64,000 nt of DNA from a virus, in IMG/VR virus record IMGVR_UViG_3300020027_000004, positions 24,003-88,002 of that record; one strand, written 5' to 3'. Below the pieces are notes generated by a model, which saw only the letters and a program-made list of their open reading frames with translations, searched no databases and was not told the origin of the DNA. A program made the translations under genes and the position numbers. Each line of letters opens with the position of its first letter. Positions within the stretch are counted from its first letter, which is position 1. Shown here piece after piece: positions 1 to 64,000 of this stretch.

Positions 1-1
1 G

Positions 2-487
2 ACCGCGAAGCGCGCGCAAGGTGCACCAACGCTGCGATGGCTTCGCTCGGCCGCCAAGCGCTGGTCGCATCCGGCATCGTTCTCTCCCTCCATCATGTGG
101 AACCGCTGGGGTCCAGCGCACGAGCTCGGACATGTGCTCGTTGCTGGCGATGACGATGGTCGCTACCACTTCGCCTACGGGCTCTGCGGCATCGAAACAT
201 GCGACTGCACCAACGAGTGGTGTCTCGTCGTCGAGTGCGCCTCGATGATCATCTCTCGCGCGCTTCTCACCGCAGCCGGTTACCCGGACGTGGCCGAACT
301 CGAGCATCGCCAGACCGAAGGCGTGGAGTTCGTGGTGCTTCATCGCCGGCGAGCTCGCGCGTTGCTCAAGCGCATCGGGCTATGGCCTGTGCCCGTCACG
401 ATCTTGGATCTGGAGAGCGCTCTCGAACGGCGATGTGCGCCAGCGCCCGCTGACGGAAACCTCACCGAGCCTACAGGGAACACATGA
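2..487 (+). CDS. HExxH-motif protein, ImmA/IrrE-like metallopeptidase candidate (5' end outside window)
   Basis: The frame is open from the left edge; an in-frame ATG at 95 would give 130 aa. Counted from that ATG, residues 9-13 read HELGH (HExxH zinc-peptidase signature). A Cys-rich stretch and a helix containing ECASMIISRALL follow, roughly where ImmA/IrrE-type peptidases carry their third ligand. The motif would lie almost at the N-terminus with ATG 95, so the real start is probably upstream of the window. The stop overlaps the next start (ATGA at 484). A role in clearing a repressor would be typical of ImmA proteins but is only inferred here. Confidence 0.5.
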   Translation, partial: TAKRAQGAPTLRWLRSAAKRWSHPASFSPSIMWNRWGPAHELGHVLVAGDDDGRYHFAYGLCGIETCDCTNEWCLVVECASMIISRALLTAAGYPDVAELEHRQTEGVEFVVLHRRRARALLKRIGLWPVPVTILDLESALERRCAPAPADGNLTEPTGNT

Positions 488-915
488 CAGCAGCGAACAA
501 GATAAACGGCCACCATGCACCGATGCCCGCACAAGCCAAGCAACACGATCAAGATACGCCATCCTGGATCACGCGGTTGTTGCACGACGATCCCGAGGGA
601 TGGTGCCGCTTGCGTGGATTGCAAGCGATGCTCGCGTTACCGCCGACGAACCAGCGCCGGCGCGTCGTGGAAGTCGAGGTGGAGCGCGGGGTCTGGGAAC
701 CAATCGACGAGCTCAGTATCGATCCCGAGCATCTCGTGCTCGCACAGTCAGGGGCGGAACTCGCGCACATCGCTGGCGAGCTCATGGCGCGCCGTGCACG
801 CCTCGAGTGGCGAATCGTTCCGAGCTCGGGGATCCCGCAATGGCGCATGGCCGCGCGCGGGGTGCGTGAGCACTTCGCCGACTACCGCGATCCGACGCGC
901 GAGGCTGGGCCCTGA
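484..915 (+). CDS. Hypothetical protein, 143 aa
   Basis: I do not recognise this protein. The ATG overlaps the previous stop and its own TGA overlaps the next ATG, so it lies in a translationally coupled string. It has a polar N-terminus, a Trp-containing helix near residue 28 and a charged beta-rich middle (VVEVEVERGVWEP). There is no signal peptide, membrane segment or metal site. An overlapping frame starting at 435 is Arg-rich and lacks coupled ends, so it was set aside. Confidence 0.6.
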   Translation: MTAANKINGHHAPMPAQAKQHDQDTPSWITRLLHDDPEGWCRLRGLQAMLALPPTNQRRRVVEVEVERGVWEPIDELSIDPEHLVLAQSGAELAHIAGELMARRARLEWRIVPSSGIPQWRMAARGVREHFADYRDPTREAGP

Positions 916-1469
916 TGTCCTCGAACGCGCAGCGGCATCTGACTCGGGTCGAGGCCGCGAAGCAACGCGCGGCGATCGCAGCGGAGGCGCGGCGCAAAGA
1001 GCGAGCGGATGCGAAACGCTCTGCCATTCGCGCGCTCATCGATCCGTTCCGCGAGCACGCGAGCATCGTGCTCGATGCACTCCTAGCCGACCAGGACGAG
1101 AACGGTCGGCGAGATGTCGCCGCGCTTCACGATGACATCGATAATTTGATCGATGTTGCTTTGCGGCATGCACGCGAGCGCTTTCCTCAGAGCCGATTCG
1201 AAACCGCATACATGTGGCGCGGTCGCGGTGGCGGATTCGGTGACGAGCGCGGCGATGTCTACTGCCGCTTCTGCGGCGAGCTCCAGCTCCCGAACATGCG
1301 GCGCACTAACGCATGGCGCAAGCGCGGCACGTTCAAGGAGATGCCGTGGACCCACCTGGCCATCTGCGCGCTGAAACACCTCGCGTTCGATCTTGATGTC
1401 GTCACGCCAGGAACGATGAAGCTACCGATCGACTCGCTCCCCAACCTCGAACCGAACGAGAGCCCATGA
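915..1469 (+). CDS. Hypothetical protein with CxxC pair, 184 aa
   Basis: Unrecognised. The N-terminal 50 residues are a basic, Ala/Arg-rich helix likely to form a coiled coil. The C-terminal half carries YCRFCGE (Cys 117 and 120) and a later Cys in ICALKH, which could bind zinc. Starts and stops overlap both neighbours by 1-4 nt, indicating one transcription unit. Confidence 0.6.
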   Translation: MSSNAQRHLTRVEAAKQRAAIAAEARRKERADAKRSAIRALIDPFREHASIVLDALLADQDENGRRDVAALHDDIDNLIDVALRHARERFPQSRFETAYMWRGRGGGFGDERGDVYCRFCGELQLPNMRRTNAWRKRGTFKEMPWTHLAICALKHLAFDLDVVTPGTMKLPIDSLPNLEPNESP

Positions 1470-2050
1470 ACCGAGAACGCCTGATCGAGATCGCACGCGC
1501 GAGCGCCAAGGCCAAGCCACAGAGCTACTACGCCGAGCCGTTCGAGCCGCACGAATGGGTCATCGACGCGATGCTTGGAGCGATGAAGGAGGCGGCAGCG
1601 TTCATCGAGACCGAGCTCCGCGCATCCGGTAGAGCATACGCGCGCAAGCTGGTAGATGAGGCGGCCGCGGATTCAAGCGTGGTGGGTGCGATACGCCTTG
1701 CTCACGAGCAAGTGACGAAGGAGCGCGAACGCGAACGCGCCGCGAAGGATGCCGCGTACCACGAGCGGAACCAGTGCGTGGCCGCGCTCGTCACGATGGC
1801 CACGATGCTCGGCTGGCGCCACGGCCTCGGACTTCACGACGAGTCGGATGCGAGTTGGGACCGCGAGTGGATGCACATCGTGTTCATCGACCTGCCGACG
1901 GGCCAGGTGTCGTGGCACATCCACGATCGCGGGCTGCCGATGTTCCAGCACCTGAAGCCGTATCCCGGCACATGGGATGGCCACACCACCGACGAGAAGT
2001 ATCAGCGGCTCGCCAAGCTCGAGGCGTGGCGCAGGGAGACCGCAGGATGA
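1466..2050 (+). CDS. Conserved phage-type hypothetical protein, 194 aa
   Basis: A long charged helix (residues ~60-100, REREREAAKD-like) is followed by a globular part containing FIDLPTGQVSWHIHD and WDGHTTDEKYQRL. I know this LPTGQVSWH...WDGHTT pattern from many phage proteins of unknown function, so the family is familiar but its role is not. The ATG overlaps the previous stop, and the next gene starts at ATG 2047 inside its stop region. Confidence 0.65.
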   Translation: MNRERLIEIARASAKAKPQSYYAEPFEPHEWVIDAMLGAMKEAAAFIETELRASGRAYARKLVDEAAADSSVVGAIRLAHEQVTKERERERAAKDAAYHERNQCVAALVTMATMLGWRHGLGLHDESDASWDREWMHIVFIDLPTGQVSWHIHDRGLPMFQHLKPYPGTWDGHTTDEKYQRLAKLEAWRRETAG

Positions 2051-2232
2051 TGGAGCGTCAGGGCGAGGAGCTGCGGCCGCTCGCGCGAAGCGGGTGGCAC
2101 GAGAGGCGTCCGGAACAGATCGCGATCGCGCCCTCTGAGCTGCGGGGCGCCTGGCTCGCGTGGTGCGCGAGGCACTCACGACTCGTCCGCCTTCTTTGCG
2201 CCGGCCTGCAACCGAGCGCGCCTCGCAAGTAG
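2047..2232 (+). CDS. Small hypothetical protein, 61 aa, end of left operon
   Basis: The ATG overlaps the preceding stop (ATGA), which is the reason for choosing this start; the same frame is open further upstream but that part is antisense-like Arg-rich sequence. The protein is basic with two Trp and two Cys. Its last 57 nt overlap the convergent membrane-protein gene at 2176-2415, so this gene closes the plus-strand string. Confidence 0.45.
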   Translation: MMERQGEELRPLARSGWHERRPEQIAIAPSELRGAWLAWCARHSRLVRLLCAGLQPSAPRK

Positions 2233-2415
2233 CGCCTTGTCGGGTGTCGGCGGCAGCCGCTCTCCACGAAGCGTGGCGTCGCGAATATCCTCAAGCGTCC
2301 TCGCGATACGACCCAGGCGAGACACCGTCATGGCCGACCAGATGATCCAGAGGATCCAGCTGGTGAACATGAGGGCGCCAATCACGAGGCCGACGCCGAA
2401 ACCGATTGTCATCAC
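2176..2415 (-). CDS. Small membrane protein, 79 aa
   Basis: The N-terminus is a long hydrophobic stretch (residues ~3-32, IGFGVGLVIGALMFTSWILW) followed by a charged cytoplasmic tail with RTLEDIRDATLRG. One or two membrane passes are likely. The start overlaps the stop of the upstream recombinase (ATGA), so the two are probably co-translated. Function unknown. Confidence 0.6.
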   Translation of the reverse strand: MMTIGFGVGLVIGALMFTSWILWIIWSAMTVSRLGRIARTLEDIRDATLRGERLPPTPDKALLARRARLQAGAKKADES

Positions 2416-3068
2416 GACCGCACCGCCCGTTGAGTGCTTCGTCGCTTGGTGCTGGTGGGTCCCATGGCTTGCTTCACTCCACCCTCCGGGTTGTTCGCGT
2501 CAGCCGCGCGCAGCCGCGCGACGCCGACGGTACAGCGCAGTTCCTTTGCGATCGTTGACCACGACTTGCCTTGACGCCGCAACTCGATGACAGCCGCCGA
2601 TGAGGGACCGTTCACCGGAGGCCGGCCGAGCCGTTTCCCCGACCGACGAGCGCGATCAAGTCCGAGCATGGTGCGCTCCCGAATCAGCGTGCGCTCGAAC
2701 GTTGCAACACCCGCGAGCACGGTGAGGATCAGGCCGCTGATTGCATCGCCGCCAGGCTTCACGTCGATTCCCTGCGAGGTCGCGACGAAGCGCACGCCAG
2801 CGTCCTTGAGCGCCTCGATGTTCGCGAGCACATCGAGAGTTGAGCGTCCCCAGCGATCCATCTTCCACACCGCGACCGCATCAATCTCTCCCTTGCGGGC
2901 AGCTTCGAGCACGCGCTGGAGACCTGGGCGACCGTTCCACGCACCGCTCGCCGACTCCTCGATACACAGCGCCACGACTCCACCGTGACGGTCGACCCAC
3001 GATTCAAGTTCTGCCCGAGCGAGACCCTGATCTTGGTCGAGCGTGGATACGCGGTGGTAGATCGCCAC
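2412..3068 (-). CDS. Small serine recombinase (resolvase/invertase family)
   Basis: Catalyses strand exchange through a 5'-phosphoserine link. From the GTG at 3068 the protein is 218 aa and opens with VAIYHRVSTLDQ, putting the nucleophile Ser at residue 8, as usual in the family. Further family marks are VWKMDRWGRS, a GDAISGLILTVLAGVATFER dimer-helix region, the GKRLGRP linker and a C-terminal helix-turn-helix (WSTIAKELRCTV). An ATG at 3152 is in frame but lies upstream of the predicted transcription start. AAGGGGGG, 8 nt before the GTG, is a strong ribosome-binding site. The short length and Pin-like C-terminus suggest an invertase/resolvase rather than a large integrase. Confidence 0.85.
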   Translation of the reverse strand: MAIYHRVSTLDQDQGLARAELESWVDRHGGVVALCIEESASGAWNGRPGLQRVLEAARKGEIDAVAVWKMDRWGRSTLDVLANIEALKDAGVRFVATSQGIDVKPGGDAISGLILTVLAGVATFERTLIRERTMLGLDRARRSGKRLGRPPVNGPSSAAVIELRRQGKSWSTIAKELRCTVGVARLRAADANNPEGGVKQAMGPTSTKRRSTQRAVRS

Positions 3069-3076
3069 ACGTATCG

Positions 3077-3099
3077 CCCCCCTTGTAGAAAACGGGGGG
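3077..3099 (-). promoter_or_regulatory. Hairpin that masks the recombinase ribosome-binding site
   Basis: On the minus strand a run of six C and a run of six G lie 11 nt apart and can pair. The G-run is the Shine-Dalgarno element of the recombinase GTG start at 3068. Folding would hide it, so translation may be conditional. The homopolymer runs could also slip during replication. Confidence 0.5.
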
Positions 3100-3134
3100 T
3101 CAATGCGGGTGCCCTGTACTGCCCGCTTCCGGCG

Positions 3135-3162
3135 ATTTGCGGCCATGGGCATAGCTTGTCAA
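3135..3162 (-). promoter_or_regulatory. Candidate promoter of recombinase gene
   Basis: The minus strand reads TTGACA (3162-3157, a perfect -35), a 16-nt spacer and GCAAAT (3140-3135, a poor -10). Transcription would start near 3128, giving a leader of about 60 nt that contains the ribosome-site hairpin. This placement supports the GTG start over the upstream ATG. Confidence 0.4.
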
Positions 3163-3183
3163 ATACGGTCGGTTATTACAAGA

Positions 3184-3199
3184 CCGCCCGAGCGGGCGG
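3184..3199. promoter_or_regulatory. GC-rich inverted repeat between divergent genes
   Basis: CCGCCC-GAGC-GGGCGG forms a short perfect stem in the divergent interval between the recombinase and the HTH-protein gene. There is no T-run, so it is more likely an operator or RNA hairpin than a terminator. Confidence 0.35.
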
Positions 3200-3244
3200 G
3201 ATCAGACCGGCAGCGGGGTGGGAGTTGCAATCCGGATTGGAATA

Positions 3245-3258
3245 TGGGCATATGCCCA
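3245..3258. promoter_or_regulatory. Perfect 14-bp palindrome just upstream of HTH-protein start
   Basis: TGGGCATATGCCCA is its own reverse complement and ends 3 nt before the ATG at 3262. A dimeric regulator bound here would block initiation, so it may be an autoregulatory operator for the adjacent helix-turn-helix gene. Confidence 0.4.
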
Positions 3259-3261
3259 CGC

Positions 3262-3882
3262 ATGAAGTCAACGTGGGTAACGACAGCGGCTGCGGCGGAG
3301 ATTTTGGGCCTTCAGGTCGTTCGCGTGCAGCAACTCGACGAACACCTACGGCCGGAACGAGTCGACGCTGGCGCGACCCGGCCGGATGGGATCCGCATCT
3401 ACCGCCGGGACGTGATCGAGGCATACGCGAAGGCCCGCGCCGATGGTGCAGGACATCGTCAGCTTCGATGCGACGCGAGCGATCCCAGAGCCGACAAGCG
3501 GGACGAGGAAGATCTCAACGCCATGCAGCTCCATCGGCGGATCGCCGAGTACTACCGGTCGGTGGGCAACGACGAAGCTGCGATCGAGGCCGACGAGGTC
3601 GTGTTCAAGCTCGAGCGCGACGTCGCGGCTCGCGGAATCGCAGCTCAGCAAGAACTCGCCGCTCACGCGCAGCTGGTCGCGCAGCTCGAAGAGTTGGGTG
3701 TCGAGCTGAGTGCCGAGCAGCTGAAGCGAAGCTCGCGATACCTGCAAGGTCGGCTCGAGGATCGAGCACGCGTTGCGATCGCTCAGCCTGATCCAGGCGC
3801 TCCCGCCGCACCTGACGTTCCCCGGCACCGGGTGCGCCTCCGGCGTCGAGGGCGGCCGCGCGGTGTCGCTCGCGAGCGCTGA
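3262..3882 (+). CDS. Putative DNA-binding protein with MerR/excisionase-like N-terminus, 206 aa
   Basis: Residues ~4-55 resemble a MerR/HTH_17 helix-turn-helix with wing: WVTTAAAAEILGL, then GIRIYRRDVIEAY. The rest is a long charged alpha-helical region, probably a coiled coil (ERDVAARGIAAQQELAAHAQ), and an Arg-rich tail. In-frame codons upstream exist, but ATG 3262 places the HTH at the N-terminus. It is divergent from the recombinase, a position typical of an excisionase or regulator. The exact role is inferred. Confidence 0.55.
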   Translation: MKSTWVTTAAAAEILGLQVVRVQQLDEHLRPERVDAGATRPDGIRIYRRDVIEAYAKARADGAGHRQLRCDASDPRADKRDEEDLNAMQLHRRIAEYYRSVGNDEAAIEADEVVFKLERDVAARGIAAQQELAAHAQLVAQLEELGVELSAEQLKRSSRYLQGRLEDRARVAIAQPDPGAPAAPDVPRHRVRLRRRGRPRGVARER

Positions 3883-3990
3883 GCGGCGAGTCGTCGTCCG
3901 CGCTGGTATCCGAATGCTCGCGACCATCGACGCGATCAACTCGCCGCGATGCGCGAGTACGTAGCAGCCGAGCGCAACAATCATCGCCGG

Positions 3991-4626
3991 CTAGGGCATG
4001 TCGATCACGAGCCAGCCGGGCTCGTTGTGGTTCGGTCCGCCGAGCCAGCCGTGCATCCGCTGCGGAGACCCAATACCGATCGATGGCGTGACCACGATGT
4101 CCGGTAGCGTGCCCGTGCGCGTCCATCCTGGGCCATTGCTTGCCGGGCCGTCGATCAGCCACTCGCCCGCTGGCGTCTTGCACACGATGGATTCTCGCGG
4201 CCCGTTCCGCTGATATCCGTCGATGTCGTTGAACGAGCCAGAGTCGTATAGAGCGCCCGCTGGCGCGTTGCTGATGGTCACGAGCTCGCCGGTATCGCTG
4301 CGCTTGTAGAGGCGCGAGCGGCTCTCCTGGCGCGCGTCATCGGCGCGGAACACGAAGCCGCACACGCACCGTTCCGGCCATCGCGCATCGTCGATCGACA
4401 CGGTCTTGCCCGTGTGGTCTCCGTCGAGCGATGACTCGATGGTCCCGCGCTCACGCCCGATCGAGATCTCCGCATCGTGATGGTTCCAGGTAACGACGTC
4501 TCCGCCGGGGTAGCGCGGCGCCGTCCGACCGCATGGCCCGGTGTCGCCATCCAATGCGAATCGACGGAGACTGAGCAAGATCTCGTCAGTGGACGTGAGC
4601 AGGAAACAGCGGATGCGTGACGGCAT
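3991..4626 (-). CDS. Hypothetical protein, 211 aa
   Basis: Unrecognised soluble protein with many Trp, Gly and Pro residues (GGPNHNEPGWLVIDMP at the C-terminus) and a CVCGF Cys pair near residue 90, suggesting a beta-rich fold. It is transcribed toward the HTH-protein gene and divergently from the gene at 4680. A TACTCT box lies 5 nt before the ATG, like other leaderless starts in this window. Confidence 0.6.
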   Translation of the reverse strand: MPSRIRCFLLTSTDEILLSLRRFALDGDTGPCGRTAPRYPGGDVVTWNHHDAEISIGRERGTIESSLDGDHTGKTVSIDDARWPERCVCGFVFRADDARQESRSRLYKRSDTGELVTISNAPAGALYDSGSFNDIDGYQRNGPRESIVCKTPAGEWLIDGPASNGPGWTRTGTLPDIVVTPSIGIGSPQRMHGWLGGPNHNEPGWLVIDMP

Positions 4627-4631
4627 GCCAG

Positions 4632-4670
4632 AGAGTAGCGCGATCCCCTGATGTCAGAGCGCGCTACGAT
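4632..4670. promoter_or_regulatory. Divergent -10-like boxes for genes at 4626 (-) and 4680 (+)
   Basis: On the minus strand TACTCT (4637-4632) is 5 nt from the ATG at 4626. On the plus strand TACGAT (4665-4670) is 9 nt from the ATG at 4680. Neither gene has a Shine-Dalgarno sequence. No convincing -35 was seen. Confidence 0.4.
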
Positions 4671-4679
4671 GATGCCGCT

Positions 4680-4952
4680 ATGGCTACAAAGCTCGAGCTA
4701 TCCACCACCCAAGTAAACTGGCGCCGCGCCGCCATCACCGGCAAGGCATTCACGAGCGCACACGTGACGTGCCGTTTTGCCGACCTCCTCGATCCCGAGT
4801 TTCGGGCCTGGATTATCCAGGTGCGCTCGCGCATCGAGGCCGGTGGCGAGTTCAAGATCCAGATCCCGCCCACGGACGCGGACGACATCATCAAGTCAAA
4901 ACTGTTTGCGCCCGCCGCCGAACTTGAGATGGATGCCGTCAGACCGGTTTGA
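4680..4952 (+). CDS. Hypothetical protein, 90 aa
   Basis: Unrecognised. Upstream in-frame codons overlap the divergent gene, so ATG 4680 is preferred. The protein has a short basic N-terminus, a Trp-containing helix (FRAWIIQVRSRIEAGG) and an acidic C-terminus. It heads a string of small genes running to about 11.6 kb. Confidence 0.5.
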   Translation: MATKLELSTTQVNWRRAAITGKAFTSAHVTCRFADLLDPEFRAWIIQVRSRIEAGGEFKIQIPPTDADDIIKSKLFAPAAELEMDAVRPV

Positions 4953-4966
4953 TACACCTGAAGCGG

Positions 4967-5194
4967 ATGACGAAGGCTGAGCGTATCACCCGAGCACAGG
5001 CCGAGTTGATGTGCCCGGTGGTTCCCCGGACGGCCCACGAGCACAACCTCGTTGCACTGTGGTGGGATCTCGAGTCGATGCGCGATGGCAATCCGCTGTG
5101 CTCGTTGAGCGCGATGAAGATGGCCGACAGGTTGCGCGCGCGATCCGTGATGGTCGCCACGAAGTCAGAGAGCAGGGTGGCCGTATGCCGGTGA
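4967..5194 (+). CDS. Small hypothetical protein, 75 aa
   Basis: Starts at ATG 4967 (MTKAERITRAQAEL), 14 nt after the previous stop. An in-frame TTG at 4949 overlapping that stop is an alternative. It is helical and charged with a Trp pair (ALWWDLES). No recognisable domain; the end overlaps the next gene by 10 nt. Confidence 0.45.
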   Translation: MTKAERITRAQAELMCPVVPRTAHEHNLVALWWDLESMRDGNPLCSLSAMKMADRLRARSVMVATKSESRVAVCR

Positions 5195-5364
5195 TCCTGG
5201 CGCGTGTGTGGTGCACGCTCGTCGGTCACAAGTGGCGCGTGCTCGCGGTCAACGCGGAGCTCGCGGGCTCGGACCCGCTCGTCGGAACGTTCGCGCTGTG
5301 CCTCCGGTGTCCAACCGTCTGGGATGACCTCGAAGGCCAGCGAACGGTAAGGACAGAGCGATGA
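5185..5364 (+). CDS. Small protein with CxxC, 59 aa
   Basis: MPVILARVWCTLVGHKWRV begins the protein and CLRCPTVW follows near residue 42. This spacing (Cys...CxxC) resembles small zinc-ribbon-like phage proteins. The stop overlaps the next ATG (ATGA at 5361). Function unknown. Confidence 0.5.
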   Translation: MPVILARVWCTLVGHKWRVLAVNAELAGSDPLVGTFALCLRCPTVWDDLEGQRTVRTER

Positions 5365-5648
5365 GTGACATTCTCGATCTCGAGGTGTGGATCAAGCGCA
5401 AGCGCATCAGCGACTGCACCCACGCTGCTGCCGATGTGGACGAGGCTGCGGCCTCGCTCACGTGCCAGTTCTGTGGTGTCGAGCTCGATCCGTGGTGGTT
5501 CCTGCGCAAGATGGCGCGCGATCTCTCTGTTGCGAAGTTCACGCTCCACCAAGCCAACAAAGAGGCGAAGCGACTGGCCGAGGAGATCGACGAACTCACG
5601 CGCCAACGGAACAACCTGCGCGCGCAGATTCGGCGGGCCGAGCGATGA
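5361..5648 (+). CDS. Zinc-finger-like coiled-coil protein, 95 aa
   Basis: The N-terminal half has a DCTH...CQFCG arrangement (Cys 19, His 21, Cys 35 and Cys 38) able to hold zinc. The C-terminal half is a long heptad-like helix (EEIDELTRQRNNLRAQIRRA). Both ends overlap neighbouring genes by 4 nt. Probably a small DNA- or protein-binding factor; not assigned to a family. Confidence 0.55.
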   Translation: MSDILDLEVWIKRKRISDCTHAAADVDEAAASLTCQFCGVELDPWWFLRKMARDLSVAKFTLHQANKEAKRLAEEIDELTRQRNNLRAQIRRAER

Positions 5649-5830
5649 GCCGCGAGCTCGTCAACTTCCTCGGGTGGTGCGTGATCCGCGGGGTTGTGTT
5701 CGTCATGCTCGATCGTGCGCTGGTGCACGACGCGGAGACATCGTTCGCATTCTGGTGCGCGTTCTCGCTCGTGGACCTCGTGCGCATCACGGATGGTGCG
5801 GTGGACCGCCACCGCGAAAGGGATCGCTGA
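5645..5830 (+). CDS. Small membrane protein, 61 aa
   Basis: Two hydrophobic stretches (VNFLGWCVIRGVVFVMLD and FAFWCAFSLVDLV) separated by a charged loop predict two membrane helices. The ATG overlaps the previous stop and the TGA overlaps the next ATG. Function unknown. Confidence 0.5.
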   Translation: MSRELVNFLGWCVIRGVVFVMLDRALVHDAETSFAFWCAFSLVDLVRITDGAVDRHRERDR

Positions 5831-6081
5831 TGAGACAACCGCGACAGCAAGCAAACGTTGGCGATGTCTTCGGGCGACTTACCATCATCGCGATCGTACG
5901 TCTCCCACCGCACAGCCACCCGCTTTCAGCAAGGCGGCTTACCGAATTGCTGGTGTTGGAGATTCGCGGCCGGTTCGATCATGGGCAACGGAGCTCGACC
6001 GCGATCGCGAAGTGGATGGGGATCGACAGATATCTCGTTCGCGCCGTGCTCGAAGGCCGGTCATGGGTGGATGTCCAATGA
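5830..6081 (+). CDS. Putative small HTH protein, 83 aa
   Basis: The C-terminal half reads like a helix-turn-helix (STAIAKWMGIDRYLVRAVLEG), similar in style to the C-terminus of the HNH-like protein at 13571. The N-terminus contains NVGDVFGRLTIIA, a beta-strand pair often found at the start of phage HNH-associated proteins. It could be a truncated relative of that family. Coupled to both neighbours by ATGA overlaps. Confidence 0.45.
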   Translation: MRQPRQQANVGDVFGRLTIIAIVRLPPHSHPLSARRLTELLVLEIRGRFDHGQRSSTAIAKWMGIDRYLVRAVLEGRSWVDVQ

Positions 6082-6365
6082 GGATGAGCATTCGCCAATT
6101 GCACGAGACGGCATATCGGAAGCGGATGGGGATGGTCGGCGTGCTTTCCGTTTGTATCTGCGCATTCCCCGTCGTCAAAGAGGAGACCGGTACCGAGCAC
6201 AGCAAGCACTGCCCCGCGCACCAGATGATCCTGGCCCAGCGCGAACTCGCCGCAGGTGAGTCGTCAATCGTGATCGATGAGGCCATCGCAGAAGCCTCAT
6301 CGTTCGAGGTCGAGCGCTTGAGCAACCTCGTGGGCAAGCGGCGCAAGGCGAGGACGGCACCATGA
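6078..6365 (+). CDS. Hypothetical protein, 95 aa
   Basis: Unrecognised; two Cys near residue 30 (VCICAF), a HCPAHQ segment and an acidic helical C-terminus. The ATG at 6078 overlaps the previous stop. A second ATG two codons later is possible. The stop overlaps the next ATG. Confidence 0.45.
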   Translation: MRMSIRQLHETAYRKRMGMVGVLSVCICAFPVVKEETGTEHSKHCPAHQMILAQRELAAGESSIVIDEAIAEASSFEVERLSNLVGKRRKARTAP

Positions 6366-6721
6366 TCCGCACGTGGATGGTGGAGATGGCCGTGGTCACG
6401 GTGGTCTTGGCGACCGTCGCGATCGCGAGCGGAGGTGGAGCGGTCGAGCTGCTCGGCGCGACCGCTGTGGTGCTCACGTTCGGGCACGCGCAAGTAGCTG
6501 AGCGACTCGCAGAACGTGATGCTGCGCGTGTGCGCCCGAGCGTCGCCTGCCATCGCTGGGCTGTGCGCTACCTGCTCGCCAAGGAGACCATGTGGTGCGC
6601 ATACTTCGTGATGCACCGCTCGTGGTCAGCGCTCGCCGGCGTCGGCTTGTTCCTCGCGTACCCGGCGTGGCGGCGATGGTGGCGAGCCCGGCATCCGCTC
6701 GCAAGAGTCGAGGTTGCGTGA
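6362..6721 (+). CDS. Membrane protein, 119 aa
   Basis: Two N-terminal hydrophobic helices (residues ~8-24 and ~28-42) and a third near residue 88 (WSALAGVGLFLAYPAW). A Cys/Trp-rich loop lies between and an Arg-rich end follows. This resembles small inner-membrane proteins found among accessory genes of many phages; role unknown. The ATGA start overlaps the previous gene and GTGA leads into the next. Confidence 0.55.
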   Translation: MIRTWMVEMAVVTVVLATVAIASGGGAVELLGATAVVLTFGHAQVAERLAERDAARVRPSVACHRWAVRYLLAKETMWCAYFVMHRSWSALAGVGLFLAYPAWRRWWRARHPLARVEVA

Positions 6722-6921
6722 GCGGGCGAGAGGAACGCGCGGCGATCATCCGGGCTGCGCACCTGGAACCGATCCCTGAGGGTGTGCTGGTTTGGTGTGG
6801 CGGCCTAGGATCTGCCGTGCACAACGAGCGGCTGCCATCGCTCAAGATGGCCATCAACGAGGCGAAAGTGTCTCTCGCGTGGCGCGAGTGGCGAAGACTT
6901 CGCCGCGGCGGACCACCATGA
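6718..6921 (+). CDS. Small hypothetical protein, 67 aa
   Basis: GTG start chosen because it overlaps the preceding TGA (GTGA at 6718). Contains EGVLVWCGGLGSAV and NEAKVSLAWREWRRL. The latter closely matches NATKVALAYRSLRP in the next gene, so the two may be related, with a duplicated C-terminal helix. Confidence 0.45.
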   Translation: MSGREERAAIIRAAHLEPIPEGVLVWCGGLGSAVHNERLPSLKMAINEAKVSLAWREWRRLRRGGPP

Positions 6922-7220
6922 GCGCACGTGTTCGCGAACGCCGCGCAGCAATCGCGCGGCTCGTGGCATCGGCGGAGGTCGAGGCGACCGAGGGAGCGAG
7001 CTACGTGATCGTGTTCATCGGCGGTCTGAGCCAGCCCGTCCACCACGATGTTGATGGGTTCGTTCAGCGTCCATCGTTCGCGGTCCGCGTCAACGCCACG
7101 AAGGTCGCGCTCGCGTATCGAAGCCTGCGGCCGCGCCAAATCATGACGGGTGGTCTTGCGCGCGTTGGAGGCGTGATTGCGATCTACCCACGCTCGTTGT
7201 CATACCTCGACGGTATCTAG
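6918..7220 (+). CDS. Hypothetical protein, 100 aa
   Basis: Unrecognised. The ATG overlaps the previous stop. A beta-rich middle (YVIVFIGGLSQPVHHD) precedes NATKVALAYRSL, which resembles the helix in the upstream gene. Six nucleotides separate its stop from the next ATG. Confidence 0.45.
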   Translation: MSARVRERRAAIARLVASAEVEATEGASYVIVFIGGLSQPVHHDVDGFVQRPSFAVRVNATKVALAYRSLRPRQIMTGGLARVGGVIAIYPRSLSYLDGI

Positions 7221-7226
7221 GGACCT

Positions 7227-7748
7227 ATGACCGAACGCCTGACCGATGAGGAACGCAACGCCACCGTTTCATTCTGCGTCACGTGCTTCGCCGACTCGCT
7301 CGATGGATCGTGGGGCTCCGGCGTACTCGATGGCGGCCACTGCCTCAACTGCGGTGCTGGCGGCGGAACCGTCGAGATGAAGCGCTGGCAGGTGGAGGAG
7401 ATTCGCCGGAACGCGAGCTGGGTCGGCCGGCGCTACTACCCGAGCTCGGAAGATCGCGAGCTCGCGCAAGAGCGGCTGTCCCTCCTTGCGCTCGTGCCGA
7501 AGTTCGTGGGGCGGAGCGCGAAGCAAGACACCAAGCATCCCCAAACGTGGTGGGTCACCCAACGTACGCCGACCGGACACCCGCTCGAAACTCGGTCGGT
7601 GTCGCAAGCCTTCACCGCCAACTCTGCGGATGAGGCGCTCGACTTCTCGCGGCTGAGCTCGTTGCCGTACGTGTCCCCGTCTGCGTTCGGCGATGCAGAC
7701 GATGCTGCGACCGCATCGGGTGCACGCGATGGCGGAGGACCTCCGTGA
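7227..7748 (+). CDS. Zinc-ribbon hypothetical protein, 173 aa
   Basis: Cys pairs FCVTCF (residues 17 and 20) and HCLNCG (residues 39 and 42) form a CxxC...CxxC zinc ribbon, followed by a helical region with conserved-looking Trp/Tyr residues (WVGRRYYPSSED). The C-terminus is low complexity. Stop and next start overlap by 4 nt. No function assigned. Confidence 0.5.
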   Translation: MTERLTDEERNATVSFCVTCFADSLDGSWGSGVLDGGHCLNCGAGGGTVEMKRWQVEEIRRNASWVGRRYYPSSEDRELAQERLSLLALVPKFVGRSAKQDTKHPQTWWVTQRTPTGHPLETRSVSQAFTANSADEALDFSRLSSLPYVSPSAFGDADDAATASGARDGGGPP

Positions 7749-8260
7749 CGGAGCCACCGCGCGAGATGATCGATATCGCCGTGTCCATGGCGCGGAAATC
7801 TCCGTGCGCCAATAGCAAGCGGGGCGCGGTCGTGTTCGACCCGAAGGCGATCAGCGGTAGGGACGGGCATCCGGTGGTCTTCGGCGTTGGCTACAACGGC
7901 GCGCCGCTCGGTCGGTGCGATGCATCGCCCGAGTGCATTCGCGACTGCGCGAAGCGATGCGTTCATGCTGAAGCCAGAGCGCTCCGCTCCCTTCGGGAAT
8001 CGCCCGCCAGCGACGACATCGACCGATACGACATGCTCCACGTGAAGATCGGAGACCATGGCTACCTAGTGGCCGGTGGTGGCCCATCGTGCTGGCAGTG
8101 CTCGCGGGAGATCTTGGAGTCGGGAATCGCGGGGATGTGGCTCTTCGAAATCAGGGCGCCGCTCCCAGGGCGAAGTGATCCATCGGAGGTCTGGGTTCGC
8201 TACACCCCGCTGGAGTTCCACCAGGCCACGCTCAAGGCGTGCGGGATCTACGATCCGTGA
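7745..8260 (+). CDS. Deoxycytidylate (dCMP) deaminase family protein
   Basis: Likely converts dCMP to dUMP to feed dTTP synthesis in the infected cell. The zinc-dependent deaminase marks are present: CVHAEARAL (His ligand and catalytic Glu, residues ~77-80) and GPSCWQCSREIL (the PCxxC-type ligand pair, residues ~118-123). YNGAP upstream is also typical of the family. At 171 aa it is close to the usual size. Overlaps both neighbours, so it belongs to the small-gene operon. Another nucleotide deaminase specificity cannot be excluded. Confidence 0.8.
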   Translation: MTEPPREMIDIAVSMARKSPCANSKRGAVVFDPKAISGRDGHPVVFGVGYNGAPLGRCDASPECIRDCAKRCVHAEARALRSLRESPASDDIDRYDMLHVKIGDHGYLVAGGGPSCWQCSREILESGIAGMWLFEIRAPLPGRSDPSEVWVRYTPLEFHQATLKACGIYDP

Positions 8261-8334
8261 GCGACATCCAGATCCCAGACCCGCTGGAACTACGCGTGCG
8301 CCAGCTCGAACACCAACAGCCGGAGAGACCATGA
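8257..8334 (+). CDS. Very short ORF, 25 aa
   Basis: GTG overlaps the deaminase stop and the TGA overlaps the next ATG, so this reading frame exactly bridges two genes. The peptide (MSDIQIPDPLELRVRQLEHQ...) is amphipathic and could be translated simply to couple its neighbours. Confidence 0.35.
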   Translation: MSDIQIPDPLELRVRQLEHQQPERP

Positions 8335-8543
8335 GCAAGAGACCAGATCTCGCGAGCGTTCCCGATCACATCCACGTGGTGGTGTGGCGAGAACCGAGCG
8401 TGGTGCTCGGCGTGGAGGGCGTGTTCGAGCGGAGCCAGGTGATCCGCCGAGCGTCGTGCTCGCAGTGCGGGTGGAGCGGTCGGTACTGGGATGGCGACCC
8501 GATTCCACCGTGCCCGAACTGCGACCCGAAACCGGGGGCATGA
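8331..8543 (+). CDS. Small zinc-ribbon protein, 70 aa
   Basis: The C-terminus carries CSQCGWSGRYW and, 16 residues on, CPNCD: a clear CxxC...CxxC zinc ribbon. The N-terminus contains VVVWREPSVVLGV strands. It ends overlapping the ATG of the PD-(D/E)XK-like gene, which may be its partner. Function unknown. Confidence 0.55.
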   Translation: MSKRPDLASVPDHIHVVVWREPSVVLGVEGVFERSQVIRRASCSQCGWSGRYWDGDPIPPCPNCDPKPGA

Positions 8544-9361
8544 TGCTCGGTCTCATCCGCAAGCGACACGAAGGGCCGGGCTGGATCGTGATGTCCGAAC
8601 TTGCGAACGGCACGGGCTCGAATGTCAGCCGCCACGCCGATGCGGTGGCGCTGGGAATCTGGCCGAGCCGCGGCTACGAGCTCCATGGTTATGAGATCAA
8701 GTGCTCTCGAGGAGACGTCCAGAAAGAGATCAACGACCCCCGCAAGGCCGATGCGGTTGGCAAGTACTGCGATTTCTGGTGGCTCGTGGTTTCCGACATC
8801 AAGATCATCGACGGCATCACGCTCCCATCAACGTGGGGCGTGCTCACGCCAAAGAACCGCGTGCTCCGTGCCGTCACCAAGGCGCCGAAGCTCAAGCCGA
8901 AGCCGGTTGATCGCGCGTTCGTCGCTGCGATGATCCGCAACGTGACCAACTCTTGGGTGCCGAGCCACGAGCACAACGCGCTTAAGGAGAAGCAACGCGA
9001 CGAGCTCAAGGCCGAGCTCGAGCGCGATCGCCAGTACGTGGCCGGCAATGCCGAAATGGAGAACCGGCGGCTCCAAAGCCAGATCGAGGCCTTCGAGAAG
9101 GCATCCGGCGTGAAGCTGGACGCGTGGCAAGCGGGACAAATCGGCGAAGCCGTCAAGCTCGCGCTGGAGGCTCGCGGCGTGACGGGCGAGGAAGCATCGA
9201 AGCGTCGGGCGCAGTATCTGGACAACACCGCCGGTCACCTCGAGCACGTTGCGCGCAACGCACGCGATGCTGCGAAGGCGATCCGCGAGATGACGGATGC
9301 CGATGACCAGCGCGAGCTGCCGCTCGACATGGTGCCGCGCATCGGCGGCCTTCACGGATGA
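8540..9361 (+). CDS. PD-(D/E)XK nuclease-like protein (MmcB-like N-terminus), 273 aa
   Basis: After ATG 8540 the N-terminal domain contains GYELHGYEIKCSRGD and NDPRKADAVGKYCDFWWLVV. A hydrophobic-strand ExK followed by a helix is the core of PD-(D/E)XK nucleases and fits MmcB-like DNA-repair proteins. The C-terminal half is a long charged helix (ELKAELERDRQYVAGN), probably a coiled coil. Role in DNA processing is inferred. An upstream in-frame start overlaps the zinc-ribbon gene and was rejected. Confidence 0.55.
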   Translation: MMLGLIRKRHEGPGWIVMSELANGTGSNVSRHADAVALGIWPSRGYELHGYEIKCSRGDVQKEINDPRKADAVGKYCDFWWLVVSDIKIIDGITLPSTWGVLTPKNRVLRAVTKAPKLKPKPVDRAFVAAMIRNVTNSWVPSHEHNALKEKQRDELKAELERDRQYVAGNAEMENRRLQSQIEAFEKASGVKLDAWQAGQIGEAVKLALEARGVTGEEASKRRAQYLDNTAGHLEHVARNARDAAKAIREMTDADDQRELPLDMVPRIGGLHG

Positions 9362-9555
9362 GCGCTTGGGTGCGAAGGCCGGACGGCGGATGGGCGCACG
9401 CTCCGCGGTTCAAGGTGGTGATCAACCGTGTGATGCGAGCGCTCCAAACTCGCCGGCGGCCAACGAGGCTTTGGGTGCTCGTCACGGTTTGCGATGTAAC
9501 CACCGACCCGCCAACCGCCATCGGATACCGGTTCGGGCGCGTGCTGCACCTGTGA
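9358..9555 (+). CDS. Small basic protein, 65 aa
   Basis: Arg- and Trp-rich, no Cys pair, with a central TRLWVLVTVCDV strand. The ATG overlaps the previous stop. No recognisable family; possibly nucleic-acid binding given the charge. Confidence 0.4.
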   Translation: MSAWVRRPDGGWAHAPRFKVVINRVMRALQTRRRPTRLWVLVTVCDVTTDPPTAIGYRFGRVLHL

Positions 9556-9573
9556 TGCGGTACAAGATCCCGT

Positions 9574-9798
9574 ATGGGAGCAAGATTCGAGATTCGGTCC
9601 GACAAGAGCGGACAGCCCTACTTCGTGCTCATCTCGAGCAACGGCAAGGTGCTGGTCAAGAGTGAGTCCTACGCCTCGAAAGCGATGTGCCAACGCGGAT
9701 ACACCGCAGTGAGGCGATACGCACCGAAGGCCACCGTCGTGGACGTGACGGCTCGTGCTACGAGGACAAATGCGAAGTCGAAGAAACGAAGCCGCTGA
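9574..9798 (+). CDS. YegP-like (DUF1508) protein, 74 aa
   Basis: The sequence FEIRSDKSGQPYFVLISSNG followed by SESYASKAMCQRGYTAVRRY matches the YegP/DUF1508 repeat: an antiparallel sheet reading a residue-by-residue 'compare and mark' motif. The family is common in bacteria and phages but has no firm function. Lys/Arg-rich C-terminal tail. Confidence 0.75.
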   Translation: MGARFEIRSDKSGQPYFVLISSNGKVLVKSESYASKAMCQRGYTAVRRYAPKATVVDVTARATRTNAKSKKRSR

Positions 9799-9801
9799 CA
9801 C

Positions 9802-10365
9802 TTGGGGGCGTGCGTGATCGCGCTCCTGCTCGGGTGGATCTTGTCGCTCGCATCGGATGCGGAGGCGCTACGCCGGACGGCGCCGGCGTACCTGTCGTAC
9901 GCGGCCGCGGTGGAACATGTCGCGGCTGCAGACCTGGCGGGCCTCGCGTTCGATGTCGATCCGGTCTTGCTCCTCTCAATTTCACACCACGAATCGCGCT
10001 ACCGGCACGACACCATCACTCCAGAGCGCGGAGGGAAATTCTCCTGCGGAGCAATGACTCCAATTCCAACATACGACCGCGCCGCGTGCGCGCGAGCTCG
10101 AGCCTCGGTGCTCGCGAGCTACCTCGCCGGAGCTCGCCATCTCCGCGAGTGGCTCGATACCCCGAGGTGTCGCGGCGGTACCGGTTGCGCATCGCTCGGC
10201 TACGCCGGGGGCTACCGGCTGATCAAGCGGTGCGCTCGGGGGCCGGTGGTTCGGAAGCGCGGAGCTGCTCAGCGCGACATCTGCCGCACGCCGGAGGTGT
10301 TCGAGCACCGCGCCGCGCTCATCCGCCGCGAGCGAGCGCGAGCTCGAACCGGGGCCGGTGTGTGA
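9802..10365 (+). CDS. Exported lysozyme/transglycosylase-like protein, 187 aa
   Basis: The N-terminus is a signal-peptide-like hydrophobic stretch (IALLLGWILSLASDAEA). A GTG at 9814 gives a shorter start than the TTG at 9802. Residues ~56-66 read LLLSISHHESRY, placing a Glu where SLT-type transglycosylases have the catalytic Glu, and later CASLGYAGGY resembles the SLT core end. Four Cys may form disulfides. It lies far from the endolysin, so it may act in cell entry or wall remodelling. Confidence 0.55.
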   Translation: MGACVIALLLGWILSLASDAEALRRTAPAYLSYAAAVEHVAAADLAGLAFDVDPVLLLSISHHESRYRHDTITPERGGKFSCGAMTPIPTYDRAACARARASVLASYLAGARHLREWLDTPRCRGGTGCASLGYAGGYRLIKRCARGPVVRKRGAAQRDICRTPEVFEHRAALIRRERARARTGAGV

Positions 10366-10688
10366 ATTTCCGGATCCGATTCGGATCCGTTTTCTTGCCG
10401 CCGGATTTCTGGCTTAACGTCATCCCCATACCCGAGGTGGGTTGCTGGCTCTGGATGCGCCACGTCAACCCGAAGGGTTACGGCACGCACGGCCGCCGAG
10501 CTCGCTACTCGAGATCGCGCCTTGTGCACCGCTACACGTTCGAGATCTTCGTAGGCCCGGTCCCGTCCGGTCATGAACTCGATCATCACGGGTGCCAGGT
10601 GCGGCTATGCTGCTACCCAATGCACCTCGAGCCCGTGACGCACGCGGAGAATGTTCGGCGATCGATCGCAACGAGGCGCGCGGCGTGA
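10362..10688 (+). CDS. HNH endonuclease, free-standing, 108 aa
   Basis: The GTG overlaps the previous stop. The C-terminal half shows a phage HNH pattern: LVHRYTFEIFVGPVPSGHELDHHGC, then CCYPMHLEPVTHAEN. The metal-binding His/Asp (DHH), the Asn/His loop and two zinc-binding Cys are visible. Such small HNH enzymes are often mobile or aid packaging; this one is far from the terminase. Confidence 0.75.
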   Translation: MNFRIRFGSVFLPPDFWLNVIPIPEVGCWLWMRHVNPKGYGTHGRRARYSRSRLVHRYTFEIFVGPVPSGHELDHHGCQVRLCCYPMHLEPVTHAENVRRSIATRRAA

Positions 10689-10915
10689 GCGCGCCGGGGA
10701 ACCTCTACGAGCACCATGGCCGCTCGCAGAGCATCAACTATTCATCTGCGATGCGATTCCGACGTGAGATCGCGGATGGCGTGGAGTGCCTCGTCGACAC
10801 GGAGACTGGTCGCGTGTTCTCGGGTGGCGAGTTGGTTCGCGTGGTGGCGGATGGTCCGATCGTTGGAGTGTCCGTGGGCCACATCATCATTGATGATCCG
10901 TGCGGTGAACCGTGA
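10685..10915 (+). CDS. Small hypothetical protein, 76 aa
   Basis: GTG overlaps the HNH stop. Mostly beta-strand with ADGPIVGVSVGHIIIDDP. The next gene ends similarly (ESLIIDDVVEMDISV), so the two may be distant duplicates. No family recognised. Confidence 0.45.
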   Translation: MSAPGNLYEHHGRSQSINYSSAMRFRREIADGVECLVDTETGRVFSGGELVRVVADGPIVGVSVGHIIIDDPCGEP

Positions 10916-11130
10916 GGCTCGGCCGCTATCCGATGCGTCGGCTCGCATGGCGTGACGCGGCCACCGGAGCGGTTGGCTACGCGGTGATCCGCATCGACGA
11001 GCTCTTACCCGGCGTGCGCACCGAGTCGCTGATCATCGATGACGTGGTGGAGATGGACATCTCCGTGCGCAGTGTCGGACCCGGGGACGGCGGTCTTGGC
11101 GTCATCGTCACTGCGCACGAGGTATCGTGA
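10912..11130 (+). CDS. Small hypothetical protein, 72 aa
   Basis: GTG start overlapping the previous stop. Beta-rich, with GYAVIRIDELLPGV and IIDDVVEMDI. Shares the IIDD strand pattern with its upstream neighbour. Stop overlaps the next start. Confidence 0.45.
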   Translation: MRLGRYPMRRLAWRDAATGAVGYAVIRIDELLPGVRTESLIIDDVVEMDISVRSVGPGDGGLGVIVTAHEVS

Positions 11131-11576
11131 CCTCGCCAGCGCATGAGCTCCTGCGGTTGTTCCGCGGCATGGAGGGTGCCGAACAGCTCGCACCGTTGAT
11201 CGTCGATGAGGAGGGTGGCTCCAAGTCGGGGTTCGATGTGGTGACGCTGCGCGTGCTGGCAGCATGGATGATGACCTCGCATCGGTGGACCGAGCCGAAG
11301 GGCGCGCCACCGGACGGCGGGATGCCCACCGCGAGCTCGTGGTCGTGGCTCTGGAGCTCGTACAAGATGGACGTCGGCGGGGTGGCGGCGGGCGCGGATA
11401 CGACGCGCGAGGTCGCGCGCGAGCGGCTCGAGGTGCTTCGTCACAACCGTTTGGTGTACCCGGATGGCTCGTGCACGCGGTTCCTCCTGGCCGCCGTGCG
11501 CGTACACGTGGGGAAGCGCCTCAATCCGTCGGGAAAGCGCAAGGAGAAGGCCAAGGAGCCCACCGAGGCAAACTAG
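11127..11576 (+). CDS. Putative winged-helix protein, 149 aa
   Basis: The C-terminal two thirds contain TTREVARERLEVLRHNRLV followed by a strand turn (YPDGSCTRF), the layout of a winged-helix DNA-binding domain. A Trp-rich segment (SSWSWLWSSYK) precedes it. A regulatory role is possible but only inferred. It ends the operon; 45 nt follow before the receiver-domain gene. Confidence 0.45.
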   Translation: MTSPAHELLRLFRGMEGAEQLAPLIVDEEGGSKSGFDVVTLRVLAAWMMTSHRWTEPKGAPPDGGMPTASSWSWLWSSYKMDVGGVAAGADTTREVARERLEVLRHNRLVYPDGSCTRFLLAAVRVHVGKRLNPSGKRKEKAKEPTEAN

Positions 11577-11627
11577 CTACCCCATCGCTGCCCTACACGT
11601 TTTGGCACTCCGGACGATCCATTGAGC

Positions 11628-11969
11628 ATGAACATCCTGCTCATCGAAGACGACGCCGCCCTTCAGATGATGACCAGCCGGTGGCTCCGCCGCGTGTATC
11701 CACACGCGGTGGTGACCGTGGCCGGCTCGGTCGCGGAGGCGCTGGATCTCCTGGGTGATGGTTCGTTCGATCTTGTGGTGAGCGACTTCGACCTGGGTGA
11801 CGCGACGGGTGCGGATGTCGTCGCGTGGATGCATGACCATCGCCCCGAACTCGTGGCGCGCCTGGTGTTCTTCTCCGGTAACTCTGCCGCTGGCGAGCTC
11901 GGCCGCCCCCATGCGATGAAGCCGTGCACGATGGACGAGTTCCGCGCGGTTCTCGCTGTGGTAGGTTGA
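11628..11969 (+). CDS. Stand-alone response-regulator receiver domain (CheY-like), 113 aa
   Basis: A complete receiver fold with every key residue: acidic pair in IEDDA (residues 7-9), phosphoacceptor Asp 53 in VVSDFDL, Ser 83 in FFSGN and Lys 98 in MKPC. There is no output domain, so it would act like CheY or Spo0F, taking phosphate from a host histidine kinase or docking to a host partner. An in-frame TTG at 11622 is an alternative start. A terminator-like hairpin follows its stop. Confidence 0.85.
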   Translation: MNILLIEDDAALQMMTSRWLRRVYPHAVVTVAGSVAEALDLLGDGSFDLVVSDFDLGDATGADVVAWMHDHRPELVARLVFFSGNSAAGELGRPHAMKPCTMDEFRAVLAVVG

Positions 11970-12002
11970 AGATTCCCTGCCAGGGGTTTCGCAATGGTCG
12001 GG

Positions 12003-12038
12003 CGCCTCATCGAATGGTCGATGGGGCGTTCGGCTTTT
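12003..12038 (+). terminator. Rho-independent terminator after the receiver gene
   Basis: CGCCTCATCGA pairs with TCGATGGGGCG across an ATGG loop (11 bp including one G-U), followed by TTCGGCTTTTC. It ends the left accessory operon. Confidence 0.6.
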
Positions 12039-12070
12039 CGGAGTCGTCGCACGGCGCCGCGCGGTCATGA

Positions 12071-12076
12071 TAGCGT
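12071..12076 (+). promoter_or_regulatory. Extended -10 box (TGATAGCGT), leaderless start
   Basis: TAGCGT preceded by TGA lies exactly 6 nt before the ATG at 12083, so transcription would begin at or next to the start codon. It directly follows the terminator at 12003-12038. No clear -35. Confidence 0.5.
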
Positions 12077-12082
12077 TCGCCC

Positions 12083-12316
12083 ATGTCCTGGAACATCTCG
12101 CTCGGTGGCACCAAGGCGGAAGTGCTCAAGGGTCTGGCCGAGAAGCGGCTGAATCCCGAGGCACCTGACCACGCGCAATTCGAGGCCGCGAAGGCGCTCA
12201 TCGTCGGCGAGGTCGAGGCGGTGGAGGATAGCCGACCGAGCGTCAACGTGTCGGCCTACGGTCACGTGGGCGGGCCCGAATCGGCGCGCCAGCTCTCGAT
12301 CTCGATCAACAGCTGA
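12083..12316 (+). CDS. Small hypothetical protein, 77 aa, leaderless
   Basis: ATG 12083 is the first possible start downstream of the -10 box and no ribosome site is present. The protein is helical and acidic (QFEAAKALIVGEVEAVED) with a Gly/Ser C-terminal tail (SAYGHVGG). Similar short proteins occur in phages of high-GC hosts; function unknown. Confidence 0.55.
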   Translation: MSWNISLGGTKAEVLKGLAEKRLNPEAPDHAQFEAAKALIVGEVEAVEDSRPSVNVSAYGHVGGPESARQLSISINS

Positions 12317-12425
12317 TCGTCTTCGCAACGCTCGGCCACCGAGGGCCGGTTCAATGCCGGCGCGGTGCGCGATTTGTCCGGGGGCGCGATCCCAGTTAGG
12401 ACGCCAGCCGAGCAACCAACGCCAA

Positions 12426-12454
12426 GACCGCTCGCGATCGCGCCGCGAGCGGTC
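12426..12454 (+). promoter_or_regulatory. Strong hairpin upstream of leader peptide
   Basis: GACCGCTCGCG and CGCGAGCGGTC form a perfect 11-bp stem with a 7-nt loop. There is no U-tract, so it may be a Rho-type or structural terminator for the preceding gene, or an operator. The interval 12317-12425 before it has no coding signal that I can see. Confidence 0.4.
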
Positions 12455-12474
12455 ACCTTGTCAGCGTGCTGCGG

Positions 12475-12480
12475 TAGCGT
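12475..12480 (+). promoter_or_regulatory. -10-like box TAGCGT before leader peptide
   Basis: TAGCGT sits 7 nt before ATG 12488. A TTGTCA at 12458-12463 is too close (11 nt) to be a normal -35. Confidence 0.4.
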
Positions 12481-12487
12481 GCTCGTC

Positions 12488-12535
12488 ATGCACAAGCAAT
12501 TGCCGAGGACCCGGAGAACCAGGAGCCAGTCGTGA
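12488..12535 (+). CDS. 15-aa leader peptide overlapping next gene
   Basis: ATG 12488 opens a 15-codon frame (MHKQLPRTRRTRSQS) whose TGA overlaps the GTG of the next gene. It is Arg-rich and preceded by a -10-like box, so it would be the first thing translated on this mRNA. It could couple or attenuate translation of the downstream gene. Coding status is inferred from position only. Confidence 0.35.
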   Translation: MHKQLPRTRRTRSQS

Positions 12536-12822
12536 GGTTTCGCAAGAAACCAGTCGTGGTCGAGGCATTCCAGTTCTCCTCGCCAGAGAGCGCGCGGCAA
12601 ATCGTCGAGTGGAGCGCTGGCGCGGTGAAGATGGGCACCGAGATCCGCAACCACTCGACCGAGCATCCCGATGGCTTCGACTACCCATGCCTGTTGGTCG
12701 CGACACGCGAAGGAACGATGACAGCGAGCGTCGGTGATTGGGTTGTGAAAGGAATCCGGGGCGAGTTCTATCCCGTGAAGCCGGACATCTTCGAGATGAC
12801 CTACGAAGCGGTGATCGGATGA
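12532..12822 (+). CDS. Conserved phage protein of the RKKPVVVEA type, 96 aa
   Basis: MRFRKKPVVVEAFQF at the start and GDWVVKGIRGEFYPVKPDIF near the end are the marks of a small phage protein family seen in very many siphoviruses and prophages, with no settled function. GTG 12532 matches the usual N-terminus and has AGGAG 8 nt upstream. Stop overlaps the next ATG. Confidence 0.75.
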   Translation: MRFRKKPVVVEAFQFSSPESARQIVEWSAGAVKMGTEIRNHSTEHPDGFDYPCLLVATREGTMTASVGDWVVKGIRGEFYPVKPDIFEMTYEAVIG

Positions 12823-13040
12823 GCCACACGCGCAGCGCGATCAAGCGCGCGGTCGAGGAGTGGGAAGGTGGCGACCCGAGGAAGGCGCACGCCACTCTCG
12901 ATCAAGTGATGGGGGATCCGTTCTTCGTGCGTGAGATCAAGATGGCGAACGTGCCGCGCGATTTCATGGCTGCGTTCTTCGCAGTGAGCGGCTCCGAGTC
13001 CGAGGGTTTCAAGCTCACGCTTCGGCCGGTGTCATCATGA
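12819..13040 (+). CDS. Small hypothetical protein, 73 aa
   Basis: Helical protein starting MSHTRSAIKRAVEEWEGG, with DPFFVREIKMANVPRDFMAA in the middle. The ATG overlaps the preceding stop and the TGA overlaps the next ATG. Not recognised. Confidence 0.5.
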   Translation: MSHTRSAIKRAVEEWEGGDPRKAHATLDQVMGDPFFVREIKMANVPRDFMAAFFAVSGSESEGFKLTLRPVSS

Positions 13041-13393
13041 GGGATGTCGAGTTCCGCGGCTCCAGCGATGACACGTTCGGCTGGTACGAGCCGAAGACGA
13101 GACGGGGCGATGATCACGACGACTGCGCGAACTCCAAGCTCCGCTCGTTCCTCGTGGACTCACCATCAACTGGCAAGGTGATCGTCGCCGGTGTCTACGG
13201 CAAATGTCCGGGCGCCACCTGGGCGGTCGGGATGTCGCCAGCCGATGAGGACGTTCCGCTACCACCATGGGCGGTGCGTCCCGTGTGGAGCGTCGATGGC
13301 TACACCACCGTGTTGCATCTCGAGGTTCCGGACGACACCACGATCACGCTCGTCTCGATCGATGGCGAGAAGCCGGAGAGCGAAGATGGGTGA
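13037..13393 (+). CDS. Hypothetical protein, 118 aa
   Basis: Beta-rich, with GKVIVAGVYGKCPGATWAVG and a C-terminal VLHLEVPDDTTITLVSIDG strand pair, suggesting a small barrel or Ig-like fold. Coupled to both neighbours. No family assignment. Confidence 0.5.
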   Translation: MRDVEFRGSSDDTFGWYEPKTRRGDDHDDCANSKLRSFLVDSPSTGKVIVAGVYGKCPGATWAVGMSPADEDVPLPPWAVRPVWSVDGYTTVLHLEVPDDTTITLVSIDGEKPESEDG

Positions 13394-13574
13394 CCTCCTC
13401 AAGATGCAGTGGCGCGTTGGCCGGAAGCTCGGCCGCACGATCTACGCGCAGCTCTATCCCGAACCGAGTGATGACGACGTTTTGATCGGGATGTTCGATT
13501 CTCCGCGGCTCGCCGCGGAATGCGTCCGCTCGCACAACGCAGTTCTGGAAGCGGCCGGGGCGGTTTACGGATGA
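13386..13574 (+). CDS. Conserved small phage protein (GRTIYAQ type), 62 aa
   Basis: WRVGRKLGRTIYAQLYPEPS and DDVLIGMFDSPRLAAECVRS match a short phage protein family I know mainly from actinobacteriophages, function unknown. ATG 13386 overlaps the previous gene by 8 nt. Its presence supports gene exchange with phages of other high-GC hosts. Confidence 0.65.
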   Translation: MGDLLKMQWRVGRKLGRTIYAQLYPEPSDDDVLIGMFDSPRLAAECVRSHNAVLEAAGAVYG

Positions 13575-14212
13575 AGGCGATAGATATCGAACTCGGCACC
13601 CGGAAAGGTCGACTCGTGATTGTGGCGCGGGCTGGCATCTCCGATGCCGGGGCCGTGCTTTGGAAAGCGGCATGCGACTGCGGTCGTGATGCAATCGTAA
13701 TCGGGTACGCGTTCATGCGAGGAGCGTACGTTTCTTGTGGGTGCGAGAAGGCGCAACGAGCTGGGGATCGAACGCGCACTCACGGGCAAAGCAAATCCAG
13801 GACGTACAAGTCATGGCTCATGATGTGGGATCGATGCAGAAGGCCGGGAAACAACCGATTCGCGTCTTACGGAGGCCGCGGGATCACGGTCTGCGAGCGC
13901 TGGCGGACCTTCGATAATTTCCTCGCGGATATGGGCGAGCGCCCCGATGGAACATCGATCGACCGCTTCCCGAACCGCGATGGCAACTACGAGCCGGGAA
14001 ATTGTCGATGGGGCACATCAACCGAGCAAGCGAGAAACAGAAGCGACAACATCGCGAGTCACGATCTCATCCAAGAGATCCGCGGTCGCATAGAGCACGG
14101 AGAATCAAATCGCTCGGTCGCTCGTCGGATGGGGCTCCAGGAAGCATATGTGTCAGCGGTGGTCCATCAACGAATATGGGCAGACTCCTCGCCGTCGACT
14201 CGCGACAGGTAG
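13571..14212 (+). CDS. HNH-like homing endonuclease family protein with C-terminal HTH, 213 aa
   Basis: Layout: an N-terminal CDCG...CGCE Cys cluster (residues ~36-60), a central block with RTYKSWLMMWDRC, NRFASYGGRGITVCERW and DRFPNRDGNYEPGNCRWGT, and a C-terminal HTH (SNRSVARRMGLQEAYVSAVV). The central GGRGI...CRW block is typical of mobile phage HNH-type proteins. Likely a free-standing mobile gene or a DNA-binding regulator derived from one. Confidence 0.6.
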   Translation: MKAIDIELGTRKGRLVIVARAGISDAGAVLWKAACDCGRDAIVIGYAFMRGAYVSCGCEKAQRAGDRTRTHGQSKSRTYKSWLMMWDRCRRPGNNRFASYGGRGITVCERWRTFDNFLADMGERPDGTSIDRFPNRDGNYEPGNCRWGTSTEQARNRSDNIASHDLIQEIRGRIEHGESNRSVARRMGLQEAYVSAVVHQRIWADSSPSTRDR

Positions 14213-14302
14213 AGCCGCGAGCTCGCCGGACCGCCACCGGGAACGAAGCGGCGCGGAGCCGCTGGGGCTCACTACGTTCCCGATGGCGAGAATCACTGGT
14301 AG

Positions 14303-14473
14303 CTACGGCTTCGCCTTGTCGAGCTCGCGCTGCCGCTCGTTCTCACGTTCGCGTGCTTCGCGCTGTTCGCGGCGTTGTTCCTCCGCGGGGTCGTTCGTTT
14401 GGATCGGTCCCGGCTCACGCTCCGGGTGAGCGGGGTCTGGATTCGGCTGGTTCTGGTTCGGTGGGTTCGGCAT
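14303..14473 (-). CDS. Small disordered Pro/Gln/Glu-rich protein, 56 aa
   Basis: Begins MPNPPNQNQPNPDPAHPE and ends in a charged helix (RREQREARERENERQREL). The N-terminus resembles that of the plus-strand protein at 18041 (MPNPNRPNQPN). CAATCT lies 6 nt before the ATG, again suggesting a leaderless start. It is convergent with the HNH-like gene; the 90 nt between them hold no clear terminator. Confidence 0.4.
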   Translation of the reverse strand: MPNPPNQNQPNPDPAHPEREPGPIQTNDPAEEQRREQREARERENERQRELDKAKP

Positions 14474-14579
14474 GGGCGGAGATTGTTGCAACGCCCACAC
14501 CGCCGAACTCGAGCATGGGTATCGCCCGGTTGCTGCGCGCTCAGCGTGCGGTGGCGCTCGTGCTGTCACATCCGCGCGC

Positions 14580-14585
14580 TACCAT
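14580..14585 (+). promoter_or_regulatory. -10-like box TACCAT, leaderless start
   Basis: TACCAT lies 6 nt before the ATG at 14592, the same geometry as at 12083, 18630 and 28616. No -35 was recognised. Confidence 0.4.
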
Positions 14586-14591
14586 CGGCGC

Positions 14592-14666
14592 ATGGCTGAG
14601 GTTGCGATCGCCCGCGTTAGAGCTCCGTGGCGCATCCCAGGCCCCGGGATGCGTGTGAGTCGATGA
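14592..14666 (+). CDS. 24-aa ORF, coupled to next small gene
   Basis: ATG 14592 follows the -10-like box at 14580, and the TGA overlaps the next ATG (14663). The peptide (MAEVAIARVRAPWRIPGPGM...) is basic. It may be a leader peptide for the 49-aa gene or the terminase operon. Confidence 0.35.
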   Translation: MAEVAIARVRAPWRIPGPGMRVSR

Positions 14667-14812
14667 GCACCGAGGAGGTGAGCGACATCCTTGCAGCCGA
14701 TGGTAACGATGGCTGGTATTGGTCGATGCACTACCTGTTCGCGTGCATTCGCCTCACGGTGCGCCAGCAATCGCGCAACGCGGTGACCGGCAAGCCGTCG
14801 CCGAGGACCTAA
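14663..14812 (+). CDS. Small hypothetical protein, 49 aa
   Basis: Starts MSTEEVSDILAADGNDGWYW and continues as a helix with Cys and a basic end. Translation is coupled to the 24-aa ORF by ATGA. It lies just before the terminase promoter. Unknown function. Confidence 0.45.
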   Translation: MSTEEVSDILAADGNDGWYWSMHYLFACIRLTVRQQSRNAVTGKPSPRT

Positions 14813-14835
14813 GCGACGCATTGATCTTGATCTGG

Positions 14836-14841
14836 TAGGGT
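14836..14841 (+). promoter_or_regulatory. Extended -10 box (TGGTAGGGT) for terminase operon
   Basis: TAGGGT preceded by TGG lies 11 nt before the GTG at 14853, so the mRNA leader would be only a few nt. A TTGATC repeat upstream is too close to be a proper -35. Confidence 0.45.
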
Positions 14842-14852
14842 TGATCGAAGTC

Positions 14853-15377
14853 GTGACCCGAGAGAAGTCGAAGAACCCCAAGACCGGCCGAAGCGGGCCA
14901 TCGAATCGGGTGCTGGTCGCGATGAAGTTAATTAGCGAGATGCGGTACGGCCAGGCGCGCGTTGCGCTGATGGAGCAATTCGGCATCGCGCGCACCACCG
15001 CGACGAACGATCTCACCGAGGCCACGCGGTTGCTCGGCGAGGAACTCGAGACGCAGAAGCCGTATCTCGCCGGCGTGCTCGTCAATCGACTCCTCCGCGT
15101 GATGGATCGCGCGGAAGCGAAGGGGAAGGACATCGCGGCGGTCCGCGCTGCTGAAGCAGTGGCGAAGATCGCCGGCCTCATCGTCAACGAGCACGGCACC
15201 AACATCAACGTAATCGGTGGGAACAACGTTTCTATCGAGCAGCTCGCTCACGTCAAGGTCCTCCAGATGACGCAGCCGCAACGCATGCACCGCGAGCAAG
15301 AGCTGGCCGCGCGAGAGGCCGCATTGCTGGGAGCGTCGAGCGAGCCGAGCGAGCCAAGCGAAGGCGATGGCAATTGA
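14853..15377 (+). CDS. Terminase small subunit (putative), 174 aa
   Basis: It would recognise phage DNA and recruit the large subunit. The N-terminal half has a basic tail and an HTH-like region (VALMEQFGIARTTATNDLTEA). A long helical middle follows, with NINVIGGNNVSIEQL strands near the C-terminus. Position immediately before TerL, with a 10-nt overlap, is the main evidence. GTG 14853 is chosen because the TTG at 14841 overlaps the -10 box. The C-terminal SEPSEPSE repeat comes from a short DNA repeat. Confidence 0.65.
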   Translation: MTREKSKNPKTGRSGPSNRVLVAMKLISEMRYGQARVALMEQFGIARTTATNDLTEATRLLGEELETQKPYLAGVLVNRLLRVMDRAEAKGKDIAAVRAAEAVAKIAGLIVNEHGTNINVIGGNNVSIEQLAHVKVLQMTQPQRMHREQELAAREAALLGASSEPSEPSEGDGN

Positions 15378-17898
15378 AACGCTGCCGCTCTCCGATGAGG
15401 AGCGCGCCGAGCTCGAAGCGCTACGAGCTCACCGAATGCAGGCGGAGACGTTCCGCGAGTTTGTGCGGCGGTACGCTCCGCGGTTCTGGCCGGTGCCGCG
15501 ACACCTCGCGCCGCTCTACAACCTGATCGAACGCACTCGCTTCGAGCGTGTTTTCGCGTGCGTGTCGATGCCACCTCGCCACGGAAAGCGACTTGCCCAC
15601 GACACCCCGATTCTGACGCCGGAGGGCTGGCGAACACACGGAGATCTAGCGGTCGGAGATGACGTGTTCGCGCCGGACGGCTCGGTCACGAAGGTGTCCG
15701 AGGTGTTCGCCGATGGTGCGTGTGATCTACTAATCACGTTCGATGATGGAGAGCGTTTCGTTACCCATGGCGAGCATCAGTGGAGCGTTCTTCGCCGAGG
15801 CGGGAAAGCTGAGGAGGTCATCGACACCAACGCGATGATCGAGTCTGGTCTCCAGGCCCGCGACGGGGAGAAGTGGCGATATCGGTTCTCGGTCCGTTAC
15901 ACCGAACCACTGCAAGGCGTTGAGCGGTCGCTACCGTTTGATCCGTACGTGCTCGGTTACTGGCTCGGCAACGGAACCACTGGAATCGCGAAGGTCACCG
16001 CCGGGCCTGATGATGCGCCACACGTGATCAATCAGCTGAGCGCTAGGGGCGCCATGCTCGGTCCGCGCTTCGTGCATTCGGCCACACGGTGCGTGACCCA
16101 GACGATCCGCAATGCCCCAGCGTGGACCGACAAGCGGATCCCAGTGGAGTATCTGACGGCATCTCTCGCTCAACGTCGAGCGCTCATGGCTGGGCTCGTC
16201 GATAGCGATGGGCACGTCGAACGCGAGACCGGTCGCGTTCGTTACGTCACCACGCTCCCAGATCTCGCGCGTGATGTGGAGGTGCTCGTCTCCTCGCTCG
16301 GCTACCGACCTAGCGCCACCACGCAAGCCCCCCACACCGGCTTCGCTCAAGGCCGCGACGTCATCGGTCGCCTAGATGTCCACACGGTTCAGTGGACTCC
16401 GCATGACGGGGAACCGCCCGGGACGCTGGAGCGAAAGCGCTTCGCCAAGGTCGGAGTTCGGCGCAGACGATCAATCATCAGCATCGAACGCACCACGCCG
16501 GTTCCTGGGAAGTGCATCCAGGTGGAGCACCCGGATCATCTCTATCTCGTGGGCGAGCGGCTCGTTCCGACGCATAACAGCCTCACGCTAATGCTGGCGC
16601 TCGCCTGGCGGATCATGCTCGATCCGGTCTCGCGAAACTTCTACACGAGCTACGGACAGTCGCTCTCTAACGATGCAGGACGCAGCGTGCGCGGCATGAT
16701 GCAGGAGCTCGGCGTCCCGCTCGACCGCAGCTCGAGCGCGATCGATTCGTGGAGCACGACCTACGGTGGCGGACTGCGAAGCACCGCGCTCGGCGGTCCC
16801 ATCACCGGCAAGGGATGCAACGGCGGCCTGATCGTTGTCGACGACATCATCAAGGGCTGGAAGGCAGCGCGCTCGAAGCTCACGCGAGACGAGGCCTACA
16901 ATTACATTGTGAATGACGTGATGTCGCGCCTCGAGGGCGGCTCGAGCATCATCCTCGTCGGTACGCGCTGGGATGAGGATGATCCGATCGGCCGGATCAT
17001 CCGCGATGGTCTCGGCAAGCGGAAGTGGGAGATCATCAACATGCCGGCGATCCACGACGCCTCTGGCGAACCGATCGACGAGCAGATCTACCCGGAGCTG
17101 GCGATGCCGCTCTGGGACACGATCGACGAGGCGCATCCGAACAGCCCGGCTGCGGCACTCGAGCACTACGCCGACATCAGAGCTCGAAACGAGTTCACGT
17201 GGTGGGCACTGATGCAGGGCATCCCTCGGTCCGAGGCCACGCGACTCTTTGGCGACCCCGCACGCTTCACGATGCCGCTCGACTGGAAGGGGAAGCGCTC
17301 CGTGCTCTGGCTCGATCCGGCCGCGAGCGCCAAGACCTCGGCAGACTTCGGCGCGCTCGGCGCGTTCGCTGGCGATGGCTACGGTCCCAAGGCACGGATG
17401 TTCATCAACGAGATCGGGAAACGGCGCGTGTCGATCCCGCAGATCACCCGCGAGGCGCTCGCGTGGCAGAAGCGTTACAAGCTACCGCTGGGCGTCGAGG
17501 CCATCGGGGCCTTCGAGGCGATTCCCGCGATCATGCGCGAGACCGAGCCGGACCTCGACGTCATCGCTCAGAACAGCGTGATCGGCGACAAGTTCACGCG
17601 CGCTCTCGGCGTCTCTGGTGCGTGGAACAACGGACGCGTGCTCGTGCCGATGGGCATCGACGCTAACGGCCACGCGATCGTCACTACGGATCGCTACTCG
17701 TGGAAGAACCTCGACGGGTCCATCCAAGCCGTTCCGGTCGGCGGAGTGGAGTGGGTCCCGGACTACATTCGGGTCATGAAAGCGTTCACGGGCGTCGATG
17801 GCGGCGAGGATGATGTGGTCGATATCAGCGCGCACGCGTGGAACTACCTCCACGGCATCGGTGACGACATCGCGCGCTGGGAAGCGCTATCTCGTTGA
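15367..17898 (+). CDS. terL: Terminase large subunit interrupted by an intein, 843 aa
   Basis: The packaging motor. The precursor is 843 aa; removal of residues 75-404 leaves 513 aa, a usual size. Walker A is split: PPRHGK ends the N-extein and Ser 405 starts the C-extein, restoring PPRHGKS. Walker B is LIVVDD (Asp 492/493), followed by IILVGTRWDEDD. The nuclease domain begins at VLWLDPAAS (Asp 650) and ends with GGEDDVVDISAHAW (Asp 815/816). Packaging should depend on splicing, because the unspliced protein lacks a working P-loop. A promoter and terminator follow the gene. Confidence 0.93.
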   Translation: MAIETLPLSDEERAELEALRAHRMQAETFREFVRRYAPRFWPVPRHLAPLYNLIERTRFERVFACVSMPPRHGKRLAHDTPILTPEGWRTHGDLAVGDDVFAPDGSVTKVSEVFADGACDLLITFDDGERFVTHGEHQWSVLRRGGKAEEVIDTNAMIESGLQARDGEKWRYRFSVRYTEPLQGVERSLPFDPYVLGYWLGNGTTGIAKVTAGPDDAPHVINQLSARGAMLGPRFVHSATRCVTQTIRNAPAWTDKRIPVEYLTASLAQRRALMAGLVDSDGHVERETGRVRYVTTLPDLARDVEVLVSSLGYRPSATTQAPHTGFAQGRDVIGRLDVHTVQWTPHDGEPPGTLERKRFAKVGVRRRRSIISIERTTPVPGKCIQVEHPDHLYLVGERLVPTHNSLTLMLALAWRIMLDPVSRNFYTSYGQSLSNDAGRSVRGMMQELGVPLDRSSSAIDSWSTTYGGGLRSTALGGPITGKGCNGGLIVVDDIIKGWKAARSKLTRDEAYNYIVNDVMSRLEGGSSIILVGTRWDEDDPIGRIIRDGLGKRKWEIINMPAIHDASGEPIDEQIYPELAMPLWDTIDEAHPNSPAAALEHYADIRARNEFTWWALMQGIPRSEATRLFGDPARFTMPLDWKGKRSVLWLDPAASAKTSADFGALGAFAGDGYGPKARMFINEIGKRRVSIPQITREALAWQKRYKLPLGVEAIGAFEAIPAIMRETEPDLDVIAQNSVIGDKFTRALGVSGAWNNGRVLVPMGIDANGHAIVTTDRYSWKNLDGSIQAVPVGGVEWVPDYIRVMKAFTGVDGGEDDVVDISAHAWNYLHGIGDDIARWEALSR
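15589..16578 (+). mobile_element. Class 3 (WCT-type) intein with LAGLIDADG domain inside TerL
   Basis: Residues 75-404 of the TerL precursor. Block A reads RLAHDTPILTPEG, with Arg where class 1 inteins have Cys. Block B reads TxxxHxW (Thr 133, His 137, Trp 139), block F has Cys 383 in KCIQVEHPDH, and block G ends PTHN|S (Thr 402, His 403, Asn 404). Trp 139, Cys 383 and Thr 402 form the class 3 WCT set, where block F Cys starts splicing. The endonuclease domain has LGYWLGNG (Asn 202 instead of catalytic Asp) and AGLVDSDG (Asp 279/281), so it may no longer cut. Confidence 0.88.
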
Positions 17899-17910
17899 CT
17901 CATTGATGCC

Positions 17911-17940
17911 TTGAACAAGATGAGCTGGGAGCGCTAGACT
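17911..17940 (+). promoter_or_regulatory. Promoter after terL (TTGAAC-18-TAGACT)
   Basis: TTGAAC (17911-17916), 18-nt spacer, TAGACT (17935-17940). Transcription would start near 17947 and meet the terminator at 17974-18011, giving a very short RNA, with readthrough serving the next gene. Confidence 0.45.
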
Positions 17941-17946
17941 CGCGAA

Positions 17947-18011
17947 GTCACGTTCTCTCTTCGGTGTGGGAATGCCCCCGGTGGTCGCCATCCACCGGGG
18001 GCTCTGTTTTT
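17947..18011 (+). ncRNA. Candidate small RNA between promoter and terminator, about 65 nt
   Basis: The segment is bounded by a promoter-like sequence and a perfect intrinsic terminator. The 5' part is CU-rich single strand (GTTCTCTCTTCGG) and could pair with a target or a ribosome site. It has no ORF. It could equally be an attenuator for the downstream gene. Confidence 0.35.
17974..18011 (+). terminator. Rho-independent terminator, 11-bp stem
   Basis: GCCCCCGGTGG and CCACCGGGGGC pair perfectly across a TCGCCAT loop, followed by TCTGTTTTT. This is the clearest intrinsic terminator in the window. Confidence 0.85.
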
Positions 18012-18040
18012 CGGCATCGCGTGTGTATGCTGTCCTCACC

Positions 18041-18583
18041 ATGCCGAATCCGAACCGCCCGAACCAGCCCAACGCTCCGACTCCACCCGCACGCACCGCT
18101 GAAGGGACCGCGCCACATGGCTCGGCCACCGATGACTCCAGCCCGCCCGATGCCAAGACCGTATTGGCTGGTGCACCGGGTTCGGCGCATGGCTCGCCAA
18201 CTCCGCTGGCGAGCGCCACGCGTCCCGCCAGCCAAGCGCCCACGCGCGAGCACCGGACCGAGGATGCCCCGCGGCCGAAGGTGGTTTACCAGGCGATGCG
18301 CGGCGCGCATCGCGAGTTCGCTCAGCAAGCGTTCGAGGACTACTCCGCGAACGCTGATGGCAAGACGCACGACGGGAAGCAGATCCCGAACTTCAACGGG
18401 CTGACCGATTCGGTTCGTGACAACTGGGCCGCAGCGGTTCGCGGTCCCGTCGAGCGCATCGAGATGCTCGATGCCGAGATCGAAGGGTTGCGTACGCAGG
18501 TCGCAACGCTCCAGCGCGAAGCGAAGATCTCGAAGAAGCCGTGGCAGGATCGCGAGAAGCCCGAGCCCGAGCGCCGCGGCTAG
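18041..18583 (+). CDS. Disordered/coiled-coil protein upstream of portal, 180 aa
   Basis: The first 75 residues are Pro/Ala/Thr-rich and disordered (MPNPNRPNQPNAPTPP); the rest is helical, with IEMLDAEIEGLRTQVATLQR as a coiled coil and a basic end. TATGCT lies 9 nt before ATG 18041. Position between terminase and portal suggests a head-assembly accessory role, but no family was recognised. Confidence 0.5.
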   Translation: MPNPNRPNQPNAPTPPARTAEGTAPHGSATDDSSPPDAKTVLAGAPGSAHGSPTPLASATRPASQAPTREHRTEDAPRPKVVYQAMRGAHREFAQQAFEDYSANADGKTHDGKQIPNFNGLTDSVRDNWAAAVRGPVERIEMLDAEIEGLRTQVATLQREAKISKKPWQDREKPEPERRG

Positions 18584-18617
18584 ATCGAACGCGCGCGGGG
18601 ATGTCGGCGCCGAGTGG

Positions 18618-18623
18618 TAGGGT
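18618..18623 (+). promoter_or_regulatory. Extended -10 box (TGGTAGGGT), leaderless portal start
   Basis: TAGGGT with TGG in front is 6 nt upstream of ATG 18630; no ribosome-binding site exists between them. Confidence 0.5.
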
Positions 18624-18629
18624 GAGTCC

Positions 18630-20198
18630 ATGTCCTGGCTCACGAGCTTCTTCACTCGCTCGCCCGCAGTATCTCCGCAAGCGGTCGCCATCGATGCGGC
18701 AGTAAACGCGCTGCCGCGCGCCGCGCGAAACGATGCGTGGGCGAACCTGATCACTGCGATCGGCACGTCTCGCGACAAGAGCACCGCATCCGAGTTCCGC
18801 CTCAAGGTGGTGACGGATATCGAGGCGAAGCAGCGGTGGCGCGGTGACGACATCGCGAAGAAGGTGATCGAGTCGAAGCCCCGCGATCGCATGCGGCGCG
18901 GGTTCGAGCTCGACCTCGGAGACAAGGAGATGTCCGAGGCGGTTTGCTCGATGTTCGAAGATCTGCGGCTCAATTGGTTCTTTGCCAGAGCTGGCATGTT
19001 CGAGAACGCACTCGGTGGGGCCGCGCTGTTCCCGGTGATCAACGATGCGCGCTCCCACGAGGAGCCCATCAACGAGAAGGGCATCCCGAAGATCTCCCAC
19101 TTCAAGCTGTTCGAGCCACGCGAGCTCGAGCCCTTCAAGTACTACGACGAGGACGCCGCGCATCCGAAGTTCAACCAGGTGGAGTTGTGGCGCACGCGAG
19201 CGACCACCCTCCGCGGAGGGCGTGCGAACAAGAGCGGCCTCGTCATCCACGAGTCTCGGCTCGTGATCTTCCCGGGAATCATCGTCGGTAACGATGATCA
19301 GGAGGGATGCTCGCCGGGGTTCGGCGACAACATGATGACCCTGGTCGATACAGTGCTCTCGCAGTTCGGGATGTCGTGGGGCGCGCTGGTGCTCCTCATC
19401 CAAGAGTTCTCGCAGGGCGTGTATCGGATGAAGGGGCTCAAGAGCGTGCTCGATTCCGATCGCGATGATCTCTATCAGAAGCGCGTCATCAACATGGACA
19501 TCGCGAAGTCGATTCTCCACGCGCTGGTGATCGACATGGACGACGACTTCAAGCGAGACACCGTATCGCTTGCGGGCATTGCTGACGTCTTCATCCAGAT
19601 GATGGTGCGCGTCTCCGCTGCTGCCGATCACCCGATGACGCGGCTGTTTGGAATCTCGCCCGCTGGCTTGAACGCGACCGGAGAAAGCGACCTCGAGACG
19701 TGGGATGACAAGGTGGAGGCATGGGGCGACGAACACATGCCGCAGTTCGAGCGGATCATCCGGCTCGGGCTCCTCTCGCACGATGGTCCAACGAAGGGCA
19801 AGGAGCCCGACGTGTGGTCAGCGAAGTTCCGCCCGATGCGGCAGATGTCCGAGAAGGAGCAGGCCGAGCTCCGCGGCGTGGTCGCCGAGACCGATGAGCG
19901 ATACATCAACGCGGAGGTGGTGTCTCGCGAGGAAGTGGCGAAGTCACGGTGGGGTGGCGACACCTGGTCGATGGAGATGTCGATCGACTGGGGTGCGCGC
20001 AAGCGGCAAGAGATGGCCGCGGATCCCGTCGTCCCGAATCCAGATATGGAACCGACGATCGAGATCGTGGACCCGAACATCGCCGGATCGAACGTGGGGA
20101 CGGTCCCTGATCCAACGACGGGAACCGACCCGAAGGCCAAGCCGAAGCAACCGACGAACGGCGCGCGCTCACCCGAACGGATGAACTCGGCGGAGTAG
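18630..20198 (+). CDS. Portal protein (DUF1073-like), 522 aa
   Basis: It would form the dodecameric ring through which DNA enters the head. The sequence has the DUF1073 style: an N-terminal helical part, FARAGMFENALGGAALFPVI near residue 115, VLIQEFSQGVYRMKGL in the core, and DHPMTRLFGISPAGLNATGE, which is highly characteristic of these portals. The C-terminal 60 residues are polar and disordered. It lies directly before the Mu F-like gene, as expected. Start chosen at ATG 18630 next to the -10 box. Confidence 0.88.
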   Translation: MSWLTSFFTRSPAVSPQAVAIDAAVNALPRAARNDAWANLITAIGTSRDKSTASEFRLKVVTDIEAKQRWRGDDIAKKVIESKPRDRMRRGFELDLGDKEMSEAVCSMFEDLRLNWFFARAGMFENALGGAALFPVINDARSHEEPINEKGIPKISHFKLFEPRELEPFKYYDEDAAHPKFNQVELWRTRATTLRGGRANKSGLVIHESRLVIFPGIIVGNDDQEGCSPGFGDNMMTLVDTVLSQFGMSWGALVLLIQEFSQGVYRMKGLKSVLDSDRDDLYQKRVINMDIAKSILHALVIDMDDDFKRDTVSLAGIADVFIQMMVRVSAAADHPMTRLFGISPAGLNATGESDLETWDDKVEAWGDEHMPQFERIIRLGLLSHDGPTKGKEPDVWSAKFRPMRQMSEKEQAELRGVVAETDERYINAEVVSREEVAKSRWGGDTWSMEMSIDWGARKRQEMAADPVVPNPDMEPTIEIVDPNIAGSNVGTVPDPTTGTDPKAKPKQPTNGARSPERMNSAE

Positions 20199-20202
20199 CT
20201 CG

Positions 20203-21126
20203 GTGCTCGAACTCCAGACGCTCATCCACACCGATGCCGATGATGCTGCCAGCACGGTGGCGGCATACGCGGCGATGGGCATGGTCAGCCCGCGTCGCGT
20301 CGTGCCCGCCGGCGCGTATCCCATGCGGTTGGAGGAGGAGTACGCCGGTCGCATCCTCGACATCGCAACCGCGACGCACAACCAGCTCGCGCCGTTGCTC
20401 GAGGTGATGCCGGGCCTGCTCGCTCGCTCGCGGCTGAGCCTCGACTCTGCGAACCGCGTTGACGCTGGCGAACCGAAGTTCGCGCGCGCGCTCGTGGAGC
20501 AAGCTCGCACGCGTGTTCGCCAGGGCATCACGAGGGAGCAACACGAGCAACTCGCCGCGTACTACGGCGGCCGCACCAGCGCGGTGCAACGCGCGACACT
20601 CGCGCGGCAGCTGAAGGCCGGGCTTGGCATCGACATCCCGATCAGCGATCGGCGGACGCCGGAGATCCTCGAGTACTTCACGAACGAGAATGCCGAGCTC
20701 ATCACCTCGATCCCGGAGCAATACCTCTCCGACGTCGCGTCGCTCACCGCGCGCGCGTTCACCAACCGGATGTCACCGGATACGTTCGCGGCCGAACTCC
20801 TTGCGCGATACGACATCACCGAGAACCGCGCGCGCTTCATCGCACGAGATCAGATCGGCAAGCTCCACGGTCAACTCGCCGCGTATCGCCAGAGCTCGCT
20901 CGGGATCACGCACTACTTCTGGATCGATCGTCGAGACAACCGCGTGCGACCAGCGCATCGCGCTCGACACGGGAAGCGATTCGCCTACGCGAAGCCACCG
21001 AAGGGGGGGCACCCAGGTGAGGACTTCGGCTGCCGATGCGTGAACCGCCCCGATCTTTCGGCGGTGATCGAGCGCATCAATGCGATGCGTCCTCCTCGGC
21101 AGCCGACCATCCGCGCTCGTCGATAG
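20203..21126 (+). CDS. Mu F-like minor head protein, 307 aa
   Basis: GTG start 4 nt after the portal stop. The C-terminal third is diagnostic: FIARDQIGKLHGQLAAYRQ, then YFWIDRRDNRVRPAHRARHG and HPGEDFGCRCVNRP, the phage Mu gpF/SPP1 gp7 domain with its conserved GxxxxCRC ending. These proteins sit at the portal vertex and assist head morphogenesis or DNA ejection. Confidence 0.88.
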   Translation: MLELQTLIHTDADDAASTVAAYAAMGMVSPRRVVPAGAYPMRLEEEYAGRILDIATATHNQLAPLLEVMPGLLARSRLSLDSANRVDAGEPKFARALVEQARTRVRQGITREQHEQLAAYYGGRTSAVQRATLARQLKAGLGIDIPISDRRTPEILEYFTNENAELITSIPEQYLSDVASLTARAFTNRMSPDTFAAELLARYDITENRARFIARDQIGKLHGQLAAYRQSSLGITHYFWIDRRDNRVRPAHRARHGKRFAYAKPPKGGHPGEDFGCRCVNRPDLSAVIERINAMRPPRQPTIRARR

Positions 21127-21172
21127 CTAGGGGTCGGAGCATCGCCGCACGCTAGCCCTAGCGTGTCGGCAC

Positions 21173-21201
21173 TTGTGCACGTGGATCCGCCCTGTTAGGG
21201 T
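21173..21201 (+). promoter_or_regulatory. Promoter TTGTGC-17-TAGGGT before protease/scaffold gene
   Basis: -35 TTGTGC (21173-21178), 17-nt spacer and extended -10 TGTTAGGGT (-10 at 21196-21201). The GTG at 21214 is 12 nt downstream, so the leader is about 5 nt. It is one of two leaderless-type promoters here with a properly spaced -35. Confidence 0.6.
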
Positions 21202-21213
21202 GGCCACAGATCA

Positions 21214-22662
21214 GTGAGGGTCGCTCGCACCGACATTGGAACGCTCCGCAAGCCGGAAATCACCGCTCAGGGATTTTTGAAGGTGGAGGGGTACGCGAGC
21301 AAGGCCGGCGTGTTCGTGTACCACCGCGGCGATGGGACCGAGGTCCGCGAGCTCCGGCCGCGTGACGAAGTGTTCTCGCTGAAGGCGCTCAGCAGCTACG
21401 AGGGCGCGCCGCTCACGCTCCACCATCCGAGCGAGAAGGTCACCGCGAAGAACGCGAAGCGCCACTCCATCGGCACGGTGCTCCAGCCCGCGCGCCGCGA
21501 TGGCGATCACGTTGCGGTGACGATGATGATCTGCGATGCCGATGCGATCGAGGCCGCGAAGCGAGGCACTTCGCAGCTCTCGAGCGGCTACACGGTGGAG
21601 ATCGAAGACAAGGCCGGAATCGATCCCGAGTTCGGCCGCTACGATTGCGTCCAGCGCAACATCGAGATCAACCACCAGGCGCTCGTTGATCGTGCTCGAG
21701 CTGGCGACACCGCGCGCATCCGGCTCGATCGCGCTGATGACGGCTACATGATCGGAGCGGCGGTGCTCACGTCCATCGTGGATGGTCACCAGCACTCGCT
21801 CGACATGAGCGACACCCGCAACGGCATCGGGTCCACGTCGTGGGCGAACTCCGAAGGTTCGGAGAGCGGCCACTCACACGAGTGGGTCCGTAACACGGAC
21901 GGTTCGATCGCGATCGCGGTCAACGAAGGCCACACGCACACGCTTCTCTCCGCCAGCGACAAGACCGACGGGCGTTCCAAGCCCACCAAAACGAAAGGAC
22001 AGGGTATGCCGCCCGACAAGTCGAAGTCGAACAAGACCGACGCAACGCCGAACCTGGAGAATATCCTCCAGGCGGCGAAGGTCGAACTCGCCACGGTCCG
22101 CACGCGCGCGGACTCGGCGGAGGCCGAACTGGCCAAGCAACAGACCCGCGCGGACGTGGCGGAGGGCCAGGTGGTGGAGCTCCGCAAGCTGCTCGAGGAC
22201 GCGCAGGCGGATCGCAACGATGTTGCGGCAGCCGAAGAGCGCGCCGCGCAGATCCGCGTTCTCGAGGACGAGAAGAAGGAGCTCCAGGAGAAGCTCGATG
22301 CCGCGAACGACCCGGAGGCGATGCGCCTCGCGGTGAAGGCGCGCGTCTCGCTCGAGCGCATCTCGGGCCCCGTCCTCAACCTCGACTCGATGGACGACAT
22401 GACCGACCGCGAGATCATGATCGCCACCCTCGAGAAGTGCGGCCGCAAGGATCTCGCGGACGAGCCGGACGCGAAGATCGCCGGCCGGTTCTCCGAACTG
22501 ATGTCGAATCGGTCTTCGAACCAGAAGGAGCTCGACAAGCTCATTCTGTCGGCGAAGAAGCCCGAGCCGCGCAGCGACGTTCGGAGCAAGCGCGAGGAGT
22601 ACCTCGAGAAGCAGAACAACAGCTGGAAGCCCGCGCAAGGCTCCACGCAGAAGGGGGCGTAA
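21214..22662 (+). CDS. Head maturation protease (DUF2213) fused to scaffold, 482 aa
   Basis: Residues ~1-185 match DUF2213 proteases: FLKVEGYASKAGVFVYHRGD, LTLHHPSEKVTAKN, QLSSGYTVEIE and EINHQALVDRARAGD are all recognisable. Residues 191-242 contain three GHxH motifs. From residue ~270 the protein is a long charged coiled coil typical of a scaffold, ending with a conserved-looking MATLEKCGRKDL-like helix. Directly upstream of the cement and capsid genes. An internal start at 22006 probably makes the scaffold alone. Confidence 0.82.
   Translation: MRVARTDIGTLRKPEITAQGFLKVEGYASKAGVFVYHRGDGTEVRELRPRDEVFSLKALSSYEGAPLTLHHPSEKVTAKNAKRHSIGTVLQPARRDGDHVAVTMMICDADAIEAAKRGTSQLSSGYTVEIEDKAGIDPEFGRYDCVQRNIEINHQALVDRARAGDTARIRLDRADDGYMIGAAVLTSIVDGHQHSLDMSDTRNGIGSTSWANSEGSESGHSHEWVRNTDGSIAIAVNEGHTHTLLSASDKTDGRSKPTKTKGQGMPPDKSKSNKTDATPNLENILQAAKVELATVRTRADSAEAELAKQQTRADVAEGQVVELRKLLEDAQADRNDVAAAEERAAQIRVLEDEKKELQEKLDAANDPEAMRLAVKARVSLERISGPVLNLDSMDDMTDREIMIATLEKCGRKDLADEPDAKIAGRFSELMSNRSSNQKELDKLILSAKKPEPRSDVRSKREEYLEKQNNSWKPAQGSTQKGA
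22006..22662 (+). CDS. Nested scaffold protein from internal start, 218 aa
   Basis: An in-frame ATG (residue 265 of the fusion) is preceded by AAAGGA 6 nt upstream, a better ribosome site than most genes here have. The product, from MPPDKSKSN onward, is the complete coiled-coil scaffold without the protease. Protease/scaffold pairs sharing a C-terminus are well known (lambda C/Nu3). Expression is inferred. Confidence 0.6.
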   Translation: MPPDKSKSNKTDATPNLENILQAAKVELATVRTRADSAEAELAKQQTRADVAEGQVVELRKLLEDAQADRNDVAAAEERAAQIRVLEDEKKELQEKLDAANDPEAMRLAVKARVSLERISGPVLNLDSMDDMTDREIMIATLEKCGRKDLADEPDAKIAGRFSELMSNRSSNQKELDKLILSAKKPEPRSDVRSKREEYLEKQNNSWKPAQGSTQKGA

Positions 22663-22668
22663 GCGCCA

Positions 22669-23186
22669 TGCCGCAGACTTCGATCACGCCGGAAGGCCAA
22701 GCGTTCGCCGGAATGCTCGCCGATGCCGGCTACAAGGACACCGTCACCGGTGTCAACCTCGAGGCCTCCGCAGAGATGCGGTTCGGCATCGCGGTGAAGC
22801 AGCACGCCACGAAGAAGGATGGCGCGCAGCTCATCACCGCCGTCACATCGCGGCTCAAGGGCATCGTCCAGCACAACCACTGGTTTGCGAAGCCGGAGGA
22901 GCTCGGCGATATCGGTCTCAAGCCGAAGACGACGCTCGGTCTTCTCCGCAAGGGGAGGATCTGGGTGCCCGTCGAGGCACAGCCGGCCGCGCTCACCGAC
23001 GAGGTGCACGTGCGGGCCGTCGCCTCGGGCGGCAACACGATCATCGGTGCGTTCACGCCGACCGCGGAAGCGGACGCGACGATCGACATCACTCCGTTTG
23101 CTTCCTGGGTGGACCTCGGTTCGAGCGGTATCGCTTGCATCGAAGTCGACTTCCCGAACTCGGCGCTCGCTACGGCGGACGCGTAA
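22669..23186 (+). CDS. Head decoration / structural cement protein (putative), 172 aa
   Basis: Position between scaffold and capsid, size and beta-rich sequence (GLLRKGRIWVPVEAQPAALT, ITPFASWVDLGSSGIACIEV) fit the cement proteins that stabilise heads in DUF2184-capsid phages. The GIVQHNHWFAKPEELGD segment resembles those proteins. Starts 6 nt after the scaffold stop. Confidence 0.65.
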
Positions 23187-23222
23187 CCCGAGCCCGCAGG
23201 ACGCAGGAAGGAACCACCGACC

Positions 23223-24191
23223 ATGCCACCGACCTCTGCAACGAATCTCCGCCTGGACGCTCAAGACAGCGTCTGGCTCCGCCGCGAGCTCGAGTTCATC
23301 GAGGGCGAGACCTACGATCAGATCTTCCCGGAAAACCGGGGACGTTCGATCATCCCGACCCAGGGGAACATCCCCGACTGGGCCAAGATCTTCACCTGGC
23401 GAGAGCGCTCCGCGTTCGGCAAGGCGAAGATCGTCAGCAACATGTCCGACGACATCCCTCGCGTGGATGTCGCTCGCACCGAGCACTCGAAGACGATCAA
23501 GGTCATCGCCGACGCATACGGCTATGACATCTTCGACATCAAGGCCGCGATCGCGACGGGCATCCGCCTCGACGCCGACAAGGCGATCCAGGCGCGCCGC
23601 GCGATCGAGACCGAGACCGATCGCATCCTCGCGGTCGGCGACGTCGATCACAACCTCAACGGGCTGCTGACGCTCGATACCGTCGGCTCGATCACGCCGA
23701 CGGTCGCCACCACCAAGACGGGTGGCGGAACGAACTGGAGCGCTGCCGCGACAGCGAAGGAGATCTCGAACGACATCACCAAGCTGATCAACGCGATCCT
23801 GACGAAGCTCCAGGGGGCGCACAGCACGCCGATGTTCCAGAAGTTCCGCATCGTGATGCCCGATGCGAACTACCTCCAGCTCATCTCGCGGACGATCGGA
23901 GTCGACGAGAACAAGTCGCTCCTGTCGTACGTGATGATGAACCCGTACATCGAGAGCATCGTCCCGTGGTGGCGCACGGTCGGTGCAGCCGCGAACGGCG
24001 TGGACGATCGCATCGTCGCGTTCCCCGCCGACAAGGCGGTTGTGGCCGGCATCGTCCCGATGGAGTTCTCGCCCCAGGAGCCGGAGAAGCGGAATCTCGA
24101 GTACGTGGTGGATTGCGTCGCGACGTGCGGCGGCGTGGTCAGCCGATACCCGATGGCGATCGGCTACATGGACGCAGTGGACGTGGTCTAG
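23223..24191 (+). CDS. Major capsid protein (DUF2184-like), 322 aa
   Basis: It would form the icosahedral shell. The sequence includes RSIIPTQGNIPDWAKIFTWR, AYGYDIFDIKAAIATG, QARRAIETETDRILAVGD and VDDRIVAFPADKAVVAGIVP, a set I recognise from DUF2184 capsids of HK97-fold phages. AGGAAGGAACC lies before the ATG, a strong ribosome site that suits a highly expressed gene. A hairpin and a tRNA follow directly. Confidence 0.88.
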   Translation: MPPTSATNLRLDAQDSVWLRRELEFIEGETYDQIFPENRGRSIIPTQGNIPDWAKIFTWRERSAFGKAKIVSNMSDDIPRVDVARTEHSKTIKVIADAYGYDIFDIKAAIATGIRLDADKAIQARRAIETETDRILAVGDVDHNLNGLLTLDTVGSITPTVATTKTGGGTNWSAAATAKEISNDITKLINAILTKLQGAHSTPMFQKFRIVMPDANYLQLISRTIGVDENKSLLSYVMMNPYIESIVPWWRTVGAAANGVDDRIVAFPADKAVVAGIVPMEFSPQEPEKRNLEYVVDCVATCGGVVSRYPMAIGYMDAVDVV

Positions 24192-24195
24192 CTGT

Positions 24196-24223
24196 ACGCG
24201 TCGTTCGTCGACGAGCGACGCGT
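24196..24223 (+). promoter_or_regulatory. Long perfect hairpin after capsid gene
   Basis: A 28-nt self-complementary stretch (ACGCGTCGTTCGTC / GACGAGCGACGCGT) can form a 14-bp stem with one G-U pair. It starts 4 nt after the capsid stop and ends 6 nt before the tRNA. No U-tract follows, so RNA processing or mRNA stabilisation is as likely as termination. Confidence 0.55.
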
Positions 24224-24229
24224 TCTCAC

Positions 24230-24301
24230 TGCGGGCAAGAGAAACGGTAACTCGCCAGGCCCATAACCTGGAGACACCCGGTTCGATTCCGGGGCCCGCT
24301 A
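24230..24301 (+). tRNA. tRNA with CAU anticodon (Met or lysidine-type Ile)
   Basis: The cloverleaf can be drawn: acceptor GCGGGC/GCCCGC (6 bp, T1-T72 mismatched), D stem GAG/CTC with a GG-containing loop, anticodon stem CCAGG/CCTGG with loop CCCATAA (anticodon CAT), variable AGACA, and T arm CCCGG-TTCGATT-CCGGG. Position 33 is C rather than the near-universal T, and CCA is not exactly encoded (ACCCA). The 1-72 mismatch recalls initiator tRNAs, but the anticodon stem lacks three G-C pairs. It lies inside the head operon. Confidence 0.8.
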
Positions 24302-24322
24302 CCCAACGTAACTAGGAGCCAC

Positions 24323-24886
24323 ATGTCGATCCTCGTCCCCATCTTCGATGGCATCGGCCCAACCCGGATGGTGGTGGGGGAGGATGCTGCCGATTTTGGC
24401 GTCGAGCTCGAGGTCGGAAAGATCTACGTGTACACCGCCACCGTGGCCTCTTACGTGAGGCAAGGGCGCTCGGTCGCGGTCGTGGCGAGCGTCAATCCCA
24501 CAGCGGACACGTTCACGTTTGCCGCGCCGCACGCGTGGCTCACCGGCCACGGACCGACCCGGCTCACGAACTCGGGTGGCGCGTTGCCAGGTGGAACCGA
24601 CAACGCGACGAACTACTGGACGATTCGCGTGAGCGACACGGAGCTGGCGCTGGCGAGCTCCAAGGCGAACGCCGAAGCCGGAACGAGGGTCCCGCTTTCG
24701 AGCGCTGGAACGGGCACCCACTCGCTCCTGGATGACGCCGGTCCGAGCCAGGGCTCGCTCTACCTACCGGCCGGGCAATCGATGCCGATCGTCGGCAGCG
24801 TTTACGGCCGGCGACTGTCCGCGGTGCGCCTCGGTGACGAGGATGGCGAGGCCACTCTGACCGCAGCGACCGTCTATCCGGGCTGA
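24323..24886 (+). CDS. Putative virion protein with beta-domain, 187 aa
   Basis: Starts MSILVPIFDGIGPTRMV, with TAGGAG before the ATG. The middle (HAWLTGHGPTRLTNSGGALP...NYWTIRVSDTELALASS) is a beta-rich module seen in many phage structural proteins. Position after the capsid suggests a head-decoration or adaptor role; not certain. Confidence 0.55.
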   Translation: MSILVPIFDGIGPTRMVVGEDAADFGVELEVGKIYVYTATVASYVRQGRSVAVVASVNPTADTFTFAAPHAWLTGHGPTRLTNSGGALPGGTDNATNYWTIRVSDTELALASSKANAEAGTRVPLSSAGTGTHSLLDDAGPSQGSLYLPAGQSMPIVGSVYGRRLSAVRLGDEDGEATLTAATVYPG

Positions 24887-24894
24887 GGGAATCA

Positions 24895-25311
24895 ATGAGC
24901 AAGTCAGACACCCTCGAACAGCAACTCCTCGAAGCCATCTTCAAGGATCCATCGTTCACCGCGCTCGGATCGATCACGCTTGGCGCGAACCTCTACCTCG
25001 CGCTCCACACCGCCGATCCCGGAGATGCAGGGACCCAGGCCACCAGCGAGATCGTATACACGGGCTACGCGCGCGCAGCTGTCGCGCGCGGCGCGGGGTT
25101 CACCCGCACCGGATCATCGGTTTCTCCAGCCGCGGATGTCGTGTTCCCTGGTTCGACTTCCGGTGGCGTGACGGCCACGCACTTCAGCGTCGGCATCGCG
25201 AGCTCGGGTGCAACCGCGATCCTGTACTCGGGGGCGCTGAGCCCGACGATCGCGATCGTGAACGGAGTCTCGCCAGTCATCGACAGCGCGACCACCATCG
25301 CCGAGGACTAA
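24895..25311 (+). CDS. Conserved phage structural protein (LYLALHTADPG type), 138 aa
   Basis: NLYLALHTADPGDAGTQATS...YTGYARAAVARG and a following VTATHFSVGIASSG strand are marks of a phage family present in many siphoviruses near tail-fibre or head genes. Probably a surface protein of the virion. Nine nucleotides after the previous gene. Confidence 0.65.
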   Translation: MSKSDTLEQQLLEAIFKDPSFTALGSITLGANLYLALHTADPGDAGTQATSEIVYTGYARAAVARGAGFTRTGSSVSPAADVVFPGSTSGGVTATHFSVGIASSGATAILYSGALSPTIAIVNGVSPVIDSATTIAED

Positions 25312-25314
25312 CCG

Positions 25315-26253
25315 GTGAGCCTGTGGGGCAACATGGGGCGGTGGGGGCGGTGGGGCGATTGGGGAGCCGGCCTATCGACGCCGCACGTGCGGAGCGAGTC
25401 ACGCGGTGACGTGCAAGGCCAAGCGACCGTCACCGGGGTTGGCGGTGCGCTCGCGCAGGGAGTAGGTGGAGCTGCCGGAGTCACCACACTCTCCGGCGTG
25501 GGCGATGCATTGGTGCTCTACGCGAGCGACGCGCTTAGCGGCCGGCCGGTGCCCTCGAATGCAACGCAGTGGGCGGCCTTCATCGCGCGCCACTCCCTGT
25601 CGCTCGCGGTGCCGAACTATCTGCACCTCTGCCAAGAGCCAGGCGGTGACCTCGCCGATGCGATCGGAGCACTCACGCTCACGGCTTCGGGCACCGTGCA
25701 GTATTCCAAGCCAGCCACGGGGTGGTCTCGCGTTGGCGTCGGCGGAAACGGCGTGATCGGCGAGTTCACCCACGCGGTCGGTCCGACGCCATCGACCACG
25801 AGCATCGCGCGCTTCTATTGGATCGCGATCGACATCGGCTCCGGTGCCGATTTTGCGATCCGCAGTGCGGGCGCGAACGGCACCAACATCAACAATTGGG
25901 GCCTGGGCGTGTTGCGAACCTCCGGCGTCGAAGCGTTCCGGATCCGCGGTCCCGGTGGCCAGCTCGATACGAGCGCTCTCTCGGTCTACGAGAGCGTGCA
26001 TCCGATCCTCGTCGTAAATGACATCGCGAACACTAGGCTGCGGTTCTACTCGGGCCAGGAAAAGTTGTCGCCCACCTACGGCGTGGCCAGTGCGACCACG
26101 AGATACGGGATTGGCGGTGTCGGTGGCTCTACCTTCGGACCGATCACCGTCCTCTACGAGTGTGGGTGGTCTGGCGCTGGCGCGGAGATCAGCGACGCGA
26201 ACGCCAAGGCTTTCATCGAGTCTATGAAAGGAACCTCCGTTCCATGGTCATGA
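25315..26253 (+). CDS. Virion protein with shared N-terminal module, 312 aa
   Basis: GTG start. After a Trp/Gly-rich beginning (MSLWGNMGRWGRWGDWGAGL), residues ~78-140 read SGRPVPSNATQWAAFIARHS...PNYLHLCQEPGGDLADAIG and match, with many substitutions, the N-terminal part of the tail proteins at 36251 and 38251. The C-terminal 150 residues look like a concanavalin/LamG-type jelly roll (FYWIAIDIGSGADFAIRSAG). Likely a fibre or glycan-binding protein preceding the tailspike. Confidence 0.55.
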   Translation: MSLWGNMGRWGRWGDWGAGLSTPHVRSESRGDVQGQATVTGVGGALAQGVGGAAGVTTLSGVGDALVLYASDALSGRPVPSNATQWAAFIARHSLSLAVPNYLHLCQEPGGDLADAIGALTLTASGTVQYSKPATGWSRVGVGGNGVIGEFTHAVGPTPSTTSIARFYWIAIDIGSGADFAIRSAGANGTNINNWGLGVLRTSGVEAFRIRGPGGQLDTSALSVYESVHPILVVNDIANTRLRFYSGQEKLSPTYGVASATTRYGIGGVGGSTFGPITVLYECGWSGAGAEISDANAKAFIESMKGTSVPWS

Positions 26254-28283
26254 GCCACGCTGAGACGCTCGCTGCCGCGAAGGCCATCGGCGCGAGTTCG
26301 GGTGGCGACATCATGACGGTGGGTTGTCGCGCGACAGCGAACGATGGTTACTTCGGTCACTTCGTGCACGACGCTTCCGATAGCGTGAGCACGTTCCCAT
26401 CGGATGGGCTCGGATTCGTCGATGCGATGAACCGACGGTGGAAGCGTCTCTATGACGACGTGAAGAACGCACGGTGGTTCGGAGTGCGTAACGATGACGT
26501 CGCGGCCGACACCGCTCTCAGCGACGCGCTCAACTCCGGCGGCAAGTTGATAGTGCCGCGAGGCACGTATCGCGTCACCACGCCGATCGTTGTGGCGTCC
26601 TCGGTGGAGATCGTCGGCTGCGGACCAACGCGTACGATCTTCAAGCCGGATCTCGGGATCGCAGGGGGCGGTGCAACGGCATTCTCCATGCTCGCCAACC
26701 ACATCACGGTGCGTGATCTTGGCGTGGTCGGAACGGGGATAACGATGTCGCCGATCACGTCCTCGCGCCACGCGTTCGTGAGCGGCTCGGGGAGCGTATT
26801 CGCGCATCACCGTTACAAGAACATTGGCTTCACGGATTGGTCATACACAGACGGCAAGATCGTGTACGACAACAAAGCGGTTGCCCATTGCATATACGCG
26901 CAGTGGATGGACGACGTTCTCGTCGAGGATTGCTATCTGGACCGCTGCACCGGAGCGTTTTTCATCGCGAAGAACAGCACCGACATTTCGGTCCAACGCA
27001 ATCAGATCAAGAGCGCTGGATGGTACCCGGTCCACCTTCGTACCGATGTCGTCGGCTTCGATGTCGGGCACAACCATATCGATATGTCGGGCCTGCCAAG
27101 CGGTGCGATGTGGGGTGCAGGCGTCGACCTCATGAGCAACGAAGGCGCGAACAACGGACCGATCAAGGAAGGCGCTATCCACGACAACCGTTTTTCTGGT
27201 TACTTCGCGTATGGCGCGGTGATTCGGATCGCAAGCGCGGAGAACGTGCATTGCTTCCGCAACCGGTTCCGCGATCTGAAGATCGGGTCGTGGGTTGTCG
27301 GCATCGGGACCCTCAGCGTGATCCGCGTGGTGACGCGCGGCACCGACGAGTTTGGATTCATGCCGCCATGCGGCGACGTCCACATCTACGAGAACGACAT
27401 AGACGCGCCGGAGGCAACCGACCCCGCCGGTAACTACGTCGGAATCTACGCGAGCAACGACTGGCATACCGTGCGAGATCCACTCCGTGGCCTATGGATC
27501 AATCGCAACGAGGTGAGGTCGATCGACGAGGCTCACTACTTCGACAACGCAGTGATCGTTCACGGTGTCCGTGGCGGGATCGAGGACGTGTGGATCGAGG
27601 ACAACCTGCTCATCTCGAAGACTCGAGCAGGATCGATCGGCTCTGGCGCGCTGGCGATAGCTGCGTTCGATGACGCTGGACGTGTGATGAAGGTGCGTGT
27701 TGGTGGCAACACGCTTCGAGACATCGGCACGCCGATCAACACGGCCAACCTAGCGATCGGAATCGGCGCCGGGGTTGACGATATCGTGTTCACCAAGCCG
27801 AACATCATCGAGAACTATTTCGATGGGGTGCGCATGCTCGCTGCGACGGCGCCGAATACAGCCGGAGCTAACATCTACGGTCAGTATGACCAGGTGTTCA
27901 AGAACATGAACCCGGCTGGAAAGCTCGTCCGCGTCAACTCCGGTAGCTACGCTGATAGATCCGATCTCATCGCCACCGAAGCAGAGTTGCTGGACAGGTT
28001 CTCCGTCATCAACACCAGCGGACTCAAGCGCGCCGGACTCATGGTCCTCCTGTCGGAGCCACCTTTTCAGGTTGCGATCGCCTCGGGTCCGACGAACATC
28101 GCTCCTTGGTATCAGTCGAGCGGCAACCAACTCGGAGTGACGCCGGCCATCGCCAGCGAGAGCAAGGTCACCACGGAATCGCCGAGAGTCGTGATGGCCA
28201 GTAAGCAGGCTGCGGCAGACCTCAAGAGCTCGGTCCCCGATGCCGAGTTGGCCAGCGTGACCCCGAAGGCGACGATCCGCTAA
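26244..28283 (+). CDS. Tailspike with right-handed beta-helix (pectate-lyase-like), 679 aa
   Basis: The N-terminus (residues ~60-115) has WFGVRNDDVAADTALSDALN and GGKLIVPRGTYRVTTPIVV, the classic entry strand of pectate-lyase-like spikes. Repeated short strands follow for ~350 residues (ITVRDLGVVG, VLVEDCYLDRC, VWIEDNLLIS), as in a parallel beta-helix. The C-terminal 120 residues may trimerise. It would bind and probably degrade a host surface polysaccharide. It overlaps the previous gene by 10 nt. Confidence 0.8.
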   Translation: MVMSHAETLAAAKAIGASSGGDIMTVGCRATANDGYFGHFVHDASDSVSTFPSDGLGFVDAMNRRWKRLYDDVKNARWFGVRNDDVAADTALSDALNSGGKLIVPRGTYRVTTPIVVASSVEIVGCGPTRTIFKPDLGIAGGGATAFSMLANHITVRDLGVVGTGITMSPITSSRHAFVSGSGSVFAHHRYKNIGFTDWSYTDGKIVYDNKAVAHCIYAQWMDDVLVEDCYLDRCTGAFFIAKNSTDISVQRNQIKSAGWYPVHLRTDVVGFDVGHNHIDMSGLPSGAMWGAGVDLMSNEGANNGPIKEGAIHDNRFSGYFAYGAVIRIASAENVHCFRNRFRDLKIGSWVVGIGTLSVIRVVTRGTDEFGFMPPCGDVHIYENDIDAPEATDPAGNYVGIYASNDWHTVRDPLRGLWINRNEVRSIDEAHYFDNAVIVHGVRGGIEDVWIEDNLLISKTRAGSIGSGALAIAAFDDAGRVMKVRVGGNTLRDIGTPINTANLAIGIGAGVDDIVFTKPNIIENYFDGVRMLAATAPNTAGANIYGQYDQVFKNMNPAGKLVRVNSGSYADRSDLIATEAELLDRFSVINTSGLKRAGLMVLLSEPPFQVAIASGPTNIAPWYQSSGNQLGVTPAIASESKVTTESPRVVMASKQAAADLKSSVPDAELASVTPKATIR

Positions 28284-28579
28284 TCGTCGCCGAGCTGCGG
28301 CTCGACGACCCACACGAGCCCGCTGATCGTCTGAACCTTGCCGGTATCGTCGGTCACCACCAATTGGCCTCGATGATGGCCGGCCTGATCGAGATCGCCG
28401 GCTTCCCAGATGCGTCGCGCACTCGTGGCGCCGATAACCTCGAGCGCAACCATCGAGATGGTTCCGTCTGGCTTCTGCCACCGCAATTGCACGCTCGCCG
28501 CATCCATCAACGAACCCTCTGCGGCAGCTGTGATTTCCATCGGCGGGGAGGTGTCTCCGCGGGTGGGGCTGTAGCTCAT
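28280..28579 (-). CDS. Reverse-oriented small virion-type protein (BppU/fibre-like), 99 aa
   Basis: MSYSPTRGDTSPPMEI, LRWQKPDGTISMVA and WEAGDLDQAGHHRGQLVVTD follow the pattern of phage Ig-like proteins that begin with a chip of BppU/fibre N-terminal domain. It runs against the surrounding operon and overlaps the tailspike stop by 4 nt. Its ATG is 6 nt from a TAGACT box, so it is transcribed by itself, like a moron. Confidence 0.6.
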   Translation of the reverse strand: MSYSPTRGDTSPPMEITAAAEGSLMDAASVQLRWQKPDGTISMVALEVIGATSARRIWEAGDLDQAGHHRGQLVVTDDTGKVQTISGLVWVVEPQLGDD

Positions 28580-28582
28580 GTG

Positions 28583-28609
28583 TTGAGTCTATCGTGCATG
28601 CGGTAGGAT
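28583..28609. promoter_or_regulatory. Overlapping divergent leaderless promoters
   Basis: On the minus strand TAGACT (28591-28586) is 6 nt before ATG 28579. On the plus strand TTGAGT (28583-28588), a 15-nt spacer and TAGGAT (28604-28609) lie 6 nt before ATG 28616. The plus -35 overlaps the minus -10, so the two genes should exclude each other's expression. Confidence 0.55.
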
Positions 28610-28615
28610 TGTGCC

Positions 28616-29002
28616 ATGGCCGCGATCCTATGGAGCGATGTGGTGGCGCTCGACGCCGAACTCGCAGGCGTCTCGGCTGCAGCGCAGGCCCTCTTTCTGG
28701 CGTGGGCGAACGAGGAGCTGGAAGTCTCGAACTTCCGGCTCGGAGAGATCGACCCGAAGCTCAAGCTCGCGCGCGCGTTCCTCGCGGCGCACTTCGGTCG
28801 GCTCTGGTTCGATAACGCGGACGATGACGGCACCGCCGGACCCATCAAGTCGAAGACGATCACCAGCGACAGCATGACCGTGACATACGGCAACGATGGC
28901 TCGAGCGCGACCACTGAGGAGTCGCTGGCTAGCACCGAGTGGGGGAATGCGTATCTGTTCGTGATGCGTGCGCAGCCCACGCGCGCGGGGTTCACGACCT
29001 GA
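28616..29002 (+). CDS. Head-tail connector (DUF4054-like), 128 aa
   Basis: Helical N-terminus (ALDAELAGVSAAAQALFLAWAN), then LKLARAFLAAHFGRLW and a C-terminal TEWGNAYLFVMR. This is the DUF4054 pattern of adaptor proteins bound under the portal. First of the neck genes; ATG 28616 lies next to the -10 box. Confidence 0.72.
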   Translation: MAAILWSDVVALDAELAGVSAAAQALFLAWANEELEVSNFRLGEIDPKLKLARAFLAAHFGRLWFDNADDDGTAGPIKSKTITSDSMTVTYGNDGSSATTEESLASTEWGNAYLFVMRAQPTRAGFTT

Positions 29003-29421
29003 TGACGACCGTGCTCGGCATCGACTGGGCCGCCGACATGGCCGAGGTGTTCGGGGGTGACATCTACGATGCGACCTTCGTGCGCTTCGGCGTGGGCACG
29101 TACGACGACGAACATCCATCGGGCCCGACGAACCCAACCCCAGCGACGTACACCGCGAAGGGTCGCGCCTCGAGCTACAAGAAACGCTATGTCGATGGCG
29201 AGCTCATCATCAAGGGCGACTACCGCGTGATGTTGCTGCGGGGAACGATCAAGACGTCGCCAGCGGCCGCGGTATCGGATGTGATGCCGAATGTCGGATC
29301 GACCGTGACCATCCCACCACCTGGCAAGGCGGTAGCGGAGCTCGGCACCGTGGTTGGAATCGAGGCAGTCACCGAAGCATTCATCACGCTCCAGGTGCGT
29401 GGGAGCTCGAGCCAGACCTGA
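29002..29421 (+). CDS. Neck/head completion protein, 139 aa
   Basis: ATG overlaps the previous stop. The sequence (MTTVLGIDWAADMAEVFGG, YVDGELIIKGDYRVMLLRG) is beta-rich and located between the DUF4054-like and gp10-like genes, where head-closure proteins are found. The function is inferred from order and the small-barrel look. Confidence 0.6.
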   Translation: MTTVLGIDWAADMAEVFGGDIYDATFVRFGVGTYDDEHPSGPTNPTPATYTAKGRASSYKKRYVDGELIIKGDYRVMLLRGTIKTSPAAAVSDVMPNVGSTVTIPPPGKAVAELGTVVGIEAVTEAFITLQVRGSSSQT

Positions 29422-29861
29422 TGGGAAACGCGGCGCAAATCGGGCGCGAGCTGCGCGCGGAGTTGAGCAAGACGATCCGAGACGTCATGCTCCTGGCCGC
29501 GGACAACCTGATGAACGCAACCCCGGTGGACACGGGCCACGCCTCGAGCAACTGGGTGCTCTCGCTCGGGTCGCCATATACCGGCATCGATGGATCGCGC
29601 CAGGCGGTCTCAACGGTGGAACAGGATCGCGGCATCGATGCGGTGACGGGCTACGACATCGGCCGCGATGGTCCGATCTACCTCCGAAACAACGTGCTCT
29701 ATCTCCAGTTTCTCGATCAGGGCCACAGCCAGCAAGCGCCCGCCGGCTTCGTCGGTCAAGCGTTCATGGCAGCATCGCGCCGAGCTCCACACGGGCGCAA
29801 GACGAGCACGAAGAAGATGCTGCGCTCGATGGCTCGGAGCGCGTACGTGAAGACCTACTGA
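29421..29861 (+). CDS. HK97 gp10-like tail completion protein, 146 aa
   Basis: LMNATPVDTGHASSNWVLSL and YLRNNVLYLQFLDQGHSQQA, then AGFVGQAF, form the standard HK97-gp10/tail-completion pattern (ATPVDTG...YNNxxYAxxLExG). ATG overlaps the previous stop. It would join the neck to the tail tube. Confidence 0.8.
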   Translation: MGNAAQIGRELRAELSKTIRDVMLLAADNLMNATPVDTGHASSNWVLSLGSPYTGIDGSRQAVSTVEQDRGIDAVTGYDIGRDGPIYLRNNVLYLQFLDQGHSQQAPAGFVGQAFMAASRRAPHGRKTSTKKMLRSMARSAYVKTY

Positions 29862-29862
29862 C

Positions 29863-30303
29863 ATGACGCAAGACGAGGCATCGGATCAGATCTTCAAGCG
29901 CTGGCGGGCGATGTGGCCATCGCTGTCCGGTGACGTGCCCTACTCGCTCGACAACATCATCACGCCGGATGCGTATCCGCACGCGCGCGTGGCGATCGTT
30001 TCGCTCGACTCGAACCCGTACACGATTGCGAGGTCCGGCAACGCGAAGGTTGAGCGTGAGGGTCTCATCCAGGTGATGCTCCACGGACAGGTCGGCATCG
30101 GCCGGCGCGAGCTCGATCTCCTGGCCAATCACGTACGCGCCATCTTCGAGCGCAAGCGATTCGGGGGAAGCCCTGGGTCAGCGTTCGCGGAGGGGATCGT
30201 CACCACCCAAACATCCACGTCTGAGCTCCGCCGCGATCGCGAGAGCCCGCACGTCTGGATCCTCACCGCGTCAACGGATTTCCGGTTCTACGACCGGGGA
30301 TGA
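29863..30303 (+). CDS. Tail terminator protein (putative), 146 aa
   Basis: Size, place between gp10-like and tail-tube genes, and an alternating alpha/beta sequence starting EASDQIFKRWRAMWP with FYDRG at the end fit tail terminators that cap the tube. Its stop overlaps an extended -10 box for the tube gene. Confidence 0.65.
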   Translation: MTQDEASDQIFKRWRAMWPSLSGDVPYSLDNIITPDAYPHARVAIVSLDSNPYTIARSGNAKVEREGLIQVMLHGQVGIGRRELDLLANHVRAIFERKRFGGSPGSAFAEGIVTTQTSTSELRRDRESPHVWILTASTDFRFYDRG

Positions 30304-30309
30304 TAGATT
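30301..30309 (+). promoter_or_regulatory. Extended -10 (TGATAGATT) and ribosome site for tail-tube gene
   Basis: TG-A-TAGATT overlaps the previous stop. Unlike other genes here, the downstream gene keeps a leader with AAGGAG about 9 nt before ATG 30337, as suits a major virion protein. Confidence 0.45.
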
Positions 30310-30336
30310 CGCCCCAACCGCAAGGAGCCCCAGACG

Positions 30337-32154
30337 ATGCTCGTTCTAACCGACGGTACCAACCTCTCAGTGGTCGAAGAAACCACCCTCGGGGCCCCCA
30401 CGCCACCCACTACAAACTGGCTCACGCTCGAGCCGAACAGCTACGGCAATTACGGGCCGGCGTACAAGAAAGAGCCGCGAGCTCCGATCACGAAGCACTT
30501 GCAGAGGGTCGGACGCCCGATGCTCGTGGACGAGGACTCGGCGATCCCATTCGAGGGCGACATCACCAAGAACATGATCGACGCGTTCGCGTCGGGCGTC
30601 TATCGCGTGGTGCCGAAGCATTCGGGCGGAACCGGCCAAAGCAAGTTCCCGGTGTCGGCGGTGACCGCGACCGGCTACACGGTTCCCGGGCTCGGCAACT
30701 TCGCGGAGCGCACACTGATCGTGGCGCGCGGCTTTCGCAATCCGCTGAACAACGGTCCCAAGATGGTGGGCCCCGGATCGACGCTCACCGAGACCAAGAC
30801 CGCCGGCCTTGTGATCGAAGCGTCGCCACCGGCGAACGCGGAGATCGAGGTGGTCGGATGGCGCGGGGCTCCCAGCGATCTGGCGCTCGATGCCGATGGC
30901 AACATGACATCCGTCGCGGTCAACTTCACCCAACGCGGGCTCAACCAGTATCAGTGGGTCTACATCGGCGATCCAAACGAGGATCTCCTTGGCTTCGATA
31001 CGGTCGAGTTTCAGGGCGCGGCTCGGCTGTTCGAGATCGCCGCGAACAAACTCACATTCGATCGACGGAGTTGGTACGTGGACCGCGGCGAGCTCGACCT
31101 CGATACGGTGACCGCGAACGTGGACACGATCATCCAGGCGCGAGATCGCGGGGCGGCGGTGTTCGTCGAGTTCATCAACGATGCGGTTGCCGCTGCTGGC
31201 ACCATCGAGGATGACGAGCTCACCAACACGGTCACCATCCACTTCAAGAGCTCGGTTACGGCCACGACCGTGGCGCAGGTCGAAGCGCTGATCGCCACGT
31301 CCACGCTGATCGAGGTGCAGACCGCGGGAACGGGTGCGACGTCGCTCGCCGCTGGCGATGTCTTGGCTCCGACCCAGCTCGGGTTCGTGGCCGATGGCGC
31401 CGATGCTGGAACCGGCAAGACGATCGACATCTACTACACGCGTTGGTGGCGCAACGTGCACGGCCAGCACGATGACTTTATCCCGGTGTCCTACGCGTTC
31501 GAGATGATGTATCCGAACCTCGGGGCATCCGGCGAAGACAAGTACGAGTACCTGCTCGGCAACATGATCGACGAGTGGGTCTGGAACATCCCGCTGACCG
31601 CGAAGGCTACGATCAATGCGAGCTTCATCGGCACGCACACGCAAAAGCCGACGGTGACGCGCAAGACGGGACCGGCGTCGGCAATCGAGCCGAACGCCAA
31701 CGCCGGCGTGTCGACGGCCACCGACATCCAGCGGCTTCGCATCAGCGACGCGGACGAGCTCGGAGTAGCCTCCGATCTTCAGAGCCTGAAGATCACCATC
31801 AAGAACAACGTCTCGCCACAGAAGCAGCTCGCGCGGCTCGGCGCGGGTCACATGAACTACGGTTCGCAAGATGTGAGCGTGGAGACCGAGATCATCTTCA
31901 CGGATGACGAGCCGATCCTCGCAGTGGTGGACAACCGCCCATGCAACCTGGATGTGCTGGTGCGAAACGACGACTTCGGCGCGCTGATCGACATCCAGGC
32001 GATGACGTTCGACACCACCGATCGCAAGCTCGAGAAGAACAAGAGCATCATCCTCACCTCGAAGACCACCGGCTACATGGACAACCTGTCGGGCTCGACC
32101 GGATCGCTCTCGATGTTCGGCTATCTGCCGCGGTTGCCGGACGTCACCGAATAG
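30337..32154 (+). CDS. Major tail tube protein with inserted domain, 605 aa
   Basis: The N-terminus (VVEETTLGAPTPPTTNWLTL, GRPMLVDEDSAIPFEGDITK) and the C-terminus (LARLGAGHMNYGSQDVSVET, EIIFTDDEPILAVV) match long-form tail-tube proteins that polymerise into hexameric rings. Residues ~280-360 are an insertion (NTVTIHFKSSVTATTVAQVE ALI) similar to two segments in the distal-tail gene at 38251, perhaps displayed on the tail surface. A terminator follows at 32258. Confidence 0.75.
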   Translation: MLVLTDGTNLSVVEETTLGAPTPPTTNWLTLEPNSYGNYGPAYKKEPRAPITKHLQRVGRPMLVDEDSAIPFEGDITKNMIDAFASGVYRVVPKHSGGTGQSKFPVSAVTATGYTVPGLGNFAERTLIVARGFRNPLNNGPKMVGPGSTLTETKTAGLVIEASPPANAEIEVVGWRGAPSDLALDADGNMTSVAVNFTQRGLNQYQWVYIGDPNEDLLGFDTVEFQGAARLFEIAANKLTFDRRSWYVDRGELDLDTVTANVDTIIQARDRGAAVFVEFINDAVAAAGTIEDDELTNTVTIHFKSSVTATTVAQVEALIATSTLIEVQTAGTGATSLAAGDVLAPTQLGFVADGADAGTGKTIDIYYTRWWRNVHGQHDDFIPVSYAFEMMYPNLGASGEDKYEYLLGNMIDEWVWNIPLTAKATINASFIGTHTQKPTVTRKTGPASAIEPNANAGVSTATDIQRLRISDADELGVASDLQSLKITIKNNVSPQKQLARLGAGHMNYGSQDVSVETEIIFTDDEPILAVVDNRPCNLDVLVRNDDFGALIDIQAMTFDTTDRKLEKNKSIILTSKTTGYMDNLSGSTGSLSMFGYLPRLPDVTE

Positions 32155-32257
32155 TCGGCGCGGCCGCGCTGGCTACCGCCTGATCGAAGGCGGTTCCGAG
32201 GAGCCCCTGGGCTCACCGGCAAGCGGCGCCCACAAAAGCTACCGCTCGACACCGAGG

Positions 32258-32292
32258 CGGCCACCCGTGCACAGGGTGGCCGTTCTCCTTTT
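32258..32292 (+). terminator. Rho-independent terminator after tail tube gene
   Basis: CGGCCACCC and GGGTGGCCG form a 9-bp stem with a 7-nt loop, followed by TTCTCCTTTT. It separates the head/neck/tube transcripts from the PadR insert. The rest of 32155-32343 shows no coding signal. Confidence 0.75.
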
Positions 32293-32343
32293 CGGAACGC
32301 GTCGCACGGCGCCGGCGGGACGCGACCCGTCGCTCCGAGCAGC

Positions 32344-32637
32344 TCAGCCGCGCTTCCAAACATCGAGCGCAGCGGTGAAGGCTGCCAGCGCGAGCTCGCC
32401 GCGAGGAGCGATACGATACGGACGCCGCGGCGGACCGCTCTCGCCTGCGGGCGTCGGGGCGTTGCGGACCACCACCAACCCCTTCTCCTCCATGCGCCCG
32501 AGAAGCACATAGATTGCGTTCTTTGAGAGAACGCCGCGCGACCGCTTCACGAGCTCGAGCCCGTAGAGATCTCCGGTCGTCAACTGCGTTAGAACGATCC
32601 GCTCCGATGTGCTCAAGCTAGGTGGAATGCCGCGCAT
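32344..32637 (-). CDS. PadR-family transcription regulator, 97 aa
   Basis: LSTSERIVLTQLTTGDLYGLELV, then LSKNAIYVLLGRMEEKGLVV and a wing with GPPRRPYRIAPRGEL follow the PadR winged-helix pattern; it is shorter than usual and lacks a long dimer helix. It lies in reverse orientation within the tail operon, with its own TGCTAGCGT box 8 nt from the ATG. It may control the downstream tail genes or be a moron acting on the host. Confidence 0.78.
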   Translation of the reverse strand: MRGIPPSLSTSERIVLTQLTTGDLYGLELVKRSRGVLSKNAIYVLLGRMEEKGLVVVRNAPTPAGESGPPRRPYRIAPRGELALAAFTAALDVWKRG

Positions 32638-32654
32638 CTAACGCCACGCTAGCA
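32635..32654 (-). promoter_or_regulatory. Extended -10 (TGCTAGCGT) of padR-like gene with flanking repeats
   Basis: On the minus strand TTAGATGC occurs twice (around 32660 and over the start codon), bracketing TGCTAGCGT. The box is 8 nt before ATG 32637. The repeats could be autoregulatory sites for the PadR protein. Confidence 0.45.
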
Positions 32655-32721
32655 TCTAACGGCAGGACAGACATGGCGATACAGGATCGACAGGATCGAT
32701 TCGACGTGCGATTGCTCGTGC

Positions 32722-33159
32722 ATGGCATTCGGCAAGATTCGCAACGCGGGTCTGATTCCCGGCAAGACCGTTCCGCTCGTCCTCAACATGTTGCCAGGCG
32801 AACCGGTGGTGAATGTCGAGCACCTCGGCACGTCCAACACGAGCTTCATCAACGATCAGGTTGCGAGGGCAAGCCACCACAAGGCGGTGACGAGAACTGC
32901 GTCCACTGGCGCGCCGATGTCCGAACTCGAGCGCGAGCGAGTAGACCGCGAAAATCGCGAGTTCATCATCAAGCATGTCATCCGCAAGCTGGAGGCGAAG
33001 CACGACGACGGACGTGATGCGACCGATGCAGATATCCCGGAGTTCGTGCAGAGCCTGCCGCCGGATGTCGTGACCACGATTCTCGTGTTCGCATTCAACG
33101 CGGAGAACTTCCGCGAGCGCGTCATCGAGAGCGCGCCGAAGGCTCTCGCGGAAAAATAG
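32722..33159 (+). CDS. Tail assembly chaperone, upstream frame (gpG-like), 145 aa
   Basis: Located between tail-tube and tape-measure genes, as all tail chaperones are. Begins MAFGKIRNAGLIPGKTVPLV, and has acidic helices (DIPEFVQSLPPDVVTTILVF). Its last codons GCG GAA AAA TAG offer a -1 slip into a downstream frame that stays open to 33566. Confidence 0.7.
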   Translation: MAFGKIRNAGLIPGKTVPLVLNMLPGEPVVNVEHLGTSNTSFINDQVARASHHKAVTRTASTGAPMSELERERVDRENREFIIKHVIRKLEAKHDDGRDATDADIPEFVQSLPPDVVTTILVFAFNAENFRERVIESAPKALAEK

Positions 33160-33566
33160 TTGCCCGTCTCGACTGGGAGTCGGAGGCCGGCGACATCCGC
33201 CGGTCGATCGAGCAGGGCAAAAAGAAGAAGCCACCGCGGAAGCCGACCGCCGACCAAGTAGCATTCCTCGAGTCCGAGCCGGAACTCGATGGTGGATGCT
33301 TGATCATTACGCGCGCTTACCGCGAGCTGTCGACGTGCCGCAGCTACGGAATGGGCATCGGGCCGATACCTTGGTGGTGCATGGTAGCGTGGTGCGACTG
33401 GAACGATCTCGACCGCGACATCGCCGAACACCTGATCACAGTCATCATGATCGTCGACAACGAGATCGTTAGCCGCGCAGCCGCTCGAGCGAAGGCTCGA
33501 CATCCGGCCACCGGCCAAGAGAAGCCACCTGCGCCACCGCGAGCGGTGAGGAGGCGACCGAGATAG
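33156..33566 (+). CDS. Tail assembly chaperone, -1 frameshift extension (gpT-like), ~136 aa
   Basis: The -1 frame is open from 33018 across the 33159 stop to 33566. It encodes VARLDWESEAGDIRRSIEQG, a basic Lys-rich linker and PWWCMVAWCDWNDLDRDIAE, and no good start codon exists other than TTG 33300. Two hairpins (33170-33182 and 33187-33203) follow the slip site GGAAAAAT. Expression by programmed frameshift, as in lambda G/GT, is the simplest reading. Confidence 0.6.
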   Translation: MVARLDWESEAGDIRRSIEQGKKKKPPRKPTADQVAFLESEPELDGGCLIITRAYRELSTCRSYGMGIGPIPWWCMVAWCDWNDLDRDIAEHLITVIMIVDNEIVSRAAARAKARHPATGQEKPPAPPRAVRRRPR

Positions 33567-33568
33567 CC

Positions 33569-36247
33569 ATGTCGTTCGACTTTCAAATCAAGGCTGACCC
33601 GTCGCAGGCCATCGCGGCATCGAAGCAACTCGAAGACCGGCTTCATGGCATCGAAACGAAGGCAACCGCAACCGGACGCGCTGTTGATGGTGCGTTCAAG
33701 ACGCAGGCGTTTCGCGATGCATCTGGCCGCTTCCTTGCGACATCGGTATCGGTATCCTCATTGCGTACTGGCGTCCAGAACGCTGCGGTTGCTTCCGAGG
33801 TGTACAACGCGCGGCTCCGCGCCAGCGTGGTGCACTCGCAGCAGCTGGCCCAGCAAACGAGCGCGCTGGAGAAAGGGTTCGCCCAACTCGCGGAGCAGCT
33901 CCAGCGCGAAAAGGACATGCTCGACACCATCCACGGGCCCGCGCTTCGTCATCAGCAAGACCTGATGACGCTCGATGCACTCTACCGCCGTGGTTCGATC
34001 TCCGCGCGCGAGCTTGTGGAGCAACAGCGCAAGCTGATGGTGGGCCGGTTCGGCTCTGGCGGACCTGCGGGCATCGCGCCGGCGTTCACCAACGATGCAG
34101 CCGCATCCGCTGGTCGTAACCCGTTCGGCGGTGGAGCCTTCGCTGGAGCTGGCGCATCGGTGAGCTCGCTCGCTGCACCGGTGGCGGTGGCCGCTGCAAC
34201 GATCAAGGTCGCGGAACTCGCTGACGACTACCAGGCGCTCCAGAATCGTCTCCGCGGCGTGTCCGATGGTGAGGACCAGGTGGCGGCCGCGATGTTGCGC
34301 GCGCACGACATCGCAGGCACGACATACCAGAGCACCGCCACCGTCGTGGAGGCGTATGCGTCGATGAAGAACGCCACCGAGGACATCGGTTTGACGAGCG
34401 CACAGACCTTCGTTCTCGTCGAGAACCTCGGCAAAGCCGTTCGCGCCGGCGGACGCGACGGAGCCACCTCTGCGGCTGGCATGATGCAATTCACGCAAGC
34501 GCTCCAGAGCGGCCGGCTCGGCGGTGACGAGTTCCGGTCGGTGATGGAGAACCTGCCCGGTGTCGTCGAGGTGCTCACGAAGGGGCTAGGTAAGACGAAA
34601 GCCGAACTCCGCCTGATGGCCGAGCAAGGGCTCATCACCGACAAGGTGCTGGTCAAGCTTTTCCTCGAGTCGAACGCGGGTCTGGACTCGGTGAACAACC
34701 GCCTCACCAAGATGCGACCGACGATGTCTCAGGGGTGGCAGGGGCTCAAGAACGACGTTACCGGCTGGGTCGGCGAGGCGTTCCAGTGGGCCGATGACAA
34801 GTTCAACGCGGCCAACATCGCAACTCTTGAGTATTGGCGCGGTGAGGCCGAGCGCGTGAACAAGGCAATCGCCGAACTCACCGCCACCGAACGAGCTCGG
34901 TGGCTCTCGATGGGACAGGGTACCGAGCAGGAGCGAGTGGCGGCTGGCGTGGTGGTCGATGCGATCGATCTCGAGGTTCGCTCGCTCGAATTGCTCGACA
35001 ATAAGTCGGTCGATGTCGTGCTCCGGCTCATCCGTCTGAAGGCTCAGCACAACGAGGCCGCAAAGGAGATGGCCACGGCCAAGGCGGCCGCGGACAAATT
35101 CGCCAAGTCGCTACAAGATCTGCTCAAGTTCGGCGATGCCGCAGCGCCGAGTGTCACCAAGGGGATGGACACAATCGCCGCTGGCATCGAGGCCACGAAC
35201 CAGGTGGTTGGCAACTGGACATCATCCTTGCGCGGCGCGACCGGCGAGCTCTCACGCGAGGGGAAGTTACTCAAGGAGATCGAGGGCCCGCTCAAGGAGT
35301 ACACGGCGAACACCGCCAGCCTCGAAGGCTTGCTCGAGCGCGGCCGCATCACCGCATCGCAGTATGACGCGCAACTCCGCAAGCTGATCGATACGTACGC
35401 TGGCAGCGAGATTCGTCAGCTTCTCGATTTTTCGACGAAGCCGGTGCAGATGATCTCCACCGCGAAAGGCAACGTGCCGCGCGCCTCGTTCGAGGCGGAC
35501 CAGCGGACCACGCGCGAATCCGACGCGAAGGTCGATGAGATCTTCACGGACACCTCGTGGCAAGCGCAGGCGGTCCCGCAGTTCCAGGCCATCAACGCCG
35601 AAGTCAACGCGATGGGAGACGCCGCCGGTCGCGTGTTGAACGTGCTCTCGCAGAACAACGAGCAAACCACGCTCTGGCGCCTGAAGATGGAGTCACTCGG
35701 CGAGACGTTCGATGAACGTGTGGTGCGTGGTGTCGAGGGTGGTCTAAACAAGATCTGGGCGGACGTTTCCGACGTGAGCGGCCAGGTCGAATCGATGATG
35801 GTCGGAGCGTTTGGCAAGATCGAGGACTCGATCGTTGGGATGGTCACCACTGGGAAGTTCGAGTGGAAGGGCATGGTCGATCAGATGCTGCAAGACCTCA
35901 CTCGTCTTGCTCTGCGCCAGCTCATCATGTCCGGTCTCAACGCTACCGGGATCATGCCAGCGCTTTCGTTCGGTGGCGCGCATGCGACTGGCGGTAGCTA
36001 CACCGTTGGCGGCTCGGGCGGCAGTGATTCACAGCCGGTGCTGTTCCATCTCACGCCAGGAGAGCGCGTCGACTTCACGCCCAAGGGTGAATCGCCGGGT
36101 GGCGGTGGCTCGACGAGCAACACGACGATCATTCAGTTCGACAAGCGCGACCTGCTGCCGTTCCTAAACACCCCGGACGGCAAGCGCGAGCTCCACAGCT
36201 TCGTTCGCTCCAACCCGGCCATGATTCGCTCGCTGATCGGGAATTGA
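33569..36247 (+). CDS. Tape measure protein, 892 aa
   Basis: Sets tail length and exits with the DNA. The N-terminus has a long coiled coil (residues ~20-150). The TMP domain follows (residues ~210-370), with QSTATVVEAYASMKNATEDIG, LVENLGKAVRAGG, GGDEFRSVMENLPGV and GLITDKVLVKLFLES, all strong tape-measure signatures. Further coiled coil comes next, with a C-terminal Gly/Ser-rich tail. At about 0.15 nm per residue the tail would be around 130 nm; that is an estimate. Confidence 0.9.
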   Translation: MSFDFQIKADPSQAIAASKQLEDRLHGIETKATATGRAVDGAFKTQAFRDASGRFLATSVSVSSLRTGVQNAAVASEVYNARLRASVVHSQQLAQQTSALEKGFAQLAEQLQREKDMLDTIHGPALRHQQDLMTLDALYRRGSISARELVEQQRKLMVGRFGSGGPAGIAPAFTNDAAASAGRNPFGGGAFAGAGASVSSLAAPVAVAAATIKVAELADDYQALQNRLRGVSDGEDQVAAAMLRAHDIAGTTYQSTATVVEAYASMKNATEDIGLTSAQTFVLVENLGKAVRAGGRDGATSAAGMMQFTQALQSGRLGGDEFRSVMENLPGVVEVLTKGLGKTKAELRLMAEQGLITDKVLVKLFLESNAGLDSVNNRLTKMRPTMSQGWQGLKNDVTGWVGEAFQWADDKFNAANIATLEYWRGEAERVNKAIAELTATERARWLSMGQGTEQERVAAGVVVDAIDLEVRSLELLDNKSVDVVLRLIRLKAQHNEAAKEMATAKAAADKFAKSLQDLLKFGDAAAPSVTKGMDTIAAGIEATNQVVGNWTSSLRGATGELSREGKLLKEIEGPLKEYTANTASLEGLLERGRITASQYDAQLRKLIDTYAGSEIRQLLDFSTKPVQMISTAKGNVPRASFEADQRTTRESDAKVDEIFTDTSWQAQAVPQFQAINAEVNAMGDAAGRVLNVLSQNNEQTTLWRLKMESLGETFDERVVRGVEGGLNKIWADVSDVSGQVESMMVGAFGKIEDSIVGMVTTGKFEWKGMVDQMLQDLTRLALRQLIMSGLNATGIMPALSFGGAHATGGSYTVGGSGGSDSQPVLFHLTPGERVDFTPKGESPGGGGSTSNTTIIQFDKRDLLPFLNTPDGKRELHSFVRSNPAMIRSLIGN

Positions 36248-36250
36248 CCC

Positions 36251-37147
36251 ATGGCGATCGACACTGACGCGACAAGCGGTAAGGGCGTGCCGAGCTCGGG
36301 CTCGCAATGGGCCGAAGCACTAGCTCGGCTGTCGAGCCCGCTCCATCACTGGGATTGCCAGGATACGGCGAGTCCGCTGGTCGACTCGATCAATGCGGCT
36401 GACCTAGCGTGGGGCGGTGCAACGGCTGCGTATCAGAAGACGATTCCCGGATGGACCCGCAAGGGAGTCGGCTACGGCAGCGGCAGTGCGGGTGGGTGGG
36501 TCGGAACTGGCGTTGGCACTGATCCATCACTCGGCGATGACGGCTCCGGCCCGGGCTCGGTGCTGATCTTCATGCTCGGTCGCCAGCGTATCACCGGGCC
36601 GCCCGCTGGAGGATTCGATCCACCCGGCGGTTTCTCGCCACCGGATGCCTATTCGTACTCCGTCATCTACAGCAACCTTTGGCTTTCGGTCGGCACCATC
36701 ACCGCCAGCTTGACCAACAGCCAAACGAGATATCGCGTGGTCTCGGGCGGAGTTTCGAAAGTCGTCCTCGCGACACCGGACGACTCGCACGCCGATGATG
36801 CTGTCCACGCGTTCTTGATGCAGGCCCGTGAGCTAGATGTGAACTCGGTTGAGATCTCGCTCGATACGGATCTCGTCAGTCTCGAGGTGCAGGCCGGGAC
36901 GGCGCCGAGCCCCGTGCAACTCGATGCCGTGAGCTCGTTCACGCTTCAAGCGAATCACGAGATCGGGGGGCCTATCAACTTCGATTACCTTGATTGCTGG
37001 ATCTGGCGAGGCGTTGCTCCGCTCGATGCTGACGAGCGCAACGACTTGCTCGTCACGCTCGGCTATCGAACTCCATCTGTGGGTGGAAGCGGGACGGTGA
37101 TAGGCTCGCGCGTGATTGGGTCTCCCCTCATCAGGAAGCATCGATGA
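36251..37147 (+). CDS. Tail protein with shared N-terminal module, 298 aa
   Basis: Residues 8-60 read SGKGVPSSGSQWAEALARLS...HHWDCQDTASPLVDSI, nearly the same as the start of the 982-aa protein at 38251. The rest is beta-rich with HADDAVHAFLMQARELDVNS (shared with 38251, HADNNVHAFLMQVRELDASS) and looks like a LamG/jelly-roll fold. It is thus a paralogue of the N-terminal third of the distal-tail protein, probably on the tail tip or fibre. Confidence 0.6.
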   Translation: MAIDTDATSGKGVPSSGSQWAEALARLSSPLHHWDCQDTASPLVDSINAADLAWGGATAAYQKTIPGWTRKGVGYGSGSAGGWVGTGVGTDPSLGDDGSGPGSVLIFMLGRQRITGPPAGGFDPPGGFSPPDAYSYSVIYSNLWLSVGTITASLTNSQTRYRVVSGGVSKVVLATPDDSHADDAVHAFLMQARELDVNSVEISLDTDLVSLEVQAGTAPSPVQLDAVSSFTLQANHEIGGPINFDYLDCWIWRGVAPLDADERNDLLVTLGYRTPSVGGSGTVIGSRVIGSPLIRKHR

Positions 37148-38241
37148 TAATCAAGCTCGCGGATACGGTTCGGTTCTGCTTCGGCACCTCGGATGCTGCC
37201 GGAGTGGCGACCGACGCGGACTCCACGCCGAGCGTGGTCGTGCTCGAGCAGGGAACCGCTCTCGGCTACTCGCCGACGGTCACGAACATCGCCACCGGGC
37301 TCTATGAGGTAGCGATCGAGTGCTCTGGTGCCAACGGTTTCGACGCCGAGAAGGAATACAGCGCCTACGCCGAAGCGATCGTTGGCGGTGACACCGGCCG
37401 TGATGGCATCGGCTCGTGGCGTGTCGTCGCGGAGGACCTCGCCGACGTCTTGGCGCGCGTCACGAGCGTTCGAGCTGGGTACCTCGACAATCTCAACGTG
37501 GGTGGGGCGCTCGCGAGCTCAGCCGAGGTGCTGGCGATCCAGAACAACACCCGTGTGTCGCGCAGCGTGCCCGACCGCATCGCCATCCCGAACGCGGGCT
37601 CGCGCACCTACCGCGTGGAGATCATGCTCTACGATGATGCCGGCAACATGGAGGCCCCGGACTCGGCTCCCACGATCGCGCTCGTTAACCAGGCCGGCAC
37701 GAGTCGCACCTCGAGGCTCGACAGCACGACGATGGCTCTCATCGCCCCTGGCCACTACCGATCGATCTACACGTCAACCGCGGGCGATGCGGTGGAGCAA
37801 CTCCTGTGGACGTTCTCCGTGCTCGAAGGTGCGGTGACGCGCCTCTACCCCGCGGCGTCATCGGTCGAGGCGGAGGCGAGCTCGGCGCCGAGCGTCAACG
37901 TCACCCAGTGGAACGGTACCGCGGTTGCGGCTCCGACCGTCGCCGGCATCCCGAAGGTGGAGCTCGCATCGATGGCGACGGATGCGATCAGTGCTGCTGG
38001 TGTGAGCGCAGCCGCGGTGACGAAGATCGCCACCGGTATCTGGGCTGCGGTGAGCGAAGGCTCCGCGACCTACGGCGATTCGATCCGGTATCTCGCCGGT
38101 GTCGTCGGCGGGAAGGTTCAGAACTTCCTCACCGGCACGCTCGTGTTCAAGAGCCCGTTCAATCCGGCCAAGACCCGCGCCACCGTCACGTGTGACGAGA
38201 CCGGACGCTTGAGCTCGACGCCAGGCGACCTCACGCCATAG
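37144..38241 (+). CDS. Tail tip/fibre-associated protein, 365 aa
   Basis: Beta-rich with an Ala/Ser-rich C-terminal part that repeats helix-forming segments (SAAGVSAAAVTKIATGIWAAVSEG). The N-terminal ~90 residues (VRFCFGTSDAAGVATDADS, TGLYEVAIECSGANGFDAEK) resemble Ig-like fibre domains. Overlaps the previous gene by 4 nt. Position after the tape measure suggests a tip or fibre component. Confidence 0.5.
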   Translation: MIIKLADTVRFCFGTSDAAGVATDADSTPSVVVLEQGTALGYSPTVTNIATGLYEVAIECSGANGFDAEKEYSAYAEAIVGGDTGRDGIGSWRVVAEDLADVLARVTSVRAGYLDNLNVGGALASSAEVLAIQNNTRVSRSVPDRIAIPNAGSRTYRVEIMLYDDAGNMEAPDSAPTIALVNQAGTSRTSRLDSTTMALIAPGHYRSIYTSTAGDAVEQLLWTFSVLEGAVTRLYPAASSVEAEASSAPSVNVTQWNGTAVAAPTVAGIPKVELASMATDAISAAGVSAAAVTKIATGIWAAVSEGSATYGDSIRYLAGVVGGKVQNFLTGTLVFKSPFNPAKTRATVTCDETGRLSSTPGDLTP

Positions 38242-38250
38242 GAGAGCGCG

Positions 38251-41199
38251 ATGGCGGTCGATGAAGACTCAACCTCGGGCAAGCTGACGCCAGCGGATGG
38301 CTCGCAGTGGGCGGAGTTGTTGGCGCGGCTCGGTTCGCCGCTGCATCACTGGGGATGCCAAGACGTGGGGAGCCCGCTCGTCGACTCGATCGGCGGCGGT
38401 GACCTCACGTGGGTCGGTGGCGCCGGTGACGCATACCAGAAGATCATTCCGGGATGGACGCGCAAGGCGTGTGGATATCTCGCTCCGGGTCCAGCGCCAT
38501 TCGGCGACTGGCGCAATACCGGTCTGGGCGATCCGTCAATCGACGATGACGGCACCGGCACGGGATCCGTGCTGATCTTTCTCGTCGGACGCCAGCGGGT
38601 GAGTTCGCCTCCGGCGGGCGGGGTTTACGGGCCGTTCGTGCCTCGTGACAACTACTCCTACATGCTGAGCTACGCCGGCTGTGAACTGTCTGCTGGCACG
38701 ACAACCATCACCGGGACGAACAGCCAGACGCGATACCGAGCGCGCGTGACCGGCGCTGGATCGACGGCAGACGGGATTATCCTTGAATCCCCCGACGGCT
38801 CACACGCTGATAACAACGTGCATGCGTTCCTGATGCAGGTGCGCGAGTTGGACGCAAGCTCGATCGAGATCTCGCTGGACACGGATCTTGTCTCGCTTGT
38901 GGCGCAAGCCGGCTCACCGGGTGCGGGCGCGCTCACGCTCTCGGGCGCTAGCACGCTCATCCTGCCCGCCTACCGTGAGGACGGCGGACCGGTCAACTTC
39001 GATTTCCTCGATGTCTGGATCTGGCGCGGCGAAACGCCGCTGACGCCCGAGGAACGAATCCAGCTCCTCACGGATCTCAAGTGGCGTGAGGCGTACATCC
39101 CGCCCGGTCTCCGACCGCTCTACTGGGGCCCGATGTTCCCCGACGCGCGTGGACCGATGTTCACTGCGCCAGCGTCGCCAGCAACGCTTGCGCTATCTGG
39201 GCTCGGGCTCTCCAGCGATGCCCTGGTCAACGCGACGATCCGAGCTCGTGCCGCGGGCCCGGCCGGCAACAATATTCGGATCACGTTCGATCCGGTCTAC
39301 GCATTCGGCGATGAGGTCGAGGAGAACATCGGTGGCGACATCGACGTGATCGCTCACTTCGATGGCGACACGGCTACGGCCGGATCGGTGGCGTCGATGA
39401 TCAACGGTCAATCGACACTCGTGGAGATCGTTGGTACGTGGAGCCCCGACGAGGCGATGAGCACCGATGACTCGTTCTCGGAGGTTCATCTCGAGGGAGG
39501 CCAAGATGCGCGCACGCGCGGGCCCCTCGCGTTCTGGGGACCGCACTTCCCGGATCGTCCTGGCGGCCCTGGCGAGGTCGAGGAGTTCATCCCGGGCACC
39601 GGGCCGGCTGGCGTGGCTACGTTCGCGCTTCAGCTCGAGGACGCGACGCTCCAGCTCACGTGGATCACCAACGTGTTCAAGTCGTACTCCGGTTTGGAGC
39701 GGCGTGCATCGAACCTCGACGATCCGAAGCAGGTCTATTCGGGAAGCACTTATCTGCTCGGGGATGACGCGCTCGAGATTCGCAACCAACTAGCCCGCTA
39801 CGCTGCGCTCGGGTCTCCGTTCCTGCTCGGGCTTCCGTTCGAGGAAATCATCATCGAGGGGCCTGGCGAGGATGACGCGCCACGCTCGTTCCGCGTGAGC
39901 GCCGATGCGCTGGAGCTCCTCGACTGGGCCAACCCTGGTCAGCGCGTTGTGGTCATGAGCGCGGATGGCTCGGAGTTCGTCGAGGCCGTGCTCCAGGCGG
40001 CCGAAGACGACACCATGTGGCTCGATCTCGAGCTCGGCGAGCTGGGGCGCTACGGCAGCCGCGTCCAGCCCGCCGTTGCGGTCTACCTCGAGCCGCAGCA
40101 GGGCTTCACGCGGTGGCCGCATCCATCGGATCGCGTCGAGCAATGGAACATGACCTCTCGCGCGGCGCTATTCGGGTTCCTCCGAGCGGCTCTGCCCGCT
40201 GAGCTGTCGCTCGAGGACCCGGTAACCGTGTCGTCGGCGATGCAGAACGTGGTTCTCAAGGCGCGATCGCCAGGAGTCGCTGGTAACGACATCACGGTGG
40301 AGTTCAATAACGACGCGCTCACCGGAGATGGCGAGCTCCAGGAGGACACGGTTGCCAAGACGGTCGTGGTCAAGTTCCTAGATGGCGACACGACCGTCCA
40401 GATGATCGCCGACCTCATCAACGTGGGCTCCTCGCTGATCCGCATGACCGGCACGTGGCTGGATGACGGCTCGGGGGACAGCTTCCCGCAAGCGGCCGAG
40501 GATCAGTTCGGGCCGACCAACCTCGCCGGCGGAACCGACGAATCGCCAGCGACGATGGGCGTCGGCGTCCTCCTCAAGCGCTGGCCGAACGACAACCGCA
40601 TCATCTGGGATCGCGGCATCGACATGGACGCCACGGTCGCGGACTCGATCCAGGCGATGAACGAGATCGTGGATCTCGGTGGCGCGCCGATCAGCATTGG
40701 TATGGCCGAGGTCCCCGACTGGGGGCGGCAACTTGCGATGAGCCGCAGCAACGATGCCGAACAGTGGCAATGGCTCAAGGCGTTTCTGTTCGCGGTGCGA
40801 GGCCGCCAGCGCTCGTTCTGGGTGCCTTCGTTCCGCAACGATCTGTTTGCGCTGTCGGACGGGCCTGGTGGAACCGGAGTCGGAGAAATCACCATCGACT
40901 CGACGCACGGAGACTTCTTCTTCTGGTGGCCGACCCGCAAGATGATTCAGATCGAGCAGGATGAAGGGTTCTCGTACGTCGAGATCATCAATGCCGTGGA
41001 CAACGGTGACGGCACCATCACATGCACGATCCGACCTGGCATCTTCCTCGACCCGCCGGGCCCACCGCTGCCGCCCGCGTCACCGATCACCTCGATCTCG
41101 TGGATGGAGCTTTGCCGTCTCGAGCGCGATGAGGTGTCTATCCAGTTCAAGAACGCTGGCTTCATCGCGCGGTTCATCGCCCGTGGGGTGCAGCAATGA
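38251..41199 (+). CDS. Distal tail protein with N-terminal module and repeated beta-insertions, 982 aa
   Basis: Three layers are visible. Residues 1-270 copy the protein at 36251. Residues ~310-420 and ~655-770 are two copies of a GNxIxVxF...DGDTxxxxxVxxLIN insertion, also present in the tail-tube protein. The C-terminal 200 residues (WQWLKAFLFAVRGRQRSFWV, FRNDLFALSD) resemble the distal-tail proteins that precede hub proteins in siphoviruses. It probably forms the baseplate ring, with glycan-binding domains outside. Confidence 0.6.
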   Translation: MAVDEDSTSGKLTPADGSQWAELLARLGSPLHHWGCQDVGSPLVDSIGGGDLTWVGGAGDAYQKIIPGWTRKACGYLAPGPAPFGDWRNTGLGDPSIDDDGTGTGSVLIFLVGRQRVSSPPAGGVYGPFVPRDNYSYMLSYAGCELSAGTTTITGTNSQTRYRARVTGAGSTADGIILESPDGSHADNNVHAFLMQVRELDASSIEISLDTDLVSLVAQAGSPGAGALTLSGASTLILPAYREDGGPVNFDFLDVWIWRGETPLTPEERIQLLTDLKWREAYIPPGLRPLYWGPMFPDARGPMFTAPASPATLALSGLGLSSDALVNATIRARAAGPAGNNIRITFDPVYAFGDEVEENIGGDIDVIAHFDGDTATAGSVASMINGQSTLVEIVGTWSPDEAMSTDDSFSEVHLEGGQDARTRGPLAFWGPHFPDRPGGPGEVEEFIPGTGPAGVATFALQLEDATLQLTWITNVFKSYSGLERRASNLDDPKQVYSGSTYLLGDDALEIRNQLARYAALGSPFLLGLPFEEIIIEGPGEDDAPRSFRVSADALELLDWANPGQRVVVMSADGSEFVEAVLQAAEDDTMWLDLELGELGRYGSRVQPAVAVYLEPQQGFTRWPHPSDRVEQWNMTSRAALFGFLRAALPAELSLEDPVTVSSAMQNVVLKARSPGVAGNDITVEFNNDALTGDGELQEDTVAKTVVVKFLDGDTTVQMIADLINVGSSLIRMTGTWLDDGSGDSFPQAAEDQFGPTNLAGGTDESPATMGVGVLLKRWPNDNRIIWDRGIDMDATVADSIQAMNEIVDLGGAPISIGMAEVPDWGRQLAMSRSNDAEQWQWLKAFLFAVRGRQRSFWVPSFRNDLFALSDGPGGTGVGEITIDSTHGDFFFWWPTRKMIQIEQDEGFSYVEIINAVDNGDGTITCTIRPGIFLDPPGPPLPPASPITSISWMELCRLERDEVSIQFKNAGFIARFIARGVQQ

Positions 41200-42023
41200 C
41201 AACGCTTCTCGAGGACGCGCAAAGCGTCGAGAACTCGAACCCGCGCGAGGGCTACGAGATCAAGCATGGGACCACCGTCTATCGCATCGCGAGCGGATCT
41301 CGAAACGAACTGATCGGCGGCAACGTCTACCAGTCCTATCCGGCGATGCGCGGCTCCTATGGGGTGGCAGCGATCGGGCACACCGGAGACCTCGAGCTGA
41401 AGCTACCGACGTCGCATCCGCTGGTACAGCGGTGGTACGCGAACGGCATTCCGCCAAGGCTCGTGCTTGTCACCGCGTGGCGCAAGCAACAGCGCAGTGG
41501 GGAGGCCGAGCGATTCTTCCTCGGACAAGTCGAGTCGATCTCCGTGGACGGCCACATCGCTAGCTTGCTGATCCCGTCGCTCGTGAGCGGTGCGCTCAAA
41601 CGACCGCTGCCGATGCTCACCGTCGGCAAACTCTGCCCTCACGTCCTCTACGATGCGCAGTGCCGAGTTCCCCGTGCTGACTTCCGAGTTGTCACCGCCG
41701 TCACGTTGAGCGATGGCGACCTGGTGCGCGTGGCGAGCATGGCCGGCAAGCCAGACGGATGGGCAGACATCGGCGAGCTTGTGCACGTGCCATCTGGCGA
41801 GCGCATGACCATCCGATCGCAGATCGGAAACGACATCCACATCCAGCTCCCGATCTTCGAGCTCGGCGCCGGTGATGCGGTCGAGGTCTACGCCGGGTGC
41901 CCTCGAGACATCCTTACTTGCGATGACAAGTTCGACAACCGCCAGAATTTCGGCGGCCTCCCCAGCCTCCCCACCGTGAATCCGCTGATGCCAAATGGCT
42001 TCGGCGTGTGGACCAGCGAGTAG
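41196..42023 (+). CDS. Tail hub/tip protein with BR0599-type C-terminus, 275 aa
   Basis: The C-terminal AGCPRDILTCDDKFDNRQNFGG matches the BR0599/DUF2163 ending (GCxxxxxTCxxxFxNxxNFxG) of tip proteins that follow the distal-tail gene in gene-transfer-agent and related siphovirus tails. CPHVLYDAQCRVPRADF supplies the other conserved Cys region. ATG overlaps the upstream stop. Confidence 0.75.
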   Translation: MTTLLEDAQSVENSNPREGYEIKHGTTVYRIASGSRNELIGGNVYQSYPAMRGSYGVAAIGHTGDLELKLPTSHPLVQRWYANGIPPRLVLVTAWRKQQRSGEAERFFLGQVESISVDGHIASLLIPSLVSGALKRPLPMLTVGKLCPHVLYDAQCRVPRADFRVVTAVTLSDGDLVRVASMAGKPDGWADIGELVHVPSGERMTIRSQIGNDIHIQLPIFELGAGDAVEVYAGCPRDILTCDDKFDNRQNFGGLPSLPTVNPLMPNGFGVWTSE

Positions 42024-43585
42024 CCGTGGCTATCATCGAAGGAATCTCGATCGGCATCCTCGTCGGACAGTACGTCTATCACCGATGGAAGGGGGGCGAC
42101 GACAATCCGACTCCAGCGAAGGAGATCCAGCTCGCGCGCGTCGATGAGGGTGCCCCGTACGCTCAAATTTACGGCCGATGCCGCATCCGTCAGCCGATCT
42201 TGGCGTGGCACTCGTCTCCACAGTTCACCTGGCACGAGTTCGATGAGGGCGTGATTGAGACGCTCTACGCGATGGACATGTTTTTCGTGCTCGGGTTTCC
42301 GATGCGCGATGGGGCGCGCAACAAGATCCACGGCCTCTGGCTTGGCGAGCTCGCTATGCCACCGTATGAGTACTCCGTTCCGCCGCTCTACACACCAGCC
42401 GAGTCGTTCGACGAGTTGACAGGCGATGGTGGGTACGAAAGATCCACGAGGGTGCTGGCCGTTGTTCGCCAGGACGGATCCCGCGCCTTCGGTGGGGAGA
42501 TCGAGTTCCTCAGAGGTGGCGAGGCGCAGGAACTCGTGAATGACGCGGGCGTCGCTGTGACGCTTGCTGGCGAGAAGATGTTGGCGAACGGAGTGCCGGC
42601 CGCGTCGATCCCGGGCTACCGCGGGATGATGTGCATTCTGCTGACCCAGCATGCGATCGATCTAGATCCGAACGTTGCGGCCGACTTCATTCCGGAGCGA
42701 TTCGTGATCGGTCCATCACCGCAGGTGCCAGCGGTCTCCGTCGAGGCCAGCTCGTACGCCTTCCCGTGGCTCACCAACCTCGAGAGCCATACATTGATCG
42801 GCGATGATGCGAACCCGGCTGACGTCATCTACGACATCCTTTGGAACACCCGAGCTCGGCTCGGTCTGCCGCTCGAGCGCATCGACCGTTTCTCGTTCGA
42901 GCTGGCTGCGATTCAGCTAAAGGCGGAGAGCCATGGCTACTCCCTAGCTATCGAGGATTCGCGACCGGCCGAAAAGATCATCGAAGACATCCTCATCCAG
43001 ATCGATGGCGTGGTGTACGAGGATCCGCGCGACGGAAAGATCAAGATCCGTCTCGTCCGCGGCGACTACGATCCGAGCGCGACGTTGCACATCACGCGCG
43101 ACAACTGCGACGAACTCAAGATGGCGGCCAGCCGCGGGTGGTCGAACATCACGAACAAGATTCGCGTGGCGTTCGAGAACCGTCAAAACGCCTACCGAGA
43201 TGACTCAGCGACCGCGCAAAATCAGGCGAACGCTGGCGGAGCGGACGCTGGCGAGCTCGTCATCCAGGCACCCGGCTGTAAGACGATGACACTAGCGCGC
43301 GAGATCGCGGCACGCGAGTTGAGCGCGACATCGCGGCCGATCGCGAAGTGCAGCGCCTACGTCAACTCCGACTTCTATTACACGGTGGTGGGTGACGTCG
43401 TGCGAGTGACGTGGCCGGAGATCGGGTGGTCTGAGATGTTGTTCCGGGTGGCCGATGTCGATCGGGGTACCAACGAGAACGGCAAGATTCGGCTCGACTT
43501 GATCCAAGATTTTTTCTACGTCCGCCGCGGCGTGTTGAACCCGATCCCTCCGCTACCGCCGTTCCCCGAAGGGCCGTTCGGCTAG
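42008..43585 (+). CDS. Tail tip / central fibre-type protein, 525 aa
   Basis: Begins with a hydrophobic segment (IIEGISIGILVGQYVYHRW), then RVDEGAPYAQIYGRCRIRQP, a typical opening of J-like tip proteins. A Phage-tail_3-like region follows (YSLAIEDSRPAEKIIEDILI...GVVYEDPRDGKIKIRLVR), ending in VGDVVRVTWPEIGWSEMLFRV. GTG 42008 overlaps the previous stop; GTG 42026 is an alternative. It likely contacts the receptor or closes the tube. Confidence 0.72.
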   Translation: MDQRVAVAIIEGISIGILVGQYVYHRWKGGDDNPTPAKEIQLARVDEGAPYAQIYGRCRIRQPILAWHSSPQFTWHEFDEGVIETLYAMDMFFVLGFPMRDGARNKIHGLWLGELAMPPYEYSVPPLYTPAESFDELTGDGGYERSTRVLAVVRQDGSRAFGGEIEFLRGGEAQELVNDAGVAVTLAGEKMLANGVPAASIPGYRGMMCILLTQHAIDLDPNVAADFIPERFVIGPSPQVPAVSVEASSYAFPWLTNLESHTLIGDDANPADVIYDILWNTRARLGLPLERIDRFSFELAAIQLKAESHGYSLAIEDSRPAEKIIEDILIQIDGVVYEDPRDGKIKIRLVRGDYDPSATLHITRDNCDELKMAASRGWSNITNKIRVAFENRQNAYRDDSATAQNQANAGGADAGELVIQAPGCKTMTLAREIAARELSATSRPIAKCSAYVNSDFYYTVVGDVVRVTWPEIGWSEMLFRVADVDRGTNENGKIRLDLIQDFFYVRRGVLNPIPPLPPFPEGPFG

Positions 43586-43588
43586 CGG

Positions 43589-43945
43589 CTAGCGAGCGAA
43601 CGCTGGACGGCACGGGCCGACAGGGATCCCATCGGCATCGATGGTGCCGATTTCCTCCCAGCACTCGGCGGACTCGATGGTCGGCTCGCACGCCTCAAGC
43701 TCGTCGATCGGCTTGTACTCGGCGTTGCAGTCGGTCACAGCGCACACCTTGGAGACGACCTGAGCCTCGCAGGACTCGCGCGTGACACCCTGGGTGTTGC
43801 AGTCGCCGATCCATCGATGGCACCAGCTGTCCGCCCAGAACTCAGTGGCTTCGCGAACGGTGACCACGCCACCAGAGCCGGTGGCTTCGAGTTTCGAGCA
43901 ACCGACCGAGAGGAGAGCGACAACCGCGAGGGCTACGAGCTTCAT
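43589..43945 (-). CDS. Cys-rich lipoprotein, 118 aa (moron candidate)
   Basis: MKLVALAVVALLSVGC is a clear lipoprotein signal with lipobox LSVGC (Cys 16). The mature part has eight further Cys, probably four disulfides, in a pattern (CxxxxxSxxC...C) reminiscent of lipoproteins common in Myxococcota. Reverse orientation at the end of the tail operon, 3 nt from the convergent gene, suggests a lysogenic-conversion or superinfection-exclusion gene. That role is inferred. Confidence 0.7.
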   Translation of the reverse strand: MKLVALAVVALLSVGCSKLEATGSGGVVTVREATEFWADSWCHRWIGDCNTQGVTRESCEAQVVSKVCAVTDCNAEYKPIDELEACEPTIESAECWEEIGTIDADGIPVGPCRPAFAR

Positions 43946-44109
43946 GCTCTGCAGGTTCGTCCGGAGTGGCTCGGTGTGTAGGGGTCCTGTGGGGTAGCCG
44001 TGTCGATTCCTTTGGCTCCGAGTGCCGGCTGTGGCCTAACTATGCGCGGATCCTAGCGTGGGGTGCCTTCCGGATTAGCGGCGGGGTACACTGTTTACCG
44101 TAGTCCCCG

Positions 44110-44706
44110 ATGCCGTACCCGTCGCTTCCACCGCAGCGTCCCCGCTCGTCGATGCTTTGCGCGTTCATGTCGCATCCGATCGGCCCGGCCAAGGACGCGA
44201 ACGAGTACATCGCGCGGCAGAACAACATTGCGAACGCGAACGAGTGGATGCGCTTCCTCGTCACCCACACCCCGTGGGCGATCGTCTGCCCGTCGCTGAC
44301 GTTCCTGACCTCGCTTGAGAAGGACATCGACGGGCTAGCTGGCGCGCGGCAGATGCGTGATCAGTTCTCGATCCTCGGCCGCTGCGATTTCCTCGTCGAG
44401 GTCGGGTGGCTTTCGCCGCACATGGGCGACTTGCGGCGCATCGCAGATCGCAATCACCAGCCGCACATCGATTTGACGTTCATGGGAAAGAGCCCACCAT
44501 GGGCGCTCGAGCGCGCGGCGGACGTGATCATGGAACACGCGCGCATGACCTCGTCGATCATGCCCCGGTCACCGTGGATGCCACCGCTCGCGAGCGAAGA
44601 CATCCTAGCGCTGCGCTCAGCCGAGGAGTTGCTCGTCGCGTCGCCGAACCATCCTGACGCGCTCGCGGTGGTCCGCACCATCCTCAACGCGGCGGCTCGC
44701 AAGTGA
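44110..44706 (+). CDS. DUF4406/deoxyribosyltransferase-like protein, 198 aa
   Basis: LCAFMSHPIGP followed by ANEWMRFLVTHTPWAIVCPS and ILGRCDFLVEVGWLSPHM resembles DUF4406 and nucleoside 2-deoxyribosyltransferase-fold proteins (YIAGPM...D...LLxRCDxxxxVG). Substrate unknown. The 160 nt upstream of the ATG hold a TACACT box but no clear -35. Starts the lysis-region operon. Confidence 0.6.
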   Translation: MPYPSLPPQRPRSSMLCAFMSHPIGPAKDANEYIARQNNIANANEWMRFLVTHTPWAIVCPSLTFLTSLEKDIDGLAGARQMRDQFSILGRCDFLVEVGWLSPHMGDLRRIADRNHQPHIDLTFMGKSPPWALERAADVIMEHARMTSSIMPRSPWMPPLASEDILALRSAEELLVASPNHPDALAVVRTILNAAARK

Positions 44707-45305
44707 GCGCTGCCGAGCCGCCACCGAAGAAGCCGGGCAATCCAGCGTTACGCGGAACGCATCGTGATCATCATGACTACAGCGCCTTGAAGACTGCGCC
44801 AGGCGGCGTTCCGGTGCTCCCCAAGCCGGAGTCATGGGACGACTTGAAGACTGGTGTCAGCGAGCCGAGCATGCCGACCTTCCCGCGCACTATCACCGCC
44901 GAACAGGTGGGACAGACGGTGGTCGCGCTCGACAACCGCAGCCAACGCAACCTCAACCTGACCGTCGAAGCCATCAAGGTATCCGACGAGACGCTCCTCG
45001 AGGTGCAGCGGGCCAAGGCGGACATCGACCGGCTCGATCGCGCGGTTTTCGAGCTCGGGACGCGGGTCAACTCGAAGCTCGATGCGTTCGTGATCGCGCT
45101 GATCAAGGAGCGCGAGATCGAGGTCGACATCAACGCGAAGAAGACGATCCACGAGATGGACCTCGCCACGAAAAACAACGACGCGTTGATCGAGGAGGAT
45201 CGCAAGCGGCGAGACCACCGGCGATGGCTCGTCGTGAAGTTAGTGGGGCTGCTACTCCTGCTCGTCGGCGTGTACGTCGCGGGCGGCAAGGGGCCATCAC
45301 TCTGA
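44703..45305 (+). CDS. Tail-anchored coiled-coil membrane protein, 200 aa
   Basis: GTG overlaps the previous stop. The N-terminal 70 residues are Pro-rich and disordered, residues ~75-160 are a coiled coil, and residues ~178-196 form one C-terminal membrane helix (LVGLLLLLVGVYVAGG). This topology, just before the holin/endolysin genes, could suit a lysis or spanin-like helper. Not a recognised family. Confidence 0.55.
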   Translation: MSAAEPPPKKPGNPALRGTHRDHHDYSALKTAPGGVPVLPKPESWDDLKTGVSEPSMPTFPRTITAEQVGQTVVALDNRSQRNLNLTVEAIKVSDETLLEVQRAKADIDRLDRAVFELGTRVNSKLDAFVIALIKEREIEVDINAKKTIHEMDLATKNNDALIEEDRKRRDHRRWLVVKLVGLLLLLVGVYVAGGKGPSL

Positions 45306-45440
45306 CCCTCGCGGGTCCCGGTGCGATCTCGCGGCCATCTCTTTCCGCGAGCTCAAGCTGAGCTGTGCGCCGCCATCCATTCGGCGAACAACTGACGGGC
45401 CGGGCCTCCGTCGTACAAGGGTGAAGCGGTCGAGTGTTGG

Positions 45441-45516
45441 GTGCAGGAAAAACCGGAATCGAACCGGCTGGTTTGCTTTACAAGAGCAACGCTCCACCTT
45501 GGAGCATTTGGGCGTG
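45441..45516 (-). tRNA. tRNA-like sequence, degenerate acceptor (TGT anticodon)
   Basis: Minus strand shows D stem GCTC/GAGC, anticodon arm TTGCT-CTTGTAA-AGCAA (anticodon TGT, Thr) and T arm GCCGG-TTCGATT-CCGGT, all well formed. The expected 7-bp acceptor does not pair (about four mismatches) and no CCA is present. It may be a decayed tRNA, a tRNA fragment acquired at an attachment site, or a tRNA mimic. The remainder of 45306-45634 has no coding signal that I trust. Confidence 0.4.
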
Positions 45517-45634
45517 TTGGCACCCGACGGATGACCGTCTCAGCGCCATAGAAAGCAGACCAACGGCCGGCTGTCAAGATCAACCGGATCGACCAGGGAT
45601 CGCCGTCCGGATTGGACCGTGCGACACTGCGGGG

Positions 45635-46435
45635 ATGGAAGCGGTCGCCAAGTTCTTCTCCTCGACTCGAGCCCTCCTCGCGCTCGTGGTCCTTGTCTCA
45701 GCATCGGTGTTCGTGGTGACCGGTCACCTCGAGATCGCGAAGTGGGTGGACTTTACGCAGACCGTTTTCGCGGTCTACGTCCCCTCGGAGACGGTTGCTG
45801 TGCTCGGCGCGTCTTACCTCGCCTCGAAGGAGCGGCGCGCTCCTGTCGAAGCGGAGACGGCCAAGAACAACGCTGCGGCCGCTGTGGCTACCGCTTCCCT
45901 GGCTCCGGCTGTGGTCGCACCGCCGGTGATCGTGCAAATGCCGCCACCGGCTCCGGCGCCAGGGACCACCACGACCACCACCACGCCGGGCTTCGTGGTG
46001 CGCGAGCTCGTGGCGTCGATCGCAGTGATCGCGATGGTATTTGGGTTCGTGGCTGGCACGGCGATGGTGCTCGCCTCCGGCTGCGGTCCCAAGAGCAGGA
46101 TGGTTCTCGGAGACATCATCGACTGCACCAAGCCGAACACGAAGGCGCTCGTAGACGAGTTCGCACCGGTGCTCGATCAGGTGCTCGTTCGCGCGACCAC
46201 CGGAGACGGCTCGATCGATTGGGCCAGCGTCAAGGATGCAACCAAGAGCTTCGGCATGGAGACGGGCGGATGCGTGCTGAGCACGGTGATCGCTCGAGCG
46301 CTCAAGCCGACGACCGATCAGGGTGGGAGCTCGCCGGTGCACGCGAACGCGGATGATCTGCGGCGCGGGTTCGAGGAGATTCGCGCGTCGCAGCTCGAGG
46401 GCAAGCGCTTCAAGACGGTCGCTGGCGAGCTCTAG
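45635..46435 (+). CDS. Membrane protein, holin candidate, 266 aa
   Basis: ATG 45635 is preceded by CGGGG only. Two N-terminal hydrophobic helices (residues ~13-31 and ~44-64) are followed by a Pro/Thr-rich linker, a third helix ending in MVLASGCGPKS, and a soluble C-terminal helical domain. The two-helix start next to the endolysin suggests a holin; the LASGC looks like an internal lipobox, which is unusual. Assignment is positional. Confidence 0.5.
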   Translation: MEAVAKFFSSTRALLALVVLVSASVFVVTGHLEIAKWVDFTQTVFAVYVPSETVAVLGASYLASKERRAPVEAETAKNNAAAAVATASLAPAVVAPPVIVQMPPPAPAPGTTTTTTTPGFVVRELVASIAVIAMVFGFVAGTAMVLASGCGPKSRMVLGDIIDCTKPNTKALVDEFAPVLDQVLVRATTGDGSIDWASVKDATKSFGMETGGCVLSTVIARALKPTTDQGGSSPVHANADDLRRGFEEIRASQLEGKRFKTVAGEL

Positions 46436-46437
46436 CG

Positions 46438-47322
46438 ATGGCGATCCAGTGGAACGGCATTCTGTTTGGCGGGGTCTATCACCAGGTGCCCGGTCTCCGT
46501 GTCGCTTCGCCTGGTCCGGGACAGGAGAAGTGGATCTCCCTCTCGCCTCGAGACTACGAGCCGCGCTCCACGAGCTGGATCCGGATGATCACGCTGCATT
46601 CGACCCAGGGCAAACATCCAACGCCCACGATTCCGGGCGCTGGCAAGGGCGGGACCGCGCATGCCACCGCCGATTTCTGGCGTGACGATCCGCGGCACAG
46701 CGCGGCGCAGATCATCGTCGATGACAACCGCGATGTGTTCGTTCTCTGCGACCTGAAGAAGATCGAGGCGTATCACGCCAGCACGGTCAACCCATTCAGC
46801 ATCGGCATCGAGCAACGCCAGCGCCCGAGCGATGGCGGGATCTTCGAGGCGACATACCAAGCGACGATGGCTCTCGTGCCCGTGCTCTGCAAGCTCGCGC
46901 GGATGCCGCTCCAGCACGCGCGCCGCTCCTACAACGGCTCGATCATCAAGAGGCTTCTGTACGGCGGCCAGGTCGAAGAACGCAAGTGCGTTGGAATCTT
47001 CGGTCACCGTGACAACGCGTGGGACTTCGAGAAGCGTACGAGCACGCGCGGGCGCGGCGATCCCGGAGATGAGGTCTACCGGCGCCTCGAAGCGATCGGC
47101 AGTGAGGGCTTCGACTACGACGCCTACGAGGACATCACCACCTGGCAGCCGCGACAGCAGTACATGAACACGCTCGGCGAGAAGCTCGACAAGCGAGCTC
47201 GCGGCGGAAACCTTCCGCTCGATCAGTTCGATGGCGTGTGCGGCCCGGGGACCTACGGCGCGATGGAGCGCCACGGGTTCGCGAATGGCCACGCGATCGA
47301 CCGCGCGATCGCGAACGGCTAG
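46438..47322 (+). CDS. Endolysin: N-acetylmuramoyl-L-alanine amidase, 294 aa
   Basis: Zinc amidase (Amidase_2) marks: MITLHSTQG (His ~54), AYHAS, then GIFGHRDNAW with the second His ligand and its pair. The C-terminal ~60 residues (LPLDQFDGVCGPGTYGAMERHG) look like a short peptidoglycan-binding repeat. No signal peptide, so a holin should release it. Starts 2 nt after the preceding gene and converges on the minus-strand block with a 4-nt overlap. Confidence 0.82.
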   Translation: MAIQWNGILFGGVYHQVPGLRVASPGPGQEKWISLSPRDYEPRSTSWIRMITLHSTQGKHPTPTIPGAGKGGTAHATADFWRDDPRHSAAQIIVDDNRDVFVLCDLKKIEAYHASTVNPFSIGIEQRQRPSDGGIFEATYQATMALVPVLCKLARMPLQHARRSYNGSIIKRLLYGGQVEERKCVGIFGHRDNAWDFEKRTSTRGRGDPGDEVYRRLEAIGSEGFDYDAYEDITTWQPRQQYMNTLGEKLDKRARGGNLPLDQFDGVCGPGTYGAMERHGFANGHAIDRAIANG

Positions 47323-48077
47323 GGCCGCTTTAGCGCGACCGATCGATCTGTCTTGGTACGGGCGCGAGAAACGTTCCCGCCAGCGTCAACTCGCTGGAGT
47401 TCCGTGAGCGCGTGGATCAGGTCAGGTAGGTCGGCCATCTGGAACTCGAGGACCACCGGCGATGGTCCTTTCGTCGCGATCGTGATGCGTCCAAGTGCAT
47501 CACGCTTGACGAGGATCGAGCCGACTTCGACGGTGACAACCTCCACGATGTGGATGTTAGCAGACGCGTGCCACCGCTGCGACGCGCAAGAGCGCACACC
47601 GTCTGTTCGCCTCACGCTCGCGAGCACATTCCCCGGACCCGCATCGTCGCGACGGCGCACATGTCGCGTCGAGCTCGATGGCGGCATCAAGATCGGCGAC
47701 GAGTTGGCGCTCGACATCGGCGCCGGCGTGCTCGTCGATTGATCAGCGGAGTCAACGGGCTCTCGAGGAACCACGCCTCTCGCCACCGGTCGCGCACCGG
47801 CGCGTCGGTACGCGTCCCAATCGTGGCCCGGCATTAGCTCGTCCACGAGCCAGGTCCATGCCGGATCGTCTACATCGATGACAATCACGACGAAAGCATC
47901 GGCACCCTTCTCGCGGCAGCGATCGGCCAGTCGTGTGACCGAACCATCCGCCTTCACGAGCTCGAAGAACGTGCGCCGCTCGATGTCGGTGATGCCAAGC
48001 GAATCGCGCGGGCAGTAGGCGATCGGCTCGCCCGATTCGTTGACGTAGACCTCACGTGCGTCCTTGGGAGGCTTCAT
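47319..48077 (-). CDS. Hypothetical protein, 252 aa, probably composite
   Basis: ATG 48077 overlaps the upstream stop. Residues ~1-115 (EVYVNESGEPIAYCPRDSLG, AFVVIVIDVDDPAWT) look like a genuine small protein. The middle (Ser/Pro/Arg-rich) is antisense to a better-looking plus-strand frame at 47554-47742. The last 75 residues could be a separate gene from GTG 47546 (VEVVTVEVGSILVKRDALG), which has TGCTAACAT 7 nt upstream. I list the single open frame but suspect two genes with an inserted or overlapping segment. Confidence 0.4.
   Translation of the reverse strand: MKPPKDAREVYVNESGEPIAYCPRDSLGITDIERRTFFELVKADGSVTRLADRCREKGADAFVVIVIDVDDPAWTWLVDELMPGHDWDAYRRAGARPVARGVVPREPVDSADQSTSTPAPMSSANSSPILMPPSSSTRHVRRRDDAGPGNVLASVRRTDGVRSCASQRWHASANIHIVEVVTVEVGSILVKRDALGRITIATKGPSPVVLEFQMADLPDLIHALTELQRVDAGGNVSRARTKTDRSVALKRP
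47554..47742 (+). CDS. Small CxxC protein antisense to hypothetical gene, 62 aa
   Basis: MLADACHRCDAQERTP at the start and GGIKIGDELALDIGAGVLVD at the end look like a zinc-knuckle followed by a small beta-barrel, with far better residue composition than the minus-strand frame opposite. Lies between divergent signals at 47.55 kb. No promoter is certain on this strand. Confidence 0.35.
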   Translation: MLADACHRCDAQERTPSVRLTLASTFPGPASSRRRTCRVELDGGIKIGDELALDIGAGVLVD

Positions 48078-48916
48078 GGTGGTGGTTCTCCTGTCTCGAT
48101 GGTCTCCTGCCACAGCGCATCGTCCCGAGCCTGCTCGTTGTCAGCGAGCGCCTCGAGCCGCTTGGAAGCCTCCGCGAGGCGAGATGTCGTGCGTCGACGA
48201 GCGGACACGGGCGGAGCCGTAACGATGTCCTCGAACGGTAGGTGCAGCACCGGGCTCAGTGGCGGGTTCGCGTTCCGGCCGCCGAACTCCTCCCACGCAC
48301 GCATCACGGCGCCCGAGCCGGGAAAGTGATCCACCAGGTAGTCACCCGCCGCAGCGCCGAGCTGGAGGAACACCCACTCGCAGAACGGCGCGGGCTTCAT
48401 CCCGACGAGCGCACCGGGGTGGCTGTGCTGGCGACCGCCCCAGATCAAAACGTCGTCGAGGGCCTCGTTACAGTTGCGCTTGACCGGCCGACCACCGTAG
48501 ATGATCACCGGCTCGTAGGCGTTGCGAGCTCGCCACGAGTCGCCGGCGCGTGACCCTTTCACCCAGATGGAAACGCGAACCTCGGACGGGCAGAGCAAGA
48601 GCACATCGCGCAGCGCAGCGGCCGAGGTGCAAAGCGCCCAACCGTCTGGGGTCTCGCCCATCATGCGGTCGATGAGCTGGCGGTGGTCGACCTCGCCCGC
48701 GAACGTCTCCTCGCCCGCGTAATACTTCCGCGCCAGCCCGGGATACGGCGGATCGCTGAACCCGAACCGGAGAGGCGTCGCACCGGCAGCGGCGCCGGCT
48801 GGCGCGATGCGGAAGCGGTGGCGCGCTTGGCGGCATGCCTTCGAGCACGTCTCCGCATCCTTCCGCGCGTGCGACGGGATGGGCTCGGCGCACCACGCGC
48901 AGCGGCGATCGCTCAC
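48074..48916 (-). CDS. DNA methyltransferase, beta-class N6A/N4C type, with zinc ribbon, 280 aa
   Basis: Residues 6-28 form a Cys4 zinc ribbon (CAWC...CSKAC). The catalytic FSDPPYPG (DPPY at 55-58) comes first and DHFPGSGAVMRAWEEF (AdoMet FxGxG loop) near residue 205, the order of beta-class amino-methyltransferases. ISIWVKG and WRARNAYEPVIIY lie between. It would methylate adenine-N6 or cytosine-N4 of phage DNA. GTG 48916 overlaps the upstream stop. Confidence 0.8.
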   Translation of the reverse strand: MSDRRCAWCAEPIPSHARKDAETCSKACRQARHRFRIAPAGAAAGATPLRFGFSDPPYPGLARKYYAGEETFAGEVDHRQLIDRMMGETPDGWALCTSAAALRDVLLLCPSEVRVSIWVKGSRAGDSWRARNAYEPVIIYGGRPVKRNCNEALDDVLIWGGRQHSHPGALVGMKPAPFCEWVFLQLGAAAGDYLVDHFPGSGAVMRAWEEFGGRNANPPLSPVLHLPFEDIVTAPPVSARRRTTSRLAEASKRLEALADNEQARDDALWQETIETGEPPP

Positions 48917-50112
48917 GAATGCTCGCCGAGTCCGAGCATGTCCCGCGCACGAGCAAGCGAACACGCTCGACAAACGTCAGTCCCTCGGGCTTGCGCGTGT
49001 TCGCCATCACCGTCAAACGACGCATCGCATCGGGCGCACCACGGAGGTTGCGGTGGACTCGAGCGGACGCCGTCGCGCCGAGCGCCGTCGCGCCGAGGAA
49101 TCTGGATATCGACGAACACGAAGCCAGCCGGCGCTGTGGCGTTCTCGATCCCGACGCAGTGCCCGATGATGGTTTCGCCATCAAGAGCAGGTCTCACCGT
49201 GCTCGAGTCGACGAGCGCCACTCCGCGCCAGTTACTCAACTCGTGCCAGTGCTGGACGCTAGCCAACATCCGAACCCGGCCTCCGGTCTGCGCGAGGAGA
49301 ACATCGCGCAGGATCTGATCGCTCGGCGTTCCGTCGCCATCTTGCGAATGCCATGTGTGAGTCGGCGACCCGAGCCTTGAGATGACGCCCTCCCACTCGG
49401 CACGCCGCGGAACGCCTTTTCCGCTGGTCTCATCGAACTCGATCTTGCGGATCGGATGCACCCACAGCCCCGGATCGCGCTCGCCATCGTGGAGAGGGAT
49501 GCATGCCTCCTCGCGCTCGGCCAAACACGCATCGCACTTGCGCACCATCGCGGCCTGAGGGAGCGTGACAGCAACACCGTTGCGCTTCTGAATCTCCTGC
49601 GAGCGCTCGGCGAATCGCACGCTCAGCAGTTCGGCGGTTTGAACCATCTCATCTTCCCACGTGCCCTCGTCGAGCCGGACATCGAGTGCGGCAGGGAAAA
49701 GGATCCGCAGTGTCCACGCGACCTCGCCGATTCCACTGGCGTCGCAGGGCTCGCTTTGCTTGCCGATTCGCATCTTGCCGATTCCGCGATAGAGGTGATC
49801 GGCAAGACGTGCAGCGACCATCCACCGAGGATCGGTGCGGCCGACCGCGTGCTCGAGTTGGCATGGGTCGAAGTTCTCGCGCACCGGACGATCGTCACTG
49901 GGCCCGCGTTGCCCCTCGAACTCCACGCGCACGTACACCGGGCCATTGCGCTGCGACCATTCCTGAACAACGCCCAGCGCGCCCGCTGCGATGCGCACGT
50001 GACCGGTGCCGTGCGTTTCGCGCGTGCGCACCTGGTCGCCGGGCTTGAACGCGTCGATGACGTGGCGATAGCCGCACCGACGACACGGTTCGGCTGAGAT
50101 TTCGCCGCTCAT
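48913..50112 (-). CDS. Hypothetical multi-part protein with zinc pairs and tail-like module, 399 aa
   Basis: ATG 50112 overlaps the previous stop. N-terminal CRRCGYRHVIDAFKPGDQVR suggests a Zn-knuckle plus KOW/SH3-like barrel; a middle CDAC pair lies around residue 195. Residues ~225-275 contain DETSGKGVPRRAEWEGVISR and SPTHTWHSQDG, the same module as in tail proteins at 36251 and 38251. The C-terminus has CARC...CRAC. Looks assembled from several sources; function unknown. Confidence 0.5.
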   Translation of the reverse strand: MSGEISAEPCRRCGYRHVIDAFKPGDQVRTRETHGTGHVRIAAGALGVVQEWSQRNGPVYVRVEFEGQRGPSDDRPVRENFDPCQLEHAVGRTDPRWMVAARLADHLYRGIGKMRIGKQSEPCDASGIGEVAWTLRILFPAALDVRLDEGTWEDEMVQTAELLSVRFAERSQEIQKRNGVAVTLPQAAMVRKCDACLAEREEACIPLHDGERDPGLWVHPIRKIEFDETSGKGVPRRAEWEGVISRLGSPTHTWHSQDGDGTPSDQILRDVLLAQTGGRVRMLASVQHWHELSNWRGVALVDSSTVRPALDGETIIGHCVGIENATAPAGFVFVDIQIPRRDGARRDGVRSSPPQPPWCARCDASFDGDGEHAQARGTDVCRACSLARARDMLGLGEHS

Positions 50113-50444
50113 GGTTCGCGGTCCTGGATCTGGTAGCGCTTGCCGATGTCGCGCAGACGTTGCCATGCTGGACCGTCGGTTTTTGGATCAGGGATGGTAG
50201 CGAGCGCGCACGCTTCCCACAGGTCAGAACGGAGGAACTGGATCTCTTGCGCGAGGCCGAAGATGATGAGGTGGAGATCGCGGTAGGAGTCGATTCGGTC
50301 CACGCGATCGAGCGGCACCATCAACCGGCGGAGGAACGGGTCCAGTGGGAACTCCTCATCGTTGCGCACGGCCTCGATGATCTGCTCTGCGAGCTCGCGG
50401 CGGGTGCGACGGTCCGCATCGTTCGGCAGCGTCTCGCTACCCAT
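50109..50444 (-). CDS. Hypothetical protein, 111 aa
   Basis: Helical and charged (RRELAEQIIEAVRNDEEFPL, LHLIIFGLAQEIQFLRSDLW). Start overlaps the stop of the upstream zinc gene by 8 nt; stop overlaps the next ATG. Not recognised. Confidence 0.55.
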   Translation of the reverse strand: MGSETLPNDADRRTRRELAEQIIEAVRNDEEFPLDPFLRRLMVPLDRVDRIDSYRDLHLIIFGLAQEIQFLRSDLWEACALATIPDPKTDGPAWQRLRDIGKRYQIQDREP

Positions 50445-50727
50445 GGCGGAGCCTCGGAGGAACCTTGGATCGGTTGTAGACCTCGCGTGCGATCACGAAC
50501 GAGTGAAAGTGCTTTCCGCGCAGCCACTCGACGATCGCGCGATACCCCGGGTTCCCGTTCGCCTCGAACGCGTCGATCGCGGTCCACCACGCCTCGAGTG
50601 ACTCGGTTTCGAGGAGCACTCCCTTGCAGTGCGGGCAGCACGGAATTCCGTTCGGGAACGCAGCGGCCTCGGAGATCGAGCCCCACCAGGCGCACGAGAA
50701 GCCGGAGACAATTCGGGTGTCAGCCAT
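50437..50727 (-). CDS. Conserved phage-type Cys/Trp protein, 96 aa
   Basis: SGFSCAWWGSI, PCCPHCKGVLLE and a C-terminal GYRAIVEWLRG make a pattern seen in several high-GC phages: two or three Cys that may hold zinc next to a WW pair. Function unknown. Overlaps both neighbours. Confidence 0.55.
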   Translation of the reverse strand: MADTRIVSGFSCAWWGSISEAAAFPNGIPCCPHCKGVLLETESLEAWWTAIDAFEANGNPGYRAIVEWLRGKHFHSFVIAREVYNRSKVPPRLRHG

Positions 50728-50926
50728 GCGTAATCTCCGCGGTTGCGTCCGCTAGCTGATCGAGGAGGTGACCGTTGATGCCGTCTTGCTCGCGCCACTC
50801 GTGGCCGATCTGGTAGGCAACCACGATGATGCGAGTGATGCGGTTGAGCGCATCGTCGTCGCCCATACGGACCTTGACCATGAGGTCTAGCATCGCTGCG
50901 GATCGCTGTTCTGGTGTCGTCGGCAT
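50720..50926 (-). CDS. Small helical protein, 68 aa
   Basis: MPTTPEQRSAAMLDLMVKVR, then LNRITRIIVVAYQIGHEWRE. ATG 50926 overlaps the upstream stop. In-frame codons further upstream are antisense-like. No family. Confidence 0.45.
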   Translation of the reverse strand: MPTTPEQRSAAMLDLMVKVRMGDDDALNRITRIIVVAYQIGHEWREQDGINGHLLDQLADATAEITHG

Positions 50927-51225
50927 CAAATCTCCTCGGGGTCGAACTTGAACTGCAGCGGCGCTAGCGCTTGTGGCTTGAAGAGCGATGAGCATCCGCG
51001 TGCTCCAGGAATGCATCGGCATCCCGGTATGCGGTAGAGCTTCGCGCCTCCAGCCTCCGCGGCCTTCATCCGCACGAACGCTTGCACGGCGTTGAGATTG
51101 AAGCCTCGCAATCCTTCATCGGTGGTGGCATCGAGCTCGACGGTCCACAGCACCTCGGTTTTGCCATCATGCTCCACCGCGATGATTCGATCTCCGAGTC
51201 GGAGATCCTTCGCTTCGCACGGCAT
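50926..51225 (-). CDS. Hypothetical protein with small barrel and Cys cluster, 99 aa
   Basis: The N-terminus (DLRLGDRIIAVEHDGKTEVL) looks like a small beta-barrel; the C-terminus has a CRCIPGARGC cluster. Four nucleotides from the upstream gene's stop. Unrecognised. Confidence 0.5.
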   Translation of the reverse strand: MPCEAKDLRLGDRIIAVEHDGKTEVLWTVELDATTDEGLRGFNLNAVQAFVRMKAAEAGGAKLYRIPGCRCIPGARGCSSLFKPQALAPLQFKFDPEEI

Positions 51226-51229
51226 CTCG

Positions 51230-51607
51230 CTACTCCTCGATCAAGCGATACGCGGTCGCACGTGCAACGCCGCTGAGGCATCGTGCATCCCTCGCGAAGT
51301 AGCACGCATCGGCGCGCTCGTCCCGCCGGCCACCGCCGCACAAGTCGAGATTGCTCTGCTCGAGCTCGGCGAGAACGCGGCTCGCGATCGCCTCGTTCCA
51401 GCCGCGGCGCGCGAGCTCGGTGCTGTAGCTGTTGATGCGCGCTTCGTAGAGCCCGCACCAGGTGCGCCGGCGCTTGTCGAGTTGGGCCTTGCCGTGCCGC
51501 GCATTGCGCTCGTCGTCGCAGTGCTGGAGACCGACGATGATCCCAACGGAGCCAGCGACAACCACCAGCATCACGAGAATGTCGAGGGGCCAGGGGAGGC
51601 GGTTCAT
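51230..51607 (-). CDS. Membrane-anchored protein, 125 aa
   Basis: One N-terminal membrane helix (WPLDILVMLVVVAGSVGIIVG, residues ~6-26) with a charged, Cys-containing outer or inner domain of ~95 residues. ATG 51607 overlaps the upstream stop. Function unknown. Confidence 0.55.
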   Translation of the reverse strand: MNRLPWPLDILVMLVVVAGSVGIIVGLQHCDDERNARHGKAQLDKRRRTWCGLYEARINSYSTELARRGWNEAIASRVLAELEQSNLDLCGGGRRDERADACYFARDARCLSGVARATAYRLIEE

Positions 51608-52758
51608 CGGGTTATCTCCAGCTTCTCGGGCGAACCGGGGTTCGGCAACACCGAACCGTCCGGATGGAAATACTTGTTCACGAACATCGGCTTCATCGGA
51701 GGACCGTTGCGCTCCTTGTGGTAGGCGATCGCGACGTCGCGGAACTCGTCGGAGATCCACGTCACGTGTAGAAGTTCGGGGGCCGCACCGCGATCGCTCA
51801 TCCGATACTCGAACATCCCGTGTCGGCGGAGACCGTTGAGGCCGATGCATTCCTGGAGCACGCGGATGCTCTTACCGGGGAGAACACCGCGGGGCGCGTC
51901 GCGGCCGTTTCCGCTCGCGCGCGGCGACACTGGAATGCGCTCGTCGATGCTCTTGCGACCATCGAGATCGCCGTGACCCATGTGGTGGAGCCGCGTGGCC
52001 TTCAGTCGCTTGAGCTTGTCGGCCATCACGGCTTTGTAGTCGTCAACGTGATGGCCCTTGTTCACATCGTAGCCGCGCCACATCTGGAGCATCTGTGCGT
52101 CGGTCGTGGTGACGTTGGGGAGGTTCTCGCGGATGTCCTGGAAGCTCGATTCAACCTGGCGACGCAACACGGAGATGATGTCGATCTTCTGCGCCTTGTC
52201 GCTCTTCACATCGGCGTTCGCCTCACCCTTGACCGTGGCGCTCGTGCGTTGCTTGCCGAAGCTGAGGATCTGCTTCTGCGCCTCTGCGAGAGCGGCATCG
52301 GGCGTGGAACGCACCACCTGGAGGATCGAAGGCGTGGCGCGGATCCCAGCATCGAGAAGCGCGTTCTCGTCCACGGCCTTCATCCATGCCACTGCGGCCT
52401 TGAGTGCGTTCCCTCCGACGAACGCGATGACGTCGATCACCACCACCGCCATCACCGAGAGGTCTTGCTCCTTGCGGAGCAACTCGTCGGTTCGCAGCTC
52501 CGACAGCGCCGCAGTGCAGTTCTTCGAGGCTTCCGCGAGGCGGCCGATCCACAGCGCGAATAGGTTGGAGCGTTGCTGTGGCGAGAGAAAGAACCCGGGG
52601 CCGGTGGGGTTGGTGCCGTAGTCGATCGCGCCGGCGCCATGCGACGCTTGCGGTTGTGTCGCCTTGCCTGGTGCCGGCGCGGCCGGAGCTGGCGCTGGCG
52701 CCGGGCCTTTGCCGGGCGCTTGCTTCGCGCTGGCGGGCATGAACGGCCACCCCGGCAC
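51604..52758 (-). CDS. Large hypothetical protein with Pro/Ala-rich N-terminus, 384 aa
   Basis: GTG 52758 is 3 nt after the upstream stop; ATG 52740 is an alternative. Residues ~5-45 are low-complexity (APGKGPAPAPAPAAPAPGK). The core is helical (FFLSPQQRSNLFALWIGRLA, VMAVVVIDVIAFVGGNALKA) and the C-terminal part beta-rich with AYHKERNGPPMKPMFVN and FHPDG. The shape suggests a secreted or virion-associated effector, but no domain was recognised. Confidence 0.5.
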   Translation of the reverse strand: MPGWPFMPASAKQAPGKGPAPAPAPAAPAPGKATQPQASHGAGAIDYGTNPTGPGFFLSPQQRSNLFALWIGRLAEASKNCTAALSELRTDELLRKEQDLSVMAVVVIDVIAFVGGNALKAAVAWMKAVDENALLDAGIRATPSILQVVRSTPDAALAEAQKQILSFGKQRTSATVKGEANADVKSDKAQKIDIISVLRRQVESSFQDIRENLPNVTTTDAQMLQMWRGYDVNKGHHVDDYKAVMADKLKRLKATRLHHMGHGDLDGRKSIDERIPVSPRASGNGRDAPRGVLPGKSIRVLQECIGLNGLRRHGMFEYRMSDRGAAPELLHVTWISDEFRDVAIAYHKERNGPPMKPMFVNKYFHPDGSVLPNPGSPEKLEITR

Positions 52759-52760
52759 GG

Positions 52761-53156
52761 CTAGATCCTCTCCCCGACGCCGAGCCACTTCTCACCGCAG
52801 CGGTGCGGCTTGTCCTCGATGATGCCGAAGTAGACCACCGGCTCAGGCTTGGAAGGATCCACCGAGACAACGACGCGATACGCGTCACCGAGGCCACGCC
52901 AGAACCCGATCCACCGCTTGCCATCGCGAACCACCTCTCGAGCGTCGTACGTCTCGCCATCGAACAGCATCCACATCCGGCCACCGCGGAGCGTGATCTC
53001 GGGATGCGTGCCGAGGAACCGCCACACACGCGCACGGAGTGCTTCGTTGCTGCACGCTGGCGATGGAACGAACTCGCCCTTTGATGGCAGGAGCCGGATG
53101 GTGTCCGCGTGCGCCGATGTCGCAAGCGCGATCAACAAGATGATGGTTGCCTTCAT
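52761..53156 (-). CDS. Secreted protein, 131 aa
   Basis: MKATIILLIALATSAHADTI is a classical signal peptide (cleavage after AHA). The mature part contains Trp-rich strands (RRVWRFLGTHPE-like, GKRWIGFWRGLGDAY) and two Cys. A ribosome-like AGGCGA precedes the ATG. Probably periplasmic; role unknown. Confidence 0.6.
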   Translation of the reverse strand: MKATIILLIALATSAHADTIRLLPSKGEFVPSPACSNEALRARVWRFLGTHPEITLRGGRMWMLFDGETYDAREVVRDGKRWIGFWRGLGDAYRVVVSVDPSKPEPVVYFGIIEDKPHRCGEKWLGVGERI

Positions 53157-53169
53157 GGTGTTCGCCTTT

Positions 53170-54192
53170 CTAGATGTGGCAGTCGAGCATCACGACGTGA
53201 TCACGCTGGTCTCCGCTGCGAAGCCACTCGATGAACTCGCGATCGTAACGATCACGGTCATCAAGCGAGGCGCCGTGCATCGCCCACCAGCCCATCTCGG
53301 CAGGCTCCGTCCACACGGTGTTCCCCCACCCATCGCCGCGTTCGACACGCGCCCACGCGCGGAGCGGGTGACAACGCGAGGCGAAGCGCGTGTGGAAATC
53401 CTCCTCTGTGATGCGGTCATCCCAGAGGTCCAATACCTCGAGCGCATCCTGGCGTTTCTGTTTCTCGACGCGATAGCGCGTGCGTTGCTCTTCGGTGAGC
53501 GCATCGGCCTTGACGCATTGGAGGACTCCGAAGTCATTGGCGGCATTACGTGCATCGAACTCCCAGAACGCGTCCGCCTTGTCGCCGGAACCACCAGTGC
53601 GAATCCGCGAGATCTGCCCCCACGCTTTGCCAAGCCGTTCCTTGGTCAGAACGGCGACACGATCGCCGTCGAGCTCGTCGATGCGAGCACAATCGGTATC
53701 ACCAACGCGAGCAGGAATTCGCTTGTCGAGGGGCCTCCAGTAGTCCCACTTCTTATTTGGGTTCTCCCAACGCCCGAACCGGTTCTTGATAGGGTCCCGA
53801 CCCTTGTGGCCTTCGTAGTCGGCTGCGTAGTCCTCGAGGGTTGCGTAGAGCGTGCGGAACGGGATTTCGATGCGTCGCAGGTTATCGGGTGCGTGATGCG
53901 TTCCCGTTCCCACACCGAAGGAACCCGGCACGCGAAACATCTCGTCCCAAGGACGCACGAGCCGCGCGTCCTTGCGCTCGCCGACCTTGACGCGAACCCA
54001 CTCCTCGGCATCGTTCTCGTAGTTCTGTCGGAGCTCGTCCTCCGCGTCATCGAACTCCATGAACTCCACCGGGCATTCGCCGGTGCACGCGTGCTCTTGG
54101 TAGGGCTCCATGATGGAGTTCAGCTCGACGGATAGGGCGGAGGCGGTATCGAACCGCGATGGGATGCGAACGAGAACAGAGAAGTGCGTCAT
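53170..54192 (-). CDS. Conserved phage protein (MTHFSVLV family), 340 aa
   Basis: MTHFSVLVRIPSRFD, the acidic HACTGECPVEFMEFDD and a long Trp/Asp-rich remainder (WWAMHGASLDDRDRYDREF) identify a large family of uncharacterised phage proteins that usually start MTHFTVLVI. AAGGATCATCAG supplies the ribosome site for ATG 54192. Function unknown. Confidence 0.7.
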   Translation of the reverse strand: MTHFSVLVRIPSRFDTASALSVELNSIMEPYQEHACTGECPVEFMEFDDAEDELRQNYENDAEEWVRVKVGERKDARLVRPWDEMFRVPGSFGVGTGTHHAPDNLRRIEIPFRTLYATLEDYAADYEGHKGRDPIKNRFGRWENPNKKWDYWRPLDKRIPARVGDTDCARIDELDGDRVAVLTKERLGKAWGQISRIRTGGSGDKADAFWEFDARNAANDFGVLQCVKADALTEEQRTRYRVEKQKRQDALEVLDLWDDRITEEDFHTRFASRCHPLRAWARVERGDGWGNTVWTEPAEMGWWAMHGASLDDRDRYDREFIEWLRSGDQRDHVVMLDCHI

Positions 54193-54211
54193 CTGATGAT
54201 CCTTGCGTTGG

Positions 54212-55129
54212 TTACGAGTCGAATCCGAAGACGATGCGTGTGAGCGCGGCGGCATCCAGTGCCTCGCTTCTGAGCCGCGCGACATCAGGACGCGTGGTCG
54301 GTTTCGCGATCCAGCCAAGGCCATCCGGGCGAGCTCCGTGCTCCGCCTCAAGCGCGTCAAGCGCTACGGTCTTCGCGGTGGCGTAGTCGTGGCCGAGGAT
54401 CGGCTCGACGAACTCGTGGAGCCAGCCAAGGAAATCCGGACAAGCATCAGCGGCCGACTCGAACCACTCGACTCGAACGATCGGTGTCTCGGTCATCGCG
54501 TAGCCGTTGGATGGCTTGCCTCGACGGACGAGTTCGTGTGCTTGCTCGATGGTGAGCATCGTACCGTTCCGTCCCTGGCAGTATGCGTTGGGCGGTTTCT
54601 TGCCGCCGCATCGCTCCATCCACTCGACATACGAATCGTTCAGATAGGTGTCCCCGTCGGGGAACACCGGGATGATGCCGGTGAGTCGGCCGCCTTGTGT
54701 CCAATCGAACGTGAGGATCTCAGCGATGGTGAACCACGATTCCGAGTGGTCCCAGCTCGCGCACTTCTGAACCGTCGGCGAGAGATCCGGTGGCTCGCCT
54801 CGGGGCTCGGCGATGCGCGGCATCGATGACTTCCGCACCGCCAACGCGCGACTACTCGCGCTGGCCGGAGGCCCCGCGGGAAAGCGATGGCTGGGTTGAT
54901 CCGTCCTGGGGCCCGGGCCGCTCGATGCGCGGCTACGATGGCGGATTTCAGAAGTGCTACGACTGCGATGGCAAGGGAGAGGGCTGCGATCAATGCATGG
55001 AAACCGGCCGTAACCTTCGCTGGTACGGGAACCGGAACTACGAACTCTTCGGCGTCCTGGCTGGCGTTCGAGGCAATGCCAGGCGTTGTCGCGCTTCTGC
55101 TCGATGTAAAGATGCACATCCGTCCCCAT
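54212..55129 (-). pseudogene. MGxDVH-family phage gene with an inverted internal segment
   Basis: The N-terminus (MGTDVHLYIEQKRDNAWHC) and C-terminal two thirds (PRIAEPRGEPPDLSP, WDHSESWFTIAEILTFDWTQ) are on the minus strand. Members of this family normally carry a CxxC...CxxC segment and RNYxLFGxLAxVR between them. In this window that segment is missing from the minus strand and is instead encoded on the plus strand at ~54824-55075. The continuous minus frame there is Arg/Ser-rich and meaningless. The gene thus looks switched off by inversion. Confidence 0.6.
54819..55080 (+). other. Inverted gene segment (apparent DNA inversion, about 250 bp)
   Basis: Plus-strand reading gives GYDGGFQKCYDCDGKGEGCD, QCMETG and then RWYGNRNYELFGVLAGVRGN, the missing middle of the flanking minus-strand gene. 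GGCAT (54819-54823) and its inverse ATGCC (55076-55080) sit at the ends; a looser match GCGCGnCAnCG also flanks the segment. Restoring the orientation at these points leaves a one-nt frame offset at each joint, so the exact breakpoints are uncertain. Confidence 0.6.
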
Positions 55130-55131
55130 AA

Positions 55132-55401
55132 CTACGCGGTCCGTTTCTGTCGCTGGAGTACTCGCGACGGGTTGATCGTTGCTGCGAGTTCGCGGATGGC
55201 GCGGAGCTTGTGCGCCGCGCGAGCGTCCTCGGTGCGCACCACGATGAGATCGCCGAACGCGATGCGCTCACGCGAGCGGTGAGGTTCGCGGTGCTGACCC
55301 GAGCTCGTGGTGCATGGGGCGCAGAACGCGGCCTCGCATTCTGGGCACTCGGGGAGCTTGCGCACGCGCGCGTTGAGAAGATGGTTGGGTGTGTGGCTCA
55401 T
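55132..55401 (-). CDS. Small zinc-binding protein, 89 aa
   Basis: LPECPECEAAFCAPCTTSSG carries four Cys in the first third, a likely zinc-binding knuckle. The C-terminal half is a basic helix (RAAHKLRAIRELAATIN). Overlaps the upstream gene; stops 2 nt before the MGxDVH start. Confidence 0.5.
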   Translation of the reverse strand: MSHTPNHLLNARVRKLPECPECEAAFCAPCTTSSGQHREPHRSRERIAFGDLIVVRTEDARAAHKLRAIRELAATINPSRVLQRQKRTA

Positions 55402-55724
55402 CCGTCACCGCCGATCGCTACCGCTTCCTTGGGGTAGCCGTTCGAGCGCGCCCATAGCTCGAGCGCCAGGCGCACCAGCTTGCTCTTGGCGATGCCCTCG
55501 CTCTCGAGAATGCGGTCCACCGCATCGCGCGCTGCGACCGGCATCGAGGTGGAGAACACCGTCTGAGGCTCGCCGGCGGAGTGGACGTCCTCGCCGCCCT
55601 TGCGTCGCTCCTCGAGGACCGCGATCCGTCGAGCCAGATACTTCGGATCGTACGAGAGGGGGACGCGGCCCGTCAGCCTTTGGAGCTGGGCTCGGAGCGA
55701 ATCGACGTCTGGTTTCTTGCTCAT
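55398..55724 (-). CDS. Putative ribbon-helix-helix DNA-binding protein, 108 aa
   Basis: The C-terminal half reads as a beta strand (QTVFSTSMPVAARDAVDRIL) and two helices (SEGIAKSKLVRLALELWARS), the ribbon-helix-helix layout. The N-terminus is a coiled coil (LAQLQRLTG-like, KYLARRIAVLEERRKGGE). A small regulator is likely. Overlaps neighbours by 4 nt. Confidence 0.55.
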   Translation of the reverse strand: MSKKPDVDSLRAQLQRLTGRVPLSYDPKYLARRIAVLEERRKGGEDVHSAGEPQTVFSTSMPVAARDAVDRILESEGIAKSKLVRLALELWARSNGYPKEAVAIGGDG

Positions 55725-56743
55725 GGCTTCCTTGTATCTTGAGGCGCTGACACCGGCTTCACGACCGCATCAACGATGCGCTCGATGAGGATCACCTGTT
55801 GGCCGGGATGAATGCCGGAGCCTTTGAGGATAGGCGCGAGCTCGACACCGACGCGCCATATCGCTTCGGTGCGCTCGGCATCCGACCAGGTGCGGAGCGA
55901 GCTATCCGCGTCGGTAACGAACCGAATGGGGTAGGCCGCCCGCTCGGCCCGGATCACCGCGAGTTTCGCCTCGATCTCTGCGCGCATCTCCGGCGGAGGA
56001 TCTACCATCATGAACGCGTGGCAACGCCCGCAGTATCGTTGCTCGATGTCGTTCGCGTTGTGCGATACCGCGCCACACTTCGGGCACGTGAACGATGGCT
56101 CCGGCTCGGTCGCCACGCCGGGCTGCGGAGTGCAACCGCAACCGCAGACCTCAGCGAGCTTGAGCCGTGCCTCGTAGCTCAGCGTCCGGATCACGCGAGC
56201 GAGCGAGTAGGCGGCCACGTCCGTACGGTGCGCTGCCGCGCTGATGCACCGGTCGATCGCGAGGTCGCTCCAGTCGGAGTCATCGAGCACCGTGTGGAGC
56301 GTTCCGCCGGTGCCATTGCCGGGCATCGCGAGGAACTCCGCCACGAGCGGGTCAACGCCGATCCATCCGTCGAGCGCGCGATGCCTTGTGGCGATTTCCT
56401 GGGTGAGCGCCTCGCACCGGCGCGCGAACCCAGCGATGTAGATCCGCGCGAGCATGACCGGTTCGCCGTGCACGGGAATCAGCGCCACGCGCTTCGCCAT
56501 GTCACTGGCAAGCAAGCCAGCGAGTTGGCGCATCGTGATCGCATCGAACGAGATCGAGCGGCTGCCGAGCGCCAGGTGATCGCTCGCCAACGCGCCAGGG
56601 TTCTGGCTCGTCCACATCGTGCCGAGGTGGTTCGAGAGCGCAACGTAGAGGCTCTCTCGCGTCTCGCCCACGAGCTCGCCGGTGTCTACGACATCGCTGA
56701 TCTTGTAGCGCTCGTCATGTAGTGGTGGTGGCTCGGTGGTCAT
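55721..56743 (-). CDS. Hypothetical protein with zinc ribbon, 340 aa
   Basis: Helical N-terminal two thirds with HGEPVMLARIYIAGFARRCE, then VCGCGCTPQPG and a zinc ribbon FTCPKCGAVSHNANDIEQRY CGRC. The C-terminus is helical and acidic. The ribbon resembles those in small phage zinc proteins and may be a fused module. Overlaps both neighbours. Confidence 0.55.
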   Translation of the reverse strand: MTTEPPPLHDERYKISDVVDTGELVGETRESLYVALSNHLGTMWTSQNPGALASDHLALGSRSISFDAITMRQLAGLLASDMAKRVALIPVHGEPVMLARIYIAGFARRCEALTQEIATRHRALDGWIGVDPLVAEFLAMPGNGTGGTLHTVLDDSDWSDLAIDRCISAAAHRTDVAAYSLARVIRTLSYEARLKLAEVCGCGCTPQPGVATEPEPSFTCPKCGAVSHNANDIEQRYCGRCHAFMMVDPPPEMRAEIEAKLAVIRAERAAYPIRFVTDADSSLRTWSDAERTEAIWRVGVELAPILKGSGIHPGQQVILIERIVDAVVKPVSAPQDTRKP

Positions 56744-56964
56744 CGTTTTGCCTTCGGTGGTTTGAGGTAGTGGTTGATCACGGTGCGGATGGCGTGGACC
56801 GCTTCCGTGCTGGCGGCGGTGAGGTGGCCGAGCTCGTAGGCCGCGGTGCTCTCCGTCTTGCCGGTGGCGATCGCGGCGGCTTGCCCCTTGTCTGGGGCGG
56901 ACTCCAGATCGTTCGCGATGCGCTCAAGGAGCACGCGGGCCGATTGGACGTCGCGTGCGTTCAT
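56740..56964 (-). CDS. Small helical protein, 74 aa
   Basis: MNARDVQSARVLLERIANDL, then AAYELGHLTAASTEAVHAIR. ATG 56964 overlaps the upstream stop. No family. Confidence 0.5.
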   Translation of the reverse strand: MNARDVQSARVLLERIANDLESAPDKGQAAAIATGKTESTAAYELGHLTAASTEAVHAIRTVINHYLKPPKAKR

Positions 56965-57125
56965 CGGCGCCACCGCATGCGCTCCAACATGAGCGACTCC
57001 AGCGGGGTGAGCCGCTCTTGCTCGGTGCGCGCGTGCGTGTGGCAACGCTCGATGATGACCATCGGCGGTTCGTCGAGCGGAACCACATCGCCGTGACGGT
57101 CGTGCGTGTAGTGCTGCCGCTTCAC
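56961..57125 (-). CDS. Small hypothetical protein, 54 aa
   Basis: GTG 57125 overlaps a TGA of the upstream frame (GTGA), the reason for splitting it from the longer open frame. It contains HYTHDRHGDVVPLDEPP and TPLESLMLERMRWRR. Unrecognised. Confidence 0.45.
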   Translation of the reverse strand: MKRQHYTHDRHGDVVPLDEPPMVIIERCHTHARTEQERLTPLESLMLERMRWRR

Positions 57126-57311
57126 TTGACGCCTCGCGCGTTGAGGATCTCGGCGCATTGGGCGCGGGCTACCCATTCGCCGGCGAATATCAGCGGTGGT
57201 CTCGTCTACTCGAAAGGTCAGCGCAACGAGACACGCGTCTAGTAGTTCTCTCGCTTCCTTGCCGAGCGTCCCAATCTGCTCGTCGGTGATCGTGTCGGCG
57301 GTGAGCTTCAC
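57122..57311 (-). pseudogene. Small helical gene with probable frameshift near 57180
   Basis: GTG 57311 overlaps the upstream stop. Frame 1 gives VKLTADTITDEQIGTLGKEA and runs to TADIRRR. Then the Arg/Pro-rich continuation looks wrong, while the +1 frame reads EWVARAQCAEILNARGVK and ends at a TGA that couples to the next gene. One-base change around CGCCGGCGAATGG would join the two into a ~62-aa protein. Mutation, sequence error or programmed shift are all possible. Confidence 0.45.
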
Positions 57312-57520
57312 GAGTGCACGATCTTGATGCGGATGTTCATGTAAAGAACACCATCCTCAGGGTCGTGGCTCATCTCGCACGTTGTGAGTGCATCGATGAT
57401 GTGCGCGCCAACCACTGCGGGCGAACCATTGACCGTGAGAAGTTCGTACACGGCATCGCTCTGTCCAGTGGACATCGCGATCGACGCGTCCTCGATGGTG
57501 ATCCTGCGGCGCGCACCCAT
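57308..57520 (-). CDS. Small hypothetical protein, 70 aa
   Basis: MGARRRITIEDASIAMSTGQ, then GSPAVVGAHIIDALTTCEMS and a terminal VLYMNIRIKIVHS strand. Overlaps neighbours by 1-4 nt. Not recognised. Confidence 0.5.
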   Translation of the reverse strand: MGARRRITIEDASIAMSTGQSDAVYELLTVNGSPAVVGAHIIDALTTCEMSHDPEDGVLYMNIRIKIVHS

Positions 57521-57750
57521 TAGCGCACGATCTCCGTGTAGCCGAGTTCTGCGCAGTGCGAGAACGCGCGCGCCTCGGTGCGGAAGTAGTGCACGAAGCC
57601 GGTCCCCACGTTGTTGTGGATCTCGGAAACGGTGAACCGTCCGAACTTGTTGTCGCGGTCGATCACGAGCTTGTAGCGCGATGGCACGTTGTCCGCATCG
57701 TTGGGCTTGTAGGCCACGGCGATCTTGGTGCTGCGCGGCTTGGTGATCAC
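57520..57750 (-). CDS. Small hypothetical protein, 76 aa
   Basis: GTG 57750 overlaps the upstream TGA. The protein is a likely single alpha/beta domain: KLVIDRDNKFGRFTVSEIHN then RTEARAFSHCAELGYTEIVR. No family recognised. Confidence 0.5.
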   Translation of the reverse strand: MITKPRSTKIAVAYKPNDADNVPSRYKLVIDRDNKFGRFTVSEIHNNVGTGFVHYFRTEARAFSHCAELGYTEIVR

Positions 57751-58034
57751 GAGGCCACCGCCGGAACCTGAAGCACTCTGCCGTGGGGATAGGCGCTCTG
57801 GCGAACGTTGTATGCCTGGATCTCGACGATGCCAGCCGTGGTGATGCGGAGAGTCTGGCGGCTGACCACCTCGACGAGCCCGGCCTTGAGGCAACGGCGC
57901 ATGTGGGTTGCCGAGGTGGGCTCGATGCGGTTCGGGAACTCCACGCGACCATCCGCCATCCGGGCGAGCACCCAGATGTTGAGGTCCGTTGCCTTGACCG
58001 TCTTCTTCGCTGTCGTGTTTGCCGTGTTCGCCAT
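57747..58034 (-). CDS. Putative winged-helix regulator, 95 aa, leaderless
   Basis: Basic N-terminus, then VLARMADGRVEFPNRIEPTS, HMRRCLKAGLVEVVSRQTLR and a wing-like TTAGIVEIQAY: the general order of a winged-helix protein. It heads the 54.2-58.0 kb operon and has its own promoter directly upstream, so it could regulate that operon. Confidence 0.5.
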   Translation of the reverse strand: MANTANTTAKKTVKATDLNIWVLARMADGRVEFPNRIEPTSATHMRRCLKAGLVEVVSRQTLRITTAGIVEIQAYNVRQSAYPHGRVLQVPAVAS

Positions 58035-58040
58035 GCACCC

Positions 58041-58069
58041 AATCTAGGGGTTCGCGTGGCACCACGCAA
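58041..58069 (-). promoter_or_regulatory. Promoter TTGCGT-17-TAGATT, leaderless start at 58034
   Basis: Minus strand: -35 TTGCGT (58069-58064), 17-nt spacer, -10 TAGATT (58046-58041), then 6 nt to ATG 58034. A GCGTGG/CCACGC hairpin overlaps the spacer and might be an operator. No Shine-Dalgarno sequence. Confidence 0.65.
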
Positions 58070-58088
58070 GAGTTTTAATAACAAAGTT

Positions 58089-58640
58089 TCATGGAATCGA
58101 CCGAGCCAAGGATCCATCGAGGATCCGAGCGGTTGCAGGGTCTGGCGCCTCGAAGATCGCTTTGGCCGCCCGGCCGTGCTCGCGCGGGCGGTCCTCCACC
58201 CAGCGCCAACCGGACATCAGGTAGCAGTGCCCGGGCAGGTTGCGCTTGGACCGGCGCGCACGCGTCTCCTCGATGGCCACCTCGGTGCGGAGCGGCTCGG
58301 TTGGAAGCCCGCGGTAGCGACGCTCCCACAGCTCGTAGGTGAGTGCCGTAGCCGCGATGATCAGCGTGCTCGAGAGCGTGCCGCTCTCGTTGCGAAAGAG
58401 CGAGTTTCGCCACTGGTAGGTGCCTACCGGGTCTTTGTTGTAGACCACGCCCCACGCGGCCTCGCCGATCGGTCCCACGTGGTGGAACGCAAACCGCTTC
58501 CCTGGCGCGATTGCGCCACGAGCTCCGATGGTCTGGCGCGAGTAGTGACGATCAGCGAGCGCAGCGATGCGCGGGTCTTCGATCGGCACGTGGCTCCAAA
58601 GAAGCGTGGGTGCGAAGCCGCCGAGCGCGAGCTGGCTCAC
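58089..58640 (-). CDS. Mom/GNAT-like phage protein, 183 aa
   Basis: AALADRHYSRQTIGARGAIA, FRNESGTLSSTLIIAATALT and a late basic stretch before GHCYLMSGWRWV match a phage family (ADRHYSR...FRNE...SELI...AGF) that I associate with Mom-like GNAT-fold DNA-modification proteins. It is coupled to queD by an ATGA overlap, which supports a role in base modification; the reaction is not established. Confidence 0.6.
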   Translation of the reverse strand: MSQLALGGFAPTLLWSHVPIEDPRIAALADRHYSRQTIGARGAIAPGKRFAFHHVGPIGEAAWGVVYNKDPVGTYQWRNSLFRNESGTLSSTLIIAATALTYELWERRYRGLPTEPLRTEVAIEETRARRSKRNLPGHCYLMSGWRWVEDRPREHGRAAKAIFEAPDPATARILDGSLARSIP

Positions 58641-59065
58641 CGATCCAATTCCATGAACTCGTCGGAGCGAAGGAAATCAGACCCCGTGTACATCTTCACG
58701 AAGTCATCCCGCGTGATGCCGGCCCATGTCGTCGATGACTCGCATACTTTGATCGCACAGATCATCTTGCCGATGGGTGAGCGCCACAGCTTGCGCATGA
58801 TCCACACCACGAGCACTTCGGTGGTCGGGACCTCGAGCTCGGGGATCTCGTTGAGAAGGTGGTGATCGAGAACCTCGTGGAGCGGAGCCCATGCGTCGGC
58901 GATCTCCTGGTAGTCAACGATGAACCCTCGCTCGTCGCAGTGGCCCTGTAGCTGAATCTCCACCGAATAGGTGTGGCCGTGCATCCCGAAACATTTGTGC
59001 TCGGGCGGCAACTTGTCGAGGCGATGTGCTGCATCGAACGTGAACCGCTTGGCGATCGTGATCAT
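58637..59065 (-). CDS. queD: QueD: 6-carboxytetrahydropterin synthase family, 142 aa
   Basis: Makes 6-carboxy-tetrahydropterin, the second step toward 7-cyano-7-deazaguanine (preQ0). FTFDAAHRL (His 14), HKCFGMHGHTY (catalytic Cys 25, zinc His 29 and His 31) and LDHHLLNE are all present, and the length is normal for a QueD/PTPS domain. Lies directly downstream of the DpdA-like gene with an ATGA overlap, so the product probably feeds DNA modification rather than tRNA. Confidence 0.88.
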   Translation of the reverse strand: MITIAKRFTFDAAHRLDKLPPEHKCFGMHGHTYSVEIQLQGHCDERGFIVDYQEIADAWAPLHEVLDHHLLNEIPELEVPTTEVLVVWIMRKLWRSPIGKMICAIKVCESSTTWAGITRDDFVKMYTGSDFLRSDEFMELDR

Positions 59066-59703
59066 GTCTCATTTTCTCCGTTGTCGATGAGGAAGCTCGT
59101 CTGCGCGAGCGCGCGTTGCAGAACAGGAATCGAATCGGCGAACTGGGTGGCGCTGGTGCCGTCGATGCTCGTCGCGCCAGCGGCCGCACAGATGGCGATG
59201 CGGCGTTGCGTGTTCACACGTCCGACGTGGCAGATCGTTCCGTGTGCTCGAGCGAGCGCCGCCCAGCGCCCCACGCTGCGCTCCTTGAACTCGTCGCCAC
59301 CGCCCACGAAGATGCCGACCCGCGAGCTCAGATGCGGCTCGATGTCATCGGAGGTCATGCCGTCTTGCACCGCTAGCAATGCTCGAGGCGCGTGCGTGAG
59401 ACACCAGGGGAGCCACTTGAGCGAGAGCCGGAACGAGTCCATGCCACCGCACACGATGTCGGGCGCGACCACCCAATCCGCACCGGCGCCGAGCGCAATC
59501 ACCACGCCGATGAACGCGCGAAGATCGAGCAAAGGCCGCCGCACGGGCTTCGCGTTCCACGCGCTCCACGCTCCGTTATCGATGGCGTACGGAAACCCCT
59601 CGTGCCTCCACGCTCCGGTCGCGGACACCAGGAGGCGCCACCCTCGAGCGCGGAGCATGTCGAGGTTGCGACGCGTGCCTGTGCGTGACGCGTAGGCGAT
59701 CAT
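59062..59703 (-). CDS. dpdA: DpdA-like DNA 7-deazaguanine transglycosylase, 213 aa
   Basis: Phage DpdA enzymes are TGT relatives that swap guanine in DNA for a 7-deazaguanine. YAIDNGAWSAW (Asp 42), GADWVVAPDIVCGG (Asp 82), LAVQDGM, GIFVGGGDEF and ATSIDGTS match the short phage DpdA pattern, including the two Asp expected at the active site. Start ATG 59703 overlaps the upstream TGA. Its neighbours are queD and a PP-loop ATPase. Substrate form (preQ0, preQ1 or a derivative) cannot be read from sequence. Confidence 0.8.
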   Translation of the reverse strand: MIAYASRTGTRRNLDMLRARGWRLLVSATGAWRHEGFPYAIDNGAWSAWNAKPVRRPLLDLRAFIGVVIALGAGADWVVAPDIVCGGMDSFRLSLKWLPWCLTHAPRALLAVQDGMTSDDIEPHLSSRVGIFVGGGDEFKERSVGRWAALARAHGTICHVGRVNTQRRIAICAAAGATSIDGTSATQFADSIPVLQRALAQTSFLIDNGENET

Positions 59704-59873
59704 GGGCATGAACGGCCGGGGTCGCAGTCTCGGCAGTATGCGGAGCGATAGCGCTCGTCCGTGGAGTGGTGAACGTCTCCGAGAGGCCATGGCCATCTCG
59801 TGTCCCCGCAGATCAGTTGCCGAAGGAAGCGACAGCATCGGCAGATACCGATGGCTCCAACACGCGCCCGCAT
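59700..59873 (-). CDS. Cys-rich miniprotein between PP-loop and DpdA genes, 57 aa
   Basis: ATG 59873 overlaps the stop of the PP-loop gene, and the TGA overlaps the DpdA ATG, so it is precisely fitted into the operon. Cys residues at CRCC, CGD, CRDC and SCP could bind zinc; DVHHSTDERYRSAYCRDC is the most distinctive part. A partner subunit or zinc carrier for its neighbours is possible. No known family. Confidence 0.55.
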   Translation of the reverse strand: MRARVGAIGICRCCRFLRQLICGDTRWPWPLGDVHHSTDERYRSAYCRDCDPGRSCP

Positions 59874-60835
59874 CAGGCCGCGTTACAGACACAATCATCG
59901 ATGTCGTCGATCGCGATTCCATCGAGTTCGGACTCGTCGAACGCGAACATCGGTTGCTGCGAGATCGTGAACAGGTCTTCGTAGGACGGAGCGTCGTATC
60001 GGAACGAGCCTTGCGCGTCACCTCGTTGCGGCTTTGGCTCGATCACGCGCTTGAGGAATTCGGCGCCGAACGGCAGCGTGGGAGATACCGGATCCTCCAC
60101 ATGCTCCACCACCTTGATCTTGGTGTCTCTTGGCGCACCAGGAGCGAACACGATGTGCTCCATGTCGATCCACCAATCCGGCGATCCGGGGTTGTCTCGC
60201 ATGATGCGCGTACGCTTGGCGCGACCCTTGAGGAAGCACAGGTCGCAGTTGCCTTCCCACTTCCGGAGTCCCAGATCGAACGGCTGCGCAGCCCAGAACG
60301 CATCGACATCGGCCACGCTCACGCCGGCGTCCGAGAGCGGTAGCGAGACGTCCCATCGATCCTTCTCGTTGCTCGCGCGGATTCGCGAGACCCGCCGCGG
60401 CTCGTCCGCGCGAAGCCCAACAACGTTCGTCCAGTGCTCGTATCCGCGGGCGAGCATCCACGCCTTCATCACGCGGATCTTGAGTTCCTGGGTGCAGAAC
60501 CGTGTCACTGGATTGGGAAGGAAGTTACGCTCACGGATGAGCTGGGCGAATGGCGCGCCATCTCGAGCGGCCGTCTTGTGGTTCACCTCGATGAATCCCG
60601 CATCGTTGTCGGCGCGTTCGACCCAGACCACATCAACGCGCCAGCGCGTCTCGATCTCGTGGATGAAGTCGAGCGTTTCCGGTCGCTCCTTGCCGGTGTT
60701 CGCGAACAACACGTGCACGTCATCGGGCAAGCGACCACCGTGCGCCTGGAGTACGTTCCACAGCATGAGCCCTGACGTGCGGCCGCCGGAGAACGAGATC
60801 TTGGCGGGCCCTTTGATGAGATACGGGTTGCTCAT
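59873..60835 (-). CDS. PP-loop ATPase of the PAPS-reductase family, 320 aa
   Basis: KISFSGGRTSGLML (PP-loop, residues ~10-23) is followed by VLFANTGKERPETLDFI, a nucleotide-handling motif. RFCTQELKIRVMKAW and GNCDLCFLKGR supply conserved Cys. Phage PAPS-reductase-like proteins of this form are widespread with unsettled function; the PP-loop fold is shared with QueC. Here it leads the deazaguanine group, so a step in precursor or base activation is plausible but unproven. ATG 60835 is preferred over GTG 60844. Confidence 0.75.
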   Translation of the reverse strand: MSNPYLIKGPAKISFSGGRTSGLMLWNVLQAHGGRLPDDVHVLFANTGKERPETLDFIHEIETRWRVDVVWVERADNDAGFIEVNHKTAARDGAPFAQLIRERNFLPNPVTRFCTQELKIRVMKAWMLARGYEHWTNVVGLRADEPRRVSRIRASNEKDRWDVSLPLSDAGVSVADVDAFWAAQPFDLGLRKWEGNCDLCFLKGRAKRTRIMRDNPGSPDWWIDMEHIVFAPGAPRDTKIKVVEHVEDPVSPTLPFGAEFLKRVIEPKPQRGDAQGSFRYDAPSYEDLFTISQQPMFAFDESELDGIAIDDIDDCVCNAA

Positions 60836-60842
60836 GGCGAAC

Positions 60843-60848
60843 ACCCTA
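60843..60848 (-). promoter_or_regulatory. -10 box TAGGGT for modification operon
   Basis: TAGGGT on the minus strand lies 7 nt before ATG 60835, with no ribosome site between. It would drive the PP-loop, Cys-rich, DpdA, QueD and Mom-like genes as one leaderless-started operon. Confidence 0.5.
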
Positions 60849-60865
60849 GCGCAGTGGTCTGATCG

Positions 60866-61255
60866 TTAGCGTCGCTTTCGCCGGCGAGGCGTCTCAGGCG
60901 GCCGACAGAGCGTGTCATCGAACGTCTCGTGTTGTTCGCCATCGATTTCTGGCACCGGGAGGTGGCCACCCATGACCGCGAGACGAACGCCGATGTTGTT
61001 CCCCACGCCGAGCTGGTTATGGAGCCATCCAGCGCACGCGAATTCGGCACCGGGCTTCGAGTAGTGGCATGCCATCACGTGCCGTGCGTCGCATGTGGAT
61101 AGCGACTGGAGCCCGCTGGCGATCGTCTCGCGTAGACCATCGTGGAGCTCGCGATCGTATCGAGGGATGTCTTCGTCCGGAACGCAGTCCACGCGCCACG
61201 GACAGGAGCGGCATTGCTTGACGGTTTCCGGCCGCGTGTATGCGTGATTACCCAC
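60866..61255 (-). CDS. DUF6283-like Cys-rich protein, 129 aa
   Basis: ETVKQCRSCPWRVDC, then MACHYSKPGAEFACAGWL and VGNNIGVRLAVMGG match a phage/actinobacterial family of small Cys proteins (CxxCPWxxD...MxCHxS...CAGWL) known as DUF6283. Possible zinc or Fe-S site. Ends 18 nt before the modification-operon promoter; overlaps the upstream gene by 8 nt. Confidence 0.7.
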   Translation of the reverse strand: MGNHAYTRPETVKQCRSCPWRVDCVPDEDIPRYDRELHDGLRETIASGLQSLSTCDARHVMACHYSKPGAEFACAGWLHNQLGVGNNIGVRLAVMGGHLPVPEIDGEQHETFDDTLCRPPETPRRRKRR

Positions 61256-61781
61256 GATCGCGCTCCCATGCCCATCGCTTCCCGTTGGAGCCCATGTCGA
61301 TCACCATGCTCGGATCCGCGCATCGCTCGACGAGTTCGAGCGATGCGCGTGAGTGCACGAACGCCAAACGAACAAGAGCGGCCTCGGTGTCGTGGAGCAC
61401 GTCATCGAGCATGATCTCCGTGAGACCTCCTCCGCCCACGCGAACGATTCGGCCAATGAATCCGCATCCAGCGCGATCAGCGCCGCTCACGACATCGCCC
61501 ACGGCGTGCTCGTACTGTGGTCGCTCGTGCCGCAGGGACTTCGGATGCGCATTCATCTCCTTGCGGTAGTAGTCATCGAGGAAGCCATCGGCGATCTGAT
61601 CGCATGCCTCGACGACGAAGCTAACGAGCCCGCACTCGATCCCGCGCGCATCGTCGCTGAGGATCAGCGACTCGATCAGCATCTTCGCGAGATGAAACCG
61701 TTCGGCGTATGGTTCGAGTTCGATGCGGATGAGATCGACCGGTCCGCCGATGCGGTACGCGGCATCATAATCGATGGTCAT
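61248..61781 (-). CDS. Hypothetical protein, 177 aa
   Basis: Helical N-terminal half (RFHLAKMLIESLILSDDARG) and a Gly-rich beta part in the middle (GCGFIGRIVRVGGGGLTEIM). Ends GSNGKRWAWERDRG. ATG 61781 overlaps the stop of the HNH frame upstream. Not recognised. Confidence 0.5.
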   Translation of the reverse strand: MTIDYDAAYRIGGPVDLIRIELEPYAERFHLAKMLIESLILSDDARGIECGLVSFVVEACDQIADGFLDDYYRKEMNAHPKSLRHERPQYEHAVGDVVSGADRAGCGFIGRIVRVGGGGLTEIMLDDVLHDTEAALVRLAFVHSRASLELVERCADPSMVIDMGSNGKRWAWERDRG

Positions 61782-62461
61782 GGTTCATCCGGCTCCGGTG
61801 GCGAGAGCATCGTCATCATCGATAGCTGTTCCGTGGAGTCGCTCCCAGAGGAGCGCGAGCGCGAGCGCGGCACACGCGGGGACAACGCCATTCCCGATAA
61901 GGTGGATCTGTTCTGCCCAGTTTCTGGATAGGAAAGCGCGCTCGCATCGATCACTAGCTTCCACGAGCCACCGATGTTTACGTGCGTCAGGCATGGATCG
62001 CCAAACTTCCTCAGCCTCGAATAGTGAGCATCGCAGAGAGCGAGTTTTCTTGAGCGTCGCGAGCAAAACCGACACGGCACTGGCGTCTTGCGCTTCGAAA
62101 TCTCGCCAGCCTCGTGATGCAAGGTGGTGTGACAGCTCGCGCAAAGCGTCGCCAAATTCTCCAGGCGGTTGTCGCTCCAGATTCGATTCTTGTGATGGAT
62201 CGACAGATCCTCCGTAGTCCGACAACTCTCGCATCTCGCCTTCCGAAACTTCCGGGCGCGAAGCTGATACGCGCCCCGAGTCGGGTTCGGGTTCTGCGCC
62301 ATCATCCACACCGCCATGCACTTCCGATTGCAGGTTCTCCGCGAAGCAAAACGCCCGTTGTCCTCCCGTTGCCCTCCAGCGAATTGCTTGCGCACCAGCA
62401 GCGCGTTGCATGCTTGGCAGAACCGGGGTGGATGTTCCTTCAAATGGTACGTCCTCGGCAT
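61778..62461 (-). CDS. HNH endonuclease inserted in the methyltransferase gene, up to 227 aa
   Basis: Residues ~10-55 carry CQACNALLV and CNRKCMAVW Cys pairs; residues ~75-120 form the HNH core CESCRTTEDLSIHHKNRIWS, LENLATLCASCHTTLHHE; a CRFCSRRS...CDAHYSRLRKFGDP knuckle follows. ATG 62461 directly abuts the TAA of the recognition-domain frame. The last ~50 codons overlap the methyltransferase C-terminus in another frame and may not be genuine. Probably a homing gene, free-standing or within an intron. Confidence 0.75.
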   Translation of the reverse strand: MPRTYHLKEHPPRFCQACNALLVRKQFAGGQREDNGRFASRRTCNRKCMAVWMMAQNPNPTRGAYQLRARKFRKARCESCRTTEDLSIHHKNRIWSDNRLENLATLCASCHTTLHHEAGEISKRKTPVPCRFCSRRSRKLALCDAHYSRLRKFGDPCLTHVNIGGSWKLVIDASALSYPETGQNRSTLSGMALSPRVPRSRSRSSGSDSTEQLSMMTMLSPPEPDEP

Positions 62462-63971
62462 TTAGATCTCCGTCCAACCAGTTGGAAGCCCCATCATCCA
62501 GAGAACGAAACGCGCTGAGTGGCGCTCGCCCCCAATCCCAGTAGGTCGCCCCTTCGTCGAGGATTCGCCCGACGAGTGCGATGGTGCGTCGAGACCACGG
62601 ACCACCACATCCGTCAGCGTCGCGCCAGCGTTGCGCCCACTCTCGGCGGTCCAGTTTCCCGCTACGCCTGTTGCTTGGCAATCGCGCGTTGTCGGCGTCG
62701 GTAGTGATGGCCTCGTCGCTAGCCGCGTCACCGCCTCCACGAGATTCGGGCCCTCGCCGTTGTCGCGTTCCTCGCTTCGCGCTCCATGGCGTGCGTTCGA
62801 TGCGGTCGGAGTTGGGAGTGCGCCCACCGACTCGTTCAACGTGCGTCCGCTCCTCGTGTTCGTCCGAGCGCCCGCCTGGCGACCGCTCGACGCTAGCGGC
62901 GTTGGGAGCACCGCACCCGGAAGCGTCGGGTTCCCTCGCGGGTAGTTCGCAGTCCTCCCCGACGCATCGCCCGCCACTGGCGTGGGGAGTGGCGTCGGTA
63001 GAAACCTCTGGCCAGTCGCGGAGTCCGTCGAGCGCAACCGCGCCTCGCGAAAGATCTCGGTCGGTAGCTGCCCGTCGCGACCGCTTCCCTTGTGGTCCCG
63101 AGCTACCGGAGTCGGAAGCGCGCCCGCCCGAGCTCGCGCGAACAAGCTCGGCGTTCCCGCGCTCGGTCGCTCGTTCTCTCCGCCCACCCCGTTGATCCCG
63201 TTCTGGCTCGACCCGTACTGAGACGCGGTTGGCGTCGGTAGCGAGAAGCCAGAATCGATCGCGGATGTGCGGGGCGCCGACAGTGCCCGCGGGGAGACAA
63301 TCCCATTCCGCATGGAACCCGCGCGATGCCAGGTCCCCGAGGATGATCTCGATTGCGGTTCCACCTTGAGCGCTGAGGATGCCCGGGACGTTTTCGATGA
63401 GGAGCCAGCGGGCTTGGGTCGCTTGCGTGATGCGCCAGACTTCGGGCCAGAGCCATCGGACATCGTCGGTACCCTTTCGTTTGCCGGCCACGCTGAAACT
63501 AGGACACGGGATCCCCGCGCACACGATGTCCGTGTTCTCTCGCCACGCCGCTCCGTCGAATGTCGTGAGGTCGCTCCAGATGGGAGCGTGGTCGATATCC
63601 ATCGTCGCCATGCGATGCGCGAGCACGGCCGCCGCGTAGCCCTGGCGCTCGACGTGACAGACCGTGCGCGCGTTCGGTAGCACGGTCTGAATTCCAAGAT
63701 CCAGACCACCGTAGCCAGAGCACAGGCTCACGACTCGCGGCGATCCGGCGCGGCCGATGCTGTCGATGAATCGCCGAACGCGTGACTCCTTGCGCGCGTC
63801 GCTCTCCCACAGGTGAAGCGCCGATGCCCACGGCGCCTTCGCCCAATCGACATCAGAGGACATCTGAGCTGTCGGCTTCCCACCGATGAGCGTCCAGAAC
63901 TCGAACGGCGGGCACAGCACGCTCGACGGCGGCTCGGGCTCGCCCGGTTCCTGTGGAGCGTAGAGCCACAC
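61785..63971 (-). CDS. DNA cytosine-5 methyltransferase, frame-switched and interrupted
   Basis: GTG 63971 opens a 728-aa frame with VVSLCSGYGGLDLG (AdoMet motif I), CAGIPCPSFSVAGK (catalytic Pro-Cys), LLIENVPG (motif VI) and GAPHIRDRFWLL (motif VIII). Its end has IHLIGNGVVPACAALALALL (motif X). Between ~63240 and 62462, however, another frame is the better coding one (repeats of LPTPxA, ending RFVLWMMGLPTGWTE), and from 62461 an HNH gene intervenes. The intact enzyme would need a +1 shift near 63240 and removal of the HNH segment. Confidence 0.7.
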   Translation of the reverse strand: MWLYAPQEPGEPEPPSSVLCPPFEFWTLIGGKPTAQMSSDVDWAKAPWASALHLWESDARKESRVRRFIDSIGRAGSPRVVSLCSGYGGLDLGIQTVLPNARTVCHVERQGYAAAVLAHRMATMDIDHAPIWSDLTTFDGAAWRENTDIVCAGIPCPSFSVAGKRKGTDDVRWLWPEVWRITQATQARWLLIENVPGILSAQGGTAIEIILGDLASRGFHAEWDCLPAGTVGAPHIRDRFWLLATDANRVSVRVEPERDQRGGRRERATERGNAELVRASSGGRASDSGSSGPQGKRSRRAATDRDLSRGAVALDGLRDWPEVSTDATPHASGGRCVGEDCELPAREPDASGCGAPNAASVERSPGGRSDEHEERTHVERVGGRTPNSDRIERTPWSAKRGTRQRRGPESRGGGDAASDEAITTDADNARLPSNRRSGKLDRREWAQRWRDADGCGGPWSRRTIALVGRILDEGATYWDWGRAPLSAFRSLDDGASNWLDGDLNAEDVPFEGTSTPVLPSMQRAAGAQAIRWRATGGQRAFCFAENLQSEVHGGVDDGAEPEPDSGRVSASRPEVSEGEMRELSDYGGSVDPSQESNLERQPPGEFGDALRELSHHLASRGWRDFEAQDASAVSVLLATLKKTRSLRCSLFEAEEVWRSMPDARKHRWLVEASDRCERAFLSRNWAEQIHLIGNGVVPACAALALALLWERLHGTAIDDDDALATGAG
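62462..63250 (-). other. Methyltransferase target-recognition region in the +1 frame
   Basis: This frame reads SLPTPTASQYGSS, ALPTPVARDHKGSG, PTPVAGDASGRTANYPRG, LPTPTASNARHGA and SLPTPTTRDCQATG in succession, then RFVLWMMGLPTGWTEI before a TAA. Repeated LPTP blocks ending in ...WLMGFPxGWT are typical of recognition regions in phage C5-methyltransferases. The motif VIII frame must shift by +1 around CTTCTCGCTACC to enter it. Confidence 0.55.
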
Positions 63972-64000
63972 CTATGGTGATTCCACGTCCGCATCGAGCG

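What the first reader, a model, noticed from the sequence alone, without database searches (positions are those of the whole stretch)
58089..60848. Compact 7-deazaguanine-type DNA modification operon with two unexplained members
Five minus-strand genes, linked by 1-4 nt overlaps and led by one promoter, encode a PP-loop PAPS-reductase-like ATPase, a 57-aa Cys-rich protein, a DpdA-like transglycosylase, QueD and a Mom/GNAT-like protein. DpdA plus QueD is established evidence for guanine replacement in phage DNA. FolE, QueE and QueC are absent from the window, so precursor may come from the host or from genes outside. The PP-loop protein, miniprotein and Mom-like protein in this fixed order suggest extra chemistry on the deazaguanine, which I do not know as a described set.
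Basis: partly seen in the sequence, partly recalled or inferred. Interest (0 to 1): 0.85.

Follow-up and report, generated by a model that had tools for sequence, protein, structure and literature searches.

The report
Phage DNA-guanine replacement gene cluster
A tailed phage carries an unusually short, so far unannotated enzyme that probably swaps guanines in its DNA for a disguised base, made with help from its own QueD and the host; sister genes in many phages are often paired with an ATP-using (DndC/SspD-like) enzyme, which hints at an extra, untested DNA chemistry.

Summary
Four of the five genes are real: a PP-loop/PAPS-reductase-domain protein, a 213-aa transglycosylase, QueD and a GNAT-like protein with a Mom-type HYSR motif. 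The 57-aa "miniprotein" has no coding signal and no relative, and no promoter was found. The record (88 kb) lacks FolE, QueE and QueC. The transglycosylase matches no curated Pfam or NCBIfam family and a PHROG of unknown function. Its predicted fold, however, hits only tRNA-guanine transglycosylases at the top of the PDB. All three TGT aspartate positions and DpdA's diagnostic histidine are conserved, and its profile aligns with phage DpdA. In 83 non-redundant lineages from viral contigs, phage records and bacterial genomes it sits beside QueC (24), QueD (11) and, in one operon, QueE. It is best read as an unannotated short DpdA subfamily using host precursor. The "fixed five-gene order" exists nowhere else. 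The Mom-like gene is not specifically linked. The PP-loop gene is: PAPS-domain genes lie next to this DpdA in about 11 lineages (control 1 of 80 loci), from SspD-, BrxP- and DndC-like subfamilies. A DpdA/PP-loop pair therefore recurs, but its chemistry is unknown and cargo clustering is not excluded. New variant of a known kind; interest 0.5.

The parts
59062..59703 (-). Short (213 aa) DpdA/TGT-superfamily transglycosylase; TGT-like Asp positions D42 (59578-59580), D82, D181; DpdA-like His H159
   Evidence: AlphaFold model pLDDT 83, Foldseek top PDB hits all TGT; 71-member alignment; profile-profile with phage DpdA 2.9e-5; phrog_15826
58637..59065 (-). QueD, 6-carboxy-tetrahydropterin synthase, with CxxxHGH, DHH and Glu positions kept
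   Evidence: TIGR03367 above cut-off; PTPS 1e-28; PDB QueD 1e-26 with aligned active-site residues
59873..60835 (-). PP-loop ATPase with PAPS-reductase domain (SFSGGRTS; FCT and GNCDLCF cysteines), SspD-like
   Evidence: PF01507 over cut-off, phrog_424 2e-49, PADLOC SspD 8e-19
58089..58640 (-). GNAT-like protein with the HYSR motif of Mu Mom (phrog_24928, unknown function); Asp of the family motif (46 of 74 members) is Ala here
   Evidence: AlphaFold model pLDDT 90, weak GNAT hits in BFVD, family alignment
59700..59873 (-). 57-aa ORF claimed as a Cys-rich miniprotein; probably a 169-nt non-coding spacer (59704-59872)
   Evidence: No coding signal, no homologue
60866..61255 (-). DUF6283 protein, next gene upstream in the same array
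   Evidence: PF19800 4e-10
61248..61781 (-). 177-aa ORF of unknown function, same array
   Evidence: ORF and codon signal; no Pfam hit
61785..63971 (-). C5-cytosine DNA methylase (728 aa), same array
   Evidence: PF00145 3e-30, phrog_363 3e-49

Best explanation
This is the DNA-modification (anti-restriction) cargo of a tailed phage. The 213-aa protein is a short DpdA-type guanine transglycosylase. It exchanges guanines in phage DNA for a 7-deazaguanine base, most likely preQ0 or a close derivative. The host makes the base, and the phage's QueD speeds one step of that pathway. The neighbouring PP-loop enzyme probably works on DNA too, perhaps tailoring the inserted base by ATP-driven activation (inferred, about 35%), or making a separate modification. 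The GNAT/Mom-like protein and the C5 methylase are best seen as further, independent DNA modifiers in the same array. Shown computationally: family, conserved catalytic positions, QueD identity, and recurrent que and PP-loop neighbours. Inferred: substrate is DNA, the base inserted, and the roles of the PP-loop and Mom-like proteins.
For: Fold: pLDDT 83, pTM 0.82; the top 28 PDB hits are TGTs, E 3e-5; viral hits include annotated phage queuine transferases and a Vibrio phage nt-1 protein that may be DpdA2. In 71 relatives the TGT Asp positions D82 and D181 are invariant and D42 is present in 70, with Q113, GG134-135 and H159 invariant. H159 lies at the position of 9g DpdA H196, invariant in 14 phage DpdAs. 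Profile-profile with those DpdAs P = 2.9e-5, control 0.17. In 83 non-redundant lineages QueC lies within 2.5 kb in 24 and QueD in 11, against none in 80 PAPS-centred loci. One operon reads QueC-transglycosylase-QueD-QueE (L030). FolE is absent in 51 of 51 long records. 12 of 12 bacterial genomes carrying the gene encode chromosomal QueC. PAPS-domain genes near the family: 12 of 83 lineages against 1 of 80 control loci, p = 0.002.
Against: No zinc-binding Cys/His motif of tRNA TGT. Direct sequence searches give only E 0.077 to a phage queuine-transferase PHROG for the window protein (best member 8e-4) and no TGT in PDB profile searches. About half of the lineages have no que or PP-loop gene nearby. 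No biochemistry on any member. The window's host is unknown, so its ability to make preQ0 is untested. 12 of 12 hosts with QueC is weak evidence because QueC is common (11 of 14 control genomes).
Confidence: 0.68

Rival explanations
1. Cargo clustering: the transglycosylase and QueD modify guanine, while the PP-loop enzyme and the Mom-like protein are unrelated anti-restriction genes that merely share the accessory region.
For: Of 80 window-type PAPS loci only 1 has the transglycosylase and none QueC or QueD. Mom-like: 2 of 83 lineages. DNA methylases are also common neighbours. PAPS genes occur equally with and without que genes (5 of 12 versus 25 of 71, p = 0.75).
Against: PAPS-domain genes of at least three subfamilies sit directly beside this transglycosylase in about 11 lineages, upstream or downstream, against 1 of 80 control loci. 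Within the window's subfamily the association arose at least three times.
Confidence: 0.45
2. The PP-loop protein stands in for QueC and makes preQ0.
For: QueC is also a PP-loop ATPase and is missing from this record.
Against: Real QueC and a PAPS-type gene coexist beside the transglycosylase in L005, L007, L016, L018 and L073, with no avoidance. The protein's best families are PAPS/SspD, not PF06508.
Confidence: 0.07
3. The transglycosylase acts on tRNA or another RNA, and QueD serves general pterin or queuosine metabolism.
For: The fold is that of tRNA TGT and the base pathway is shared with queuosine.
Against: DpdA-type histidine kept and zinc motif absent; profile match to phage DpdA; found in phages and prophage-like regions beside DNA methylases and DNA-modification PP-loop genes.
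Confidence: 0.1
4. A dedicated five-protein pathway including miniprotein and Mom-like protein.
For: Tight gene spacing. L007 carries Mom-like, transglycosylase, QueC and PP-loop genes, but in another order.
Against: Miniprotein not supported. No relative has the same set or order. Mom-like relatives mostly live without deazaguanine genes (75 of 80).
Confidence: 0.07

Closest known systems
Phage DpdA (Enterobacteria phage 9g type) with the preQ0 pathway
   Same: TGT-like fold, DSGAF/DNGAW-type motif, conserved His at 9g position 196, second catalytic Asp, neighbours QueC/QueD/QueE
   Different: About 213 aa instead of about 280-317 aa; not found by direct sequence search; FolE absent in 51 of 51 long records; at most one to three que genes; no Pfam or NCBIfam model
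DpdA2 (Vibrio phage nt-1)
   Same: Probably the same superfamily: a 464-aa nt-1 protein (R9TGF0) is structural hit 19 in BFVD; that it is the published DpdA2 was not verified
   Different: DpdA2 lacks the conserved His196 (PMC6884629), which the short family keeps invariantly
Bacterial dpd island (DpdA, ParB-like DpdB, DpdC)
   Same: DNA guanine transglycosylase in a mobile element
   Different: No dpd restriction genes identified in the array; only a sub-threshold ParB-like match far away in the record
SspD / DndC / BrxP (DNA phosphorothioation PP-loop ATPases)
   Same: The PP-loop proteins beside the short DpdA match these models
   Different: No cysteine desulfurase in the record; other Ssp/Dnd partners not seen in the array but not searched one by one
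Mu Mom (GNAT DNA-adenine modifier)
   Same: HYSR motif, GNAT-like fold
   Different: Not alignable to Mu Mom beyond about 24 residues; separate PHROG (24928 versus 1384)

Membership tests
DpdA / TGT superfamily | TGT-type barrel fold | tested here: met
   Foldseek: the top 28 PDB hits are TGTs, TM-score (query) about 0.6
DpdA / TGT superfamily | Conserved catalytic Asp positions (general acid/base and nucleophile) | tested here: met
   D42 in 70 of 71, D82 and D181 in 71 of 71, aligned by motif order to TGT; residue mapping by motif, not by superposition
Phage DpdA | Conserved His at 9g position 196 | tested here: met
   H159 invariant in 71, matched by motif to H196 invariant in 14 DpdAs
Phage DpdA | Profile similarity to known phage DpdA | tested here: met
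   hhalign P 2.9e-5, probability 74%; direct HMM search against two DpdAs gave no hit
Phage DpdA | Association with preQ0 synthesis genes | tested here: met
   QueC 24 and QueD 11 of 83 lineages; QueC-DpdA-QueD-QueE in L030
Phage DpdA | Inserts 7-deazaguanine into DNA | not testable with these tools
   Needs LC-MS or in vitro exchange
tRNA TGT (canonical) | Zinc-binding Cys3-His motif | tested here: not met
   No conserved Cys cluster in 71 members
QueD | Equivalog model and active-site Cys/His/Asp/Glu | tested here: met
   TIGR03367 over cut-off; alignment to solved QueD
DNA phosphorothioation (SspD/DndC) | PP-loop motif SGGxxS and family profile | tested here: met
   SFSGGRTS; SspD model 8e-19
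DNA phosphorothioation (SspABCD/DndABCDE) | Cysteine desulfurase partner in the same record | tested here: not met
   PF00266 none in 88 kb; a host enzyme could serve
Mom | Detectable homology to Mu Mom | tested here: not met
   hhalign probability 3.6%, 24 columns
Mom | GNAT-type fold | tested here: inconclusive
   Weak BFVD hits to N-acyl/acetyltransferases, mostly E 1e-3 to 1e-2
DpdA3 / DpdA4 (Cui et al. 2023) | Sequence match to the published subfamilies | not tested
   Paper not held

The most novel reading that the evidence does not exclude
The short DpdA and its PP-loop partner (SspD/BrxP/DndC-like) form a two-enzyme system: DpdA inserts a 7-deazaguanine and the PP-loop ATPase then activates and modifies it (for example by sulfur or amide transfer), giving a DNA base not yet described.
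Probability: 0.2. Interest if true: 0.85.

Novelty: new variant of a known kind. Interest (0 to 1): 0.5.

Why it matters
If right, a widespread family labelled 'unknown function' becomes a predictable marker of guanine-modified phage DNA, with 83 lineages found here in viral contigs, phage records and prophage-like regions of Burkholderiaceae, sphingomonads and Pseudomonas. The cultured phage R6L and sequenced host strains make it testable now. The repeated pairing with DndC/SspD-like enzymes would tie two DNA-modification worlds (deazaguanine and phosphorothioate-type PP-loop chemistry) that are usually treated apart.

Tried and rejected
Sequence search of solved structures with the short-DpdA profile gave only noise, so the fold search carried the assignment. 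The Mom-like protein as a single query found no relative in viral contigs; the alignment query found 362. First conclusion that the PP-loop gene is unlinked (PAPS-centred control) was revised after bacterial genomes showed PP-loop genes directly beside the transglycosylase. PP-loop as QueC substitute rejected on coexistence with QueC. Mu Com-like zinc protein as the identity of the 57-aa ORF was considered and not pursued: no coding signal and wrong position. Searches for the key subfamily paper failed; a search for the unexplained PDB entry named PptA also failed.

Full report
What is in the sequence. The window is bases 24003-88002 of an 88,002-base linear virus record. It has terminase, portal, head protease, major head and tape-measure genes, so it is a tailed phage. 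The finding lies in a co-directional minus-strand array near the record's end. Read in transcription order it is C5 methylase (61785-63971), a 177-aa ORF, a DUF6283 protein, a PP-loop protein (ATG 60835 to 59873), a 169-nt stretch holding the 57-aa ORF, a 213-aa protein (59703-59062), QueD (59065-58637) and a GNAT-like protein (58640-58089).

Corrections. The 213-aa gene's longest ORF reaches GTG 60021, but all relatives begin at the residue encoded at 59703, and the extension scores as non-coding. The 57-aa ORF scores -0.28 per codon in its own frame, as non-coding as every other frame of that stretch; the neighbouring genes score +0.09 to +0.44. It has no relative. I treat it as probably not a gene. 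No promoter-like site was found, though the scan covers only sigma70-type sites.

Is the 213-aa protein a DpdA? Family libraries say little: no Pfam or NCBIfam hit above cut-off, PHROG 15826 'unknown function' at 6e-37, and a 0.077 hint to a phage queuine transferase (best of 71 relatives 8e-4). I collected 15 and then 80 viral relatives and 58 bacterial loci. The AlphaFold model (pLDDT 83, pTM 0.82) has tRNA-guanine transglycosylases as its first 28 PDB matches; among viral models it matches phage queuine transferases and a Vibrio phage nt-1 protein. Across 71 members the motifs DNGAW, PD.V, Q.G, GG, H..RVN and DG are conserved, in the order of the TGT motifs. An alignment of 14 phage DpdAs, including phage 9g and Quinobequin-P09, shows invariant D72, H196 and D215. 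The profile-profile comparison aligns the two families over their first 131 columns with P = 2.9e-5, against 0.17 for an unrelated family; H196 lies beyond that stretch and was matched by motif. The paper that defined DpdA2 states that DpdA2 lacks that His (PMC6884629), so the short family resembles the 9g type more than DpdA2. The tRNA-TGT zinc site is absent. I could not read the 2023 paper that added DpdA3 and DpdA4, so the subfamily may have been named there. In the R6L paper the homologue gp10 is 'hypothetical protein'.

Neighbours. Reduced to 83 lineages at 75% identity, QueC lies within 2.5 kb on the same strand in 24 and QueD in 11. In 80 loci centred on window-type PAPS genes there are none. 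In 51 long records FolE is never present, QueC is above cut-off in 13 and QueD in 9. L030 carries QueC-transglycosylase-QueD-QueE with overlaps. These phages thus bring one to three steps, never FolE, and should depend on host pterin supply. All 12 bacterial genomes tested carry chromosomal QueC; this is consistent but weak, since QueC is common.

PP-loop partner. From the PP-loop side the link looks absent: 1 of 80. From the transglycosylase side it is clear: PAPS-domain genes in 12 of 83 lineages versus 1 of 80 Mom-centred control loci (p = 0.002). In about 11 lineages it lies within 1 kb on the same strand, upstream or downstream. The proteins belong to different subfamilies: SspD-like in the window (8e-19), SspD/BrxP-like in Sphingobium (L281), and DndC-like in Caballeronia and Paraburkholderia (8e-42 in L277). 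Pseudomonas chengduensis (L316) has both a BrxP-like and a DndC-like gene flanking the transglycosylase. Within the window's own PP-loop subfamily, the transglycosylase-linked members sit in three separate places of the tree. PAPS genes occur independently of que genes (p = 0.75), so they are not QueC substitutes. No cysteine desulfurase is in the record. Caveats: control loci were not reduced to lineages, and the accessory regions of phages collect anti-restriction genes of all kinds.

Mom-like protein. It belongs to PHROG 24928, not to the Mu Mom PHROG 1384. It shares the HYSR motif and, weakly, a GNAT fold, but hhalign does not join it to Mu Mom. The family's Asp (46 of 74) is Ala in the window, so activity is uncertain. 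Only 2 of 83 lineages have it near the transglycosylase. One further phage, L007, carries Mom-like, transglycosylase, QueC and PP-loop genes together, in a different order.

Verdict. The deazaguanine reading is supported and strengthened, the five-part set is not, and the PP-loop pairing is the part worth following. What is shown is family membership and gene association. DNA as substrate, the base inserted and the partner's chemistry are inferred.

Noticed in passing
L284, L285, L292, L297, L298, L300, L305, L320 (downstream of the transglycosylase): In many Caballeronia/Paraburkholderia loci the DndC-like ORF next to an apparently intact transglycosylase is cut into short pieces (about 60-175 aa), suggesting decay of the PP-loop gene.
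   Followed up: partly
L316:4589-9993: Pseudomonas chengduensis: transglycosylase flanked by two different PAPS-family genes, BrxP-like upstream and DndC-like downstream.
   Followed up: partly
L018:7965-8611; L319:5812-6679; L323:3002-3654: Transglycosylase ORF split in two or three frames: pseudogene or sequencing error.
   Followed up: no
L281:4515-5669: Replication initiator RPA (PF10134) just upstream of a transglycosylase/PP-loop/C5-methylase set in Sphingobium, hinting at a plasmid or phage-plasmid carrier.
   Followed up: no
L002:6001-6642: Erythrobacter phage ZS04 record annotates its short DpdA homologue as 'DarB-like antirestriction protein'.
   Followed up: no
L290:5776-6660 and L316:5812-6663: In the two bacterial loci read gene by gene (Caballeronia, Pseudomonas) the transglycosylase ORF carries an N-terminal extension before the family's usual start, unlike the window protein.
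   Followed up: no
window 2412-3152 (-): Serine recombinase/invertase-like gene (phrog_125, phrog_95) far from the finding; may suggest a temperate phage or an invertible locus.
   Followed up: no
L063:2548-5280 and 13 other lineages: A large helicase-plus-N6/N4-methylase-like protein is the commonest non-que neighbour family of the transglycosylase.
   Followed up: partly
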